Shown piece by piece: positions 1 to 49,174 of a stretch of DNA of 49,174 nucleotides. The stretch is from Alphaproteobacteria bacterium. GTDB lineage: Bacteria > Pseudomonadota > Alphaproteobacteria > Caulobacterales > Aquidulcibacteraceae. The DNA is taken from positions 1-49,174 of the forward strand of contig JAIYAO010000008.1 in NCBI GenBank assembly GCA_027488965.1, in the 5' to 3' direction. Positions within the stretch are counted from its first letter, which is position 1, and every line of letters starts with the position of its first letter. The position numbers were made by a program, and so were the translations under genes. The notes beneath the pieces are model-generated. The model was not told the origin of the DNA and searched no databases. It worked only from the letters and a program-made list of their open reading frames with translations.

Positions 1-1745
1 GGCCGCAGCCGTGGGACCGGCGCGATGCGGTCCGGCAGCGCGGCCTGGGGCGTCTCGCGCAGCGCGCCGGCGGTCTTCGCGGCGCGCGCCAGCTGCACGA
101 ACTCCGCGCGCCAGCCGAACGGGTCCTCGCCGCGCGCGCCCTGCGCGAGATCGATCACCTGGTCCCAGCCGTAGCCCTTGTCGATGTAGGGATCGCCGCG
201 CAGCATCTGGCCGTAGGCCGCCACCGCCGTGGCGAAGCGCGTGGACTGCGGCGCGCGCGCCAGCGTCGGCTGCACGTCGGCGTCGGTGATGGCCCGCTCG
301 ATCAGGCGTGAGTCCTTCGCGCCCGGTGGCTTCCAGCGGATGCGCAGGAACGCGATCTCGCCCGCCCGGCCCGGCGCGGCGGCGGGCCGCGCGGACTGGT
401 AGCGCAGCGGATCGATGAGCGTGCGCCCGCCGGGCGCGGCCAGTTCATAGATGGCGGTAACGCTGGCGCCCGCGCCGATCTCGCCGGCGTCCACGCGGTC
501 GTTGTTGAAGTCCTCGCGGTTGAGCAGGCGCGTCTCGTAGCCGATGAGGCGATACTCCGCGACGCGGCCGGGATTGAACTCGACCTGGATCTTCACATCG
601 TCGGCGATGGGCAGCAGCGCTGATTGCGCCTGGTCGTGCAGCACCTTGCGCGCTTCGGCCAGCGTGTCGATGTAGGCGGCCACGCCGTTGCCCTTCTGGG
701 CAAGGCGCTGCATCAGCGCGTCGTTGTAGTTGCCGCCGCCGAAGCCCAGCACGGACAGATAGACGCCGCTCTCGCGCTTGCGCGCCACGAAGCCTTCAAG
801 CTCTGCGGGGTTTGTGATGCCCACATTGAAATCCCCGTCCGTGGCGAGGATCACGCGGTTCACTGCGCTGCGGTCGAAGTTTCGTTCCGCCAGCGTGTAG
901 GCGAGCGCCAAACCCTGGCCCCCGGCGGTGGAGCCGCCTGCGGAAAGCTGGTCGAGAGCGGCGAGGATGCGGCTCTTGTCGGCGCCGGACGTCGGCTCCA
1001 GCACCGCGCCGGCGGCGCCCGCATAGACCACGATGGACACCTTGTCGCGCGGCTGCAGCGTGTCGACGAGCATGCGGAACGCGCGCTTCGCCAGCGGCAG
1101 GCGGTTCTCCGGGTTCATCGAGCCCGACACGTCGATCAGCAGCACGAGGTTGAGCGGTGGACGCACGGCGGGCGCGATGTCGTAGCCCTGCAGGCCGATG
1201 TGCAGCAGCGTCTTGCCCGGCGCCCAGGGGCTCGGGACCACCGTGACGGTGGAAGAGAACGGCGTCTCCCGCGCAGGCGGCAGGGGATAATCGTAGTCGA
1301 AGTAGTTGATCAGCTCCTCCACGCGCACGGCGTCGCGCGGCGGCAGGTTTCCGTCCACCAGCATGCGGCGCACGTTGGCGTAGCTGGCGGTGTCCACATC
1401 GATGGAGAAGGTGGAGACGGGCTCGGCGGCCACCGCCTTCACGGGATTGGCGGGCGCGCCGGCGTATTGCTCGCGGGTCTCGCGCTCGGGATCGTAGCCG
1501 GGCGGGCGATAGACGGGCAGGGCGCGCTGCGCCATGGCGCGGCCGCCCTCCACGCGCATCGCGGGCGCCGCCGTGATGCCGCGCGAGAGCATGTCGTTCA
1601 GCGGCGCCGTGGGCGACGGCGGAGAAAGGATCGGCGGCGGTGGTGGTGGTGCGGGCGGCGCCTGCTCGGCCACGGGCGCGGCGCAGGCTGCAAGACACAT
1701 CATGGCCGCCGCCATGAGAAACCGCGCGTGCATGCCGCCGTTCAT
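1..1745 (-). CDS. VWA-domain lipoprotein (YfbK-like), 3' end cut by window
   Basis: The frame is open from an ATG at 1745 to the window edge, so it is missing from the ORF track. An upstream GGGGAGA stands about 9 nt before the ATG. The N-terminus is a lipoprotein signal ending in LAAC (Cys21), followed by a proline-rich linker. A segment FSIDVDTASYANVRRML, typical of the N-terminal domain of YfbK-type proteins, comes next. A von Willebrand A domain begins near residue 195, with the metal-binding DVSGSM (DxSxS) starting at D205. The C-terminal part (EYRLIGYETRLL, then IAFLRIRWK) looks like the DUF3520 domain usual in this family. It is probably an outer-membrane or periplasmic metal-dependent binding protein. 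Partners and ligand are unknown. I am sure of the domain, not of a function. Confidence 0.88.
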   Translation of the reverse strand, partial: MNGGMHARFLMAAAMMCLAACAAPVAEQAPPAPPPPPPILSPPSPTAPLNDMLSRGITAAPAMRVEGGRAMAQRALPVYRPPGYDPERETREQYAGAPANPVKAVAAEPVSTFSIDVDTASYANVRRMLVDGNLPPRDAVRVEELINYFDYDYPLPPARETPFSSTVTVVPSPWAPGKTLLHIGLQGYDIAPAVRPPLNLVLLIDVSGSMNPENRLPLAKRAFRMLVDTLQPRDKVSIVVYAGAAGAVLEPTSGADKSRILAALDQLSAGGSTAGGQGLALAYTLAERNFDRSAVNRVILATDGDFNVGITNPAELEGFVARKRESGVYLSVLGFGGGNYNDALMQRLAQKGNGVAAYIDTLAEARKVLHDQAQSALLPIADDVKIQVEFNPGRVAEYRLIGYETRLLNREDFNNDRVDAGEIGAGASVTAIYELAAPGGRTLIDPLRYQSARPAAAPGRAGEIAFLRIRWKPPGAKDSRLIERAITDADVQPTLARAPQSTRFATAVAAYGQMLRGDPYIDKGYGWDQVIDLAQGARGEDPFGWRAEFVQLARAAKTAGALRETPQAALPDRIAPVPRLR

Positions 1746-1831
1746 GAACGCATCTCCCCGATTTGAATTGACTGAGAGTGCCGCCCGGTTTTGGGCGCGC
1801 GCGGGTTCGAAGCGTGGCGGAACGGGGGCGG

Positions 1832-3739
1832 CTACTTCCGCTTTCCGTCCTTCGCGATCCAGCCGTCCACCAGCGTCTCCAGCACGGGCAGCGGCACGGC
1901 GCCGTTGGTCAGCACCACGTCGTGGAATTTCTTGAGTTCGAAGCGGGGGCCCAGGCCCCATCGCGCCTTCTCGCGCAGGCGCTCGATCTCGAGGCGGCCG
2001 ATCTCGTAGCCGCTGGCCTGGCCGGGCCACACCGCGTAGCGCTCCGCCTCGCTGGTGGCCACGCCCGGCGCATCGCCGGTGACCGACACGAGATACGCGA
2101 TGGCCTGTTCGCGGCTCCAGCCCTGCGAGTGCAGCCCCGTGTCCACCACCAGCCGCGCCGCGCGCCACAGCCGCCAGCGCAGGAAGCCGATGCGGCCGAT
2201 GGGGTCGTTCTCGTAAAGGCCCATCTCGTCGGCGAGCTGTTCGGCGTAGAGGCCCCAGCCCTCCACGTAGGCGTTGGCGCCGTCGAGGCGGCGGATCAGC
2301 GGCAGGCCCGTCTGCTCCTGCGCCAGCGCGATCTGGAAGTGATGGCCGGGCGCGCCCTCGTGATAGTCCTGCGTGGGCAGGTCGATCTTCGTCATCTCCG
2401 CGAGGCTGCGCAGGTTGATGTAGTAGATGCCGGGCAGCGTCCCCTCGAGGGAGGGCGCCTCGTAGTAGGCGCCGCTCTGGGCGGCTTCCAGCGCGGCGGG
2501 CACGCGGCGCACGTCGAGCTTGGCCTTCGGCAGCGTGGCGAACTGTTGCGGGGCCAGCGCCATGACGCGCGCGATGCGCGCCTGCACATCGGTGAGGAGC
2601 TGCGCGCGGCCTTCGTCGGTATCAGGATACTGGAACGCGGGATTGGCGGTGAGCGCAGACAGGCGTTCGCCCGGCGTGCCTTCGGTGAGCGCCTGCGCGC
2701 GCAGCGCGCCGTCCAGCTCGGCGGTCAGCGCCGCCACCCGCTCCAGCCCGATGGCGTGGATGCGGGCGGGCGTGAGCGCGGTGGTGGTCTGCTGCGCCAG
2801 CGCTGCGGCGTAGTAGGCGGCGCCGTCGGGCAGGCGCGCCACGCCCGCGTCATGCGTCGCGCGCGGCCGGATGGACCGCAGGAACGCCGCCGCCCGCAGG
2901 TGCGCGGGGTAGATCTTCGTGGCTGCCACCTGCTCGGCCTGCGCCAGCAGGGCGCGCGCGCGGGTCACCTCCTGCTTCTGCGCCGCCGTCTGTGCGGGCG
3001 TTTGCGCAGCAGGCGCGGGCGCCGCGCCGGGCGCGGGCGCAACAACCGCATCGAGCGGGCCCACCAGCACTTCCAGCTTGCGGCGCAGCGCCGTGACATA
3101 GACCCAAGAGGCCGGCGGCGTGGCGTTCACCGCATCCAGCAGCGCCAGCGTGCGGTCTATGATGAAGTCGGGCGGGATGACGCCGGCCTCGGCATCGGCG
3201 CGGGCGCGCGCGGTTTCGGCGTCGATGGCCACGGCGGCGGCCCTGAGGCGGCTCACGTAGTCCACGCCGTCGCGCAGCGTCGCCACGCGGTGGCGGGTGT
3301 CGAGGAAATCCGGCAGCGTCAGGAACGCCGCATCGAGCGGGTTGAGCACGTAGGGGCTGAAGCCCGCGGCGTCGAAGCGGCCGTAGGCGAAGCGCGCGCC
3401 GCCGGCGGCGTCGGCGAACTGGCGGGTGAGCACGTCGTACGTGATCGCCTGCGCGGGCGTGAGTTCGGTGCGGTCGAAGCCGCGCACCTGGGCGTCGAGG
3501 CGCAAAGCCGTCGCGCGCCGGCGGTTCACTGCGTCGGCGCTGCGGTCGTCGAGGCGTGCGGCAAACCCCGCGCCGGCGATGTCGGCGCCGAGGCCTGCAC
3601 GGGTGGCGAGTTCGGGGCTGTCGGCGATGAGCGCGCGGGTGGCGTCCTCCACGAACCCGTCGAACGCGTCCGGCGGCGGCGGCGCCTTCGGCGTGCAGGC
3701 GGCGAGAAAGGCGAGGGCGATGAGCGTGATTCGGATCAT
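1832..3739 (-). CDS. DUF885 family lipoprotein, putative metallo-hydrolase (copy 1)
   Basis: This 635-aa protein has a lipoprotein signal with lipobox LAAC (Cys15), so it should sit on the periplasmic face of a membrane. Around residue 460 it has [13 protein letters not shown], followed by [15 protein letters not shown], the two hallmark motifs of the DUF885 family. The His/Glu pattern resembles the metal site of zinc peptidases, and the family is thought to contain hydrolases or peptidases. The substrate cannot be read from the sequence. The next gene upstream on the same strand (3910-5769) is a clear paralog: both end in a version of FHD..L..GA.PL.VLE..VDGWIA. A 150-bp palindromic repeat fills the gap between them. 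Confidence 0.88.
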
Positions 3740-3750
3740 CGTTGCACCTT

Positions 3751-3900
3751 ACCCTCTCCCGCTCGCAGGAGAGGGACAGCGTTTGCGGCGCGCAAACGCC
3801 GGGTGAGGGCCCGCAAGGGGACGGCGCGCCTGCGTCTCACTGCCCCTCACCCTGACCTCGCTGCGCTCGGTCGGTCCCTCCCCCGCAGGCGGGGGAGGGT
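3751..3900. repeat. Intergenic imperfect inverted repeat
   Basis: The gap between the two DUF885 genes is almost entirely filled by two opposed arms, 3751-3810 and 3843-3900. Each arm consists of a CTCTCCC/GGGAGAG-type hairpin, then a second hairpin of different sequence (GTTTGCG..CGCAAAC in the left arm, CGCTGCGCTCG-like in the right), then GGGTGAGGG. The same three-part design recurs at 19357-19506. This is the usual look of a dispersed extragenic palindromic element in GC-rich proteobacteria. Confidence 0.75.
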
Positions 3901-3909
3901 GCGCCGCGC

Positions 3910-5769
3910 CTACTTGCCTTTCCGCTCCGCGATCCAGCCGTCGACATTCGATTCCAGCACCGACAGCGGCGTGGCGCCGTCGAGCAGGATCTTGTCGTGG
4001 AACGCGCGCTGGTCGTAGCCGGCGGCGAGTTCGTTGCGGGCGCGGTCGCGCAGGCGGTTGATGGTCTGGCGCCCCACCATGTAGGCGCACGCCTGGCCGG
4101 GCCAGACGATGTAGCGCTCCACTTCCGTGGTGATGCCGCTGCGCTGGTCGCCCGTCACGCCCACCATGTAGTCGATGGCCTGGTCGCGGGTCCATTTCTT
4201 GTGGTGGAGGCCGGTGTCGACCACGAGGCGCGCGGCGCGGAACGCCATGGACTGCAGGTAGCCGAGGCGATCGACCGGGCGATCCTTGTAGACACCCATC
4301 TCGTCGGCCAGCTGTTCGGCGTAGAGGCCCCAGCCTTCGGTGTAGCCCGAGAAGTTGAGGATCGACGCGCGCAGCAGCGGCAGGCCGGGCGACTCCTGCG
4401 AGATGGCGATCTGGAAGTGATGGCCCGGCAGGGCCTCGTGGTACGTCAGCGTCGGCAGCGAAAGCCGCGGCCATTCCGCCGTGTTGCGCAGGTTGATGTA
4501 GTAGTAGCCCGGGCGCGAGCCATCGAGCGCGGGCGAGTTGTAGTACCCGCCGGGGGAGCCCGCCTCGATCTCCTTGGGCACCCGCTTGATCTCCACCTTC
4601 GCCTTCGGCAGCGCGCCGAACTGCTCGGGCAGGCGCGCCTGCATGACGTTCACCTGGCCCTGCAGGTCCGCCAGCAGCTGCGCCTTGCCGGCGTCGGTGT
4701 TGGGGTAGAGCTGCGCGGGCGTGGCCGACAGGCGCTGCAGGCGTTCGCCCACCGTGCCTTCCGTCAGGCCCTGCGCCTTCAGCAGCGTGTCCATCTCGCG
4801 GGTGGTCTCGGCCACGATGTCGAGGCCCATCTGGTGGATCTCGTCGGGCGTGAGGGTCGAGGTGGTCCAGGCGGCCAGCGCCGCGCGGTAGTAGTTGGCG
4901 CCGTCCGGCAGCTTCCAGGCGCCGGCGTCGGTGGTGGACCTGGCGCGCAGCGCCTCCACCGCCGCGATCTGGCGGCGCAGCGCCGGCTGCACGCCGTCAC
5001 GGACGATGTCGATGGCCTTGCGCGTGAACTCTGCGGCCTGTGCGGGCGTCACGCCCGCGGCCTGCGGCGCACGGGTCTGGATGGAGCGCACCAGCGTCAT
5101 GGTCGGCGCAGGCGCGGCCGCCATCGGGCGCAGCTGCTCCAGCGTGCGGTCGATGATGAACGTGGGCGGGATGACGCCCTTGGCCACGTCGGCGCCCATG
5201 CGCGCCGTTTCCTGGTCGATGACGGCGGCGAACGCGGTGAGCCGCGCAAGGTAGTCCTCGGCGTCCTGCGCCGTCTTCATGGGATGCTGGCTGTCGAGGA
5301 AGTCGGGAATGAACGAGTACGCGCCGGTCAGCTGGCTGACCACGTAGGGCGTGGGTGCGCCGGTGAAGCCGTAGTTGCCGTAGCCGAAGGCGGCGCCCGC
5401 TTCCGCGTTCTTCAGCGCCGCCAGCGCCACTTCGTGGGAAAGCGCGTCCTGCCCGGTGAGCACCGCGCTGTCGATCTCGCCCAGCTTGCCCAGCATGGCG
5501 TCCACGGCGGCTACCTGTGCCGCCAGCCCTTCGGCCGACGCGTCCGACAGGCGGTTGGCGTAGCGCCCGCCGGCGATCTCTTCAGACACCGCCAGCTGCG
5601 TGGCCGTCTCCGGTGAGAAGCGCAGCGCGTTGGTGGCGATCTCGCCCATGGTCGCCGAAAGCTGTGCGGACGCCGCCGCCTGCGCCTTTTCCTTCGTCGC
5701 CTCGGTGTTGCAGCCCGCCACGGCGAGCACGAGTGCGGAGAGCGCGACTGCGCCCAGCTTGTTCCACAT
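3910..5769 (-). CDS. DUF885 family lipoprotein, putative metallo-hydrolase (copy 2)
   Basis: This 619-aa protein has a signal peptide ending in the lipobox VAGC (Cys20). Near residue 440 it carries [13 protein letters not shown], followed by [17 protein letters not shown], the same paired motifs as its neighbour at 1832-3739. Overall lengths and C-termini (GATPLSVLESNVDGWIAERKGK) also match, so the two arose by duplication. It is probably a periplasmic, membrane-anchored hydrolase of unknown substrate. The upstream MaoC gene ends 42 nt before its start, so co-transcription from the MaoC promoter is possible. Divergence between the copies suggests different substrates rather than a dosage effect, but this is inference. 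Confidence 0.88.
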   Translation of the reverse strand: MWNKLGAVALSALVLAVAGCNTEATKEKAQAAASAQLSATMGEIATNALRFSPETATQLAVSEEIAGGRYANRLSDASAEGLAAQVAAVDAMLGKLGEIDSAVLTGQDALSHEVALAALKNAEAGAAFGYGNYGFTGAPTPYVVSQLTGAYSFIPDFLDSQHPMKTAQDAEDYLARLTAFAAVIDQETARMGADVAKGVIPPTFIIDRTLEQLRPMAAAPAPTMTLVRSIQTRAPQAAGVTPAQAAEFTRKAIDIVRDGVQPALRRQIAAVEALRARSTTDAGAWKLPDGANYYRAALAAWTTSTLTPDEIHQMGLDIVAETTREMDTLLKAQGLTEGTVGERLQRLSATPAQLYPNTDAGKAQLLADLQGQVNVMQARLPEQFGALPKAKVEIKRVPKEIEAGSPGGYYNSPALDGSRPGYYYINLRNTAEWPRLSLPTLTYHEALPGHHFQIAISQESPGLPLLRASILNFSGYTEGWGLYAEQLADEMGVYKDRPVDRLGYLQSMAFRAARLVVDTGLHHKKWTRDQAIDYMVGVTGDQRSGITTEVERYIVWPGQACAYMVGRQTINRLRDRARNELAAGYDQRAFHDKILLDGATPLSVLESNVDGWIAERKGK

Positions 5770-5811
5770 AACCCAAACCCCTCTTCATCCGTTCGCGCAG
5801 GCCGTCCGCCC

Positions 5812-6669
5812 TCAGGCCGCCAGCGTCGTCTTGCCGTTCTTGATCACCGTCACCCCGGGCCGTTCCTGCACGCTCGCCTCGAAGGACACAATATTCCCGT
5901 CCTTCCACATGCGGGTCACGATGGTCTCGCCGGGAAACACCGGGGAGGAAAAGCGCACGTCGTGGCCCACGATCCGCGTGGGATCGAAGTCGCAGTAGGT
6001 GGCCAGCACCGCCCGGCAGGTGACACCGTAGGTGCACAGCCCGTGCAGGATCGGCCGCTCGAACCCGGCGGCCTTGGCAAAGTCCGGATCGGAATGCAGC
6101 GGGTTGCGGTCGCCGGAGAGGCGGTAGAGCAGGGCCTGGTCCGGCCGGGTGGGGATCGCGAGCTCCGCGTCCGGGGCGCGGGTGGGCGTGGGGTGGGGCT
6201 GTGGCCCGCCCTCGGGGGAGCCGCCGAAGCCGCCATCGGCGCGCGCGAAGGTGGACGAGACGAGCGTCACCAGCTTCTCGCCGGTGGCCTTGTCCTTCAT
6301 CACCGTCTCGCCCACCAGCACCGCGCCCTTGCCGGCGCCCTTGTCGATCACGTGGATCAGCCGCCAGTCGGTCACCACCGTGCCCCGGTCCGGCAGCGGC
6401 TTGTGGACGGTGAGGCGCTGCTCGCCGTGCACCACCATCATGAAGTTTATCCCCGTCTCCAGCGTCCGCCCGGCGCTGAAGGCGATGACGGTGGCCTGCG
6501 TCGGCAGCACCTTCAGGCCGTTCTCGTAAACGAAGGGCAGTTCGCGGCGGTCCAGCGGGTCGGCGCCCATGCCCACGCCCAGCGCGTAGAGCATCGTCTC
6601 GCGGTCGGTGTACGTGAACTCCTGGCCTTCGGCGCGCAGCGCCAGCGCCTTTTCCAGATCGATGGGCAT
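5812..6669 (-). CDS. MaoC family (R)-specific enoyl-CoA hydratase-like protein
   Basis: I place the start at the ATG at 6669 (MPIDLEKALALRAEGQEF), preceded by GGGAGAGGA at a good distance, not at the longer track ORF. This gives 285 aa, the usual length of a double hot-dog hydratase 2. Near residues 180-200 it has SGDRNPLHSDPDFAKAAGFERPILHGLCTYG, the hydratase-2 motif with the catalytic Asp and His. The family hydrates trans-2-enoyl-CoA to the (R)-3-hydroxyacyl-CoA, linking fatty acid turnover to other pathways in the cytoplasm. No beta-oxidation partner genes are next to it, so its exact substrate is open. Confidence 0.88.
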   Translation of the reverse strand: MPIDLEKALALRAEGQEFTYTDRETMLYALGVGMGADPLDRRELPFVYENGLKVLPTQATVIAFSAGRTLETGINFMMVVHGEQRLTVHKPLPDRGTVVTDWRLIHVIDKGAGKGAVLVGETVMKDKATGEKLVTLVSSTFARADGGFGGSPEGGPQPHPTPTRAPDAELAIPTRPDQALLYRLSGDRNPLHSDPDFAKAAGFERPILHGLCTYGVTCRAVLATYCDFDPTRIVGHDVRFSSPVFPGETIVTRMWKDGNIVSFEASVQERPGVTVIKNGKTTLAA

Positions 6670-6857
6670 CGGCGTGTCCTCTCCCGTTGGTCTTTGGCCG
6701 GCTCCTAGCATGCCCGCCCGGTGCGCGACAGTTCGGCGACGGCCCCGGGCGGGCCTGTCCAAATTCGCGCCCGGACCGTTGCCCCCGCCCGCCTTTCGTG
6801 GTTCACCCGCGCCTTCTGTTTCGCCGTTATCCCCAGCTTGAGCCCAAGGGAGCCTCC

Positions 6858-7649
6858 ATGAGCGCCGAACCGCAACTGTCTGGCCAGGTGATGTTCTATC
6901 GCCAGCCCGAACCGCTCTCCATCGAGAAGCATCGCGGCCTCGGCGTGAAGCGGGTGGACCGTCCGTTCCAGTTCCTGCTGAACGCCCACGTGGTGCCGAT
7001 CACCGTCAACGAGTTCGGCGTCGCCGCCGGCTCCTTCCCCGTGATCTTCGCCGGCGCCACCAAGACGCCGCTCGCGGTCATGGGCGCCCGCTCGGGCGAG
7101 AACGTGTTCGTCTCGCCGCAGGGCGAGGTGGACCCCGAAGTGTATCTGCCGGCGTTCGCCCGCCGCTATCCGTTCGTCTTCGCCGCCGACACCTCCGGCG
7201 AACGCCTGGTGCTGTGCATCGACCGCGCCGCGCCGATGATCGGCGAAAACCCGGACGTGCCGCTGTTCAACGGCAACGAGCCCTCCCAGTACACGCAGGA
7301 GGCCATGGAGTTCTGCAAGGAGTTCGAGCGCCACCGCCGCACCACCGAGAACTTCCTCGCCCTCGTCACCGAGATGAACCTGTTCGAGCAGAAGTCCGTG
7401 TCCATCGCCAACCGCCGCCCCGACGGGACCGAGGAGCAGCAGGTGGTGGCCGAATACTTCGCCATCGACGAAGAAAAGCTCACCAACCTGCCCAACGACC
7501 AGTTCATGCGTCTGAAGGACAACGGTGCGCTGGGCCCCATGTACGCACACATGGTCTCGCTGCTGCAGTGGCCGAAGGTGATCCAGCGCGCAATGTACCG
7601 CTTCCAGGCGATGACGGAAGCCAACCGCGGCGCGACCCCGCTGGGCTAG
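6858..7649 (+). CDS. SapC family protein
   Basis: The start is the ATG at 6858, preceded by AAGGGAG; the track ORF extends further upstream into non-coding sequence. The 263-aa product (MSAEPQLSGQVMFYRQPEPLSIEKHRGLGVKR, then FPVIFAGATKTPLAVMGARSGENVF) matches the SapC family, which is widespread in Alphaproteobacteria. The name comes from S-layer work in other bacteria, and a role in S-layer formation is not established for these homologs. There is no signal peptide and no membrane segment, so it looks cytoplasmic. It is divergent from the MaoC gene and ends just before a strong terminator. Confidence 0.85.
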   Translation: MSAEPQLSGQVMFYRQPEPLSIEKHRGLGVKRVDRPFQFLLNAHVVPITVNEFGVAAGSFPVIFAGATKTPLAVMGARSGENVFVSPQGEVDPEVYLPAFARRYPFVFAADTSGERLVLCIDRAAPMIGENPDVPLFNGNEPSQYTQEAMEFCKEFERHRRTTENFLALVTEMNLFEQKSVSIANRRPDGTEEQQVVAEYFAIDEEKLTNLPNDQFMRLKDNGALGPMYAHMVSLLQWPKVIQRAMYRFQAMTEANRGATPLG

Positions 7650-7655
7650 CGGGCG

Positions 7656-7680
7656 GCGCGCGGGCCTCCGGCCCGCGCGC
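7656..7680. repeat. Perfect GC hairpin, shared with 25856-25872
   Basis: GCGCGCGGGCC-TCC-GGCCCGCGCGC forms an 11-bp stem with a 3-nt loop directly after the SapC stop codon. Its core GCGCGGGCCTCCGGCCCGC occurs again, in the other orientation, between hpt and the TIGR02302 gene. There is no T-run, so it is not by itself an intrinsic terminator. It may stabilise 3' ends or be a short dispersed palindrome. Confidence 0.6.
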
Positions 7681-7702
7681 CCGACCTGGCCTTCGAGAAC
7701 AC

Positions 7703-7732
7703 AAAAAAAAGGCGGCCCGCGGGCCGCCTTTT
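7703..7732. terminator. Bidirectional intrinsic terminator between SapC gene and gcrA
   Basis: A-run, then the perfect palindrome GGCGGCCCGCGGGCCGCC (7711-7728), then TTTT. With A residues on the left and T residues on the right it can end transcripts arriving from both sides: the SapC gene on the plus strand and gcrA on the minus strand. Confidence 0.9.
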
Positions 7733-7754
7733 CCGTATTGGTCCGGCCTGTGGC

Positions 7755-8282
7755 CTACATGGCGCTCTGGCGCAGCATGCGGCGCAGTTCGTCGGGCTCG
7801 CCGTAGGCCTTCTTGCGGCGGGGCTGCTGGGGCTGGAAGGCCAGCTGGGCGTGGTCGGCGCAGTAGGGGCCGCTGTGGCCCGCGCCGCGGCCGCAGAACG
7901 CGAAGGTCGCGTCCGTGGGGTCGCCGATCGGCCATTTGCAGACGGTGTCAGAAAGGGTGAGCACCGTGGTGACACTGCCGTCCTCGGCCTTGAGCGGCTC
8001 AAGGTGGGGGACGAGCGCCAGGTACGGGGCGTGCTGCGGCCGGGGACGCTGGCCCATAAGCGCGCCGGTCGTCGCGGCCGAGACGATCCGCGGGCGCGCC
8101 GCCGGGCGCGGACGCTTGGCGGGGCGCGACGGCGTGGCCCGTCCGGCGAGGCCGAGGCGGTGCACCTTGCCGATCACGGCGTTGCGGGTGACCCCGCCCA
8201 GCTGCTTGGCGATCTGGCTGGCCGAGAGGCCCTCGGTCCAGAGTTTCTTTAACGTTTCGACGCGTTCGTCTGTCCAGCCCAT
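7755..8282 (-). CDS. gcrA: GcrA cell cycle regulator
   Basis: This 175-aa protein begins MGWTDERVETLKKLWTEGLSASQIAKQLGG, the helix-turn-helix start diagnostic of GcrA, followed by VTRNAVIGKVHRLGL. A basic, proline-rich linker leads to a C-terminal domain with CKWPIGDP...FCGR...GPYCADHAQLAF. In Caulobacter, GcrA binds the sigma-70 holoenzyme and activates promoters carrying GANTC sites methylated by CcrM. Length and both end domains agree with an intact protein. It is transcribed away from an ABC permease gene across a 287-bp region that holds a GANTC site. Several other promoter regions in this window also contain GANTC. Confidence 0.96.
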   Translation of the reverse strand: MGWTDERVETLKKLWTEGLSASQIAKQLGGVTRNAVIGKVHRLGLAGRATPSRPAKRPRPAARPRIVSAATTGALMGQRPRPQHAPYLALVPHLEPLKAEDGSVTTVLTLSDTVCKWPIGDPTDATFAFCGRGAGHSGPYCADHAQLAFQPQQPRRKKAYGEPDELRRMLRQSAM

Positions 8283-8438
8283 GGTGGTCAGCCCCTTCTG
8301 CTAACGCCCGGGTCCATCTCCCGGGCCGGACAAGCCAGCCAAGCGTGTCCGTGATTGGATGGTAGCCAAAAACGCGAAGGACACAAGCGGTAGTGTGTCA
8401 CGGATCTGTTTTACTCCACCCCTAGTTCACTTACCGCC

Positions 8439-8543
8439 GAATCGCTCCACGGTTGTGCACAGGCTGGCGACCCCGTAAATCTCTTTGGAGGCCAAGGCGG
8501 ACACCCGCTTATGCACCGTCAATCATGGTTAATGGCCCCTCAA
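8439..8543. promoter_or_regulatory. Putative cell-cycle control sites upstream of gcrA
   Basis: The gcrA / ABC permease divergent region contains GAATC (a GANTC site) at 8439-8443 and TTAA-N7-TCAA at 8529-8543, one base off the CtrA half-site pair TTAA-N7-TTAA. The spacing is right for CtrA, but it is a single imperfect match. The stretch is visibly more AT-rich than its surroundings, as expected for promoters. No clear -35/-10 pair could be fixed. Confidence 0.35.
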
Positions 8544-8569
8544 AGTATTAAGAATTGGTGAATGCGCCG

Positions 8570-9376
8570 ATGGAGACCCTAACGGCCCCGCCCCAGGCCC
8601 GCCGCTATGCCGGCATGAACTGGCTGGGCCTCCAGACCCTGCTCGAACGGGAAGTGAAACGATTCTGGAAGGTGGCGGCGCAGACCGTCATCGCCCCCCT
8701 GATTATGACGATCCTCTACATCGCCGTGTTCGCGCTGGCGCTGGGCGGGCGGGGGGCGCCCATCGGGGACGTGGCCTACATCGACTTCCTCGCCCCCGGC
8801 CTGATCATGATGGGGGTGATCAACAACGCGTTCCAGAACGCGTCCTCCTCCCTCATCATCGCCAAGATCCAGGGCAACGCCGTGGACTTCCTGATGCCGC
8901 CGCTCTCGGCGCTGGAGCTGACCATCGCCTTCATCGGCGGGGCGGCGGCCCGGGGCGTGCTGGTGGGGCTGTTTTCCGCGGCGGCGGTGGCGCCGTTCGC
9001 CGACATCACGCCCGACCACTGGTGGGCGGTGATCGTGTTCACGCTGGCGGCCTCGGTGATCTTCGGCGCCATGGGGCTGCTGGGCGGCGTCTGGGCCGAC
9101 AAGTTCGACCACCTGGCCGCCTTCACCAACTTCGTGGTGACCCCGCTCACGTTCCTGTCGGGCACGTTCTATTCCGTCTCCGCCCTGCCGGAGCCGTTCC
9201 GCGCGCTGGTGCAGTGGAATCCGGTGTTCTTCCTCATCGACGGTTTCCGCTACGGCTTCATCGGCGCCCCGGACGGGCCCATCGTGGTGGCGGCGTTGGT
9301 GTCGGTGGGGCTGGCGATCGCGCTGTCGGTGCTGTGCTGGGCGGTGATCCGCTCCGGGTGGCGGCTGAAGTCCTGA
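8570..9376 (+). CDS. ABC-2 type transporter permease
   Basis: The product is about 268 aa with six hydrophobic segments (for example VIAPLIMTILYIAVFALALGG near the N-terminus and VSVGLAIALSVLCWAVI at the C-terminus). It has the ABC-2 permease pattern IDFLAPGLIMMGVINNAFQNASSSLI. This family exports polysaccharides, lipids or drugs together with a separate ATPase. No ATPase gene is adjacent, so the partner must be encoded elsewhere. The start is uncertain: TTG 8555, GTG 8558 and ATG 8570 are in frame and none has a clear ribosome binding site. I chose the ATG. Confidence 0.88.
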   Translation: METLTAPPQARRYAGMNWLGLQTLLEREVKRFWKVAAQTVIAPLIMTILYIAVFALALGGRGAPIGDVAYIDFLAPGLIMMGVINNAFQNASSSLIIAKIQGNAVDFLMPPLSALELTIAFIGGAAARGVLVGLFSAAAVAPFADITPDHWWAVIVFTLAASVIFGAMGLLGGVWADKFDHLAAFTNFVVTPLTFLSGTFYSVSALPEPFRALVQWNPVFFLIDGFRYGFIGAPDGPIVVAALVSVGLAIALSVLCWAVIRSGWRLKS

Positions 9377-9465
9377 CGGCGCGTGCATCCAGACGGGCCG
9401 GCAGATGCATCGCTTCACGGCCATCCAGGCGTTACCATCCTGAAGTCCACGGAGGAGCCGCACCC

Positions 9466-10008
9466 ATGCGCATCCCGATCGCCCTTGCAGCCCTAGCCTT
9501 CGGCGCGCTCGCCGGCTGTTCGCCCACGTCCGAGGTTGCCGGCAAGGCCGCCGCGCCCGGCAAGGAGTGGACGATGCAGGTGGTCGGCGACGACGCCGGC
9601 GCGGTCTATGTGATCACCGGCCCCGACGGGCAGACGGCGGCCGCCCGCGTGGCGGACGGCGTCTCCACGCTGGTCGACGACGCCGCCGCGCAGAGCCTGG
9701 TGGGCGAGACCCGCGCGGCGCTGGCGGAGACGCCGGAGGCCCCCGAACGCGTGGACATCGCCGCACCGGGCTTCTCGCTGAAGGTCAACGCCGATGACGA
9801 CTCCGTGGACGGCGCCGAGAGGGGCAAGGTCGCCATCCGGATGGGCGGGGTCAGCGTGGATGTGGACGGCGAGGACGCCGGCGGCGCCGGCCGCGGCGCG
9901 GTCCGCATCTCCGGCGTCAACGCCCAGGCCGCCGGCGACTTCATCGACGAGATCGACGACCTGTCGCCCGAAGTGAAGGCGCAGATGCGCACGAAGCTCG
10001 GCCTCTGA
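9466..10008 (+). CDS. Putative lipoprotein of unknown function
   Basis: The start is the ATG at 9466, preceded by GGAGGAG (9451-9457); the longer track ORF is not supported. The 180-aa product has a lipobox LAGC (Cys18). The mature part is small, acidic and rich in Ala, Gly and Asp, with a repeated feel (VDIAAPGFSLKVNADDDSVDGAERGKVAIRMGGVSVDVDGEDAGG). It ends in a helix IDEIDDLSPEVKAQMRTKLGL. I do not recognise a domain. It is followed within 40 nt by a methyltransferase gene on the same strand. Confidence 0.75.
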   Translation: MRIPIALAALAFGALAGCSPTSEVAGKAAAPGKEWTMQVVGDDAGAVYVITGPDGQTAAARVADGVSTLVDDAAAQSLVGETRAALAETPEAPERVDIAAPGFSLKVNADDDSVDGAERGKVAIRMGGVSVDVDGEDAGGAGRGAVRISGVNAQAAGDFIDEIDDLSPEVKAQMRTKLGL

Positions 10009-10046
10009 GCGAGGCCGCCTCCCACGCCCCGCTGCTGCGGGTCGAT

Positions 10047-10778
10047 GTGCTGGCGCTGCAGCGCTTCTACGGCGCGCGTCTCGGCGAGATTGCGCGTGCG
10101 GCGGCGCTGCGGCGCATCGAGGCGCTGTGGCCCAGCTGCGGCGGCCTCGATGTGCTCGGCGTCGGCTACGCGCCGCCCTATCTGGAGCCCTTCCGCGCCG
10201 ATGCGCGCCGTGCCGTGGCGTTCATGCCGGCGGCGCAGGGCGCCGAGCGCTGGCCCGCCAGCGGCGGCGTCGCCACGGTGCTGGGGGAGGAGACGCGGTT
10301 GCCCTTTGCGGATGCCGTGTTCGACCGCGCGATCCTCGTGCACGCGCTGGAGGAATCGGAGGCGCCGCGGGTGCTGCTGCGGGAGGTCTGGCGGGTGATG
10401 GCGCCGGAGGGCCGGCTCGTGGTGGTCGCCGCCAACCGGGCGGGCCTGTGGGCCCGCGCCGACGCCACGCCCTTTGGCCACGGCCGCCCGTTCTCGCGCC
10501 GCCAGCTGGCGGGGCTTTTGGGGGATGCGATGTTCGAGCCCACGGCCTCGGCCATCGCGCTGCATGCGCCGCCCGTCGACTGGGGGCCGCTCACGGCGCT
10601 GGCCGACGCCTTCGAGCGCGGCGGCGAGATCGTGCGCGCCCCGTTCGGGGGGCTCGTGCTGATGGAGGCGGTCAAGCGGCTCTACGCCTCCACGGCGAAG
10701 GCGGGGCGCAAGGTGCTGCTGGCGCGCGCGCCCGTGCGGGCGTCGTCGCCCTTGCGCAAGGACGATGCATCGGATTGA
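10047..10778 (+). CDS. Class I SAM-dependent methyltransferase
   Basis: This 243-aa protein has LDVLGVGYAPPYLEPF as the SAM-binding loop, followed by ETRLPFADAVFDRAILVHALEES and LLREVWRVMAPEGRLVVVAANR, the pattern of type-11 methyltransferases. The GTG at 10047 is the first standard start in the frame, but the frame stays open further upstream, so the true start may be a few codons earlier. The glycine loop is less canonical than usual (GVGYAPPY instead of GxGxG). The substrate is unknown. It is followed after 8 nt by the P-II gene and may be co-transcribed with it. Confidence 0.82.
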   Translation: MLALQRFYGARLGEIARAAALRRIEALWPSCGGLDVLGVGYAPPYLEPFRADARRAVAFMPAAQGAERWPASGGVATVLGEETRLPFADAVFDRAILVHALEESEAPRVLLREVWRVMAPEGRLVVVAANRAGLWARADATPFGHGRPFSRRQLAGLLGDAMFEPTASAIALHAPPVDWGPLTALADAFERGGEIVRAPFGGLVLMEAVKRLYASTAKAGRKVLLARAPVRASSPLRKDDASD

Positions 10779-10786
10779 TTGCCGTC

Positions 10787-11128
10787 ATGAAACTCATCAC
10801 CGCGATCATCAAGCCCTCGCGGCTGGACCCCGTGCTCGATGCGTTGAAGGACGCGGGCGCCACGGGCCTCACCGTCACCGAAGTCCGCGGTTTCGGCCGC
10901 CAGAAGGGCAAGACGGAAGTGTATCGCGGCGCGGAATACGCGGTGAAACTGCTGCCCAAGATGAAGCTCGAAGTGGTCACCCCGGAAGATCGCGCCGACG
11001 CCATCGTGGAGGCGATCGCCGAAGCCGCCCGCAGCGGCAAGATCGGCGACGGCAAGATCTGGGTGTCGGAACTCGACTCCATCCTCCGCATCCGCACCGG
11101 CGAGCGGGACGAGAAGGCCGTCGACTAG
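10787..11128 (+). CDS. P-II family nitrogen regulatory protein
   Basis: The ATG at 10787 gives 113 aa, the normal P-II length; the track shows it only as the tail of a longer false ORF. It starts MKLITAIIKPSRLDPVLDAL. The T-loop carries Tyr46 and Tyr51 (VYRGAEYAVKLLPK), Tyr51 being the residue uridylylated in proteobacterial GlnB and GlnK. The C-terminal GKIWVSELDSILRIRTGE is the second family signature. P-II trimers sense ATP/ADP and 2-oxoglutarate and control glutamine synthetase, ammonium uptake and other targets. There is no amtB or glnA next to it, so GlnB versus GlnK cannot be decided from context. Confidence 0.94.
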   Translation: MKLITAIIKPSRLDPVLDALKDAGATGLTVTEVRGFGRQKGKTEVYRGAEYAVKLLPKMKLEVVTPEDRADAIVEAIAEAARSGKIGDGKIWVSELDSILRIRTGERDEKAVD

Positions 11129-11178
11129 CGTTACCCCGGTGACGCGCGCGTGCAGGGCGTCGATGGGAGGTTTCGACC

Positions 11179-11544
11179 ATGCGCATGTCCAGGTCCGTTA
11201 ACGTCGCGCGCCTCTTGGCGCTGGCGCTGCTGTGTGCGGCCGCCGCCTGCACCCCGCCGCAACCTGCCGTCACTTCGGCGCCGGACGCGCTCCCCGCCGA
11301 CGCGCCGCCCGGCCTCGTCTACGCCGCGCAGCACTGCGCCAGCTGCCATGCCATCCGTGGCGACCAGCTGCGCTCGCCCCATCCCGGCGCCACGCCCTTC
11401 CGCACCATCGCCAACACGTCCGGCATGACGGGCTACGCGCTCACCGCGTGGATGCGCACGTCCCACCCCACCATGCCCAACGTCGTGGTCGAGTCCGATC
11501 GCATCGAAGAGGTGTGGGACTACATGGTCACGCTGAAGGAGTAG
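11179..11544 (+). CDS. Small c-type cytochrome lipoprotein
   Basis: The ATG at 11179 is preceded by GGGAGG (11165-11170). The signal ends in the lipobox AAAC (Cys24), so the protein should be anchored in a membrane and face the periplasm. CASCH (Cys53 to His57) binds a single haem c covalently; the Met in TMPNVVVES, about 45 residues later, is a plausible sixth ligand. It has 121 aa in total, a minimal monohaem cytochrome domain. The electron donor and acceptor are unknown, as no oxidoreductase partner is adjacent. The next small membrane protein gene starts 10 nt downstream. Confidence 0.9.
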   Translation: MRMSRSVNVARLLALALLCAAAACTPPQPAVTSAPDALPADAPPGLVYAAQHCASCHAIRGDQLRSPHPGATPFRTIANTSGMTGYALTAWMRTSHPTMPNVVVESDRIEEVWDYMVTLKE

Positions 11545-11554
11545 GGCCCTGCGC

Positions 11555-11938
11555 GTGTTCCGGCCGGCCGCCGCCTACACCGGCATCGCCTACGCGGCGG
11601 GCTTCCTGTTCGGCGTCGTGCGGACGCTGGTCGTGACGCCCGCGGTCGGCCCGCTCTATGCGGTGCTTCTTGAGGCGCCGCTGATGCTCGCGGTCAGCTG
11701 GCTGGCGTGCGGCTGGGTGATGCGGCGGTTCGCCGTGCCGCCTGCGGCGCGCGTGCGTCTTATCATCGGCGCGCTGGCGTTCGTCCTGCTGATGGGGGTC
11801 GAACTGGCGGTGGCGCTCGTCCTGTTTAACCAGACGCCGGCGACGATCGCGGCAGGGTTCGCCACCGCCGCGGGCCTCGTGGGCCTCGCCGCGCAGGCGG
11901 CGTTCGCGCTGATGCCGTGGCTGCGGACTATTCGATGA
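11555..11938 (+). CDS. Small integral membrane protein, unknown
   Basis: This 127-aa protein starts with GTG. It has four hydrophobic segments (AAGFLFGVVRTLVVTPAVG, YAVLLEAPLMLAVSWLACGWVM, LIIGALAFVLLMGVELAVALVLF and FATAAGLVGLAAQAAFALMPWL). It lies 10 nt after the cytochrome gene on the same strand, so the two may form an operon. No family is recognised. Its last 11 bases overlap the end of the convergent MFS gene. Confidence 0.7.
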   Translation: MFRPAAAYTGIAYAAGFLFGVVRTLVVTPAVGPLYAVLLEAPLMLAVSWLACGWVMRRFAVPPAARVRLIIGALAFVLLMGVELAVALVLFNQTPATIAAGFATAAGLVGLAAQAAFALMPWLRTIR

Positions 11939-13208
11939 TGTCGGTGCGCAGCGTCCGCGCGGCGCGCCAGAAGTGGACCGCCGCCAGCGCCTGCGGGATC
12001 AAAAGCGCGGCCAGTCCCCAGCGCAGCGAGTCTGCGCCCACCAGCGGCGCAAGGCCCTCGCTCACCACGCCCACCAGCAGCGGCCCCACGCCAAGCCCCA
12101 CCAGCGTGGCCGTGGCGCTCTGCATCGCGGCGGCGCGGGCGCGGGCGTCGGCGGGCGTCATCCGCTGCAGCAGGGCGTAGCCGGGCGCCAGCGTCAAAGA
12201 CCGCAGGAACGCTTCGGTGGGGGAGGTGAACAGCAGCAGCAGCACCACCGGCGCGAACGCGCCGATCGCGCCGAACGGCAGCACCGCCGCCAGCGCGATG
12301 GCCGGCATCCACGCCAGCCAGCGCGTGTCGGTCTTTGCGAAGCGGTCCCCCAGATAGCCGCCCAGCCATGTGGCGATCAGCGCCGCCACTGCGCCGAGCG
12401 TGGCGAACACCGCGCCCGCCTGTCCCGGCGTCCACTCGAAGTAGCGCACCACGAACACGATGCCCCACGCGAGGCCGCCGTAGGACGCCGCAGACCCCCA
12501 CGCGCCCGCCAGCATCAGGTGGCGGAACGCGGGCTTCTTCAGCAGCGCGCGAAAGCCCGCGTCCTCCGCCACGCCTGGCGCGCGCGGCGTGGCGCGGCGC
12601 ACCGGCTCCGGCAGGCCGAACAGCACCAGCAGCGCCACCGCCATGCTCACGCCGCCCAGGATGAAGAACGCGTTGCGCCAGCCATAGGCGTCCGCCAGCG
12701 GCCCGCCGATGAACCCCGCCGCCGCCAGCCCCAGCGGCACGCCCATGGCGTACACGCCCAGCGCGCGGCCGCGCTTTTCAGGAGTCACGTAATCCGAAAT
12801 CAGCGCCTGCGCGCACGGATTGCAGCCCGCTTCCGCCACGCTCATGGTCATGCGCGCCACAGCGAGCTGCGTGAAGCTGGCGGCGAAGCCCGCGGCGCCC
12901 GTCAGCGCACCCCACACCAGCGCGCAGGCCGCGAGGATCCGCACACGGTGCCAGCGGTCCGCCATCCACGCGATGGGCAAGGCCGCCGCCGAGTACAGCA
13001 CCGCAAACAGCGGCCCCGTGAGCAGGCCCAGCTGCGTGTCCGACAGGCCGAGTTCAAGCCGGATCGGCTCCGCCACGATCGCCAGCAGCTGGCGGTCGAG
13101 CAGGTTGAGCGACCACGCCGCGGTCAGCACGAACAGACAGAAATTGACGCGGCCGGGCGACAATTCCTGCGCGGGCGCGGCTGCGCCCTGCGCGCCGATG
13201 ACGGTCAT
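11928..13208 (-). CDS. MFS transporter (spinster-like)
   Basis: This 426-aa protein has twelve hydrophobic segments. The start ATG at 13208 has GGAGGAG 7 nt upstream. After the first helix it has LNLLDRQLLAIVAEPIRLELGLSDTQLGLLTG, typical of the spinster-like branch of the major facilitator superfamily. The conserved loop 2-3 motif appears as DRWHRVRILAACALVWG. It should be an inner-membrane secondary transporter of an organic substrate that cannot be deduced here. A separate 112-bp gap precedes the downstream end of the SDR gene. Confidence 0.92.
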   Translation of the reverse strand: MTVIGAQGAAAPAQELSPGRVNFCLFVLTAAWSLNLLDRQLLAIVAEPIRLELGLSDTQLGLLTGPLFAVLYSAAALPIAWMADRWHRVRILAACALVWGALTGAAGFAASFTQLAVARMTMSVAEAGCNPCAQALISDYVTPEKRGRALGVYAMGVPLGLAAAGFIGGPLADAYGWRNAFFILGGVSMAVALLVLFGLPEPVRRATPRAPGVAEDAGFRALLKKPAFRHLMLAGAWGSAASYGGLAWGIVFVVRYFEWTPGQAGAVFATLGAVAALIATWLGGYLGDRFAKTDTRWLAWMPAIALAAVLPFGAIGAFAPVVLLLLFTSPTEAFLRSLTLAPGYALLQRMTPADARARAAAMQSATATLVGLGVGPLLVGVVSEGLAPLVGADSLRWGLAALLIPQALAAVHFWRAARTLRTDIIE

Positions 13209-13320
13209 GCGGGTGCTCCTCCGGCGGCGCGGTGGGAGCCCGCGCTCTTGTGGAGGTCAGTGTTTCATCGGCAGGGGAGGGCGGCAAGCCGTTCCCGTAG
13301 GGCGCCCCCGCGCGTGCGCC

Positions 13321-14091
13321 TCAGAAGTTCACGCGGTTCGAGATCGCGCCGTCGACGACCAGGTTCGAACCGGTGGTGTAGCTGGAGACGGGGCTGGCCA
13401 GGAACACCGCGGCGTTGGCGATTTCCTGCGCCGTCGCGCAGCGCCCGGTGGGATTGCGCGCCAGCTGCTTCTTGAAGAAGTCCGGCATGTTGGTCTCCAC
13501 CATGTGCCACACGCCGCCCTCGAAATAGACCATGCCGGGCGAGACCACGTTCACGCGGATGCCGGCCCTGGCGTGCTGGCGCGCCAGCCCCTTGGCCATG
13601 TGGATCAGCGAGGCCTTCACCGGCCCGTAGGAGTCCGCCATCTCCGCCACCGCCGCCGAGATGGAGGCGATGATGACGAAGGCGGCGTCGCCCTTCGCCG
13701 TGGCGGCGTCGGCCAGCATCGGCTGCGCGGCTTCGAAGGCGTTGACGGCGCCCAGCACGTCGAGCCGGAAGTTCTGCTCCCAGGCGGACACGTCGTTGCC
13801 CTGCGCCATGGCGCCGGCGTTGGAGACGAGGATGTCGATGCCGCCCAGCTCAGCGCCCGCCGTGGCGATCCACGCCTTCAGCGCGGCCCCGTCCATGATG
13901 TCCACGCTGGCGCCCGTCGCGTTCACGCCGAAGCCCTTCAGCGCCGCCACGGTCTCGGCCACCTGGCCGGCGTTGCGCGCGCATACGGCGACATCCGCGC
14001 CTTCCTTCGCCAGCGTGTCGGCGATCGCGCGCCCGATGCCACGGGTGCCGCCAAGGATGACGGCCTTCTTGCCTTTGAGTCCGAGATCCAT
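13321..14091 (-). CDS. SDR family NAD(P)-dependent oxidoreductase
   Basis: At 256 aa this is the classical short-chain dehydrogenase length. The cofactor loop is GGTRGIGRAIA near the N-terminus, LVSNAGAM is the NAG motif, and IIASISAA with YGPVKAS supply the catalytic Ser and the YxxxK pair. The C-terminal RVNVVSPGMV and TGSNLVVDGAIS are also typical. Arg after the first Gly pair and SVDIMD at the second strand do not settle NAD versus NADP preference. The substrate is unknown. The start has GGAGGA upstream and lies 80 bp from the divergent caspase gene. Confidence 0.93.
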   Translation of the reverse strand: MDLGLKGKKAVILGGTRGIGRAIADTLAKEGADVAVCARNAGQVAETVAALKGFGVNATGASVDIMDGAALKAWIATAGAELGGIDILVSNAGAMAQGNDVSAWEQNFRLDVLGAVNAFEAAQPMLADAATAKGDAAFVIIASISAAVAEMADSYGPVKASLIHMAKGLARQHARAGIRVNVVSPGMVYFEGGVWHMVETNMPDFFKKQLARNPTGRCATAQEIANAAVFLASPVSSYTTGSNLVVDGAISNRVNF

Positions 14092-14171
14092 GGTGTCCTC
14101 CGGCGCGAGAATCCGCGACTTTTGTAGATTGCGCTTCTGATCTAGACTGGTTCCGTCCGTGGGGGAACGCC

Positions 14172-15416
14172 GTGTTCAGACAACTCCTTCTCGTCGCCGC
14201 AGGGCTGATTCTCGCGCTCCTGCCCGCCAGCGCCCAGCAGGCGCCGCGCCGCGTGGCGCTGATCATCGCCAACGCCACCTATGCCGGGTACCGGCCGCTA
14301 CCGAACACCACCGTCGATGCGGGGCTCGTGGAGGCGGCGTTGCGCCGCGTAGGCTTCGAGGTGCAGAAGCAGACCGATCTCGGCATCGGCCAGATGCGCA
14401 CCGCGCTCGGCGCGTTTCAGACGCGCGCGCAGGGGGCGGATGTGGCGCTGGTGTACTACGCCGGCCACGGCATGGAGGCGGGGGGCAAGAACTGGCTGAT
14501 CCCCACCGACGCACGCCTCGCCACCGACGCCGAACTCGATTTCCAGGCCATCGAAGCCAACCTCGTGATCCGCGCCGCCGGCGGCGCGAAGGCGCGCATA
14601 GTCGTGCTCGACGCATGTCGGGACAATCCGTTCGCTGCGCGAATGCGAGGCACGGGCGTGTATCGCGTGACGCGCAGCACCGGGGGTGGGCTTGGAGCGC
14701 TCGACGTGCAGGCTGCACGGGGAACGTTGCTGATGTACTCAGCCGCTAGCGGCGAATTGGCGGACGATGGCCCCATTGGTCGTGGGAGTCCGTTCGCACG
14801 AGCGTTCTCGCGCTTTATGCCGGAGCCCGGTGTGGAACTACGCGTTGCAGTGGGAAAGGTTGCGGACGCGGTGTACGCTGAGACTGGGCAGCGGCAGTTG
14901 CCATTCACAACGACCAGCCTATCCGGAAATGAGGTGTTTCTGGCTGGTCCACCCGCAGACTATGACGCTAGACAAGCAGAGGCGCTTTACTGGGCATCTT
15001 GTTGCGGTCCTGCGGCAACTGTTTCAGATCTCAACACCTACCTATCAAAGGTCAGTCGCCGCGAGTTGCCGGGATTGTACGCGGAGACAGCCCGGAGTCG
15101 GCTGCGGGCGGTTCAGTCTACAAAGGCGTCCGCAAAAGTGCCCCAGGCCTCGCCCGAACGAAGCCGACTCTTGGGGACTTGGGAAGGGCAAGGCTTGTCT
15201 TGTTGGTCAGGAACGCTGCGCATTCGTCAAGAGAATGGGCGCCTCAGACTTCTAAAGAAAAATCTGAACATTCCAGATTTCATATCGCATGATATTGTGA
15301 TCGCTGATGCCAACACCTTTAGTGCGGGATGGTCGCGCTTCGAATTCGTGGGCGCGGATCGTGTTCGCGAATACCAGCTTGGAATTCCGGGTTGTGTCTA
15401 CCGGCGTTCAGCGTGA
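14172..15416 (+). CDS. Secreted caspase-like (C14/metacaspase) protein
   Basis: A GTG start at 14172 follows GGGGGA. The 414-aa product has a signal peptide (ending about LPASAQ). The caspase fold follows: RVALIIANATYAG, VALVYYAGHGMEAGGKNWLIPTDA with His99, and IVVLDACRDNPF with Cys149, so the catalytic dyad is intact. The C-terminal half is unrelated to the peptidase and ends in LLGTWEGQGLSCWSGTLRIRQENGRLRL, perhaps a small beta-barrel. The GC content falls sharply from about 14,760; one 60-base block near 15,241 counts only 21 G+C. This points to a foreign or rapidly changing C-terminus. The protein is probably periplasmic. Confidence 0.9.
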   Translation: MFRQLLLVAAGLILALLPASAQQAPRRVALIIANATYAGYRPLPNTTVDAGLVEAALRRVGFEVQKQTDLGIGQMRTALGAFQTRAQGADVALVYYAGHGMEAGGKNWLIPTDARLATDAELDFQAIEANLVIRAAGGAKARIVVLDACRDNPFAARMRGTGVYRVTRSTGGGLGALDVQAARGTLLMYSAASGELADDGPIGRGSPFARAFSRFMPEPGVELRVAVGKVADAVYAETGQRQLPFTTTSLSGNEVFLAGPPADYDARQAEALYWASCCGPAATVSDLNTYLSKVSRRELPGLYAETARSRLRAVQSTKASAKVPQASPERSRLLGTWEGQGLSCWSGTLRIRQENGRLRLLKKNLNIPDFISHDIVIADANTFSAGWSRFEFVGADRVREYQLGIPGCVYRRSA

Positions 15417-15428
15417 GCTTCACCGGTC

Positions 15429-15442
15429 TGTACAGTTGTACA
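15429..15442. other. Palindrome TGTACA-GT-TGTACA between convergent genes
   Basis: Two TGTACA palindromes separated by GT lie in the 29-bp gap between the caspase gene stop and the metW stop. It sits at the edge of the AT-rich patch. It could be a small hairpin or a protein site; nothing else supports a function. Confidence 0.3.
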
Positions 15443-15445
15443 ACT

Positions 15446-16102
15446 TCACGCCCGCAGCGGCACCACGTCCGCGCTCGGCCGCGCCGCCGTCTCGCGCGCG
15501 CGCAGCACGAACACCACGTCCTCCGCAAACCAGTTGGCGCGCCACAGGATGCGCGCGAACGGGCCGCCCGCGTGGCCGCCGCTGATGGGGAAGGCGCGCT
15601 CCACCGTGAGGCCGAGGCTTTCCGACAACGCCGCGAAGTCGCGCACGGTGCACAGGTGGATGTTTTCCGTCTCGTGCCACGGCGCGGGCAGCGACGGGTT
15701 CACCGGCATCTTGCCGGTGAGCAGCAGCGCAAGCCGCGTGCGCCAGTGGCCGAAGTTCGGCAGCGAGACGATGACGCGGTCGCCGATGCGGGCGAGTTCG
15801 GTCAGCACCGCGCCGGGCCGGTGCACGGCCTGGATGGTCTTGGACAGGATCACGTAGTCGAAGCTCTGGTCGGGGAAGAACTGCAGGTCGCGGTCGGCGT
15901 CGCCCTGCACCACCGACAGGCCCTTGCCCACGCACGCGTTCACGCCCGCCTGGGACAACTCCATGCCGCGGCCCTTGACGCGCTTTTCCCGGATCAGCCG
16001 CTGCAGCAGCACGCCGTCGCCGCAGCCCACGTCGAGCACGCGCGCGTGCGCACGCACCTGGGAGACGATCACCTCGTAGTCGGCGCGCTGGGCGGGGGTC
16101 AT
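15446..16102 (-). CDS. metW: MetW, methionine biosynthesis methyltransferase-fold protein
   Basis: This 218-aa protein has the class I methyltransferase loop VLDVGCGDGVLLQRL and the MetW-specific features RGMELSQAGVNACVGKGLSVVQGDAD, YVILSKTIQAVHRP and SLPNFGHWRTRLALLLTGKMPV. MetW pairs genetically with MetX in many proteobacteria and is needed for, or supports, the homoserine acylation step. The start lies 10 nt after the metX stop on the same strand, so the two are translated from one transcript. Confidence 0.95.
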   Translation of the reverse strand: MTPAQRADYEVIVSQVRAHARVLDVGCGDGVLLQRLIREKRVKGRGMELSQAGVNACVGKGLSVVQGDADRDLQFFPDQSFDYVILSKTIQAVHRPGAVLTELARIGDRVIVSLPNFGHWRTRLALLLTGKMPVNPSLPAPWHETENIHLCTVRDFAALSESLGLTVERAFPISGGHAGGPFARILWRANWFAEDVVFVLRARETAARPSADVVPLRA

Positions 16103-16112
16103 GGGGCGCGCA

Positions 16113-17318
16113 TCACCGCCGCACGCCCGCCGGCAGGCCGCGCGCGCTCGCCGCGGAATCGATGAAGCCCGCCAGCGCGTGTTCGAACGCAGGTTCTTCC
16201 AGGAGGAAGGCGTCGTGGCCCTTGTCGGTGTCGATCTCCACGTAGCTAGCCTCCGCGCCGGCGGCGATCAGCGCGCGCACGATGTGCTTTGCGCCCTCCG
16301 GCGGGTAGTGCCAGTCCGACGAGAAGGAGAAGGCGCAGAACTTCGTCTGGCTGTCGGCGAAGGCGTGGGGCAGCGCGCCGCCGAAATCGCCGGCGAGATC
16401 GAAGTAGTCCACCGCGCGGGTGATGTAGAGGTAGGAGTTGGCGTCGAAGCGGTCGACGAAGCTCTGGCCCTGGTGGCGCAGGTAGCTTTCCACCTGGAAG
16501 TCCGCATCGAAGCCGAACGAGATCTTGTCTCGCGCCTGCAGGGCGCGGTCGAACTTGCGGTGCAGCGCGCTCTCCGAGAGGTAGGTGATGTGCGCGGCCA
16601 TGCGCGCCACCGCCAGCCCCTTCGACGGGCGCACGCCCTCGGCCAGATAGTCGCCGCCGCGCCAGTCCGGATCGGCCATGATGGCCTGGCGGCCCACCTC
16701 GTAGAACGCGATGTTCTGGGCGCTGTGGCGCGCCGCCGTGGCGATGGGGCAGCAGGCGAACACGCGCCGGGGATACGCCGCCGCCCACTGCAGCGCCTGC
16801 ATGCCGCCGATGGAGCCGCCGATGACGCAGAACAGCTCCTCGATGCCCAGCGCCTCCACCAGCATCGCCTGCGCGCGCACCATGTCGGGCACGGTGAACA
16901 CGGGGAACCGCAAGCCCCACGGCCGCCCGTCCTCGTGAAACGACGCGGGCCCGGACGTGCCCATGCAGCCGCCGAGCACGTTCGCGCAGATCACGAAGAA
17001 GCGGTTGGTGTCGATCGGCTTGCCCGGCCCCACGATGCGCGGCCACCAGGCCGGACGCCCCGTCACGGGGTTGGAGGACGCCACATACTGGTCGCCCGTC
17101 AGCGCGTGACACACGAGCACCGCGTTGGATTTGTCCGCCGCAAGCTCGCCGTAGGTCTCGTAGCCGATGGTGAGGCCGGAGAGCTTCTCGCCGTTGGAGA
17201 ACTGCAGCGGCTGGTCGGGGCCGAACGTGATGGTGCGCAGGCCGCCGGCGGAGGACCAGGAACGCAAGGGTGAGGGGGCGCGAGTCATTCCTGCCTCGAT
17301 AGCACGCGTCGCGCGCAT
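16113..17318 (-). CDS. metX: Homoserine O-acyltransferase (MetX)
   Basis: I choose the ATG at 17318 because GGGAGGGG stands just upstream; the next in-frame ATG (17288) has a poorer site, and the 533-aa track ORF runs far into the divergent gene. This gives 401 aa. The alpha/beta-hydrolase fold has the nucleophile elbow [11 protein letters not shown] (Ser169), an Asp in FSSDWHYPP and the catalytic His in [10 protein letters not shown]. The conserved [11 protein letters not shown] is also present. The enzyme acylates L-homoserine to start methionine synthesis. Whether it uses acetyl- or succinyl-CoA cannot be decided by eye. It forms an operon with metW, divergent from the chorismate mutase gene. 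Confidence 0.95.
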
Positions 17319-17394
17319 TTCACCCCTCCCGAAGTGAACACAGTTCCCAAGGTTGCGCGGGGGCGCTCCATGGGGTGCACTGAGATTCGTGACC

Positions 17395-18228
17395 ATGTCC
17401 GAGACGCCTCCCCCGGAGGGCCCCATGGAGGCCGCCGCCGACGCCGACGCCCTCGCGGCGGCGCGCGCGGCCATCGATTCCATCGACGACCGCCTGCTGG
17501 CGCTGGTGGCGGAGCGGGCCGGCCTCGCCGCGCGCATCGCCGCCGCCAAGGGCGCGGTGGACGGCTCGCCCTTGCGTCCCGCCCGGGAAGTCGCGCTCCT
17601 GCGCCGCCTCGTGGGCCAGGCGCCCGCGGGCGTCGATCCCGCGCTGATCGTGGAACTCTGGCGCGCCCTGATGGCCGACAACCTGCGCCGGCAGAAGTGC
17701 GTGGAGGTGTTCACCGGCGGCGCGCCCGATCAGGTGCGGCTGTTCGACCTCGCGCGCCGTCACTTCGGCGACGGCGCCCGGATCACGCGGCTGGAAGACG
17801 CCCGCACCACGCTCAACCGCATGGTCGATACGCCGGCGGCGGCGGCGGTGCTGCCGTTTCCCGGCAAGTCGGGCGCGGGCGGCTGGTGGCCGATCCTGTC
17901 GGAACGCCGCTTCCACGACACCCAGCTCGTGGCTGTGCTGCCGATGCGCGACGACGGGCAGGAGCCGGAGGCGGCCGTCATCACGCGCGGCGCGCCGCTG
18001 GAGCCCACCGGCAAGGATGCGACACTGCTGATCGCCTTCGATCCCCATCACCGGCTGGTGCGCGGCTTGAATGAGGCGGCGCTTGCGGGCAAGGAGGTCG
18101 CCCGCGCGAACGCCTCGGTGCTGGTGCACTTCGAGACGTTCGTGGGGCCCAGCGATCCGCGTCTGGTCGCCCTCGCCAGGGCGGGCCTCGATGGCCCGCG
18201 CATCGTGGGATGCTATGCGCGCGTCTAG
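17395..18228 (+). CDS. Chorismate mutase (AroQ type) with C-terminal extension
   Basis: The start is an ATG at 17395 ([20 protein letters not shown]); another in-frame ATG follows ten codons later. The product is 277 aa. Residues about 17-100 form the AroQ helical domain: [31 protein letters not shown] and [13 protein letters not shown]. The domain converts chorismate to prephenate. The remaining 170 residues ([28 protein letters not shown] onward) resemble a worn prephenate-dehydratase-like region without an obvious catalytic motif, and may be regulatory. hisC and tyrC follow on the same strand, making a tyrosine/phenylalanine operon. A GATTC (GANTC) site lies at 17384-17388 just before the start. 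Confidence 0.9.
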
Positions 18229-18258
18229 AACAGCGTAGCGCGTGAAGGTCAGACATCC

Positions 18259-19335
18259 ATGACGCCCCGGCCGCTTCCCGGCATTCTCGACATCCAGCCC
18301 TACAAGGGCGGTGAATCCGTCATCCCGGGCGTGGCGAAGCCCGTGAAGCTCGCCTCCAACGAAAACCCGCTCGGTGCGAGCGCCGCAGCCCAAGCCGCCT
18401 TCGTGGAGGCGGCGGCCTCGCTGCAGCTCTACCCCGATGGTTCTGCGGCCGCGCTGCGCCGCGCCATCGCCGCGCGCTACGGCCTCGATGCGGACCGCAT
18501 CGTGTGCGGCGCCGGTTCCGACGAGATCTTCCAGCTGCTCGGCCGCGCCTATCTCGCGCCGGGCGATGAGATCGTGCAGTCGCAGTATGCGTTCCTCGTC
18601 TATCGCCTTGTGGCGCAGGCCGCCGGCGCCGTGGTGCGCTCCGCGCCCGACAGGGATTTCACCGTCGATGTGGACGCCATGCTCGCGGCGGTGACGGACA
18701 AGACCAAGATCGTCTTCCTCGCCAATCCCAACAATCCCACGGGAACCTACCTGCCCGTGCAGGAGGTGCGTCGCCTCCACGCGGGTCTGCCGGGCCATGT
18801 GTTGCTCGTGCTCGATGCGGCCTACGCGGAGTACGTGAAGAAGAACGACTACGCCGCGGGCGTCGAACTCGTCTCCGAGTTCGACAATGTGCTGATGACG
18901 CGCACGTTCTCCAAGATTCACGGGCTCGCCGCGCTGCGGCTCGGCTGGGCCTACGGGCCCGCCGGCGTGATCGACGTGCTCAACCGCGTGCGCGGGCCGT
19001 TCAACGTCTCGGCGCCGGCGATGAAGGCGGGCATAGCGGCCATCGAGGATACGGCCTTCGCCGAACGCTCCGCCGAACACAACGCCGCGGAACTCGCGCG
19101 GGTGTCGGCGGCGCTCGAGAAGCTCGGGTTCAACGTCACGCAGAGCGTGGCGAACTTCCTGCTGATCCACCTGCCGCCCGGCAAGGCGGACGCCGCGGAC
19201 GCCTTCATCCGGTCCCGCGGCTTCATCCTGCGCGCGTTGAAGGCCTACGGCCTGCCGGACGCGCTGCGGCTCTCGATCGGCACAGCGGCGGAGAACGACG
19301 GCGTGCTGGCGGCGTTTGCGGATCTCCCGCGGTGA
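18259..19335 (+). CDS. hisC: Histidinol-phosphate / aromatic aminotransferase
   Basis: This 358-aa fold-type I PLP enzyme has the opening typical of HisC (GILDIQPYKGGESVIPGVAKPVKLASNENPLG), the substrate loop FLANPNNPTGTYLP, and the cofactor lysine in TRTFSKIHGLAALRLGW. The C-terminus LRLSIGTAAENDGVLAAF is also diagnostic. It lies 30 nt after chorismate mutase and before tyrC. In this setting HisC-type enzymes commonly serve both histidine and aromatic amino-acid synthesis, transaminating histidinol phosphate as well as aromatic keto acids or prephenate. The dual role is inferred from context. Confidence 0.93.
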   Translation: MTPRPLPGILDIQPYKGGESVIPGVAKPVKLASNENPLGASAAAQAAFVEAAASLQLYPDGSAAALRRAIAARYGLDADRIVCGAGSDEIFQLLGRAYLAPGDEIVQSQYAFLVYRLVAQAAGAVVRSAPDRDFTVDVDAMLAAVTDKTKIVFLANPNNPTGTYLPVQEVRRLHAGLPGHVLLVLDAAYAEYVKKNDYAAGVELVSEFDNVLMTRTFSKIHGLAALRLGWAYGPAGVIDVLNRVRGPFNVSAPAMKAGIAAIEDTAFAERSAEHNAAELARVSAALEKLGFNVTQSVANFLLIHLPPGKADAADAFIRSRGFILRALKAYGLPDALRLSIGTAAENDGVLAAFADLPR

Positions 19336-19356
19336 GGCGCCGCAACGCCATCATCC

Positions 19357-19506
19357 TTCTCCCCCGCGAGGGAGAGAAGGTGGCCCAAGGCCGGATGAGG
19401 GGGCGGGCTGCAGGATCGCGCGCAGCCGCTACGTCGAACTCAATCCTGTGGGACGCCCCCTCATCCGGCCGCTTCGCGGCCACCTTCTCCCCCTCGCGGG
19501 GGAGAA
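19357..19506. repeat. 150-bp intergenic inverted repeat between hisC and tyrC
   Basis: The left arm 19357-19405 (TTCTCCCCCGCGAGGGAGAG...) and right arm 19454-19506 are near-exact reverse complements of about 50 bp with a 48-bp spacer. The main difference is a 4-base insertion in the right arm, which completes a small internal hairpin (GGCCGCTTCGCGGCC). Each arm has the CTCCCCC/GGGGGAG, hairpin, GATGAGGGGG order also seen at 3751-3900. It may weaken or modulate read-through into tyrC, because its right end is only 25 bp before that start. Confidence 0.85.
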
Positions 19507-19531
19507 TGGCTGGATCCACGGGGCGCACGCC

Positions 19532-20461
19532 ATGACCTTCGCCACCGTCGCCGTCATCGGCGCGGGCCTCATCGGCTCGTCCATCGCGCGCGCGGCGCGG
19601 GAGAAGGGGGCGTGTGGCGCCGTAAGGATCTTCGATGCGTCGCCCGCCGTGCGCGACAGGGCGCGGGCGCTCGGTCTCGGCCACGTGTGCGACACAGGCG
19701 CGGACGCAGTGTCCGGCGCTGACCTCGTCATCCTCGCCACACCCATCGGCGCGATGGGCGCCGCCGCCGCAGACGTCGCCGCCGCATTGTCCGAAGGCGC
19801 GGTGCTCACCGATGTGGGCTCCACCAAGCGCGCCGTGATCGATGCGCTGGCCGCGCACGCGCCGGCGCATGCGTTCGTCATCCCCGGCCACCCCATCGCG
19901 GGCACCGAGCAGTCGGGGCCCGATGCGGGCTTCGCCTCGCTGTTCGAGAACCGCTGGACGATCCTCACCCCGCTGGACGATCCGCGCCCCGCCTACGCCG
20001 AAGCCGTGGCGAAGCTCGCCGCGTTCTGGGAGGCGCTGGGCGCGCGCATCGAGATCATGGACGCCGACCGCCACGATCTCGTGCTCGCCATCACCAGCCA
20101 CGTGCCGCATCTGATCGCGTTCAACATCGTCGCCACGGCGGAGGATCTGGAGACGGTGACGGAATCGGAGATCGTGAAGTATTCCGCCGGCGGTTTCCGC
20201 GATTTCACGCGCCTCGCCGCCTCCGATCCCACCATGTGGCGCGACGTGTTCCTCTCGAACCGCGAGGCGGTGCTCGAAATCCTCGGCCGCTTCACGGAAG
20301 ATCTCGCCGCCCTGCAGCGCGCCATCCGCTGGGGCGACGGCGAAGCGCTGCACGATCTCTTCACCCGTGCCCGCCGCATGCGCCGAGAGGTGATCGAAGC
20401 CGGTCAGGACACCGCCGCGCCCAACTGGGGGCGCGATCAGTCCGGCGGCGACGGCGCATAG
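19532..20461 (+). CDS. tyrC: Prephenate/arogenate dehydrogenase (TyrC)
   Basis: The true start is the ATG at 19532; the track ORF adds the repeat and the hisC tail. The 309-aa protein starts VAVIGAGLIGSSIARAAREKG, the NAD-binding loop. VLTDVGSTKRAV and VIPGHPIAGTEQSGPDAG follow, then DLVLAITSHVPHLIAFNIV and a helical C-terminal dimerisation domain. The family oxidatively decarboxylates prephenate or arogenate toward tyrosine. It is the last gene of the chorismate mutase-hisC-tyrC cluster. The 3' end overlaps the convergent DUF2125 gene by 25 bases. Confidence 0.94.
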   Translation: MTFATVAVIGAGLIGSSIARAAREKGACGAVRIFDASPAVRDRARALGLGHVCDTGADAVSGADLVILATPIGAMGAAAADVAAALSEGAVLTDVGSTKRAVIDALAAHAPAHAFVIPGHPIAGTEQSGPDAGFASLFENRWTILTPLDDPRPAYAEAVAKLAAFWEALGARIEIMDADRHDLVLAITSHVPHLIAFNIVATAEDLETVTESEIVKYSAGGFRDFTRLAASDPTMWRDVFLSNREAVLEILGRFTEDLAALQRAIRWGDGEALHDLFTRARRMRREVIEAGQDTAAPNWGRDQSGGDGA

Positions 20462-21342
20462 AGCGGCTTCGCCGGGGCCACGCGCAATCCCGCAAACGTC
20501 CACCAGCCCTCCCCCGCCACCAGCGCCACGGGTTGCGCACCCGCCGGCGTCAGCGTGAGCGTGCCCACAGGCCGGTACAGCGCATCGAGATCGAGCGCGC
20601 CGTCGCCCGTCACCTGCGTGCCGGCGTAGCCCACGTCGAACCGCTCCACGCGCAGCGCGCCGGACCATGTCTGCAGGGGCTGCGCGGTCCCCAGCGTCGC
20701 GTAGTCCGTCACCGCCACGGCGGCGCGGAAATGCGCGAAGGGGCTGAGCCCGTTGAGCGCGGCGAAGGGGGTGGGGCCGGACCAGTCGGCGGCGTCGACG
20801 ATCAGCTGTGCATCGGCGGCGCGGCGCGGATCTGGGCGCAGGTGCACCAGCAGCTTGCCGATCTTCGTTGCCGCCGCGCCCGCGCGCGTGATCTCCGCGC
20901 CCTCCAGATCGAGCGAGAACCGCGCCAGCGCGCCGTCGCTGGTGACGCGGATGCTGAGATCGCCGCGCGCCGTCGTCAGCACCTGCGCTGCGCCGCTCTC
21001 GCCCGTCCAGCGCAGGCCGCCGGCGAGGCCCACGATCAGGTGGCGCGGGTTGGAGAGGTTGATGCTCACGGGCAGCGCGGCCGCCGCGATTTGCAGCGCG
21101 GGCATGCGCGTGGCGGCGCGCGCGTCCGTGAGGGTCAGCGTCAGGCGCAGCGGGAATCCCCCGGCGCGCACGTCGCCGTAGCTCGCCTCCACACCGTGCG
21201 CGCCGCCGTTGGCGATCGCGGCGTCGAGCGCCTTCACCGCCGCGTCCTTCGCGTATAACCAGTAGCCCGTCCAGCACAGGCAGAAGAGCGCAAACAGCGC
21301 CCACGGGACGTAAAGGCCGAGACGGCGGGGGGATGTGCTCAT
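20437..21342 (-). CDS. DUF2125 domain protein
   Basis: The start at the ATG 21342 gives MSTSPRRLGLYVPWALFALFCLCWTGYWLYAKDAAVKALD, a signal anchor helix followed by a large extracytoplasmic part, 301 aa in total. GVEASYGDVRAGGFPLRLTLTLTDARAA and WTGESGAAQVLTTARGDLSI match the alphaproteobacterial DUF2125 family, which is beta-rich and lies in the periplasm. The role is unknown; similar folds bind lipids or assist outer-membrane assembly, but that is only a hint. It converges on tyrC and overlaps it by 25 bases. Confidence 0.85.
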   Translation of the reverse strand: MSTSPRRLGLYVPWALFALFCLCWTGYWLYAKDAAVKALDAAIANGGAHGVEASYGDVRAGGFPLRLTLTLTDARAATRMPALQIAAAALPVSINLSNPRHLIVGLAGGLRWTGESGAAQVLTTARGDLSIRVTSDGALARFSLDLEGAEITRAGAAATKIGKLLVHLRPDPRRAADAQLIVDAADWSGPTPFAALNGLSPFAHFRAAVAVTDYATLGTAQPLQTWSGALRVERFDVGYAGTQVTGDGALDLDALYRPVGTLTLTPAGAQPVALVAGEGWWTFAGLRVAPAKPLYAPSPPD

Positions 21343-21418
21343 GCGAAACCACCTCTGGGCCGTACCGCCGGCAGCTTGCGAGCTCGGCGGCGCCACATCC
21401 GGTACGGGCGCACTGCGC

Positions 21419-22132
21419 TCACTGCGCCAGCAACGCGTCGGACGCCGTTTCGATCCGGTCTTCCAGCGTGCGCATGAAATCTTCGCGCGAAAGGCCGGGC
21501 GGGATCGCGTCCAGAACTTCGAAGGTCGCCAGCCCCGGGCGGCGGATGAGGCCGCGCGCGGCCCAGATGCGCCCCGTGTCCAGCGCCACGGGCACGCAGG
21601 GCACGCCGAGATCGCGGTAGAGCGCGGCGACGCCGGGCTTCCAGTCCCCCCGCACGCCGGGATCCTGGCGGGTGCCTTCGGGAAAGATCACGATCTGACG
21701 GCCTGCGTCGCGCGCCGGCCGCGCCGCGCGCAGGAGTTTCTTCAGCGCGCTCGCGTGCGCCTCGCGGTCGATGGGGATCATGCCCATGGCCTGCGCGTAC
21801 CAACCCAGCACCGGCGCATTGAGCAGCTCCTGCTTGAGCACAAAAGCCGGGCTGTCGAACATCAGGAACGGCACGAGCGTATCCAGCATCGACTGGTGCT
21901 TGCACGCCACGAGGCTGGCGCCCGGCGGAATCTTGTCGAGCCCCCGGTACTGCACGCGCGCGCCGACGATCCAGCGCAGGCCCCAAACGGAAAGTTTCGC
22001 CCACAAGCGCCCCGCGCCCAGCTCCGCGCGATCTTTTGGCGCCGCAAGCGTGCGCGGCAGCCATACGAGGCCGGCGAACGTCATGGCCCCATAGAGCCAG
22101 ACGACATAGAGAACCGAACGGATCAGGATCAT
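21419..22132 (-). CDS. plsC: 1-acyl-sn-glycerol-3-phosphate acyltransferase
   Basis: The start is the ATG at 22132, giving 237 aa rather than the 560-aa track ORF. The acyltransferase motif I is HQSMLD (His79 to Asp84, the HX4D pair), GMIPIDRE follows, and IVIFPEGTR (about 148-155) is the motif that binds the acceptor phosphate. An N-terminal membrane helix is present. The enzyme adds the second acyl chain in phospholipid synthesis at the inner membrane. Its start overlaps the ydcF-like stop (ATGA), so translation is probably coupled. Confidence 0.93.
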   Translation of the reverse strand: MILIRSVLYVVWLYGAMTFAGLVWLPRTLAAPKDRAELGAGRLWAKLSVWGLRWIVGARVQYRGLDKIPPGASLVACKHQSMLDTLVPFLMFDSPAFVLKQELLNAPVLGWYAQAMGMIPIDREAHASALKKLLRAARPARDAGRQIVIFPEGTRQDPGVRGDWKPGVAALYRDLGVPCVPVALDTGRIWAARGLIRRPGLATFEVLDAIPPGLSREDFMRTLEDRIETASDALLAQ

Positions 22133-22752
22133 GCGGCGGGGGGCGACTCTGGCGGCGTGTCCGTCGCCAATACAGCCTCGCGGGCGCGGATGACGAGATA
22201 CTTCACGTATTCCCCGCCCAGCCGCGCCGCCTTGCCGGGGTCCGTCTGCCAGGCGCCGGCCTTCGCGATGGCGGTCTGCACCGGATAGGGGATCAACTGC
22301 GCGTCCGGCATCGCCACGCGCAGCTCGGCGATGCTGCGCGGCATGTGGTAGTCGTCGGTGACGACGATGATCCGGGCAAAGCCGTTGCGTTCGGCCCAGG
22401 CGGCGGTCTCCGAGGCGTTGCCGAGGGTGTCCTCCGCCTGGCGGCCGAGATCGACGCAGCAGGCGATGAGTTCGGCGGGGCCGTCGAGCACGGCGTACAC
22501 TTCCTTGTCGGGCACCTGCGCGTTGACGCCGGAGATCAGCATGCGTCGCCCGCGCCCCTCCGCCAGCAGGCGCATGGCGGTGGTCAGCCGCTCGCTGGTG
22601 CCCCCCGTCAGCGCCACCACCGCATCCGCCTCCGGCAGCGGCGAGGGCGGCCGGGCGGCCTCCACGTTGCGCGCAAAGCTCAGGTAGCCAAGGCCCAGCG
22701 CGGCGATGAAGGCGGTGAGGATCGCCAGCAGGATGCCCCGGATCCAGCTCAT
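22129..22752 (-). CDS. YdcF / DUF218 family membrane-anchored protein
   Basis: This 207-aa protein has one N-terminal membrane helix (ILLAILTAFIAALGLGYLSFA) and the DUF218 pattern: ADAVVALTGGTSERLTTAMRLLAEGRGRRMLISG, then EDTLGNASETAAWAERNG and IIVVTDDYHMPRSIAELR. The family includes the periplasmic proteins YdcF, SanA and ElyC, several of which affect envelope integrity. It sits in a four-gene overlapping unit (ftsE-ftsX-ydcF-plsC) in which each start overlaps the previous stop by four bases. This supports an envelope role coordinated with division. Confidence 0.9.
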   Translation of the reverse strand: MSWIRGILLAILTAFIAALGLGYLSFARNVEAARPPSPLPEADAVVALTGGTSERLTTAMRLLAEGRGRRMLISGVNAQVPDKEVYAVLDGPAELIACCVDLGRQAEDTLGNASETAAWAERNGFARIIVVTDDYHMPRSIAELRVAMPDAQLIPYPVQTAIAKAGAWQTDPGKAARLGGEYVKYLVIRAREAVLATDTPPESPPAA

Positions 22753-23579
22753 CCGAGCCGGTCCGCGCGGTCATACGCGTCCGCTGCGCCCCAGCGCGCG
22801 CCCACGGCGGCCGCGCCCGCTGCAAGCAGCGGCGCGAGGAGGACGATCGCCGCCTCCATGGAACTGATGCGCGCGACCATGTCCGCCAAGGATACAGGCA
22901 TCGGCAGGCCGGTGAGAACCCCGGCGGCCCCCGCAACCGTCGCCAGCGTCCCCAGAAGGCCCGCAGTGAAGCCGAATTCGGCGCCGGTGCGTCCATAAGC
23001 GGCCAGCACGCGCGCCCGGGGTGCGCCCAGGTCTGCGCCGATGGCCGCCGGCGCGGGCGCCGCGAGTGATGCGGACCGCAGCAGCAGCGCCAGCGCCACA
23101 AGCAGCACCGCCGCGCCCGCGAACCCCGCCGGCCCCGCCAGCGCCGCGGTCCCCGCCGGCGCGGGCGGGGGGGAGATCAGGTCGGCGCGCACGCCGCGTT
23201 CAAGCAACGCCTGCCCGATGGCCCCGTCGGTCGCCAGCGCCGGGTCACGTCCCGCCTCGATCAGACGCACGGGGGGCAGGGTGTCGGGGTCCACAGGCCC
23301 GCCGCCCGCCTGCTCCAGTAGCCGTGCCGCGCGCTGGCGCGTCACCGGCGCGGCGAACCGCACGCCGGGCAGTGCGCGCAGGGCGGCGGCGGCGGTCTCC
23401 ACCGCGGCTTCGGTGTCCGGCGTCCGGACGCGCACCGTGAGCGCGCCGGCGGTGCGGGCGGCGTCGGCGCGGGCGTGGGCCCCCAGCGTCTCGCCGGTCA
23501 GCGCCGCCGCCAGCGCGGCGAGCGTCAGCAGGGCGACAGCGATGAACACGCCCGCCCCCGGGATCGGCGCGCGGCTCAT
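22749..23579 (-). CDS. ftsX: FtsX-like cell division ABC permease
   Basis: This 276-aa protein has four hydrophobic segments: near residues 10-30, then three in the C-terminal half (FAGAAVLLVALALLLRSASLA, FTAGLLGTLATVAGAAGVL and IVLLAPLLAAGAAAVGARWG). Between the first and second lies a periplasmic loop with VRVRTPDTEAAVETAAAALRALPGV, the FtsX extracellular domain start. FtsX with FtsE controls peptidoglycan amidases at the division site. Primary sequence conservation is modest, so the call rests partly on pairing with the ATPase gene, whose stop overlaps its start by four bases. Confidence 0.85.
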   Translation of the reverse strand: MSRAPIPGAGVFIAVALLTLAALAAALTGETLGAHARADAARTAGALTVRVRTPDTEAAVETAAAALRALPGVRFAAPVTRQRAARLLEQAGGGPVDPDTLPPVRLIEAGRDPALATDGAIGQALLERGVRADLISPPPAPAGTAALAGPAGFAGAAVLLVALALLLRSASLAAPAPAAIGADLGAPRARVLAAYGRTGAEFGFTAGLLGTLATVAGAAGVLTGLPMPVSLADMVARISSMEAAIVLLAPLLAAGAAAVGARWGAADAYDRADRLG

Positions 23580-24316
23580 GCCGGCGCCTCCGAGAGGCGG
23601 CCGCGGTCGAGGCGCAAGCGCGCGGCGGGGAGGGCGGCGAACAGCTCCGGCGTCTGCGTGGCGATGGCCACCGCCGCCCGCTGGCGCGCGATCTCCGACA
23701 AAAGCCGCAGCACGCGCGCCACGCCGTCGGGGCCGAGGCCCGCCAGCGGCTCGTCCGCCAGCACGATGTCGGGCTGGGCGATGAACGCGCGCGCCACGCC
23801 CACGAGGCGCTGCTGCGTGCCTGTCAACGCCGCCACCGGCTGGCCCGCCACGTCGGAGAGGCCGAGGTAGGCGAGCAAGTCCACCACGTCGCCGGCCATG
23901 CGCGCGTTGAGCGTGGGCGCCGTCAGCCGCAGGGGCGCGGCCACGGCGTCGAAGGTGGTGTCGTCGGCGTCCAGCAGCGGCGTCTGTGCGATGTAGCCGA
24001 TGCGCTGCTTCAGCGCGCGGCGCACTTGCGCCGGCAGCGTCGCCACGTCGGAGCCGAGCAGCAGCGCGCGGCCCGCACGCGGCAGCAGTGCGCCGCGCAG
24101 TACATGAAGCAGAGCGGATTTCCCCGCGCCCGGGCCGCCGTGGACGATGGCCGTGCCGCCCGGCGTGAGGCGCAGGTCGATGTCGTTCAGCACCGGCGGT
24201 TGGCCGCGCCAGCCTGCGGTGACGCCAGCGAGCACGATGGCGGCGCGCGCGCTTTCGGGCGGCGCGGCGGCCGGTGCGCGCAGGCTGTCCTCATCGGCGG
24301 CGGGCGGCGGCGTCAA
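23576..24316 (-). CDS. ftsE: FtsE-like ABC ATPase with degenerate signature
   Basis: This 246-aa ABC ATPase has Walker A GGPGAGKS (60-67) and Walker B IVLADEP, with the Glu kept. The signature usually reading LSGGQ is LTGTQ here (164-168). The switch histidine (ATH in normal FtsE) is Gln221 (IATQTPEL), and the D-loop is GLGPDG. A short, Pro/Ala-rich N-terminal extension of about 25 residues precedes the fold. It is followed by ftsX with a four-base overlap. The protein should bind ATP; efficient hydrolysis is doubtful. It could also be a divergent ABC ATPase that is not FtsE, but the FtsX pairing favours the call. Confidence 0.82.
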   Translation of the reverse strand: MTPPPAADEDSLRAPAAAPPESARAAIVLAGVTAGWRGQPPVLNDIDLRLTPGGTAIVHGGPGAGKSALLHVLRGALLPRAGRALLLGSDVATLPAQVRRALKQRIGYIAQTPLLDADDTTFDAVAAPLRLTAPTLNARMAGDVVDLLAYLGLSDVAGQPVAALTGTQQRLVGVARAFIAQPDIVLADEPLAGLGPDGVARVLRLLSEIARQRAAVAIATQTPELFAALPAARLRLDRGRLSEAPA

Positions 24317-24331
24317 TGGACAATCCTTATC

Positions 24332-24375
24332 GAATCAGCGCACTCACGAAATCTAAACCATGGCGCCGAAGAATC
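24332..24375. promoter_or_regulatory. Two GANTC sites in the ftsE / DUF3426 divergent promoter region
   Basis: The 65-bp gap between ftsE and the zinc-ribbon gene holds GAATC at 24332-24336 and GAATC at 24371-24375. GANTC is the CcrM methylation site, and GcrA uses methylated GANTC in promoters. With gcrA in the same window, cell-cycle control of ftsEX and its neighbour is plausible. The second site lies only 6 bp before the ATG at 24382. Confidence 0.4.
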
Positions 24376-24381
24376 CGTAAC

Positions 24382-25305
24382 ATGATCCTAACGTGTCCAT
24401 CGTGCGCGACCCGCTATTATGCAGACGACGGGTCTATCGGGCCGAACGGCCGCTCCGTCCGCTGCGCGTCGTGCACCCACACCTGGTATGTGGAATCCCA
24501 ACTGGTGCTGAATGATGGCGCCGGCGTCCCGGACGCCGAGCCGCCGCTGACGCGCGAGCGCGTGGAGCGCATGCGACGCGCCGCCGCCGCCGCCAACGGC
24601 CCGCCGGTGTCGGCCGCCGCCCGTTTCCGTCAGCAGCAGGCCGAACGCCAGCGCAAGGACCGCATCCGCGCCGCCGTGGTGGCGTGGGGCGCCACCGGCG
24701 TGGCGCTTGCCGCCACCACCACGAGCGCCGTGGCCTTCCGCGAGGACGTGGCGCGGGTCTGGCCCAAGGCGGCCAGCGCCTACGCCGCCGTCGGCCTCGA
24801 CGTGAACATCTACGGCCTCGAGTTCGTGGACCTGCAGGTGGAGCACGTTTTCGACGGGCCGGAGCCGGTGCTCGTGGTCCGCGGCGCGGTGACGAACATG
24901 GGCCGCGACGCGCGCCCGGCGCCGGTGCTGCGCTTCGGCCTGCGCGATCCGTCCGCCCGCGAGATCCAGCACGTGATGGCGCGGATGACCAGCGCCACCA
25001 TTCCCGCCGGCGGGGCCGCGCCCTTCGAGATCCGCATCGAGAACGCCTCCGCCGACGCCGCGGATCTGGAGGCCACCTTCGCCAGCGCCGCCGAAGCCGC
25101 GGCCATGCCCGCGGGCGTTGCGGCCGTGGCGGCCAACGATCCGGCGCTGCAGACGGCGCAGCATCTGCTCGATCCGCCGGGGCCGGACGGGGTCATGACG
25201 CTTGATCCGCTCGTCCACGGCGTTGACGGGCGCGCGGAAGCCTCCCATGACGGGCTCGCGCCGCGGCTGGAAGAGCCGTGGCCCCCGCGCGAGGACCATG
25301 GCTAA
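24382..25305 (+). CDS. Zinc-ribbon (MJ0042) and DUF3426 membrane protein
   Basis: The start ATG at 24382 gives 307 aa. The N-terminus ILTCPSCATRYYADDGSIGPNGRSVRCASCTHTW is an MJ0042 zinc ribbon with Cys5, Cys8, Cys28 and Cys31 as metal ligands. A charged helical linker follows, then a membrane segment (about 95-117). A C-terminal DUF3426-type beta domain has VVRGAVTNMGRDARPAPVLRFGLRD and IPAGGAAPFEIRIENAS. This family is common in Alphaproteobacteria and of unknown function. It is divergent from ftsE and overlaps the start of hpt by 8 bases. Confidence 0.9.
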   Translation: MILTCPSCATRYYADDGSIGPNGRSVRCASCTHTWYVESQLVLNDGAGVPDAEPPLTRERVERMRRAAAAANGPPVSAAARFRQQQAERQRKDRIRAAVVAWGATGVALAATTTSAVAFREDVARVWPKAASAYAAVGLDVNIYGLEFVDLQVEHVFDGPEPVLVVRGAVTNMGRDARPAPVLRFGLRDPSAREIQHVMARMTSATIPAGGAAPFEIRIENASADAADLEATFASAAEAAAMPAGVAAVAANDPALQTAQHLLDPPGPDGVMTLDPLVHGVDGRAEASHDGLAPRLEEPWPPREDHG

Positions 25306-25819
25306 GCCACAGATCGACGTCCTGATCGCCGAAGCCGAGATCGCCACGCGCATCGAAACGCTGGCCGACGGGCTTGTGGGCGTCCTGGACGATCGCTGGA
25401 CGATCGTGCAGCTCATGCAGGGCGCAGGGCCGTTCGCGGCGGACTTCATGCGCGCGCTGGCGCGGCGCGACATCCACCCGATCCTCGACTCCCTGTGGCT
25501 GGAGAGCTACCGGGACGAGAAGGTGTCCTCCGGACGCGTGGTCGTACGCGCCGACATCTCCCGCAAGCTGGAAGGCCGCCCGGTCCTGATGCTTGACGAT
25601 GTGTACGACAGCGGCCGCACCATTGCGTTTGCCCGCGCGCATCTGGAGGCCAAGGGCGCCACGGAAGTGAAGGTCTGCGCCTTCATCCGCAAACCCAGCG
25701 CGCTGGGCCTGCCCATCGACTACGTGGGGTTCGACGCGCCGGACAGGTATCTCGTGGGTTACGGCATGGACGACGCGGGGCGTTACCGCGGCCTGCCGTT
25801 CGTGGGCGCGCTCGACTAG
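25298..25819 (+). CDS. hpt: Hypoxanthine phosphoribosyltransferase
   Basis: The ATG at 25298 gives 173 aa and overlaps the previous gene. VLMLDDVYDSGRT (96-108) is the PRPP-binding loop. LWLESYRDEKVSSGRV precedes it, and the C-terminal DRYLVGYGMD is diagnostic of HPRT-type enzymes. It salvages hypoxanthine (and guanine) into IMP and GMP in the cytoplasm. The coupled zinc-ribbon gene upstream gives no metabolic link, so co-expression may be fortuitous. A short GC hairpin follows the stop. Confidence 0.92.
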   Translation: MAKPQIDVLIAEAEIATRIETLADGLVGVLDDRWTIVQLMQGAGPFAADFMRALARRDIHPILDSLWLESYRDEKVSSGRVVVRADISRKLEGRPVLMLDDVYDSGRTIAFARAHLEAKGATEVKVCAFIRKPSALGLPIDYVGFDAPDRYLVGYGMDDAGRYRGLPFVGALD

Positions 25820-25855
25820 CCCTCCTCATTGCAGGCGAGGCGCGCGGACCAACAT

Positions 25856-25872
25856 GCGGGCCGGAGGCCCGC
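25856..25872. repeat. GC hairpin, reverse-complement copy of 7656-7680 core
   Basis: GCGGGCC-GGA-GGCCCGC, a 7-bp stem with a 3-nt loop, lies in the 59-bp gap between the convergent hpt and TIGR02302 genes. It matches the core of the hairpin after the SapC gene exactly, in the opposite orientation. No T-run follows. Confidence 0.55.
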
Positions 25873-25878
25873 GCTCCC

Positions 25879-28446
25879 TCAGGACCCCGTAAACCGGTCG
25901 AGCAGCCTGCGCAGGTATTCCCGCTCTGACTCCGGTCGCGTGGTGTCCTGCGCGCGGCGGCGCAGTTCATCGAGGATTTCTCGCGCACGCTGGCGTTCGG
26001 TTTCCGTCGGCACGGCGGTTTCGTCGCCGCCGTCGCCGGCGGCGCCCATCAGCCGACCGAGAGGATCGCGTTCGCCGCCCTCTTCGGGCTTGCCCTCTTG
26101 GCCGTCGCGGCCCGCACGCTTGGCGATGGCTTCGTTGGACAACTGCTCGGCGCCGCGGCGCAGGTTGCTCAGCGCCTTTTCCTGCTGGCGGCCCGCCTCG
26201 CCCAGATCGCCCTGCTTCAGCGCTTCGGCGGCGCGGTTCATGGCCTCGCCCGCGTCGGCCAGTTCCTCTGCGCCCTGCTCGCCGCCCGCGCCCTGCGCCT
26301 TGCGCTGCGCCTCGCGCAGCTGCTGGCCGAGCTCCTGCTGACGCTCGCCCAGTTCGCCCTGTTGCTGGCCGTTCTCGGCGCGCTCCTGGGCGGACTGGCC
26401 GCCCTCGTTGCGTTCCTGCTCCTCGCGCGCGGTCTCGTCGCGCAGCTGGCGCTGCTTGCCGATCTGTTCGGACAGGCCCTGCACGGCCTGCTCGAGTTCT
26501 GAAGGTTCGCCTTCCTTGCCCTCGCCGCGGTCGCCCTGCGCCAGCGAGATCTCGAGGTTGTTGAGCAGTTGCGCCAGCTGCTGGAGCAGGGCCTGGGCGC
26601 CTTCCGTGTCGCCGGCCTCGGCGCGGCGCTGCACTTCCTTCATCATCTCCTCGATGTCGCGCATCGAGAGGGAATTCTGTTGCTGGGCGTCCTCGGCCTG
26701 CTCCTGCTTGCGGCCTTCGCGGATCGCTTCCTGCACCAGCGCCTGGAGATAGTTCTGCGTGGCCTGCTGCATCGCCTGCGACAGGCGCGCGATCTCCTCC
26801 GGCCCCGCACCGCGGCGGATCGCGTCCGCCAGGCGGCGCTGCGCCTCTTCCAGCGCGCGCTTGGCGTCGGCGCTGTCGCCGTACTCGGCGCGCAGGGCCA
26901 CGCGCCAGAGGATGTCGGCGGCGGCGGTGGTGTCGGCGATCTCGCGCGACACATCGAGCGTGGCGCGCGCGAAGCGGAAGCCGGCGAACACGGCGGCGTC
27001 GCGGAAGTAGCCGTCCTGCGGCGCCATGGTGACGGCGTCGATCATGCGGCCCGCGCGGCGGATGGCGGCGGGCGCGCGGGTGATGCGGGGGTCTTCATCG
27101 TCGGTGCGGATGCCGAAGAGGTCGGCGGCGCCGACGATGCGCGGCGACAGCAGCGGCGGCGCCTTGGCGAAGGCGCGGCGCTCATGGAGGATCATCTTGC
27201 GGATCTCCACCGCCGCCTGCGCCAGCGGCTGCAGGAACACCTTCTCCGGCACGGCCACCATGGCGGCGTCGCTGACGCCCTCCTGGCCCAGCGCGTCGCG
27301 GACAACGAGTGCGGCGGACACCTTCATGCCGGCGTAGGGGTGATCGGCGAGATCGAGCGCGGCGTCGCCCTCGGCGGCGCGCGGATCGCCCGCGGGCGCC
27401 TCGATGGGCGTGTCCACGGGATCGGCGTTCTCAAGGCCGGGCGGCGGGGCCAGGGGCGTCAGGCGCAGGGCAAGGCCCGTGACGCCGAAATCGTCGGTGG
27501 CCTTCCAGCTGAACGTGATCTTGTCGCCTTCGCCCACCGTTGGCGCCTTCACGAACGCGCCGGCGGGCAGCGCGTCGGGCGCAGGCGACACGCGCCACGT
27601 GGCGCGGGTGTGGAAGCGGATGACGCGCAGCACGCCGCCGTTGCCCAGATCGGCCTTCGCTTCCCAGGCGCCATCGGCGGCGCGGGTGAAGCGCACGCGG
27701 CGTTCCGGCTTACCGTCGGGCTTGAAGACCAGCCAGGGCGCAGCGGCGGGCCCCGTCAGCCGCACGGTGGCCTCCGGCGAGGGGGGCGTCTCCACCGTCT
27801 CGCCGACGCGGTCGGACAAGGAGACCGGCGCGCCGCCGGTGTAGGCGGCCGGCGTCACCCAGGCCTCGATGGCCATCGGCTGGTCGCCCACCAGGGGGCC
27901 CGGATCGGGCAGGAAGGCGCGGGCGAGGCGATCCGGCGCCTCCGCGCCGGCCACCAGCACGGCGCCGAGAAGCGCCACAGGCAGGATGAAGCGCAGCCGC
28001 CACGGGTCGGCAGCGGCGAAATCGGGGCGGGCGGGGGCGGCCTTGGCCGTGCTGGCGGCGGCGATGGTGCGTTCCTGCTCGCGCCGCCACAGGGCGAGGC
28101 CGCCGGCGTCGAGGGTGGTGGGGCTGTCGCCCAGCGCCTCCAGCGCGCCGGTGGCGAGGCCGGCGTCGCGGTTCAGCCGGGTGCGGACTTCCGCCGCCGT
28201 GGGGCTGCGCCAACGCACCAGCGCCCGGACCGCCAGCCAGACGAGGCCGCCCAGTGCGGCCAGCCCCAGCAGGGTGGCGGCCAGCGGCGGCGCGTAGGCC
28301 TGCGCGCCCAGCATCGCCGCCGCCATCCAGGCCGCCGTGGCGAACAAGGGGGCCGACGCCAGCAGGCAGATGCGCTCGATGACGAGGGCCCGGCGGGAGC
28401 GGGCGCCTTCTCTGGCGAGGGCGGCGAGGGCGTCGCGGTGCAGCAT
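25879..28446 (-). CDS. TIGR02302 / DUF4175 family membrane protein
   Basis: This 855-aa protein has two membrane helices near residues 25-75 (LLASAPLFATAAWMAAAMLG and LAATLLGLAALGGLVWLAVRAL) and a third near 150-175. A large periplasmic beta-rich region follows (MAIEAWVTPAAYTGGAPVSL, KITFSWKATDDFGVTGLALRLTPL). The last 300 residues are helical and very rich in Gln, Glu and Ala (NNLEISLAQGDRGEGKEGE, then QQGELGERQQELGQQLREAQRKAQG). This order matches the alphaproteobacterial TIGR02302 family. The role is unknown, perhaps envelope-related. The start lacks a clear ribosome binding site. Confidence 0.9.
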   Translation of the reverse strand: MLHRDALAALAREGARSRRALVIERICLLASAPLFATAAWMAAAMLGAQAYAPPLAATLLGLAALGGLVWLAVRALVRWRSPTAAEVRTRLNRDAGLATGALEALGDSPTTLDAGGLALWRREQERTIAAASTAKAAPARPDFAAADPWRLRFILPVALLGAVLVAGAEAPDRLARAFLPDPGPLVGDQPMAIEAWVTPAAYTGGAPVSLSDRVGETVETPPSPEATVRLTGPAAAPWLVFKPDGKPERRVRFTRAADGAWEAKADLGNGGVLRVIRFHTRATWRVSPAPDALPAGAFVKAPTVGEGDKITFSWKATDDFGVTGLALRLTPLAPPPGLENADPVDTPIEAPAGDPRAAEGDAALDLADHPYAGMKVSAALVVRDALGQEGVSDAAMVAVPEKVFLQPLAQAAVEIRKMILHERRAFAKAPPLLSPRIVGAADLFGIRTDDEDPRITRAPAAIRRAGRMIDAVTMAPQDGYFRDAAVFAGFRFARATLDVSREIADTTAAADILWRVALRAEYGDSADAKRALEEAQRRLADAIRRGAGPEEIARLSQAMQQATQNYLQALVQEAIREGRKQEQAEDAQQQNSLSMRDIEEMMKEVQRRAEAGDTEGAQALLQQLAQLLNNLEISLAQGDRGEGKEGEPSELEQAVQGLSEQIGKQRQLRDETAREEQERNEGGQSAQERAENGQQQGELGERQQELGQQLREAQRKAQGAGGEQGAEELADAGEAMNRAAEALKQGDLGEAGRQQEKALSNLRRGAEQLSNEAIAKRAGRDGQEGKPEEGGERDPLGRLMGAAGDGGDETAVPTETERQRAREILDELRRRAQDTTRPESEREYLRRLLDRFTGS

Positions 28447-28571
28447 TCAAACTCAGCCTAGCACGCCGCCACGACAATGCAGCCGCATTGCGGCGATGGG
28501 AGAGTGCTTGTCAGGGCGTGATCCAGTTCATAGCGTCCGCGCCCAATTCGCTCGCATTAAGGATACGCCAG

Positions 28572-29702
28572 ATGGCTGCGCCCTATCGCCTCTACGGGGC
28601 GGACCTTTCGCCCTATTCGATGAAGGTCCTCCACGTTCTGAAGTACAAGTCGATTCCGCATGAATGGATCGCGCGCACCGCCGCGCGGCAGGCGGAGTTC
28701 CAGCGGTTCGCCAAGCTGCCGCTGGTGCCGGTGCTGGTGGGCGCCGACGATTTCTCCCAGCAGGATTCCACCCCGATCATCGAAACGCTGGAGCGGCGCT
28801 ACCCGGAGCCCTCGATCGTGCCGGACGACCCGGCGCTGGCGTTCGTGTCGGCGCTGCTGGAGGACTACGCCGACGAGTGGGTCAACAAGGCGATGTTCCA
28901 CTACCGCTGGACCTACGACGCCGATCAGCAAAGCGCCGCGCACCGCATCGTGGCGGCGATGTTCGAGGGCGATGACCAGATGGACCGCGCCGCCGCCGAG
29001 GCCGCGATCCGCGAGCGGATGACGCAGCGCGTGCACCTTGTGGGCTCAAGCGCGGCCACCGCGCCGGTGATCGAACAGTCGTTCAAGCGCCTCATCGCCC
29101 TGCTGGAAGCCCACCTCGCCAGCCGGTCCTACCTGTTCGGCGGGCGCCCGGCGATCGCCGATTTCGGCCTGGCGGCGCAGCTGGCGCAGCTGCTCTCCGA
29201 TCCCACGCCGGGCGCGCTGCTGCGCGCACAGGCGCCGAAAGTCGCGGCGTGGTGCGCGCGGGTGGCGCAGGCCGCCGTGGAGGGGCCGTTCGAGCCGCTC
29301 GACGCGCTGATTCCGACGCTCGCCCCGCTGCTGCAGGACGAAGTGGCGGGCGTGTACCTGCCGTGGATGGCGGCCAACGCCGCAGCCCTCCAGGCGGGTG
29401 AACAGGTCGATGTGGACCTGCCGGGCGGCGCGTTCACGCAGGCCCCGCAGAAGTATGCCGCGCGGTCCTTCCAGGACATCCGGGCGCGCTATCGCACGGT
29501 CAGCGACGGGTCTCTGGCGGCGCTGATGGCGCAGACGCACTGCGCCGACTGGCTCGCCGCCTCCGCCGAAGACGAGGACGGCGATGGCGACGGCGAGGGT
29601 GACGAGATGCCGGCGCCCGCCAACGACGCAGACGAAACCTCCGCGCGGATCGCCGACGCCACGTCCACCACGGAAATCCTCGACCCCACCGCCGACGCCT
29701 AG
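28572..29702 (+). CDS. Glutathione S-transferase-fold protein with acidic tail
   Basis: The start ATG at 28572 (MAAPYRLYGADLSPYSMKVLHVLKYKSIPHEW) gives 376 aa. Residues 2-85 are a GST thioredoxin-like domain with the SPYS site, LPLVPVLVGADDFSQQDSTPIIETLERRYP and the usual cis-Pro. The middle and C-terminal parts contain a helical GST domain (SYLFGGRPAIADFGLAAQLAQL). The final 45 residues are a low-complexity acidic tail (EDEDGDGDGEGDE). The protein is longer than a normal GST of about 210 aa because of inserted and appended segments. Enzymatic substrate is unknown. Confidence 0.87.
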   Translation: MAAPYRLYGADLSPYSMKVLHVLKYKSIPHEWIARTAARQAEFQRFAKLPLVPVLVGADDFSQQDSTPIIETLERRYPEPSIVPDDPALAFVSALLEDYADEWVNKAMFHYRWTYDADQQSAAHRIVAAMFEGDDQMDRAAAEAAIRERMTQRVHLVGSSAATAPVIEQSFKRLIALLEAHLASRSYLFGGRPAIADFGLAAQLAQLLSDPTPGALLRAQAPKVAAWCARVAQAAVEGPFEPLDALIPTLAPLLQDEVAGVYLPWMAANAAALQAGEQVDVDLPGGAFTQAPQKYAARSFQDIRARYRTVSDGSLAALMAQTHCADWLAASAEDEDGDGDGEGDEMPAPANDADETSARIADATSTTEILDPTADA

Positions 29703-29719
29703 ACCGTCCTCCACCACAA

Positions 29720-29752
29720 GAAAAAGCGGCGCGCCCGGGGGAGCGCGCCGCT
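29720..29752 (-). terminator. Intrinsic terminator of the hsp20 gene
   Basis: A 10-bp stem AGCGGCGCGC / GCGCGCCGCT (29725-29734 with 29743-29752) has an 8-nt loop. On the minus strand it is followed by TTTTTCTT, a proper U-run, so it ends the hsp20 transcript. It lacks a T-run in the plus direction. Confidence 0.88.
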
Positions 29753-29789
29753 GCATTGGGGGATTGGGGAGTTCGGTAGCGTGCGGCGG

Positions 29790-30260
29790 TTACGCGGCGT
29801 CGGCGTCGATGGTCTTGGCCTTGCGGGCCGGGGCCGCGGCGCCGGTGTTGATGGCGATGGTGCGCGGCTTCAGCGCCTCGGGCAGTTCGCGGATCAGATC
29901 GACCACGAGCACGCCGTTTTCCAGCCGCGCGGTGTCGACGCGGACGTAGTCCGCCAGGCCGAAGCGGCGCTCGAAGCTGCGCTCCGCGATGCCGCGGTGC
30001 AGGAACCGGCGCGCTTCCTCTACCGGCGCCTTGCGGCCGGCGACGATGAGCGTGCTGTCCTTGAACTCGATGTGCAGCTCTTCGGGCGCGAAGCCGGCCA
30101 CGGCGAGCTCGATGCGGAAGCCGTCATCGCCGGTCTGTTCGACGTTGAAGGGGGGATAGCCAGGCGCCGCGTCCAACCGCATGGCGTTGTCGATCAGCGT
30201 GTTGATGCGGTCGAAGCCCACCAGCGTGCGGTAGAGGGGGGAGAGATCCTTGGTCTGCAT
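29790..30260 (-). CDS. Small heat shock protein, Hsp20 family
   Basis: The start at ATG 30260 (MQTKDLSPLYRTLVGFDRINTLID) gives 156 aa, with AAGGA upstream; the track ORF extends into the leader. The alpha-crystallin domain covers about residues 37-135: YPPFNVEQTGDDGFRIELAVAGFAPEELHIEF, and FLHRGIAERSFERRFGLADYVRVDTARLENGVLVVDL. The tail carries TIAIN, the I-x-I motif that docks to neighbouring dimers. The IbpA-type start suggests an ATP-independent holdase in the cytoplasm. A sigma-32-like promoter lies 131 bp upstream and leaves a leader that could fold around the ribosome site. Confidence 0.95.
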   Translation of the reverse strand: MQTKDLSPLYRTLVGFDRINTLIDNAMRLDAAPGYPPFNVEQTGDDGFRIELAVAGFAPEELHIEFKDSTLIVAGRKAPVEEARRFLHRGIAERSFERRFGLADYVRVDTARLENGVLVVDLIRELPEALKPRTIAINTGAAAPARKAKTIDADAA

Positions 30261-30390
30261 GACATGTCCTTTCCAAGCGACACATTGCGCGCTCCCGTCA
30301 TTCCCGGGGGAGGCTGCCGGGCGACGGCCGCGGCCCAGTTGGCGCCGAAGCCGTCCTGCGCACCCTCGACTTGAGCGGTGCACGCGGTTG

Positions 30391-30418
30391 AGATGGGAAG
30401 CCGTCCAAAGGCGTCAAG
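30391..30418 (-). promoter_or_regulatory. Sigma-32 (RpoH)-type promoter of hsp20
   Basis: On the minus strand CTTGAC (30418-30413), a 15-nt spacer and CCCATCT (30397-30391) closely match the heat-shock promoter pattern (CTTGA..., CCCATnT). Predicted transcription starts near 30384, giving a leader of roughly 125 nt. Confidence 0.7.
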
Positions 30419-30505
30419 AGGCCACACGGGACCTCCCGGGGCCGTGACTTTCCCCCGGCAGGTCAGGCTGGTAAGCCCCGCTCCATAACCCAGAGGATAA
30501 CGCTC

Positions 30506-31357
30506 ATGCTTCGCTCCCTGATCGGCGTCGCCGCCGCCGTCACGCTCGCCGCCTGCGCCACCGCCCCGCAAGCGGCGGCCCCCACGCCCGACGCCGCGCT
30601 CGTGGCCGCCGTGGCCGGCGACTGGCGCTCCGCCGGGGACAAGGCCCGCGACGGCGCGCGCCGCCCGGCCGAGGTGCTGGCGTTCTGGGGCGTGAAGCCG
30701 GGCGCATCGACCCTCGAACTCAGCCCCGGCGGCGGCTACTGGACCGACATCCTCGCGCCCTATGCCAAGGCCACGGGCGGCCGTTACTTCGCCACCGCCG
30801 CAGACCTCTCCAACCCCGCCCTGTCGGAAGGCGCCAAGCGCAACCGCGCCGCCTTCGAGGCCCGCCTCGCCGCGAAGCCCGATGTTTACGGCAATGTGAC
30901 GCTGGTGAACTTCGGCCAGGTCTCCACCTCGCTCGGCGCGCCGAACTCGCTGGACGTCGTCATCACGGCCCGCAACGTCCACAACTGGATGGCGGCCGAC
31001 ATGCTGGACAAGGTGTTCAAGCAGTCCTTCGACGTGCTGAAGCCGGGCGGCGTGTTCGCCGTGGAGGAGCACCGCGCCCCCGTGGGACCGCAGGACCCCA
31101 AGGCCGAGAACGGCTACGTGACGGAGGCGTTCGTCCTCGCCGCCGCCGAGCGCGCCGGCTTCCGCCTCGACGCCCGCAGCGAACTGCTCGCCAACCCGAA
31201 GGACACCAAGGATCACCCCTTCGGCGTGTGGACGCTGCCGCCCGTGGGCCGCACCGCGCCCGCCGGCCAGCCCGCCAACCCCGCCTTCGACCGCACGAAG
31301 TACAACGCCATCGGCGAAAGCGACCGCATGGCGCTGCGCTTCGTCAAGCCGAAGTGA
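30506..31357 (+). CDS. Lipoprotein with class I methyltransferase-like domain
   Basis: This 283-aa protein has a lipoprotein signal with lipobox LAAC (Cys17). The mature part has VLAFWGVKPGASTLELSPGGGYWTDILAPYAKATGGRY, a methyltransferase-like loop, then LDVVITARNVHNWMAADMLDKVFKQSFDVLKPGGVFAVEEHRAP and GYVTEAFVLAAAERAGFRLDARSELLANPKDTKDHP. This resembles a family of periplasmic or secreted predicted methyltransferases in proteobacteria. SAM is not normally available outside the cytoplasm, so catalytic activity is doubtful. The start is preceded by AGAGGA. It is divergent from hsp20. Confidence 0.87.
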   Translation: MLRSLIGVAAAVTLAACATAPQAAAPTPDAALVAAVAGDWRSAGDKARDGARRPAEVLAFWGVKPGASTLELSPGGGYWTDILAPYAKATGGRYFATAADLSNPALSEGAKRNRAAFEARLAAKPDVYGNVTLVNFGQVSTSLGAPNSLDVVITARNVHNWMAADMLDKVFKQSFDVLKPGGVFAVEEHRAPVGPQDPKAENGYVTEAFVLAAAERAGFRLDARSELLANPKDTKDHPFGVWTLPPVGRTAPAGQPANPAFDRTKYNAIGESDRMALRFVKPK

Positions 31358-31388
31358 CCCGGACGCCCGTTTGCGGTAGGCTGCGGGC

Positions 31389-31970
31389 ATGATCCGGTCC
31401 CTAACGACCCGCGGCGCGGAAGGCTTCGACCGGCGTGCGTTCACTGTCGACGACGTGCAGCGCATGCTCGAAGCCGGCGTGCTGGATCGGGACGAGAAGT
31501 TCGAGTTGATCCGGGGGGAGATCGTTCCGATGAACGCGCAACTCACCCCCCATGCGATGATCAAGAGCCGAATAGGGCGCTGGCTCGGGTCGCGGCTGGA
31601 CGAGGCGACCTACGACGTCGGCGTCGATGTCACGGTTCGGGTCGGACAGACGGCGCTGTTCGAGCCGGACGTATTCGTCGCTCGGCGATTGGCGATGCTG
31701 GCCCGGGAGTTCCTCTCGGCGCAGTCCGCCTTGCTGGTCGTGGAGGTCGCAGACACGACGCTGAGCATCGACCGTGACGTCAAGGCGCCGGACTATGCGG
31801 CGGCGGGTGTTCCCGAACTCTGGGTGGTGGACATCAACCGGCGCGAGACTCTCGTGTTTCTAGGCGACGGCGGTGGACGGTTTGCGCCGCCTGTCGTTAT
31901 TCCCTTCGCCGGTTCGCTCTCGCCGGGTTTCGCGCCGGAGTTGTCGCTGGTGCTTGCCGCGCTGGAGTGA
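31389..31970 (+). CDS. Uma2 family (DUF820) putative nuclease-fold protein
   Basis: This 193-aa protein has RAFTVDDVQRMLEAGVLDRDEKFELIRGEIVPM, the usual Uma2 opening. FEPDVFVARR and LVVEVADTT carry the PD and ExxD-like residues of a restriction-endonuclease fold. YAAAGVPELWVVDINRRET follows. Uma2 proteins are often multiplied in some bacteria, and their substrate is unknown. It is a single copy here, starting 31 nt after the methyltransferase lipoprotein gene, and its stop lies 4 nt before the convergent BolA gene stop. Confidence 0.9.
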   Translation: MIRSLTTRGAEGFDRRAFTVDDVQRMLEAGVLDRDEKFELIRGEIVPMNAQLTPHAMIKSRIGRWLGSRLDEATYDVGVDVTVRVGQTALFEPDVFVARRLAMLAREFLSAQSALLVVEVADTTLSIDRDVKAPDYAAAGVPELWVVDINRRETLVFLGDGGGRFAPPVVIPFAGSLSPGFAPELSLVLAALE

Positions 31971-31974
31971 CGCA

Positions 31975-32259
31975 TCACCCCGCCTGCGCGTCGATGGACA
32001 GCGCGTGCAGGCCGGCGTCGAACTCGTCCGCAAGCGCTGAGGTGACGGCGCGGTGGCGGGACACGCGGGTCATGTCAGCGAAGGCGGCTGCGACGATGCG
32101 CACCCGGAAATGCGTCTCGCCCTCGGGCCTGGCGCCCGCGTGGCCGGCATGTTTGTGGCTCTCGTCGATCACTTCGAGGGCGGTCGGTGCGAAACGTGTC
32201 GTCAACGAAGCGCGAATACGCTCGCTTCGGCTTGTCAATTCCTTGTTCGCAGCGCCCAT
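31975..32259 (-). CDS. BolA family protein
   Basis: The product has 94 aa from the ATG at 32259. A second ATG at 32268 (MCVMGAANKEL) is possible but too close to the GGAG. The track ORF is a long false extension over the J-domain gene. BolA features are ERIRASLTTRFAPTALEVIDESHKHAGHAGARPEGETHFRVRIVAAAF, then SRHRAVTSALADEF and HALSIDAQA. The HxGH..THF pattern includes the conserved histidine ligand site for Fe-S partnering with monothiol glutaredoxins. It is divergent from the J-domain gene. Confidence 0.92.
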   Translation of the reverse strand: MGAANKELTSRSERIRASLTTRFAPTALEVIDESHKHAGHAGARPEGETHFRVRIVAAAFADMTRVSRHRAVTSALADEFDAGLHALSIDAQAG

Positions 32260-32277
32260 CACGCACATACTCCACTC

Positions 32278-32898
32278 ATGGTCGACACGTTCGAATACCG
32301 GCCCAAGTTTGTCGACATCCGCGGCAAGAAGCCGACGCCGGAGACGGTCGAGCGCGCGCCGACGGAACGGCCCTGCGACCAGATAGGGTGCCGCCTCAAG
32401 GGCGCCCACCGGGCGCCGAAGGCGCGCGGCAAGGAAAACACCGAATTCTGGTGGTTCTGCGCCAGCCACGCGGGCGAGTACAACCGCCGCTGGAATTACT
32501 TCGAGGGCATGTCCGACACGGAGCTTCGGGACTACGAGGCCGCCGAGCGGTCGGGGCACCGGCCCACCTGGAAATTCCGCGCCGGCCGGGGCGACCGCCT
32601 CTCCGCCGCGCAGCGCAACTTCGACAAGGGCGCCAGGGTCGATCCCGTCCACCTGTTCCGGGACGGGGCCGCCGCCGCCCGCGCCCCGCGGGAGCGCCAC
32701 CTCGGCCGCCTGCAGGTGCTGGCGCTGGAGGCGCTCGACCTCGACCAACGCGCGACGCCCGAGGTGGTGCGCGCCAAGTACGCCGAACTGGTCAAGCGCT
32801 ACCACCCGGACTCCAACGGCGGGGACCGCACCATGGAAGCCCAGCTTCATAAGGTCGTGCGCGCCTACCAGACCCTGAAGGCCGGCAAGCTCGCCTGA
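32278..32898 (+). CDS. J-domain (DnaJ-like) protein
   Basis: The ATG at 32278 gives 206 aa. The J-domain sits at the C-terminal end (about 145-205) as ALEALDLDQRATPEVVRAKYAELVKRYHPDSNGGD, with the HPD motif near residue 176 that stimulates Hsp70. The N-terminal two thirds include CDQIGCRLKGAHRAPKARGKENTEFWWFCASHAGEYN, an arrangement with two Cys-containing segments specific to this alphaproteobacterial family. The next gene, cobS, begins 108 nt downstream. The same gene order (bolA, this gene, cobS) is common in Alphaproteobacteria. Confidence 0.92.
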   Translation: MVDTFEYRPKFVDIRGKKPTPETVERAPTERPCDQIGCRLKGAHRAPKARGKENTEFWWFCASHAGEYNRRWNYFEGMSDTELRDYEAAERSGHRPTWKFRAGRGDRLSAAQRNFDKGARVDPVHLFRDGAAAARAPRERHLGRLQVLALEALDLDQRATPEVVRAKYAELVKRYHPDSNGGDRTMEAQLHKVVRAYQTLKAGKLA

Positions 32899-33006
32899 GG
32901 CCCCTTGGCGTTACGGCACTGCGGCTTGTTACCGGGGCGCCCGTGACGGGGCCGCCCAGTCACGCCTATTCTGGCGCCAGACGCCGCTCACCCACGAAAG
33001 ACGCCG

Positions 33007-33993
33007 ATGACCGCCGCCGACGACCTCCTGACCATGAAGCCCGACAAGACCGTCTCCGCGAAGGAGTTCGGCGTGCCGTCCGACATGAAGATCCCGAAGT
33101 TCGCCGCCCGCACGGAGTATGTGCCGGAGGTGGACGAGGCCTACCGCTTCGATCCCCAGACCACGCTGGCGATCCTTGCGGGCTTCGCCCACAACCGGCG
33201 CGTGATGGTGCAGGGCTATCACGGCACAGGAAAGTCCACGCACATCGAGCAGGTGGCGGCGCGGCTCAACTGGCCGATGATCCGCATCAACCTCGACAGC
33301 CACGTGAGCCGCATCGATCTCGTCGGCAAGGACGCGATCGTGCTGAAGGACGGCAAGCAGATCACCGAATTCCGCGAAGGCATCCTGCCGTGGGCGCTGC
33401 AGCGCCCGGTGGCGATCTGCTTCGACGAGTACGATGCTGGCCGCCCGGACGTGATGTTCGTGATCCAGCGCGTACTGGAGGCTTCCGGCAAGCTTACGCT
33501 GCTGGACCAGAACCGCGTGATCAGCCCGCACCCGCAGTTCCGCCTGTTCGCCACGACGAACACGGTTGGTCTCGGCGACACCACGGGCCTCTACCACGGC
33601 ACGCAGCAGATCAACCAGGGCCAGATGGACCGCTGGAACATCGTCACCACGCTCAACTATCTCGACCACGACGCCGAAGCCGCCATCGTGCTCGCCAAGG
33701 CCGGCAAGGACTACGACACGGCGGATGGCCGGAAGACCATCATGGCCATGGTCCGCGTCGCCGACATGACGCGCAACGCCTTCATGAACGGCGACATCTC
33801 CACGGTGATGAGCCCGCGCACGGTGATCACCTGGGCCGAAAACGCCCGCATCTTCGGCGACGTGGGCGCCGCCTTCCGCATGACCTTCCTGAACAAGTGC
33901 GACGAACTGGAGCGGCCCACGGTGGCGGAGTTCTACCAGCGCTGCTTCGGCACGGACCTGCCGGAAGCGGCGACGCGGGTGAAGGTGGCGTAG
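33007..33993 (+). CDS. cobS: Cobaltochelatase subunit CobS
   Basis: This 328-aa AAA+ ATPase has Walker [10 protein letters not shown] (70-78) and Walker [10 protein letters not shown] (135-143), with the CobS-specific [21 protein letters not shown] and [19 protein letters not shown]. CobS with CobT forms the ATPase that drives cobalt insertion by CobN during aerobic cobalamin synthesis. The usual downstream cobT is absent; the next gene is an unrelated membrane protein on the other strand. Either cobT lies elsewhere or this CobS serves another MoxR-like role. Confidence 0.92.
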
Positions 33994-34045
33994 GCGTTGC
34001 GGACGGGGCTCTAGACCGCGACCGTACGGCGCGACCGGTGTTCAC

Positions 34046-34882
34046 TCATCCCTTCAGCGCTCGTTCCACCCGCCTCTTGTCCACCCTGCGCGTCGGCGCC
34101 CTGTGGTTTTGCGTGAGATACTCTCTCATGGAGTAGGCGCGCTGCGTCATCTCCCGATGATCCACCGTGCTGCGCTCGATCTCGAGTAGGAGGGCGTCCG
34201 TGAGACGCAGGGACGCGGCATGGTCCGCCGCCTGCGGTGCGAACTCGAGGATCAGATCCACCATCTCCGCGAACACGGGGTTGACGTTGCGGTGGTAGAC
34301 CGAGATCTGGTCCCAGCCTTTGCGCATCAGTTTGGAGAAGTTCGTCGGCGCGTCGTCACGGCGTTCGCGGACGGCTTCGCACAAGGAAAAGACCCAGCTG
34401 CGGATGGTGTCGGGATCGACCCAGTCCGCCATGTAGAAGTCCATCTGGTCGCTTTGCAGGCCCCAGTACCGGCGGAAGTAGCGCCGAACGGATACCAAAG
34501 ACGGGTCGTTGTAGTCGGCACGGCCGTCATACTTGTCGATGCCGGCGGCGCTGCGGTCCTGGTAGAGCTGATCGTAGCGGTTCGCGCAGTGCAGGATCAC
34601 CGTCGCGCGCGTATTGAGAAACGCGATGCGCTCGTTCTCGCTCAGGCTGCGCCAGGCCACGTAGATGGTGGGGAGCAGGAACGCGGCCCCGATGATCTGG
34701 GCGTAATCCTCAGGGCCCGCGCCCGCGAACGATTTCTGGAGGCTCGCCGCCAACGGCGCCGCATCGGGGAAAAACGCCGGCAGCCATGTCATGGCGAGGC
34801 CAATCGTGGCGGCGAAAGCCGACAGCGTGGCGACGACCACAAGCAGGAAAGACGCGAATGTCCGCCACTTCCGCGCATTCAT
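34046..34882 (-). CDS. Membrane protein of unknown function
   Basis: The start at ATG 34882 (MNARKWRTFASFLLVVVATLSAFAATIGLAMTWL) has GGGGGA 7 nt upstream; the track start at 34936 is less likely. The 278-aa protein has two N-terminal membrane helices (about 8-33 and 57-77). A soluble helical part rich in aromatic and charged residues follows (YDQLYQDRSAAGIDKYDGRADYNDPSLVSVRRYFRRYWGLQSDQMDFY). I recognise no family. It occupies the place where cobT would be expected. Confidence 0.75.
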   Translation of the reverse strand: MNARKWRTFASFLLVVVATLSAFAATIGLAMTWLPAFFPDAAPLAASLQKSFAGAGPEDYAQIIGAAFLLPTIYVAWRSLSENERIAFLNTRATVILHCANRYDQLYQDRSAAGIDKYDGRADYNDPSLVSVRRYFRRYWGLQSDQMDFYMADWVDPDTIRSWVFSLCEAVRERRDDAPTNFSKLMRKGWDQISVYHRNVNPVFAEMVDLILEFAPQAADHAASLRLTDALLLEIERSTVDHREMTQRAYSMREYLTQNHRAPTRRVDKRRVERALKG

Positions 34883-35026
34883 GGATGCGTCCCCCGATCG
34901 CACCAACATTCCAGCGGGGCGGGGGGCCCAAGTCAACGGCCTGTGAGTGTCATCGATGGTTCATGGGGGGCGGCTGGACCGCGCCTAGGCAGCGGCGCAC
35001 AAAACATGCGCCACCACGGAGATCCC

Positions 35027-35374
35027 ATGCCGTCCTTCGCCCATCTCGCCCCACCGCTCATGCTCGTCGCGTCCAACGTCTTCATGACGTTCGCCTGGTA
35101 CGGGCACCTTAGATACAAGGCCGCGCCGCTGGCGCTGGTGGTGATGGCGAGCTGGGGGATTGCGCTGTTCGAGTACTGGCTGGCGGTGCCGGCCAACCGC
35201 ATCGGGCATGCGGTCTATTCGGCGGCGGAGCTGAAGACCATGCAGGAGGTCATCACGCTCTGCGTGTTCGCGGGCTTCTCGGCGCTGTGGCTGAAGGAGC
35301 CGCTGTCGTGGAGCCAGCTGGGCGGCTTTGCCCTGATCGCGGCGGGCGCGGCGCTGGTGTTCTTCAAGCCGTGA
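35027..35374 (+). CDS. DUF486 family small membrane protein
   Basis: The ATG at 35027 follows CGGAG; the product is 115 aa. Four membrane helices are present (LMLVASNVFMTFAWYGHLRY, LALVVMASWGIALFEYWLAVPANR, VITLCVFAGFSALWLKEPL and GGFALIAAGAALVFF). The pattern matches the DUF486 family, distantly related to small multidrug transporters; function is unknown. A REP-like hairpin pair follows and then the convergent secA end. Confidence 0.88.
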   Translation: MPSFAHLAPPLMLVASNVFMTFAWYGHLRYKAAPLALVVMASWGIALFEYWLAVPANRIGHAVYSAAELKTMQEVITLCVFAGFSALWLKEPLSWSQLGGFALIAAGAALVFFKP

Positions 35375-35383
35375 CCAAGTCCC

Positions 35384-35451
35384 GGAGCATGGACGACCTC
35401 GTCCATGCCACAGTGCTCGGCGCCTGACGCGGACGAGGTCGTCCGCGCTCC
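35384..35451. repeat. Inverted pair of REP-like hairpins with paired base changes
   Basis: Copy 1 (35384-35408) is GGAGC-AT-GGACGACCTCGTCC-AT-GC. Copy 2, on the other strand (35451-35427), is GGAGC-GC-GGACGACCTCGTCC-GC-G. Each forms a 10-bp hairpin. The two differ at the AT/GC positions on both sides of the stem in a way that preserves pairing, so the structure seems to be selected. They sit between the convergent DUF486 and secA genes. Confidence 0.8.
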
Positions 35452-35465
35452 AGGGGCGAAGCGGC

Positions 35466-38153
<2,688 letters not shown>

Positions 38154-38356
38154 GATGGGGGTGTGACCTGTGCGGCGAACTGAGCTTTGGCGTTCCGAGC
38201 AAGATCGGAAAGTGGCGGCGCACCCCCACGGGCGCGCGTGCGAAAAGGCTCTCGACTCGCGCTTCGGCGAGATTTAAGGAGCCGATTACGCGGTGTCAAT
38301 GCGACGTCGGGCACGTGCGCCGTTACCCTCAAGACCACGAATCGAGAGCGAGACGA

Positions 38357-39520
38357 ATGGGCCCAACCACCCGTTTCTGGCGGCCTCTGGCCATCTCCGT
38401 GGCCGTGGTCCTGGCGGTCGGCGCCGTGGGCCTCACGGCTTGCGACAACGGCGCACGGCTGGGGCGCGACGGCGACCGCGCGGCGTCGGCGGCGCCCATC
38501 GTGGCGGCCACCGTCAACGGCAAGCCCATCTACATCTCCGACGTGGAGGCCGAAGCCACCGTGCGGGGCCTCATCCGCGAGGGCGAGGAGTTCGATCCCA
38601 CCTCCGATGAATTCTTCCAGATTCTGGAGGACCTGATCGAGACGCGGCTGTTCGCCATGGAGGCCGAAACCCGCCAGCTCGACCGCAACGCCGACGTTCG
38701 CCACCGGCTGGAGCGCGCGCGGGAACTCATCCTCGCCGGCGCGCTGAACGACCAGATCCGCGATACAGCCCTCGACGAAGCGGCGGTGGAACGGCTGTAT
38801 CGCGATCAAGTCCGGCTCCTCCGCAGCAGCCGCGAGGTCCATCTCCGGCATGCCCTGTTCGCCACGAAAGACGCGGCGCAGGCGGCCAAAAGAAGGCTCG
38901 ATGCGGGCGCAAGCACGTTCGAGGAGATGGCCTACGACGTCTCCATCGACCGGGTGACCGGGGCCGAAGGCGGGGACATGGGCTTCAAGGTGCCCGAGGC
39001 GCTGCCGGACGGGATGCGCGAGGCCGCCGCCGGCACGCCCGTGGGCCAGGTGGCCGGGCCGTTCCAGACCACCGAGGGCTGGCACCTGCTCAAGGTCGAG
39101 GAGCGCCGCGAGGAGGCCCCGCCGTCCATCGACAGCCTGCGCCCCAAGATCGAGCAGTGGCTGATGTTCGAGGAGCAGCGCCGCCTGGTGGAGAAGCTGA
39201 AGGCCCAGGCCCGGATCGAGCGCATCATCGAGGAAAGCGCGGGTGTGGCCGCCGGGCGGGACAATCCGGCCCCCGCCGCCGCCAGCGCCGCCGCGCGCCA
39301 GCGCGGGGAGGCCCGCAAGCGGGACGCCGCCCAGACGCCGATGGGCCCCGGCGGCATCGCCGGCCCCGCGGGTCCGGGCGTGCCCATGATCGAGGCCCCG
39401 GCCGCCGCCCCGCCGCAGACCCCGCCGCGCAAGCGCCCGGCCGCCGCCGCGCCCGCGCCCGAGGAGACGCCCGCCCCGCCGCCGCCGGCGGCGCCCGCCA
39501 GCCCCGAACGGGAAACATGA
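38357..39520 (+). CDS. PpiC/parvulin-type peptidyl-prolyl isomerase lipoprotein
   Basis: I choose the ATG at 38357 (MGPTTRFWRP) because a good signal follows; this gives 387 aa. The lipobox is LTAC (Cys29). Residues about 45-160 are a SurA-N-like helical chaperone part, IVAATVNGKPIYISDVEAEATVRGLIREG. Residues about 165-260 are the parvulin domain, REVHLRHALFATKDAAQAAKRRLDAGASTFEEMAYDVS...GGDMGF...VAGPFQTTEGWHLLKVEERRE. The tail from about 300 is an Ala/Pro-rich low-complexity stretch. The protein should help fold exported proteins, which fits the neighbouring secA. It overlaps argJ by four bases. Confidence 0.9.
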   Translation: MGPTTRFWRPLAISVAVVLAVGAVGLTACDNGARLGRDGDRAASAAPIVAATVNGKPIYISDVEAEATVRGLIREGEEFDPTSDEFFQILEDLIETRLFAMEAETRQLDRNADVRHRLERARELILAGALNDQIRDTALDEAAVERLYRDQVRLLRSSREVHLRHALFATKDAAQAAKRRLDAGASTFEEMAYDVSIDRVTGAEGGDMGFKVPEALPDGMREAAAGTPVGQVAGPFQTTEGWHLLKVEERREEAPPSIDSLRPKIEQWLMFEEQRRLVEKLKAQARIERIIEESAGVAAGRDNPAPAAASAAARQRGEARKRDAAQTPMGPGGIAGPAGPGVPMIEAPAAAPPQTPPRKRPAAAAPAPEETPAPPPPAAPASPERET

Positions 39521-40758
39521 AGGCCGCGCTCCCGGTCTCGCCGCTCGCGCCGGACGGCTTCCCCGATCTCCCCGCCATCGCGGGCGTCGCCGCGGCCATC
39601 GGGCAGGCGGGGCTCTACAAGCATGCCCGGCCCGATCTCGCGCTCTTCGCCGTCGCCGAGGGCACGCGCGCGGCGGGCGTGTTCACCAGCAACGCCGTGG
39701 GCTCGGCGCCCACGGACTGGTGCCGGGCGGCGTTGAAGGGCAAGGGCCGGGTGCGGGGGCTGCTGGTGAACGCCGGCTGCGCCAACAGCTTCACCGGCCC
39801 CGCGGGCTACGCCGCCGCCACGCGTAGCGCTGCAGCGGCCGGCGCGCTGCTCGGCGCCGAAGCGGAAGAGATGCTGCTCGCCTCCACCGGCGTGATTGGC
39901 GTGGTGCTGGACGACGCCAAGGTCCGCGCCGTGCTGCCGGACATGGGCGACCGCCTCGCCCCGGTGGACTGGCCCGCCGCCGCGCGCGCCATCATGACCA
40001 CCGACACCTTCCCCAAGGGCGCAGGCGAAACCGCCAGGATCGACGGCGTGCGCGTGTCCATCGCCGGCATCGCCAAGGGCTCCGGGATGATCGCGCCCAA
40101 CATGGGCACGATGCTGGCGTTCGTGTTCACCGATGCGGCCATCGCCGCGCCCGCGCTCAAGGCGATGCTGCGGGCCGAGACGGAGACCAGCTTCAACGCC
40201 ATCACCGTGGACGGGGACCGCTCCACCAACGATTGCGTCCTGCTGTTCGCCACGGGCGCCGCGGGGAACGACACGATCAAGGCGGCCGACGATCCGCGCC
40301 TCGACGGTTTCCGCAAGGCGCTGCGCCGGGTGCTGGTGGATCTCGCCATCCAGATCGTGCGCGACGGGGAAGGGGCGACGAAACTCGTCTCCGTGCATGT
40401 AAAGGGCGCGGCGTCCGATGCGTCGGCGAAGATCATCGCGCGCACCATCTGCGAAAGCCCGCTGGTGAAGACCGCCATCGCCGGCGAGGACGCGAACTGG
40501 GGCCGCATCGTCATGGCCGTCGGCCGTGCCGACCAGCCCATCGTGCGCGAGAAGATCTCGGTGAAGTTCGGGCCGCACTGGGCTGCAAAGAACGGCATGG
40601 TCGCCAAGTCCTACGATGAAGCGGCCATGAGCGCCTACATGAAGGGCGCCGAACTCGACATCACCGTGGACGTGGGCGCCGGCGACGGCGCCGCCATGAT
40701 GCACACCTGCGATCTCACGAAACGCTACGTGGAGATCAACGGGGACTACCGGAGCTAG
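39517..40758 (+). CDS. argJ: Bifunctional ornithine acetyltransferase / N-acetylglutamate synthase
   Basis: The ATG at 39517 overlaps the upstream stop (ATGA) and gives 413 aa, the normal ArgJ length. The self-processing site is KGSGMIAPNMGTMLAFVFTDA, with Thr198 as nucleophile; the residue before it is Gly, where many family members have Ala. Other features are LLVNAGCANSFTGPAG, SFNAITVDGDRSTNDC and NWGRIVMAVGRA. ArgJ recycles the acetyl group between ornithine and glutamate in arginine synthesis. Coupling to an isomerase lipoprotein is probably incidental. Confidence 0.95.
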   Translation: MKAALPVSPLAPDGFPDLPAIAGVAAAIGQAGLYKHARPDLALFAVAEGTRAAGVFTSNAVGSAPTDWCRAALKGKGRVRGLLVNAGCANSFTGPAGYAAATRSAAAAGALLGAEAEEMLLASTGVIGVVLDDAKVRAVLPDMGDRLAPVDWPAAARAIMTTDTFPKGAGETARIDGVRVSIAGIAKGSGMIAPNMGTMLAFVFTDAAIAAPALKAMLRAETETSFNAITVDGDRSTNDCVLLFATGAAGNDTIKAADDPRLDGFRKALRRVLVDLAIQIVRDGEGATKLVSVHVKGAASDASAKIIARTICESPLVKTAIAGEDANWGRIVMAVGRADQPIVREKISVKFGPHWAAKNGMVAKSYDEAAMSAYMKGAELDITVDVGAGDGAAMMHTCDLTKRYVEINGDYRS

Positions 40759-40766
40759 CCGGAGCG

Positions 40767-41771
40767 CTAGCCCTTCGGCTGGCGCGAACAATCACCCATG
40801 GTCATGCCTGCGCCTGCCGGAACCTGGCCCGTGCGCACGAAGCGCTGCCGCGCGCCGCTGTCGCTGCGCCACACCTTCGGATGGAGCGTGCACTGGCCGA
40901 GCAGGCCCGTGCGCAGCGCTGCGGCGTTCGCTTCCAGCGCCGCATAGCGCCCGCCGCCGCCATCGCCGTAGGAGTACGCCACCGCGTATCCCGAACTCAC
41001 CAGCCACGCACCGAGATCGGTGGACTGGTTGCCTAAGATCACCTCGCATACAACCAGCGGCCGGCCGAACGATTCCGTCTTGCGACCCGCGCGGTTCACT
41101 TCCGGCAGGCAGCTCACGATCTTGCCGGCGATGAACACGCCCAGCGCCTCGCGCGCAAACCGTCCACAGTCTGCCAGCGGTCCGTCGCCCGCGCGGCATT
41201 TCTGGCGCAACTCCGGCGCGTCCACATCGAGCAGGCGCACCGATACATCGCCCAGCCAGAACGTGTCGCCGTCATAGACCTTCGCGGGATCACCAAGTCC
41301 CACGTACTGCGAAAGCTTCACCGGCCCGCCCAGCGCGATCGCCACGATGGCCAGCGCCGCCGCCGCGCCCGCCGTGGCGCCCAGCAAGCCAAGCGCCAGC
41401 GGCCGCACAAACGCGCGCTCCAGGAACTCGCCGGGCGTCAGTGCAAGGAACGCCAGCACGCCCAGCACGGCGCCGAACACGATGAGAAGATCCAGCAGCG
41501 GCGTGATGTAGCGCTGCACGGTGGGGGCGTTGGTGCTGAGCGCCTGGAACAGCACGCCCTCGGTGGGGTCGTCTTTCTTGGCCCAGGCGTCGCTGACCGC
41601 GGCGAACACGGCGTCGTGGCCGCCCATCTGGAACGCCAGCAGCGCCGCCAGCGCCAGAAAGCCCGCCCCCGCGATCCAGATCGGCATGCGCAGGAGGAAG
41701 GAACTCTGCTGGGTGCTCGCCAGGAAGGCCATCAGCGACAGCACCACGAACACCAGCACCTGCCCGGCCAT
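40767..41771 (-). CDS. Membrane-anchored thermonuclease (SNase)-like protein
   Basis: The start at ATG 41771 (MAGQVLVFVVLSLMAF) gives 334 aa. The N-terminal half has about four membrane helices (near residues 4-18, 30-48, 93-112 and 124-148). The C-terminal half from about 163 is a staphylococcal nuclease domain: VYDGDTFWLGDVSVRLLDVDAPELRQKC keeps the metal-binding Asp, the Arg and the Asp/Glu of the active site, and KTESFGRPLVV supplies the second Arg. Two cysteines in the nuclease part suggest disulfides. The nuclease may face the periplasm. Confidence 0.88.
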   Translation of the reverse strand: MAGQVLVFVVLSLMAFLASTQQSSFLLRMPIWIAGAGFLALAALLAFQMGGHDAVFAAVSDAWAKKDDPTEGVLFQALSTNAPTVQRYITPLLDLLIVFGAVLGVLAFLALTPGEFLERAFVRPLALGLLGATAGAAAALAIVAIALGGPVKLSQYVGLGDPAKVYDGDTFWLGDVSVRLLDVDAPELRQKCRAGDGPLADCGRFAREALGVFIAGKIVSCLPEVNRAGRKTESFGRPLVVCEVILGNQSTDLGAWLVSSGYAVAYSYGDGGGGRYAALEANAAALRTGLLGQCTLHPKVWRSDSGARQRFVRTGQVPAGAGMTMGDCSRQPKG

Positions 41772-41917
41772 GTCGTCCCCCAAGTCCTTGCGCGCACTGG
41801 GTTTTGCGCGGCGCGAACCATAGCGACGGTGGCCGCGGTCGTGCAAATCGGCGCCCCTGCGGGCGGAATCGCGGGTATGGTTGGCCGTCTTCAACCATCT
41901 TCCCCCACGGGTTCTTC

Positions 41918-42343
41918 ATGCATCCCCGGCATACCCTCGGGCCGCGTCCGCTCCTGCTGGTCGTCGCCGCCGCGCTGGTGGACGGCGCCGGCCGGGTGCT
42001 GATCGCGCAACGGCCGGCGGGCAAGAGCCTTGCGGGCCTGTGGGAGTTTCCCGGCGGCAAGGTCGAGCCGGGCGAGGGGCCGGAGGAGGCGCTGGTGCGA
42101 GAACTGCTTGAGGAGCTGGACGTGAGGGTGACGCCCGATGCGCTCATGCCGCTCACGTTCGCCTCGCACGCCTACGACGACATGCACCTGCTGATGCCGC
42201 TTTACGTGGTGCGGCGGTGGTCAGGCGCACCGCGCGCGGTGGAGGCGCAGGCCATCGCCTGGGCCGCGCCCGGCGATCTCGACAGCTATCCCATGCCGCC
42301 CGCCGACGCCCCGCTGGTGGCGCATCTCAGGGGCGCGCTGTGA
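41918..42343 (+). CDS. mutT: 8-oxo-dGTP diphosphatase MutT
   Basis: The ATG at 41918 gives 141 aa; the track ORF is longer and unsupported. The Nudix box is GKVEPGEGPEEALVRELLEELDV, with all catalytic Glu and Arg residues; the family Gly near its end is Asp here. IAQRPAGKSLAGLWEFPGG is the MutT-type lead-in. It removes oxidised guanine nucleotides from the pool. It overlaps the flp gene start (TGATG), so the two are co-translated. Confidence 0.92.
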   Translation: MHPRHTLGPRPLLLVVAAALVDGAGRVLIAQRPAGKSLAGLWEFPGGKVEPGEGPEEALVRELLEELDVRVTPDALMPLTFASHAYDDMHLLMPLYVVRRWSGAPRAVEAQAIAWAAPGDLDSYPMPPADAPLVAHLRGAL

Positions 42344-42510
42344 TGCGGCTCAGGTCCCTTCTGCGCGCCCGCGCCGGCCACACCTCCATCGAGTACGCGA
42401 TGATCGGGGCGTTCGTCGCCGTCGGCATCATCACTGCGCTGGGCTCCATCGGCGTGTCCGTGGAGAAGGCGTTCGCCGACGTCACCGCTGGCTTCACCGC
42501 AACGCCATAA
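42343..42510 (+). CDS. Flp/Fap-type pilin precursor
   Basis: A 55-aa ORF, too short to appear alone in the track: MRLRSLLRARAGHTSIEYAMIGAFVAVGIITALGSIGVSVEKAFADV. The leader RARAG is followed by HTSIEYA, the exact G/xxxxEY cleavage pattern of class III (Flp) prepilins, with Glu5 and Tyr6 of the mature protein. A hydrophobic helix follows. No tad assembly genes are present, so this is an orphan Flp gene. Its start overlaps the mutT stop, an odd operon partner. Confidence 0.92.
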   Translation: MRLRSLLRARAGHTSIEYAMIGAFVAVGIITALGSIGVSVEKAFADVTAGFTATP

Positions 42511-42519
42511 CTGTCGGCG

Positions 42520-43653
42520 CTAGCGTGCGCAGGGCGTCGCGTCGCGCGCATCGCCGATGCACGCGCCGAGGCTGCGCGGTGCGGCGAACGTGGAGATGGA
42601 GCGCACCAGTCCGTCGGTGAACTGGTCGCGGAAGACCTCCGAAAGACTCTGGCGACGGAACGAGACGGTGTTGACCGCCGGGCTCCAGATGTCGGCCTTC
42701 TGGCCGAACCGCTCGCGGAAGTACTGCACCATCGGGTCGATCTGGGCGTTGGTGAGCATCGTCATGTCGATGGTCGCGCCCGCCGTCTGGTCGTCGCGGG
42801 ACACCACGATGAACGGTCCCTCGCCGGCGGTGCGCAGGCCCACCTTGTCCATGATCGCCGCCGCGCGGACGAAGTCGTAGTTGCGGACCCGCTGATCGCA
42901 GCTGGCGCCGCCGCCGGCGTCCCGAAGCAGCCAGAACAGCGGCCGGATCGCCGCGTATCGCCCGTTGCCAAGCGCCTCGAGGCCGATCTCGGCCTGCGCG
43001 TAGGTGCGTGTTTCGATCTGGCGCTGGATCGCTTCGCACAGGCGGCGGTTGCGGACCTGCGCGTTGGGGGCCTGCTGCGGGCTGCGCATCAGCACCACGG
43101 CGTGGCCGCCGGCGTTGTCGAGCCGCACTTGCGAGCGATTCAACAGGACGAACCGGATGCGCACATCCGTGACGGCGCCCGTGCCGAGACTGCGGGTGGC
43201 GCCGCCGGCGCCGCCGATGCTGCGGGTGCCGCCCGAAGCCCCCGGCGGGGGCGGCGGCGGCGGCGCCGGCGGGGGCACATCGCGGGCGATGGAGGGGCGG
43301 GGTTCGCCCCGGGGGCCGCCGCTGGCGGCGGCGCGGATGCTGGAAGCGACATGTCGGCCGGGCGCGTCCGCGCGCGGGCACACCGTACCGATCGCCGGCG
43401 GACGTCGCTCCGGCGCGGTTTCGGCGATGAAGAACGTCTTGCACGGGCCGTCCGCGGCGCTGAACTGGATCGTGCCGCTGCGGCCGTTGGCGCTCCACGA
43501 CACGGCTTCGCCGGTGCGCGCGTCGCCCACGGTTTGTTCGGCCACGGCGCCGTAGAACGGGATGTCGACGGGCGAGAGCGCGTCCTGCGCCCGCGCCGTG
43601 CCCGAAAGGGCCAGACCCATCACCGCAACCGCCGCCCAGAATCCCCGCATCAC
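42520..43653 (-). CDS. Secreted protein of unknown family, paralog A
   Basis: This 377-aa protein has a signal peptide MMRGFWAAVAVMGLALSGTARAQDA (cleavage about after ARA). A short beta-type N-terminal part, a proline linker PPPAPPPPPPP, and a C-terminal domain from about residue 200 follow: NRRLCEAIQRQIETRTYAQ, RPLFWLLRDAGGGASCDQRVRNYDFVRAAAIMDKVGL, GEGPFIVVSRDDQTAGATID, YFRERFGQKADIWSP and LGACIGDARDATPC. The same motifs recur in the same order in the neighbour at 43765-44721. Conserved cysteines suggest disulfides in the periplasm. I recognise no known family. Confidence 0.82.
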   Translation of the reverse strand: MMRGFWAAVAVMGLALSGTARAQDALSPVDIPFYGAVAEQTVGDARTGEAVSWSANGRSGTIQFSAADGPCKTFFIAETAPERRPPAIGTVCPRADAPGRHVASSIRAAASGGPRGEPRPSIARDVPPPAPPPPPPPGASGGTRSIGGAGGATRSLGTGAVTDVRIRFVLLNRSQVRLDNAGGHAVVLMRSPQQAPNAQVRNRRLCEAIQRQIETRTYAQAEIGLEALGNGRYAAIRPLFWLLRDAGGGASCDQRVRNYDFVRAAAIMDKVGLRTAGEGPFIVVSRDDQTAGATIDMTMLTNAQIDPMVQYFRERFGQKADIWSPAVNTVSFRRQSLSEVFRDQFTDGLVRSISTFAAPRSLGACIGDARDATPCAR

Positions 43654-43764
43654 CCTGCTCCCACAACCGGCTTCCCGCCCGCCGCGCGGCGCGCGCGCCT
43701 CATCCCGCTGCGTCTAGCACGCTGCCGCAGCGATGCGGAACGTCCGTTTATCGGCGTCCGCCGC

Positions 43765-44721
43765 CTACGTGCACGGCGCGTCGCGCAGGTCGCCCTGGCG
43801 GCATCCGGCGCGCGCGGCGGGATTGGAGACGAAGCCCAGCGCATTCATGAAGCTTTCCTGGAAGCGCGACCCGAAGAAGCTCGTCAGCACCGCCCGCTTC
43901 TTCGCGGGGTCGTTGCGCGACGGATCCCAGATGTCGTTCTGGAAGGCGAAGCCGTCGCGGAAGTACTCCACCAGGGCCGCCACCTCCGCGTTCGACTTGC
44001 CGGTGAGATCGATCACCGCGGCGGCGCGCTCGTCGGTGCGGGCCACGATGAAGTAGGGGCCGTTGTTCGGCAGGCCGTACTTGTCGCGGATGGTCTTGGC
44101 GCGGGCGTAATCGTAGTTGGCCATGCGCTGGGCGCAGGTGCGCGCGCCGGCGGGCGCGGCGTTGCGGTTGAGCCAGTACATCGGGCGCAGCGCCTCCGTC
44201 GTGCCGTCGGAGGCCTTGCGGATGCCCACACGCACTTCCTGCGTGGTGGCGGTGTCCATCAGCCGCCAGATCACGTCGCAGGTGGCGGTGTTGCGGCTGG
44301 CGGTGGAGGCGGCGTCGGAGAACAGCACCACCGCGGAGCCGCCGTTGGCGGGGCGACGCTCCTGCGTGCGGTCGATCTCGACGATGACGGGCGTCGCGAC
44401 CGGCGCGCGACGGGCGAGGCTGCGGGTGACCGGGGCTTCCGCGGCGCCTGGCGGCGGCGGCTCGGCAGGCGCTGCGGGCGGGGGAGGCGGCGGCGGTGCA
44501 GGCGGCGGCGGCGCTTCCGGCGCGGGGCTGCCCACTTCGGGCTCCGGCGCGAGCGTGGGTTGCTCGGCGGGCGGCTCCATGGCGGGGTCGTCCACCGGGG
44601 CGGTCTGGGCCGGGGCCTCCGCAGCGGGAGGCGGCTCAAGCGGCGCGCCCGTTTCCGACTTCTCGGCGCTGCACGCGGCGAGCGCCGCCGCCATCAGGAT
44701 CGAAATCGCCCAGATCCGCAT
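43765..44721 (-). CDS. Lipoprotein of unknown family, paralog B
   Basis: The start ATG 44721 follows GGGGA; the product is 318 aa with lipobox LAAC (Cys17). Residues about 20-100 are a Pro/Ala/Glu-rich spacer (PPPPAPPPPPPPAAPAEPPPP). The C-terminal domain parallels paralog A: RNTATCDVIWRLMDTATTQ, RPMYWLNRNAAPAGARTCAQRMANYDYARAKTIRDKYGL, GPYFIVARTDERAAAVIDLTGK, YFRDGFAFQNDIWDPSRN and AGCRQGDLRDAPC. It is membrane-anchored where A is soluble, and it lies between accA and A on the same strand. No family is known to me. Confidence 0.82.
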   Translation of the reverse strand: MRIWAISILMAAALAACSAEKSETGAPLEPPPAAEAPAQTAPVDDPAMEPPAEQPTLAPEPEVGSPAPEAPPPPAPPPPPPPAAPAEPPPPGAAEAPVTRSLARRAPVATPVIVEIDRTQERRPANGGSAVVLFSDAASTASRNTATCDVIWRLMDTATTQEVRVGIRKASDGTTEALRPMYWLNRNAAPAGARTCAQRMANYDYARAKTIRDKYGLPNNGPYFIVARTDERAAAVIDLTGKSNAEVAALVEYFRDGFAFQNDIWDPSRNDPAKKRAVLTSFFGSRFQESFMNALGFVSNPAARAGCRQGDLRDAPCT

Positions 44722-44814
44722 GGCGCATCCCCGTTCTGTGTGTTGTTGCGGCGGCAACCTATCCGGGCAGGGCCGCGCATACAATCACGCGAACATGACG
44801 TTTCTGCTTCTCCC

Positions 44815-45789
44815 CTAGCGCGCAGGGGCGGCGCTCTCTTCCATGCGGCCGATGGCCAGGAACCGCGCCCGGCGCTGCGCCTTGAGGGCGGGGCCTTCCA
44901 TGTCCGTGAGCGCGTCGAGCGCCTTGGCCACAGCGGCGCCCACGGCGGCCACCGCCTGCTCCGGGGCGCGGTGCGCGCCGCCGATGGGCTCCTTGATGAT
45001 CCCGTCGATGACCTTGAACCCCAGGCAGTCCTGCGCGGTGATCCGCATGGCGGCCGCCACGTCCTTCGCGCGGCCGGCGTCCTTGTAGAGGATCGAGGCG
45101 CCGGCCTCCGGGGTGATCACGGAGTACACGGCGTGCTCCAGCATCAGCACCGTGTTGGCGGCGGCGATGGCGATGGCCCCGCCGGAGCCGCCTTCGCCCA
45201 CGATCACCGCCACCATGGGCACGCCCAGCGTCAGGCAGCGTTCCGTGGAGCGGGCGATGGCTTCCGCGCCGCCGCGCTCTTCCGCGCCGAGACCCGGATA
45301 GGCGCCGGGCGTGTCCACCAGCGTCACCACCGGCAGGCCGAACCGGTCGGCCATGTCCATGAGCCGGATCGCCTTGCGGTAGCCCTCGGGGCGCGACATG
45401 CCGAAGTTGTGGGTGATCCGCTCGTGGGTGGTGCGGCCCTTCTCGTGGCCGATGACCATGCAGGGGCGGCCGAGGAAGCGGCCGATGCCGCCCACGATGG
45501 CGGCGTCCTCGGCGTACTTGCGGTCTCCGGCCAGCTCCACGAAGTCGGTGACGAGGGCGGCGACGTAATCCTTGAAGTGCGGCCGCTCCACGTGGCGGGC
45601 CACCAGCGTCTTCTGCCAAGGGTCGAGTCGGGCGTAGATCTCGCCCAGCAGCTTCTCGGCGTTGTTCTTGAGCCGGCTGAGCTGGGGGCTCATGGCGGCC
45701 GCGCCCGCGGACTGGGCGTCGCCGCTCAGGGCGGCGATCTGCTCCTCGATCAGTTTGATCGGCTTTTCGAAGTCGAGGTACTGGGTCAA
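44815..45789 (-). CDS. accA: Acetyl-CoA carboxylase carboxyltransferase alpha subunit
   Basis: The best start is TTG at 45789 (TQYLDFEKPIKLIEEQIAAL), because family members begin with this motif; the track ORF extends upstream without support. The product is 324 aa. The features are YVAALVTDFVELAGDRKYAEDAAIVGGIGRFLGRPCMVIGHEKGRTT, THNFGMSRPEGYRKAIRLM, LVDTPGAYPGLGAEERGGAEAIA and VGEGGSGGAIAIAAANTVLMLEHA. It forms the carboxyltransferase with AccD for malonyl-CoA synthesis. A rare TTG start may limit translation. A GACTC lies at 45796-45800. Confidence 0.95.
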   Translation of the reverse strand: MTQYLDFEKPIKLIEEQIAALSGDAQSAGAAAMSPQLSRLKNNAEKLLGEIYARLDPWQKTLVARHVERPHFKDYVAALVTDFVELAGDRKYAEDAAIVGGIGRFLGRPCMVIGHEKGRTTHERITHNFGMSRPEGYRKAIRLMDMADRFGLPVVTLVDTPGAYPGLGAEERGGAEAIARSTERCLTLGVPMVAVIVGEGGSGGAIAIAAANTVLMLEHAVYSVITPEAGASILYKDAGRAKDVAAAMRITAQDCLGFKVIDGIIKEPIGGAHRAPEQAVAAVGAAVAKALDALTDMEGPALKAQRRARFLAIGRMEESAAPAR

Positions 45790-45929
45790 GGCGTGGACTC
45801 GGGATGGGCCCCAAGGGCGGGGCAGGCGAGGCCGGACAATAGCGCCGCCGCCAGTCAGGGCAAGCAACCCCGTTAACGTGCGCGAAACCCTGTCGGAGCC
45901 TTCAGGCTCGAGCCTTCAGGCCAAGCGCT

Positions 45930-46157
45930 TCAGGCGATGATGTCGGGCGTCAGCTCGTTCTCGATCCAGGCGATCTGGTCCTTGAGGGTGAGCTTGCGCT
46001 TCTTCAGGCGCGCCAGCTGGAGCGCATCGCCGGAGCCGGTGTCGTGCAGGGCGAAGATGGCGGAATCGAGCGCGCGGTGCTCCTCGCGCAGTTCCGCGAG
46101 GCGGTGCAGCAGCGCGCGCGTCTCCTCCGAATCCTCAAAGCCGCCGTCGGCCCCCAT
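45930..46157 (-). CDS. DUF465 (YdcH-like) small protein
   Basis: This 75-aa protein is predicted to be a coiled coil: TRALLHRLAELREEHRALDSAIFALHDTGSGDALQLARLKKRKLTLKDQIAWIENELTPD. The LARLKKRKLTLKDQI pattern is the family hallmark. Its function is unknown. A second DUF465 gene stands divergently 200 bp away at 46355, so the two form a back-to-back pair. Confidence 0.9.
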   Translation of the reverse strand: MGADGGFEDSEETRALLHRLAELREEHRALDSAIFALHDTGSGDALQLARLKKRKLTLKDQIAWIENELTPDIIA

Positions 46158-46354
46158 GCGACCTCCGTGGTCTGACGCCTTGTTCGCTCAGGAAACCACG
46201 ACCGGGGCGCGCCTGTAAAGCGAACCGCGCCTTGCGGTTAATCCACAGGAACCATGTTTCATGACTTGCGTGAGGCGCCTTTGCAACAAGTTGTGAAGGG
46301 ACAGGGGCGCCCGGAGGTGTTTGCATTCCCGTCGCCCAACCAAGGAGGCGCAGT

Positions 46355-46525
46355 ATGGCCATCGAATCGCGTTTGCGCGAGCTCGACACCAGACACCGGG
46401 ACCTTGAGGTTCGCATCCAGTCCGCGACGAAGCACCCGTCGGTTGACTGGACGGAAATCACGGAGCTGAAGCGCATCAAGCTGAAGCTGAAAGAAGAAAT
46501 CGAAGGTTTGAGACGCCGGCACTAG
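46355..46525 (+). CDS. DUF465 small protein (short form, not in ORF track)
   Basis: The ATG at 46355 has AAGGAGG upstream. The 56-aa product is MAIESRLRELDTRHRDLEVRIQSATKH, then ITELKRIKLKLKEEIEGLRRRH, a charged coiled coil with the DUF465 LKRxKLKLKEEI pattern. The stop codon falls inside the loop of its own terminator. It is divergent from the 75-aa DUF465 gene. Function unknown. Confidence 0.9.
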   Translation: MAIESRLRELDTRHRDLEVRIQSATKHPSVDWTEITELKRIKLKLKEEIEGLRRRH

Positions 46526-46538
46526 CGGCGTCTTTTTT
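46511..46538 (+). terminator. Intrinsic terminator overlapping the DUF465 stop codon
   Basis: AGACGCC (46511-46517), a 9-nt loop containing the TAG stop codon, GGCGTCT (46527-46533), then a run of T residues to 46538. Translation to the stop would cover the stem, so the overlap could couple ribosome position and termination. Confidence 0.88.
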
Positions 46539-46691
46539 GTTGGCGGGGTGTGCGTCGGCGCGGCGCTTTGCGGCGTCCTCCGCTCCGCCCTGACCCGGCG
46601 CCATTGTTCGAAACGGGATGCGGTCCCCTGGCCACGTGGCCGGATTGCCGCGCACCCGCCGCCGCCATAGTCTCCCCGCAGAGGGTGACGC

Positions 46692-47093
46692 ATGCCGGAC
46701 ATGAACGAAGCCATATTGTTGTTCCTCCGGCACTTCGGCGCCGGTCTCGTCATGACGGTGCTCTTCGTGGTGGCGTACGCGCTGGTGACGCCGCAGCGGG
46801 AGCTGAAGCTCATCCGGGAGGGCAACGCCGCGGCGGCGCTGGCCATCGGCGGCGCGACGCTCGGCTTCGTCATGCCGCTGGCGCTGGTGATGTCGATCAC
46901 CGCAAGCATCCCTGAGGCGCTCGGCTGGGCCAGCGTGTCGCTCGGTATTCAGCTCATGGGCCTGCTGCTCACCCGCGTCGTCTTGCCGTCGCTGCCGCGC
47001 GACATCGAGGAGGGCCGCATGTCCGCGGCCATCGTGCAGGCCGTCGCCGGCGTGTGCCTTGGTCTGCTGCAGGCGGCGAGCTGGGTGCCCTGA
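46692..47093 (+). CDS. DUF350 membrane protein
   Basis: This 133-aa protein has four membrane helices (HFGAGLVMTVLFVVAYALV, LAIGGATLGFVMPLALVMSI, WASVSLGIQLMGLLLTRVVLP and AAIVQAVAGVCLGLLQAASWV). The loop QRELKLIREGNAAAALAIGGATLGF is the DUF350 hallmark. The start could also be the ATG three codons later at 46701. In E. coli a DUF350 gene (yjfL) stands with a DUF1190 gene and a glutathionylspermidine-synthase-like gene, exactly as here. Confidence 0.92.
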   Translation: MPDMNEAILLFLRHFGAGLVMTVLFVVAYALVTPQRELKLIREGNAAAALAIGGATLGFVMPLALVMSITASIPEALGWASVSLGIQLMGLLLTRVVLPSLPRDIEEGRMSAAIVQAVAGVCLGLLQAASWVP

Positions 47094-47440
47094 TGGCGCG
47101 CTGGCGATCGACGTCGGTGACCCTGGTCCTGATCGGCGCGGGGCTCGCAGGCTGCGGCCAGCCGGAGCAGCAGGGCTTCTACCAGCGCAACAGCTACGCT
47201 TCGAAGGCGGACTGCTATCGCGACTACGTTCCCGAAAACTGCCAACCCACGGGCACGGGCGCCGGCTACCTCGGCGCCTACTTCTGGGCGTTCGGCGGCG
47301 TGCGGCCGAGCGGTGATCCCGGGCCGGGCGCGTCGGCGCAGAACGGGCGATCGCAGGTGGCGATCTCCGTGTCGGATCCGGTGCGCGGCGGCTTCGGCGC
47401 CACCGGACGCAGTCGCGGCAGCGCCTACGGACGCGGATGA
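47093..47440 (+). CDS. DUF1190 (YgiB-like) lipoprotein
   Basis: The ATG at 47093 overlaps the DUF350 stop (TGATG). The 115-aa product has lipobox LAGC (Cys21). It is shorter than E. coli YgiB but keeps the family features (YASKADCYRDYVPENCQPTGTGAGYLGAYFWAFGG). The rest is Gly/Ser/Arg-rich. It overlaps the synthase-like gene by four bases. Confidence 0.85.
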   Translation: MARWRSTSVTLVLIGAGLAGCGQPEQQGFYQRNSYASKADCYRDYVPENCQPTGTGAGYLGAYFWAFGGVRPSGDPGPGASAQNGRSQVAISVSDPVRGGFGATGRSRGSAYGRG

Positions 47441-48543
47441 GACGCGAACCCGTCGCGCCGCGGACGGACTGGGTCAGCCGTCTTGAGGCGATCGACTTCC
47501 ATGTGTGGCGCCATGCCGACGGGCGCCCGTACTGGCGCGAGGACGCGTGCTTCGTCTTCACCGGCGAAGAGATCGAGATGCTGCATGAGGCGGCCGAAGA
47601 CGCCGTCGCCATGATCGGCGAAGCCGTCGCGCGCGCCTTCGACGAGAACCGCCTCGCCGGCCTCGGCGTCGACGGCGTGCTCGCCGACGCCGCGCGCGCG
47701 TCCTGGGCGGCGCAGGCGCCTTCGCTCTATGGCCGTTTCGATTTCGCGTGGGACGGCCGCCATCCGCCGAAACTGCTGGAATACAACGCCGATACGCCCA
47801 CGGCGCTGTTCGAGGCCGCGGTGGTGCAATGGCGCTGGCTGATCGACCACGATCCCGGCGCCGACCAGTACAACGCCATCCACGAGGCGCTGCTCGGCGC
47901 GTGGGACAAACTGCGCGGCCCGCTGGGGGGCGCGGCGCACTTCGCGTGCATGCTGGACGACCCCGACGACCTGCTGACCACGGACTACCTCCGCGATCTC
48001 GCCGTGCAGGCGGGTTTCACCACGAAGCTGCTCGACGTGGCGCAGATCGGCTTCCGGGACGGCCGCTTCATCGACGCCGCCGACGCGCCGATCGGCGCGC
48101 TGTTCAAGCTCTACCCGTGGGAGTGGATGGCGCAGGAGCGCTTCGGCGCGGCGCTCGCGGTCTCCGGCATCCCCGTGATCGAGCCGGCGTGGCGTTGTGT
48201 GGCGTCGAGCAAGGCGCTGCTGGCGGACCTGTGGGAGATGTTCGAAGGCCATCCCGCGCTGCTGCCCGCCGCGCGCGATCCCCGTGCGGTCGCGGGGCCG
48301 GTGGTGGAGAAGGCGTGGTTCGGGCGCGAGGGGGAGGGCGTGCGCGTGCGCCGCGGGCCGGTCCTGGAGCCGCCGCAGGGCGTCGTGTACCAGCAGCGCA
48401 CCGCGATGGCGCAGTTCGACGGTCTCTATCCCGTGTTCGGCGTCTGGGTGGTGGACGGCGCGCCCTGCGGCATGGGCATCCGCGAGGACGCGAACCCGAT
48501 CACGGGGCCCGGGGCGTGCTTCATCCCGCACCGGATCGAGTAG
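47437..48543 (+). CDS. Glutathionylspermidine synthase-like ATP-grasp protein (YgiC/YjfC type)
   Basis: This 368-aa protein has the synthetase half of the GSP enzyme family: RADGRPYWREDACFVFTGEEIEML-type opening, FDFAWDGRHPPKLLEYNADTPTALFEAA with substrate-binding residues, LFKLYPWEWMAQERFG and VYQQRTAMAQFDGLYPVFGVWVVDG. The amidase domain is absent. The family joins a glutathione-like peptide to a polyamine or another amine using ATP. The true substrate of the YgiC/YjfC branch is not settled. The DUF350-DUF1190-synthase cluster is complete here, with each start overlapping the previous stop. Confidence 0.9.
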   Translation: MRREPVAPRTDWVSRLEAIDFHVWRHADGRPYWREDACFVFTGEEIEMLHEAAEDAVAMIGEAVARAFDENRLAGLGVDGVLADAARASWAAQAPSLYGRFDFAWDGRHPPKLLEYNADTPTALFEAAVVQWRWLIDHDPGADQYNAIHEALLGAWDKLRGPLGGAAHFACMLDDPDDLLTTDYLRDLAVQAGFTTKLLDVAQIGFRDGRFIDAADAPIGALFKLYPWEWMAQERFGAALAVSGIPVIEPAWRCVASSKALLADLWEMFEGHPALLPAARDPRAVAGPVVEKAWFGREGEGVRVRRGPVLEPPQGVVYQQRTAMAQFDGLYPVFGVWVVDGAPCGMGIREDANPITGPGACFIPHRIE

Positions 48544-48735
48544 GGGGCTTACCGGCGCCGGCCGCCTGTACCGCCGGCAACCTGCCGGCACGGTGCTTTC
48601 GCCGCACCGGCCGGCGAAGGGTGGTTCATCGAGGCGAAACAAAGCTTGCTGGGGGCTTCGCCCCCAGACCCCCCCCACCAAAAAAACAACCAGTACGGCA
48701 TCGCCGAACGCGTGCAGTCGCACGCGGGTAAAGAG
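48544..48735. other. Intergenic region with two GC hairpins
   Basis: No gene is seen. GCCGGCA-ACC-TGCCGGC (48573-48589) follows the synthase-like stop, and CTGGGGG / CCCCCAG (48648-48654 with 48661-48667) lies further on, followed by a C-tract and A-run. Neither has a T-run in the plus direction. A similar GTACCGCCGGCA string lies near 21362. Confidence 0.5.
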
Positions 48736-48777
48736 CTAAAGCTGCAAGCGGTAAGCTTTAGGCCAAGGGCCTAAAGC
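48736..48777. repeat. Three CTAAAGC elements forming alternative hairpins
   Basis: CTAAAGCT (48736-48743), AGCTTTAGGCC (48754-48764) and GGCCTAAAGC (48768-48777). The middle element can pair with either the first or the last; the 10-bp GCTTTAGGCC-AAG-GGCCTAAAGC hairpin includes the stop codon of the SUMF1-like gene. This could be a stop-overlapping terminator or attenuator on the minus strand. Confidence 0.5.
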
Positions 48778-49174
48778 GTCCTGGCGACACGGAAGCCGAT
48801 GAAGTCGATCCGGATGGTGGGTGAGTACCCGCCGCGGAGCGCCGAGCGGAGGATCCGCGGAACGTTGAGCCAGGAACCACCACGGCCGACGCGGCCGGAG
48901 CACGATTGGTTAACAAAAGCTGTACCGTCCGTCGGTGCGCCGGCGTAGCTGTCCTTGTAGCAGTCCTCCACCCACTCCCAGACATTGCCGTGCATGTCGT
49001 GCAGGCCGAAGCCGTTGGCGTTGTAGCGACCAACCGGCGCCGTCCGTTCGCCGACGCCGTCTGAACAAGCCGCGTTCTTCCACGAATAAGACGTCGATTG
49101 ATCGGCGTGGTTGGCGATCCCGCAGAGCTCCGTCTCGGCGCCATTGTTGGAGAAGCGCCCCGACGTGCCAGCCC
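48771..49174 (-). CDS. SUMF1/formylglycine-generating-enzyme-like protein, 5' part cut off
   Basis: The C-terminal 134 codons are inside the window. YNANGFGLHDMHGNVWEWVEDCYKDSY is the family's central motif and RVGRGGSWLNVPRILRSALRGGYSPTIRIDFIGFRVART is the typical end. The Cys pair that catalyses formylglycine formation in true FGE (expected just after RGGS) is missing; LNVPRILRS is there instead. So the domain fold is present but sulfatase-activating chemistry is unlikely. The gene enters from the right edge and ends at 48771 in a hairpin. Confidence 0.9.
   Translation of the reverse strand, partial: AGTSGRFSNNGAETELCGIANHADQSTSYSWKNAACSDGVGERTAPVGRYNANGFGLHDMHGNVWEWVEDCYKDSYAGAPTDGTAFVNQSCSGRVGRGGSWLNVPRILRSALRGGYSPTIRIDFIGFRVARTL

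Follow-up and report, generated by a model that had tools for sequence, protein, structure and literature searches.

The slot directly after accA in a 49,174-nucleotide stretch of an Aquidulcibacteraceae genome (order Caulobacterales; contig JAIYAO010000008.1), referred to here as the window, holds two adjacent minus-strand genes for exported proteins, A and B, and raises the question of what kind of protein domain they share and what that domain could do in the cell envelope. The original prediction placed two genes with common motifs at this site, and coordinates, strand, gene order and motifs all agree with it (Table 1).

Table 1. Coordinates of the two genes, their parts and their upstream neighbor in the window
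Feature	Position	Strand	Description
Gene A	43765..44721	-	Lipoprotein, 318 residues: Cys17 lipidation site, Pro-rich tether of ~90 residues, then shared domain
Pro-rich tether of A	44398..44670	-	Residues 18-108, 35% Pro
Shared domain of A, predicted thioredoxin-like fold	43768..44397	-	Residues 109-318; Cys148, Cys196, Cys307, Cys317
Gene B	42520..43650	-	Secreted, 376 residues: after an ordinary signal peptide come an N-terminal domain with two Cys, a Pro run and the shared domain
N-terminal domain of B	43336..43587	-	Residues ~22-105, W...G...C70...G..C91; weak likeness to 17kDa_Anti_2 (PF16998)
Shared domain of B, predicted thioredoxin-like fold	42523..43164	-	Residues 163-376; Cys205, Cys251, Cys364, Cys374
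accA	44815..45792 (start codon approximate)	-	Acetyl-CoA carboxylase carboxyltransferase alpha subunit; upstream neighbor, 93 bp before A

Two exported paralogues

The signal peptide of A ends in a lipobox (LAAC; MRIWAISILMAAALAAC-SAEK) that can likewise be read in all A-type members, while that of B is ordinary and ends in ARA, so the expected division into one lipoprotein and one protein with a normal signal is borne out; every member read carries one or the other kind of signal. Other details of the original prediction needed amendment. The two proteins do share a C-terminal domain, but one of about 210 residues rather than about 180, and the closing motif C..GD.RDA.C holds in A but reads C.GD.RDA..C in B. 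Long proline linkers were claimed for both products; the tether of A fits that description, but B has only one short run, PPPAPPPPPPP, inside a stretch rich in Gly, Arg and Pro. The separate N-terminal domain of B had been overlooked.

The domains of A and B align at 135 bits (BLASTP, E 2e-41, 36% identity over 211 residues), against at most 22.7 bits for 500 shuffled B domains; A and B are tandem paralogues, and they are the only copies of the domain found in the window's genome. As the original prediction had it, the domain belongs to no recognized sequence family: searches of Pfam, NCBIfam, PHROGs, PADLOC and PDB sequences returned no family match, and a profile test gave no match to any Pfam or NCBIfam thioredoxin model. 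Literature searches found the family nowhere described. Given its absence from every sequence library searched, the family appears to be undescribed as far as the tools used reach, although the fold itself is a known one. GltJ, MXAN_5187 and VCPI-5 were considered as relatives and rejected, their matches being weak and confined to the Pro-rich part.

A likely thioredoxin-like fold

The domain had been put forward as the strongest candidate for an undescribed envelope module. Its fold, by AlphaFold models and Foldseek searches, is likely a known one. The window domain was modeled from 13 aligned sequences (pLDDT 89.9, pTM 0.87); a second model, built from 12, covers the core of one distant member (pLDDT 86.0, pTM 0.82), and the two rest on overlapping alignments. 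DSSP assigns both of them the order strand-helix-strand-helix-strand-strand-helix, which contains the beta-alpha-beta ... beta-beta-alpha succession of a thioredoxin core. Foldseek matches of the window-domain model in the PDB were weak (E 0.2–1) and included many thioredoxins and PDI domains, with a similar outcome against a viral library. The distant-member model reached a best E of 2.2e-3 and probabilities up to 0.96–0.99, its matches including a secreted M. tuberculosis disulfide oxidoreductase, Bcp, ResA, TlpA, ERp57 bb' and a complex I B8-type subunit; nearly all of its top 20 matches were thioredoxin-fold proteins, an assignment that we take to be established for these PDB entries. Neither model has a match under E 0.001, and TM-scores are 0.3–0.5 with rmsd 5–9 Å; the shared domain is thus likely a thioredoxin-like fold, yet a divergent one.

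Thioredoxin folds have a cis-proline immediately ahead of their third core strand. In the window-domain model Gly113-Pro114, invariant in 15 sequences, lies directly before that strand (residues 115–119) and by its position would occupy the cis-proline place.

Cysteines and invariant residues

Every one of the 11 members in the window's family has exactly four cysteines in its domain, at four shared alignment columns, and each of the five distant members has exactly the first two of these. The first two, Cys40 and Cys88 of the domain (Cys148 and Cys196 in A), do not vary across the 16 members examined; the other invariant domain residues are Asn36, Trp75, Asp96, Arg99, Gly113, Pro114 and Asp130. 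CXXC, which catalytic thioredoxins and the TlpA family carry where the first core helix begins, occurs in none of the 13 aligned domains and in none of the other three members. Since the cysteines come and go in twos, and the proteins are exported, structural disulfides are the best explanation, with Cys40 predicted to join Cys88 and the C-terminal cysteines to form a second pair (Cys148–Cys196 and Cys307–Cys317 in A). This behavior as two pairs, four cysteines in near and two in distant members, accords with the paired disulfides suggested originally, and the census (four or two, never three) makes the prediction an easily tested one.

Distribution and copy history

Profile searches covering 398 genomes of the order found the domain in 10. 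Six of these are among the 60 genomes of the window's family (54 have no detectable copy), and four belong to a second family (G110, G190, G375 with two copies, and G390), in which a search of 105 genomes added no further members. Samples of 385 genomes from the class and 399 from the phylum gave no match besides the window's own, and plasmids gave none; the domain thus appears restricted to only a few Caulobacterales.

The A–B pair is kept in close relatives, as anticipated: all three genomes examined of the window's genus have it, the two congeneric ones matching Hyphomonadaceae MAG contig JAEUMP010000010 and Caulobacteraceae MAG contig WRPF01000041. The idea that relatives always occur as pairs beside accA fails, however. 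Elsewhere in the window's family G204 has three tandem copies and G038 and G172 one each, so that copies after accA are single, double or triple, which rules out a recurrent pair as the rule, and distant members lie at other places. In the tree, window A and window B each group with the congeners' copies, and the three G204 copies group with the single G172 copy (94/100), several deep branches being unresolved; from these placements, two or more lineages probably gained tandem copies.

Orthologues of A in the two congeneric genomes are 68–70% identical over the domain, with dN/dS of about 0.1–0.3 (a rough figure, synonymous sites being near saturation), the mark of purifying selection. Window B evolves fast, with an end branch of 1.41, and A and B may therefore differ in function. 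The N-terminal domain of B, with the pattern W...G...C...FF...G..C, is found in B, in both of its congeners and in the single-copy protein of G038. A similar pattern, W...G...C[KR].F...G..C, characterizes the 17 kDa outer membrane surface antigen family 17kDa_Anti_2. Its profile scores 13.8 bits (E 0.054) against the G038 copy, under the curated cut-off of 26.6 bits, and does not match B itself; hhalign of the N-terminal domain with PF16998-like proteins of the order gave a probability of 31% (E 0.0005 for one comparison). The resemblance is suggestive only, and is limited to this domain of B-type members.

Possible role and alternative explanations

There is somewhat better than even reason to think that A and B carry exported, redox-dead thioredoxin-fold domains, each held by two disulfide staples, and that they act as a binding or scaffold module in the envelope, with A tethered to a membrane. 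An envelope role, proposed originally, is reasonable because both products are exported. Each would present one thioredoxin-fold domain whose CXXC active site was lost or never present, the domain being stapled instead by two structural disulfides. In enteric bacteria, lipoproteins without Asp at +2 are favored for the outer membrane. A has no Asp there, so its lipid would hold it on a membrane that is probably the outer one, and its Pro-rich tether would let it reach out; B may be free in the periplasm or bound via its extra N-terminal domain. Other redox-dead thioredoxin folds serve as binding or scaffold modules. By analogy, the shared domain may bind or scaffold another envelope protein or a ligand and would not be an oxidoreductase.

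Known systems offer two points of comparison. The TlpA/ResA-type extracytoplasmic thioredoxins (1lu4, ResA 1su9, TlpA 4txv and pneumococcal Etrx1 4hqs) are likewise exported, often lipid- or membrane-anchored, and have the fold predicted for A and B with a proline at the cis-Pro place; A and B differ in having no CXXC and in cysteines that lie elsewhere and are apparently structural, and no sequence similarity of their domain to this group was found. The redox-dead domains of ERp57 (b/b') and the complex I B8 subunit (L51-S25-CI-B8 family) are thioredoxin folds without CXXC that are used for binding or assembly. Their cellular setting is another one, whereas A and B are exported and have two conserved cysteine pairs, with a Pro-rich tether in A.

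The conservation of Cys40 and Cys88 in 16 of 16 members, together with the kept cis-Pro position and the secreted oxidoreductases among the nearest PDB folds, might instead be taken to indicate an active thioredoxin relative whose redox pair has moved, these two cysteines forming a reversible disulfide and Gly-Pro binding substrate. We consider this unlikely: no member has a CXXC, thioredoxin chemistry is seated where the first core helix begins and neither cysteine lies there, and Cys40 is placed about ten residues into helix 30–46 of the model. A comparably low probability attaches to the possibility that these are lineage-restricted, fast-evolving, putative surface proteins whose tandem copies diversify against phages, predators or neighbors, an exposed decoy or receptor rather than a part that builds the envelope. 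Patchy occurrence (10 of 398 genomes), local duplication in at least two lineages, the fast B branch and an N-terminal domain that in B and G038 weakly resembles a surface antigen are all consistent with such a protein, but A is conserved genus-wide under purifying selection and no match to a defence family was found.

The position of the module could also suggest a service to the envelope in fatty acid or lipid supply, with co-transcription from accA. In each of the six module-bearing genomes of the window's family, the module comes directly after accA and shares its strand, and the 93 bp gap has no terminator-like site, although simple promoter and terminator scans, which find none, are uninformative at 70% G+C. 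Against this, other genes follow accA in most genera of the family, and the second-family gene lies elsewhere (beside a methyltransferase-like gene in G110, G390 and G190), both of which weaken the link and leave this explanation very unlikely. Because relatives occur in one to three copies, 54 of 60 genomes have none and distant ones lie elsewhere, accA looks like a mere neighbor, with no functional link indicated.

Alongside the favored binding or scaffold module, a broader and more tentative proposal is that the domain defines a new, order-restricted family of exported thioredoxin folds with disulfide staples instead of CXXC chemistry, repeatedly duplicated in place and carried on Pro-rich tethers, that may form a scaffold in the Caulobacterales envelope, or a surface receptor, of a kind not described before. 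The present analysis gives a testable predicted fold to a family that every sequence library searched had left blank, and would add a case of an exported thioredoxin fold with the frame kept and the chemistry gone. Being small and patchily distributed, the family is of modest wider significance, which the finding of a partner or phenotype would raise.

Genes around the module and in the accA slot

The G110 and G390 members are flanked by an exported methyltransferase-like gene on one side and an alpha/beta hydrolase on the other; the methyltransferase-like gene adjoins the G190 member too. At second-family loci L019, L020 and L030 the methyltransferase-like neighbor is predicted to be exported, with an alpha/beta hydrolase on the other side in two of the three; the copy tested had no Pfam match.

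In many genomes of genus g5 accA is followed by eipA (envelope integrity protein A). The module does not replace eipA in this slot, since the module-bearing genomes all have eipA elsewhere. Most family genomes have one eipA, but it is doubled in tandem in G000 (contig C200, 6545-7762, plus strand) and also in G132, G192 and G038. Downstream of accA and eipA at three g5 loci (L053, L054 and L063) lies a gene whose secreted product has a Pro run and a common stretch, LERFS/ND..F..YV, possibly a second undescribed exported family in the same slot.

Within the window, a small Flp/Fap-type pilin gene (42340-42510, plus strand; PF04964, E 2e-7, just under the cut-off) directly follows a NUDIX gene and is convergent with gene B. 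A minus-strand gene at 40767-41894 encodes a protein that is membrane-anchored and resembles staphylococcal nuclease (PF00565, E 0.0013, slightly below the cut-off).
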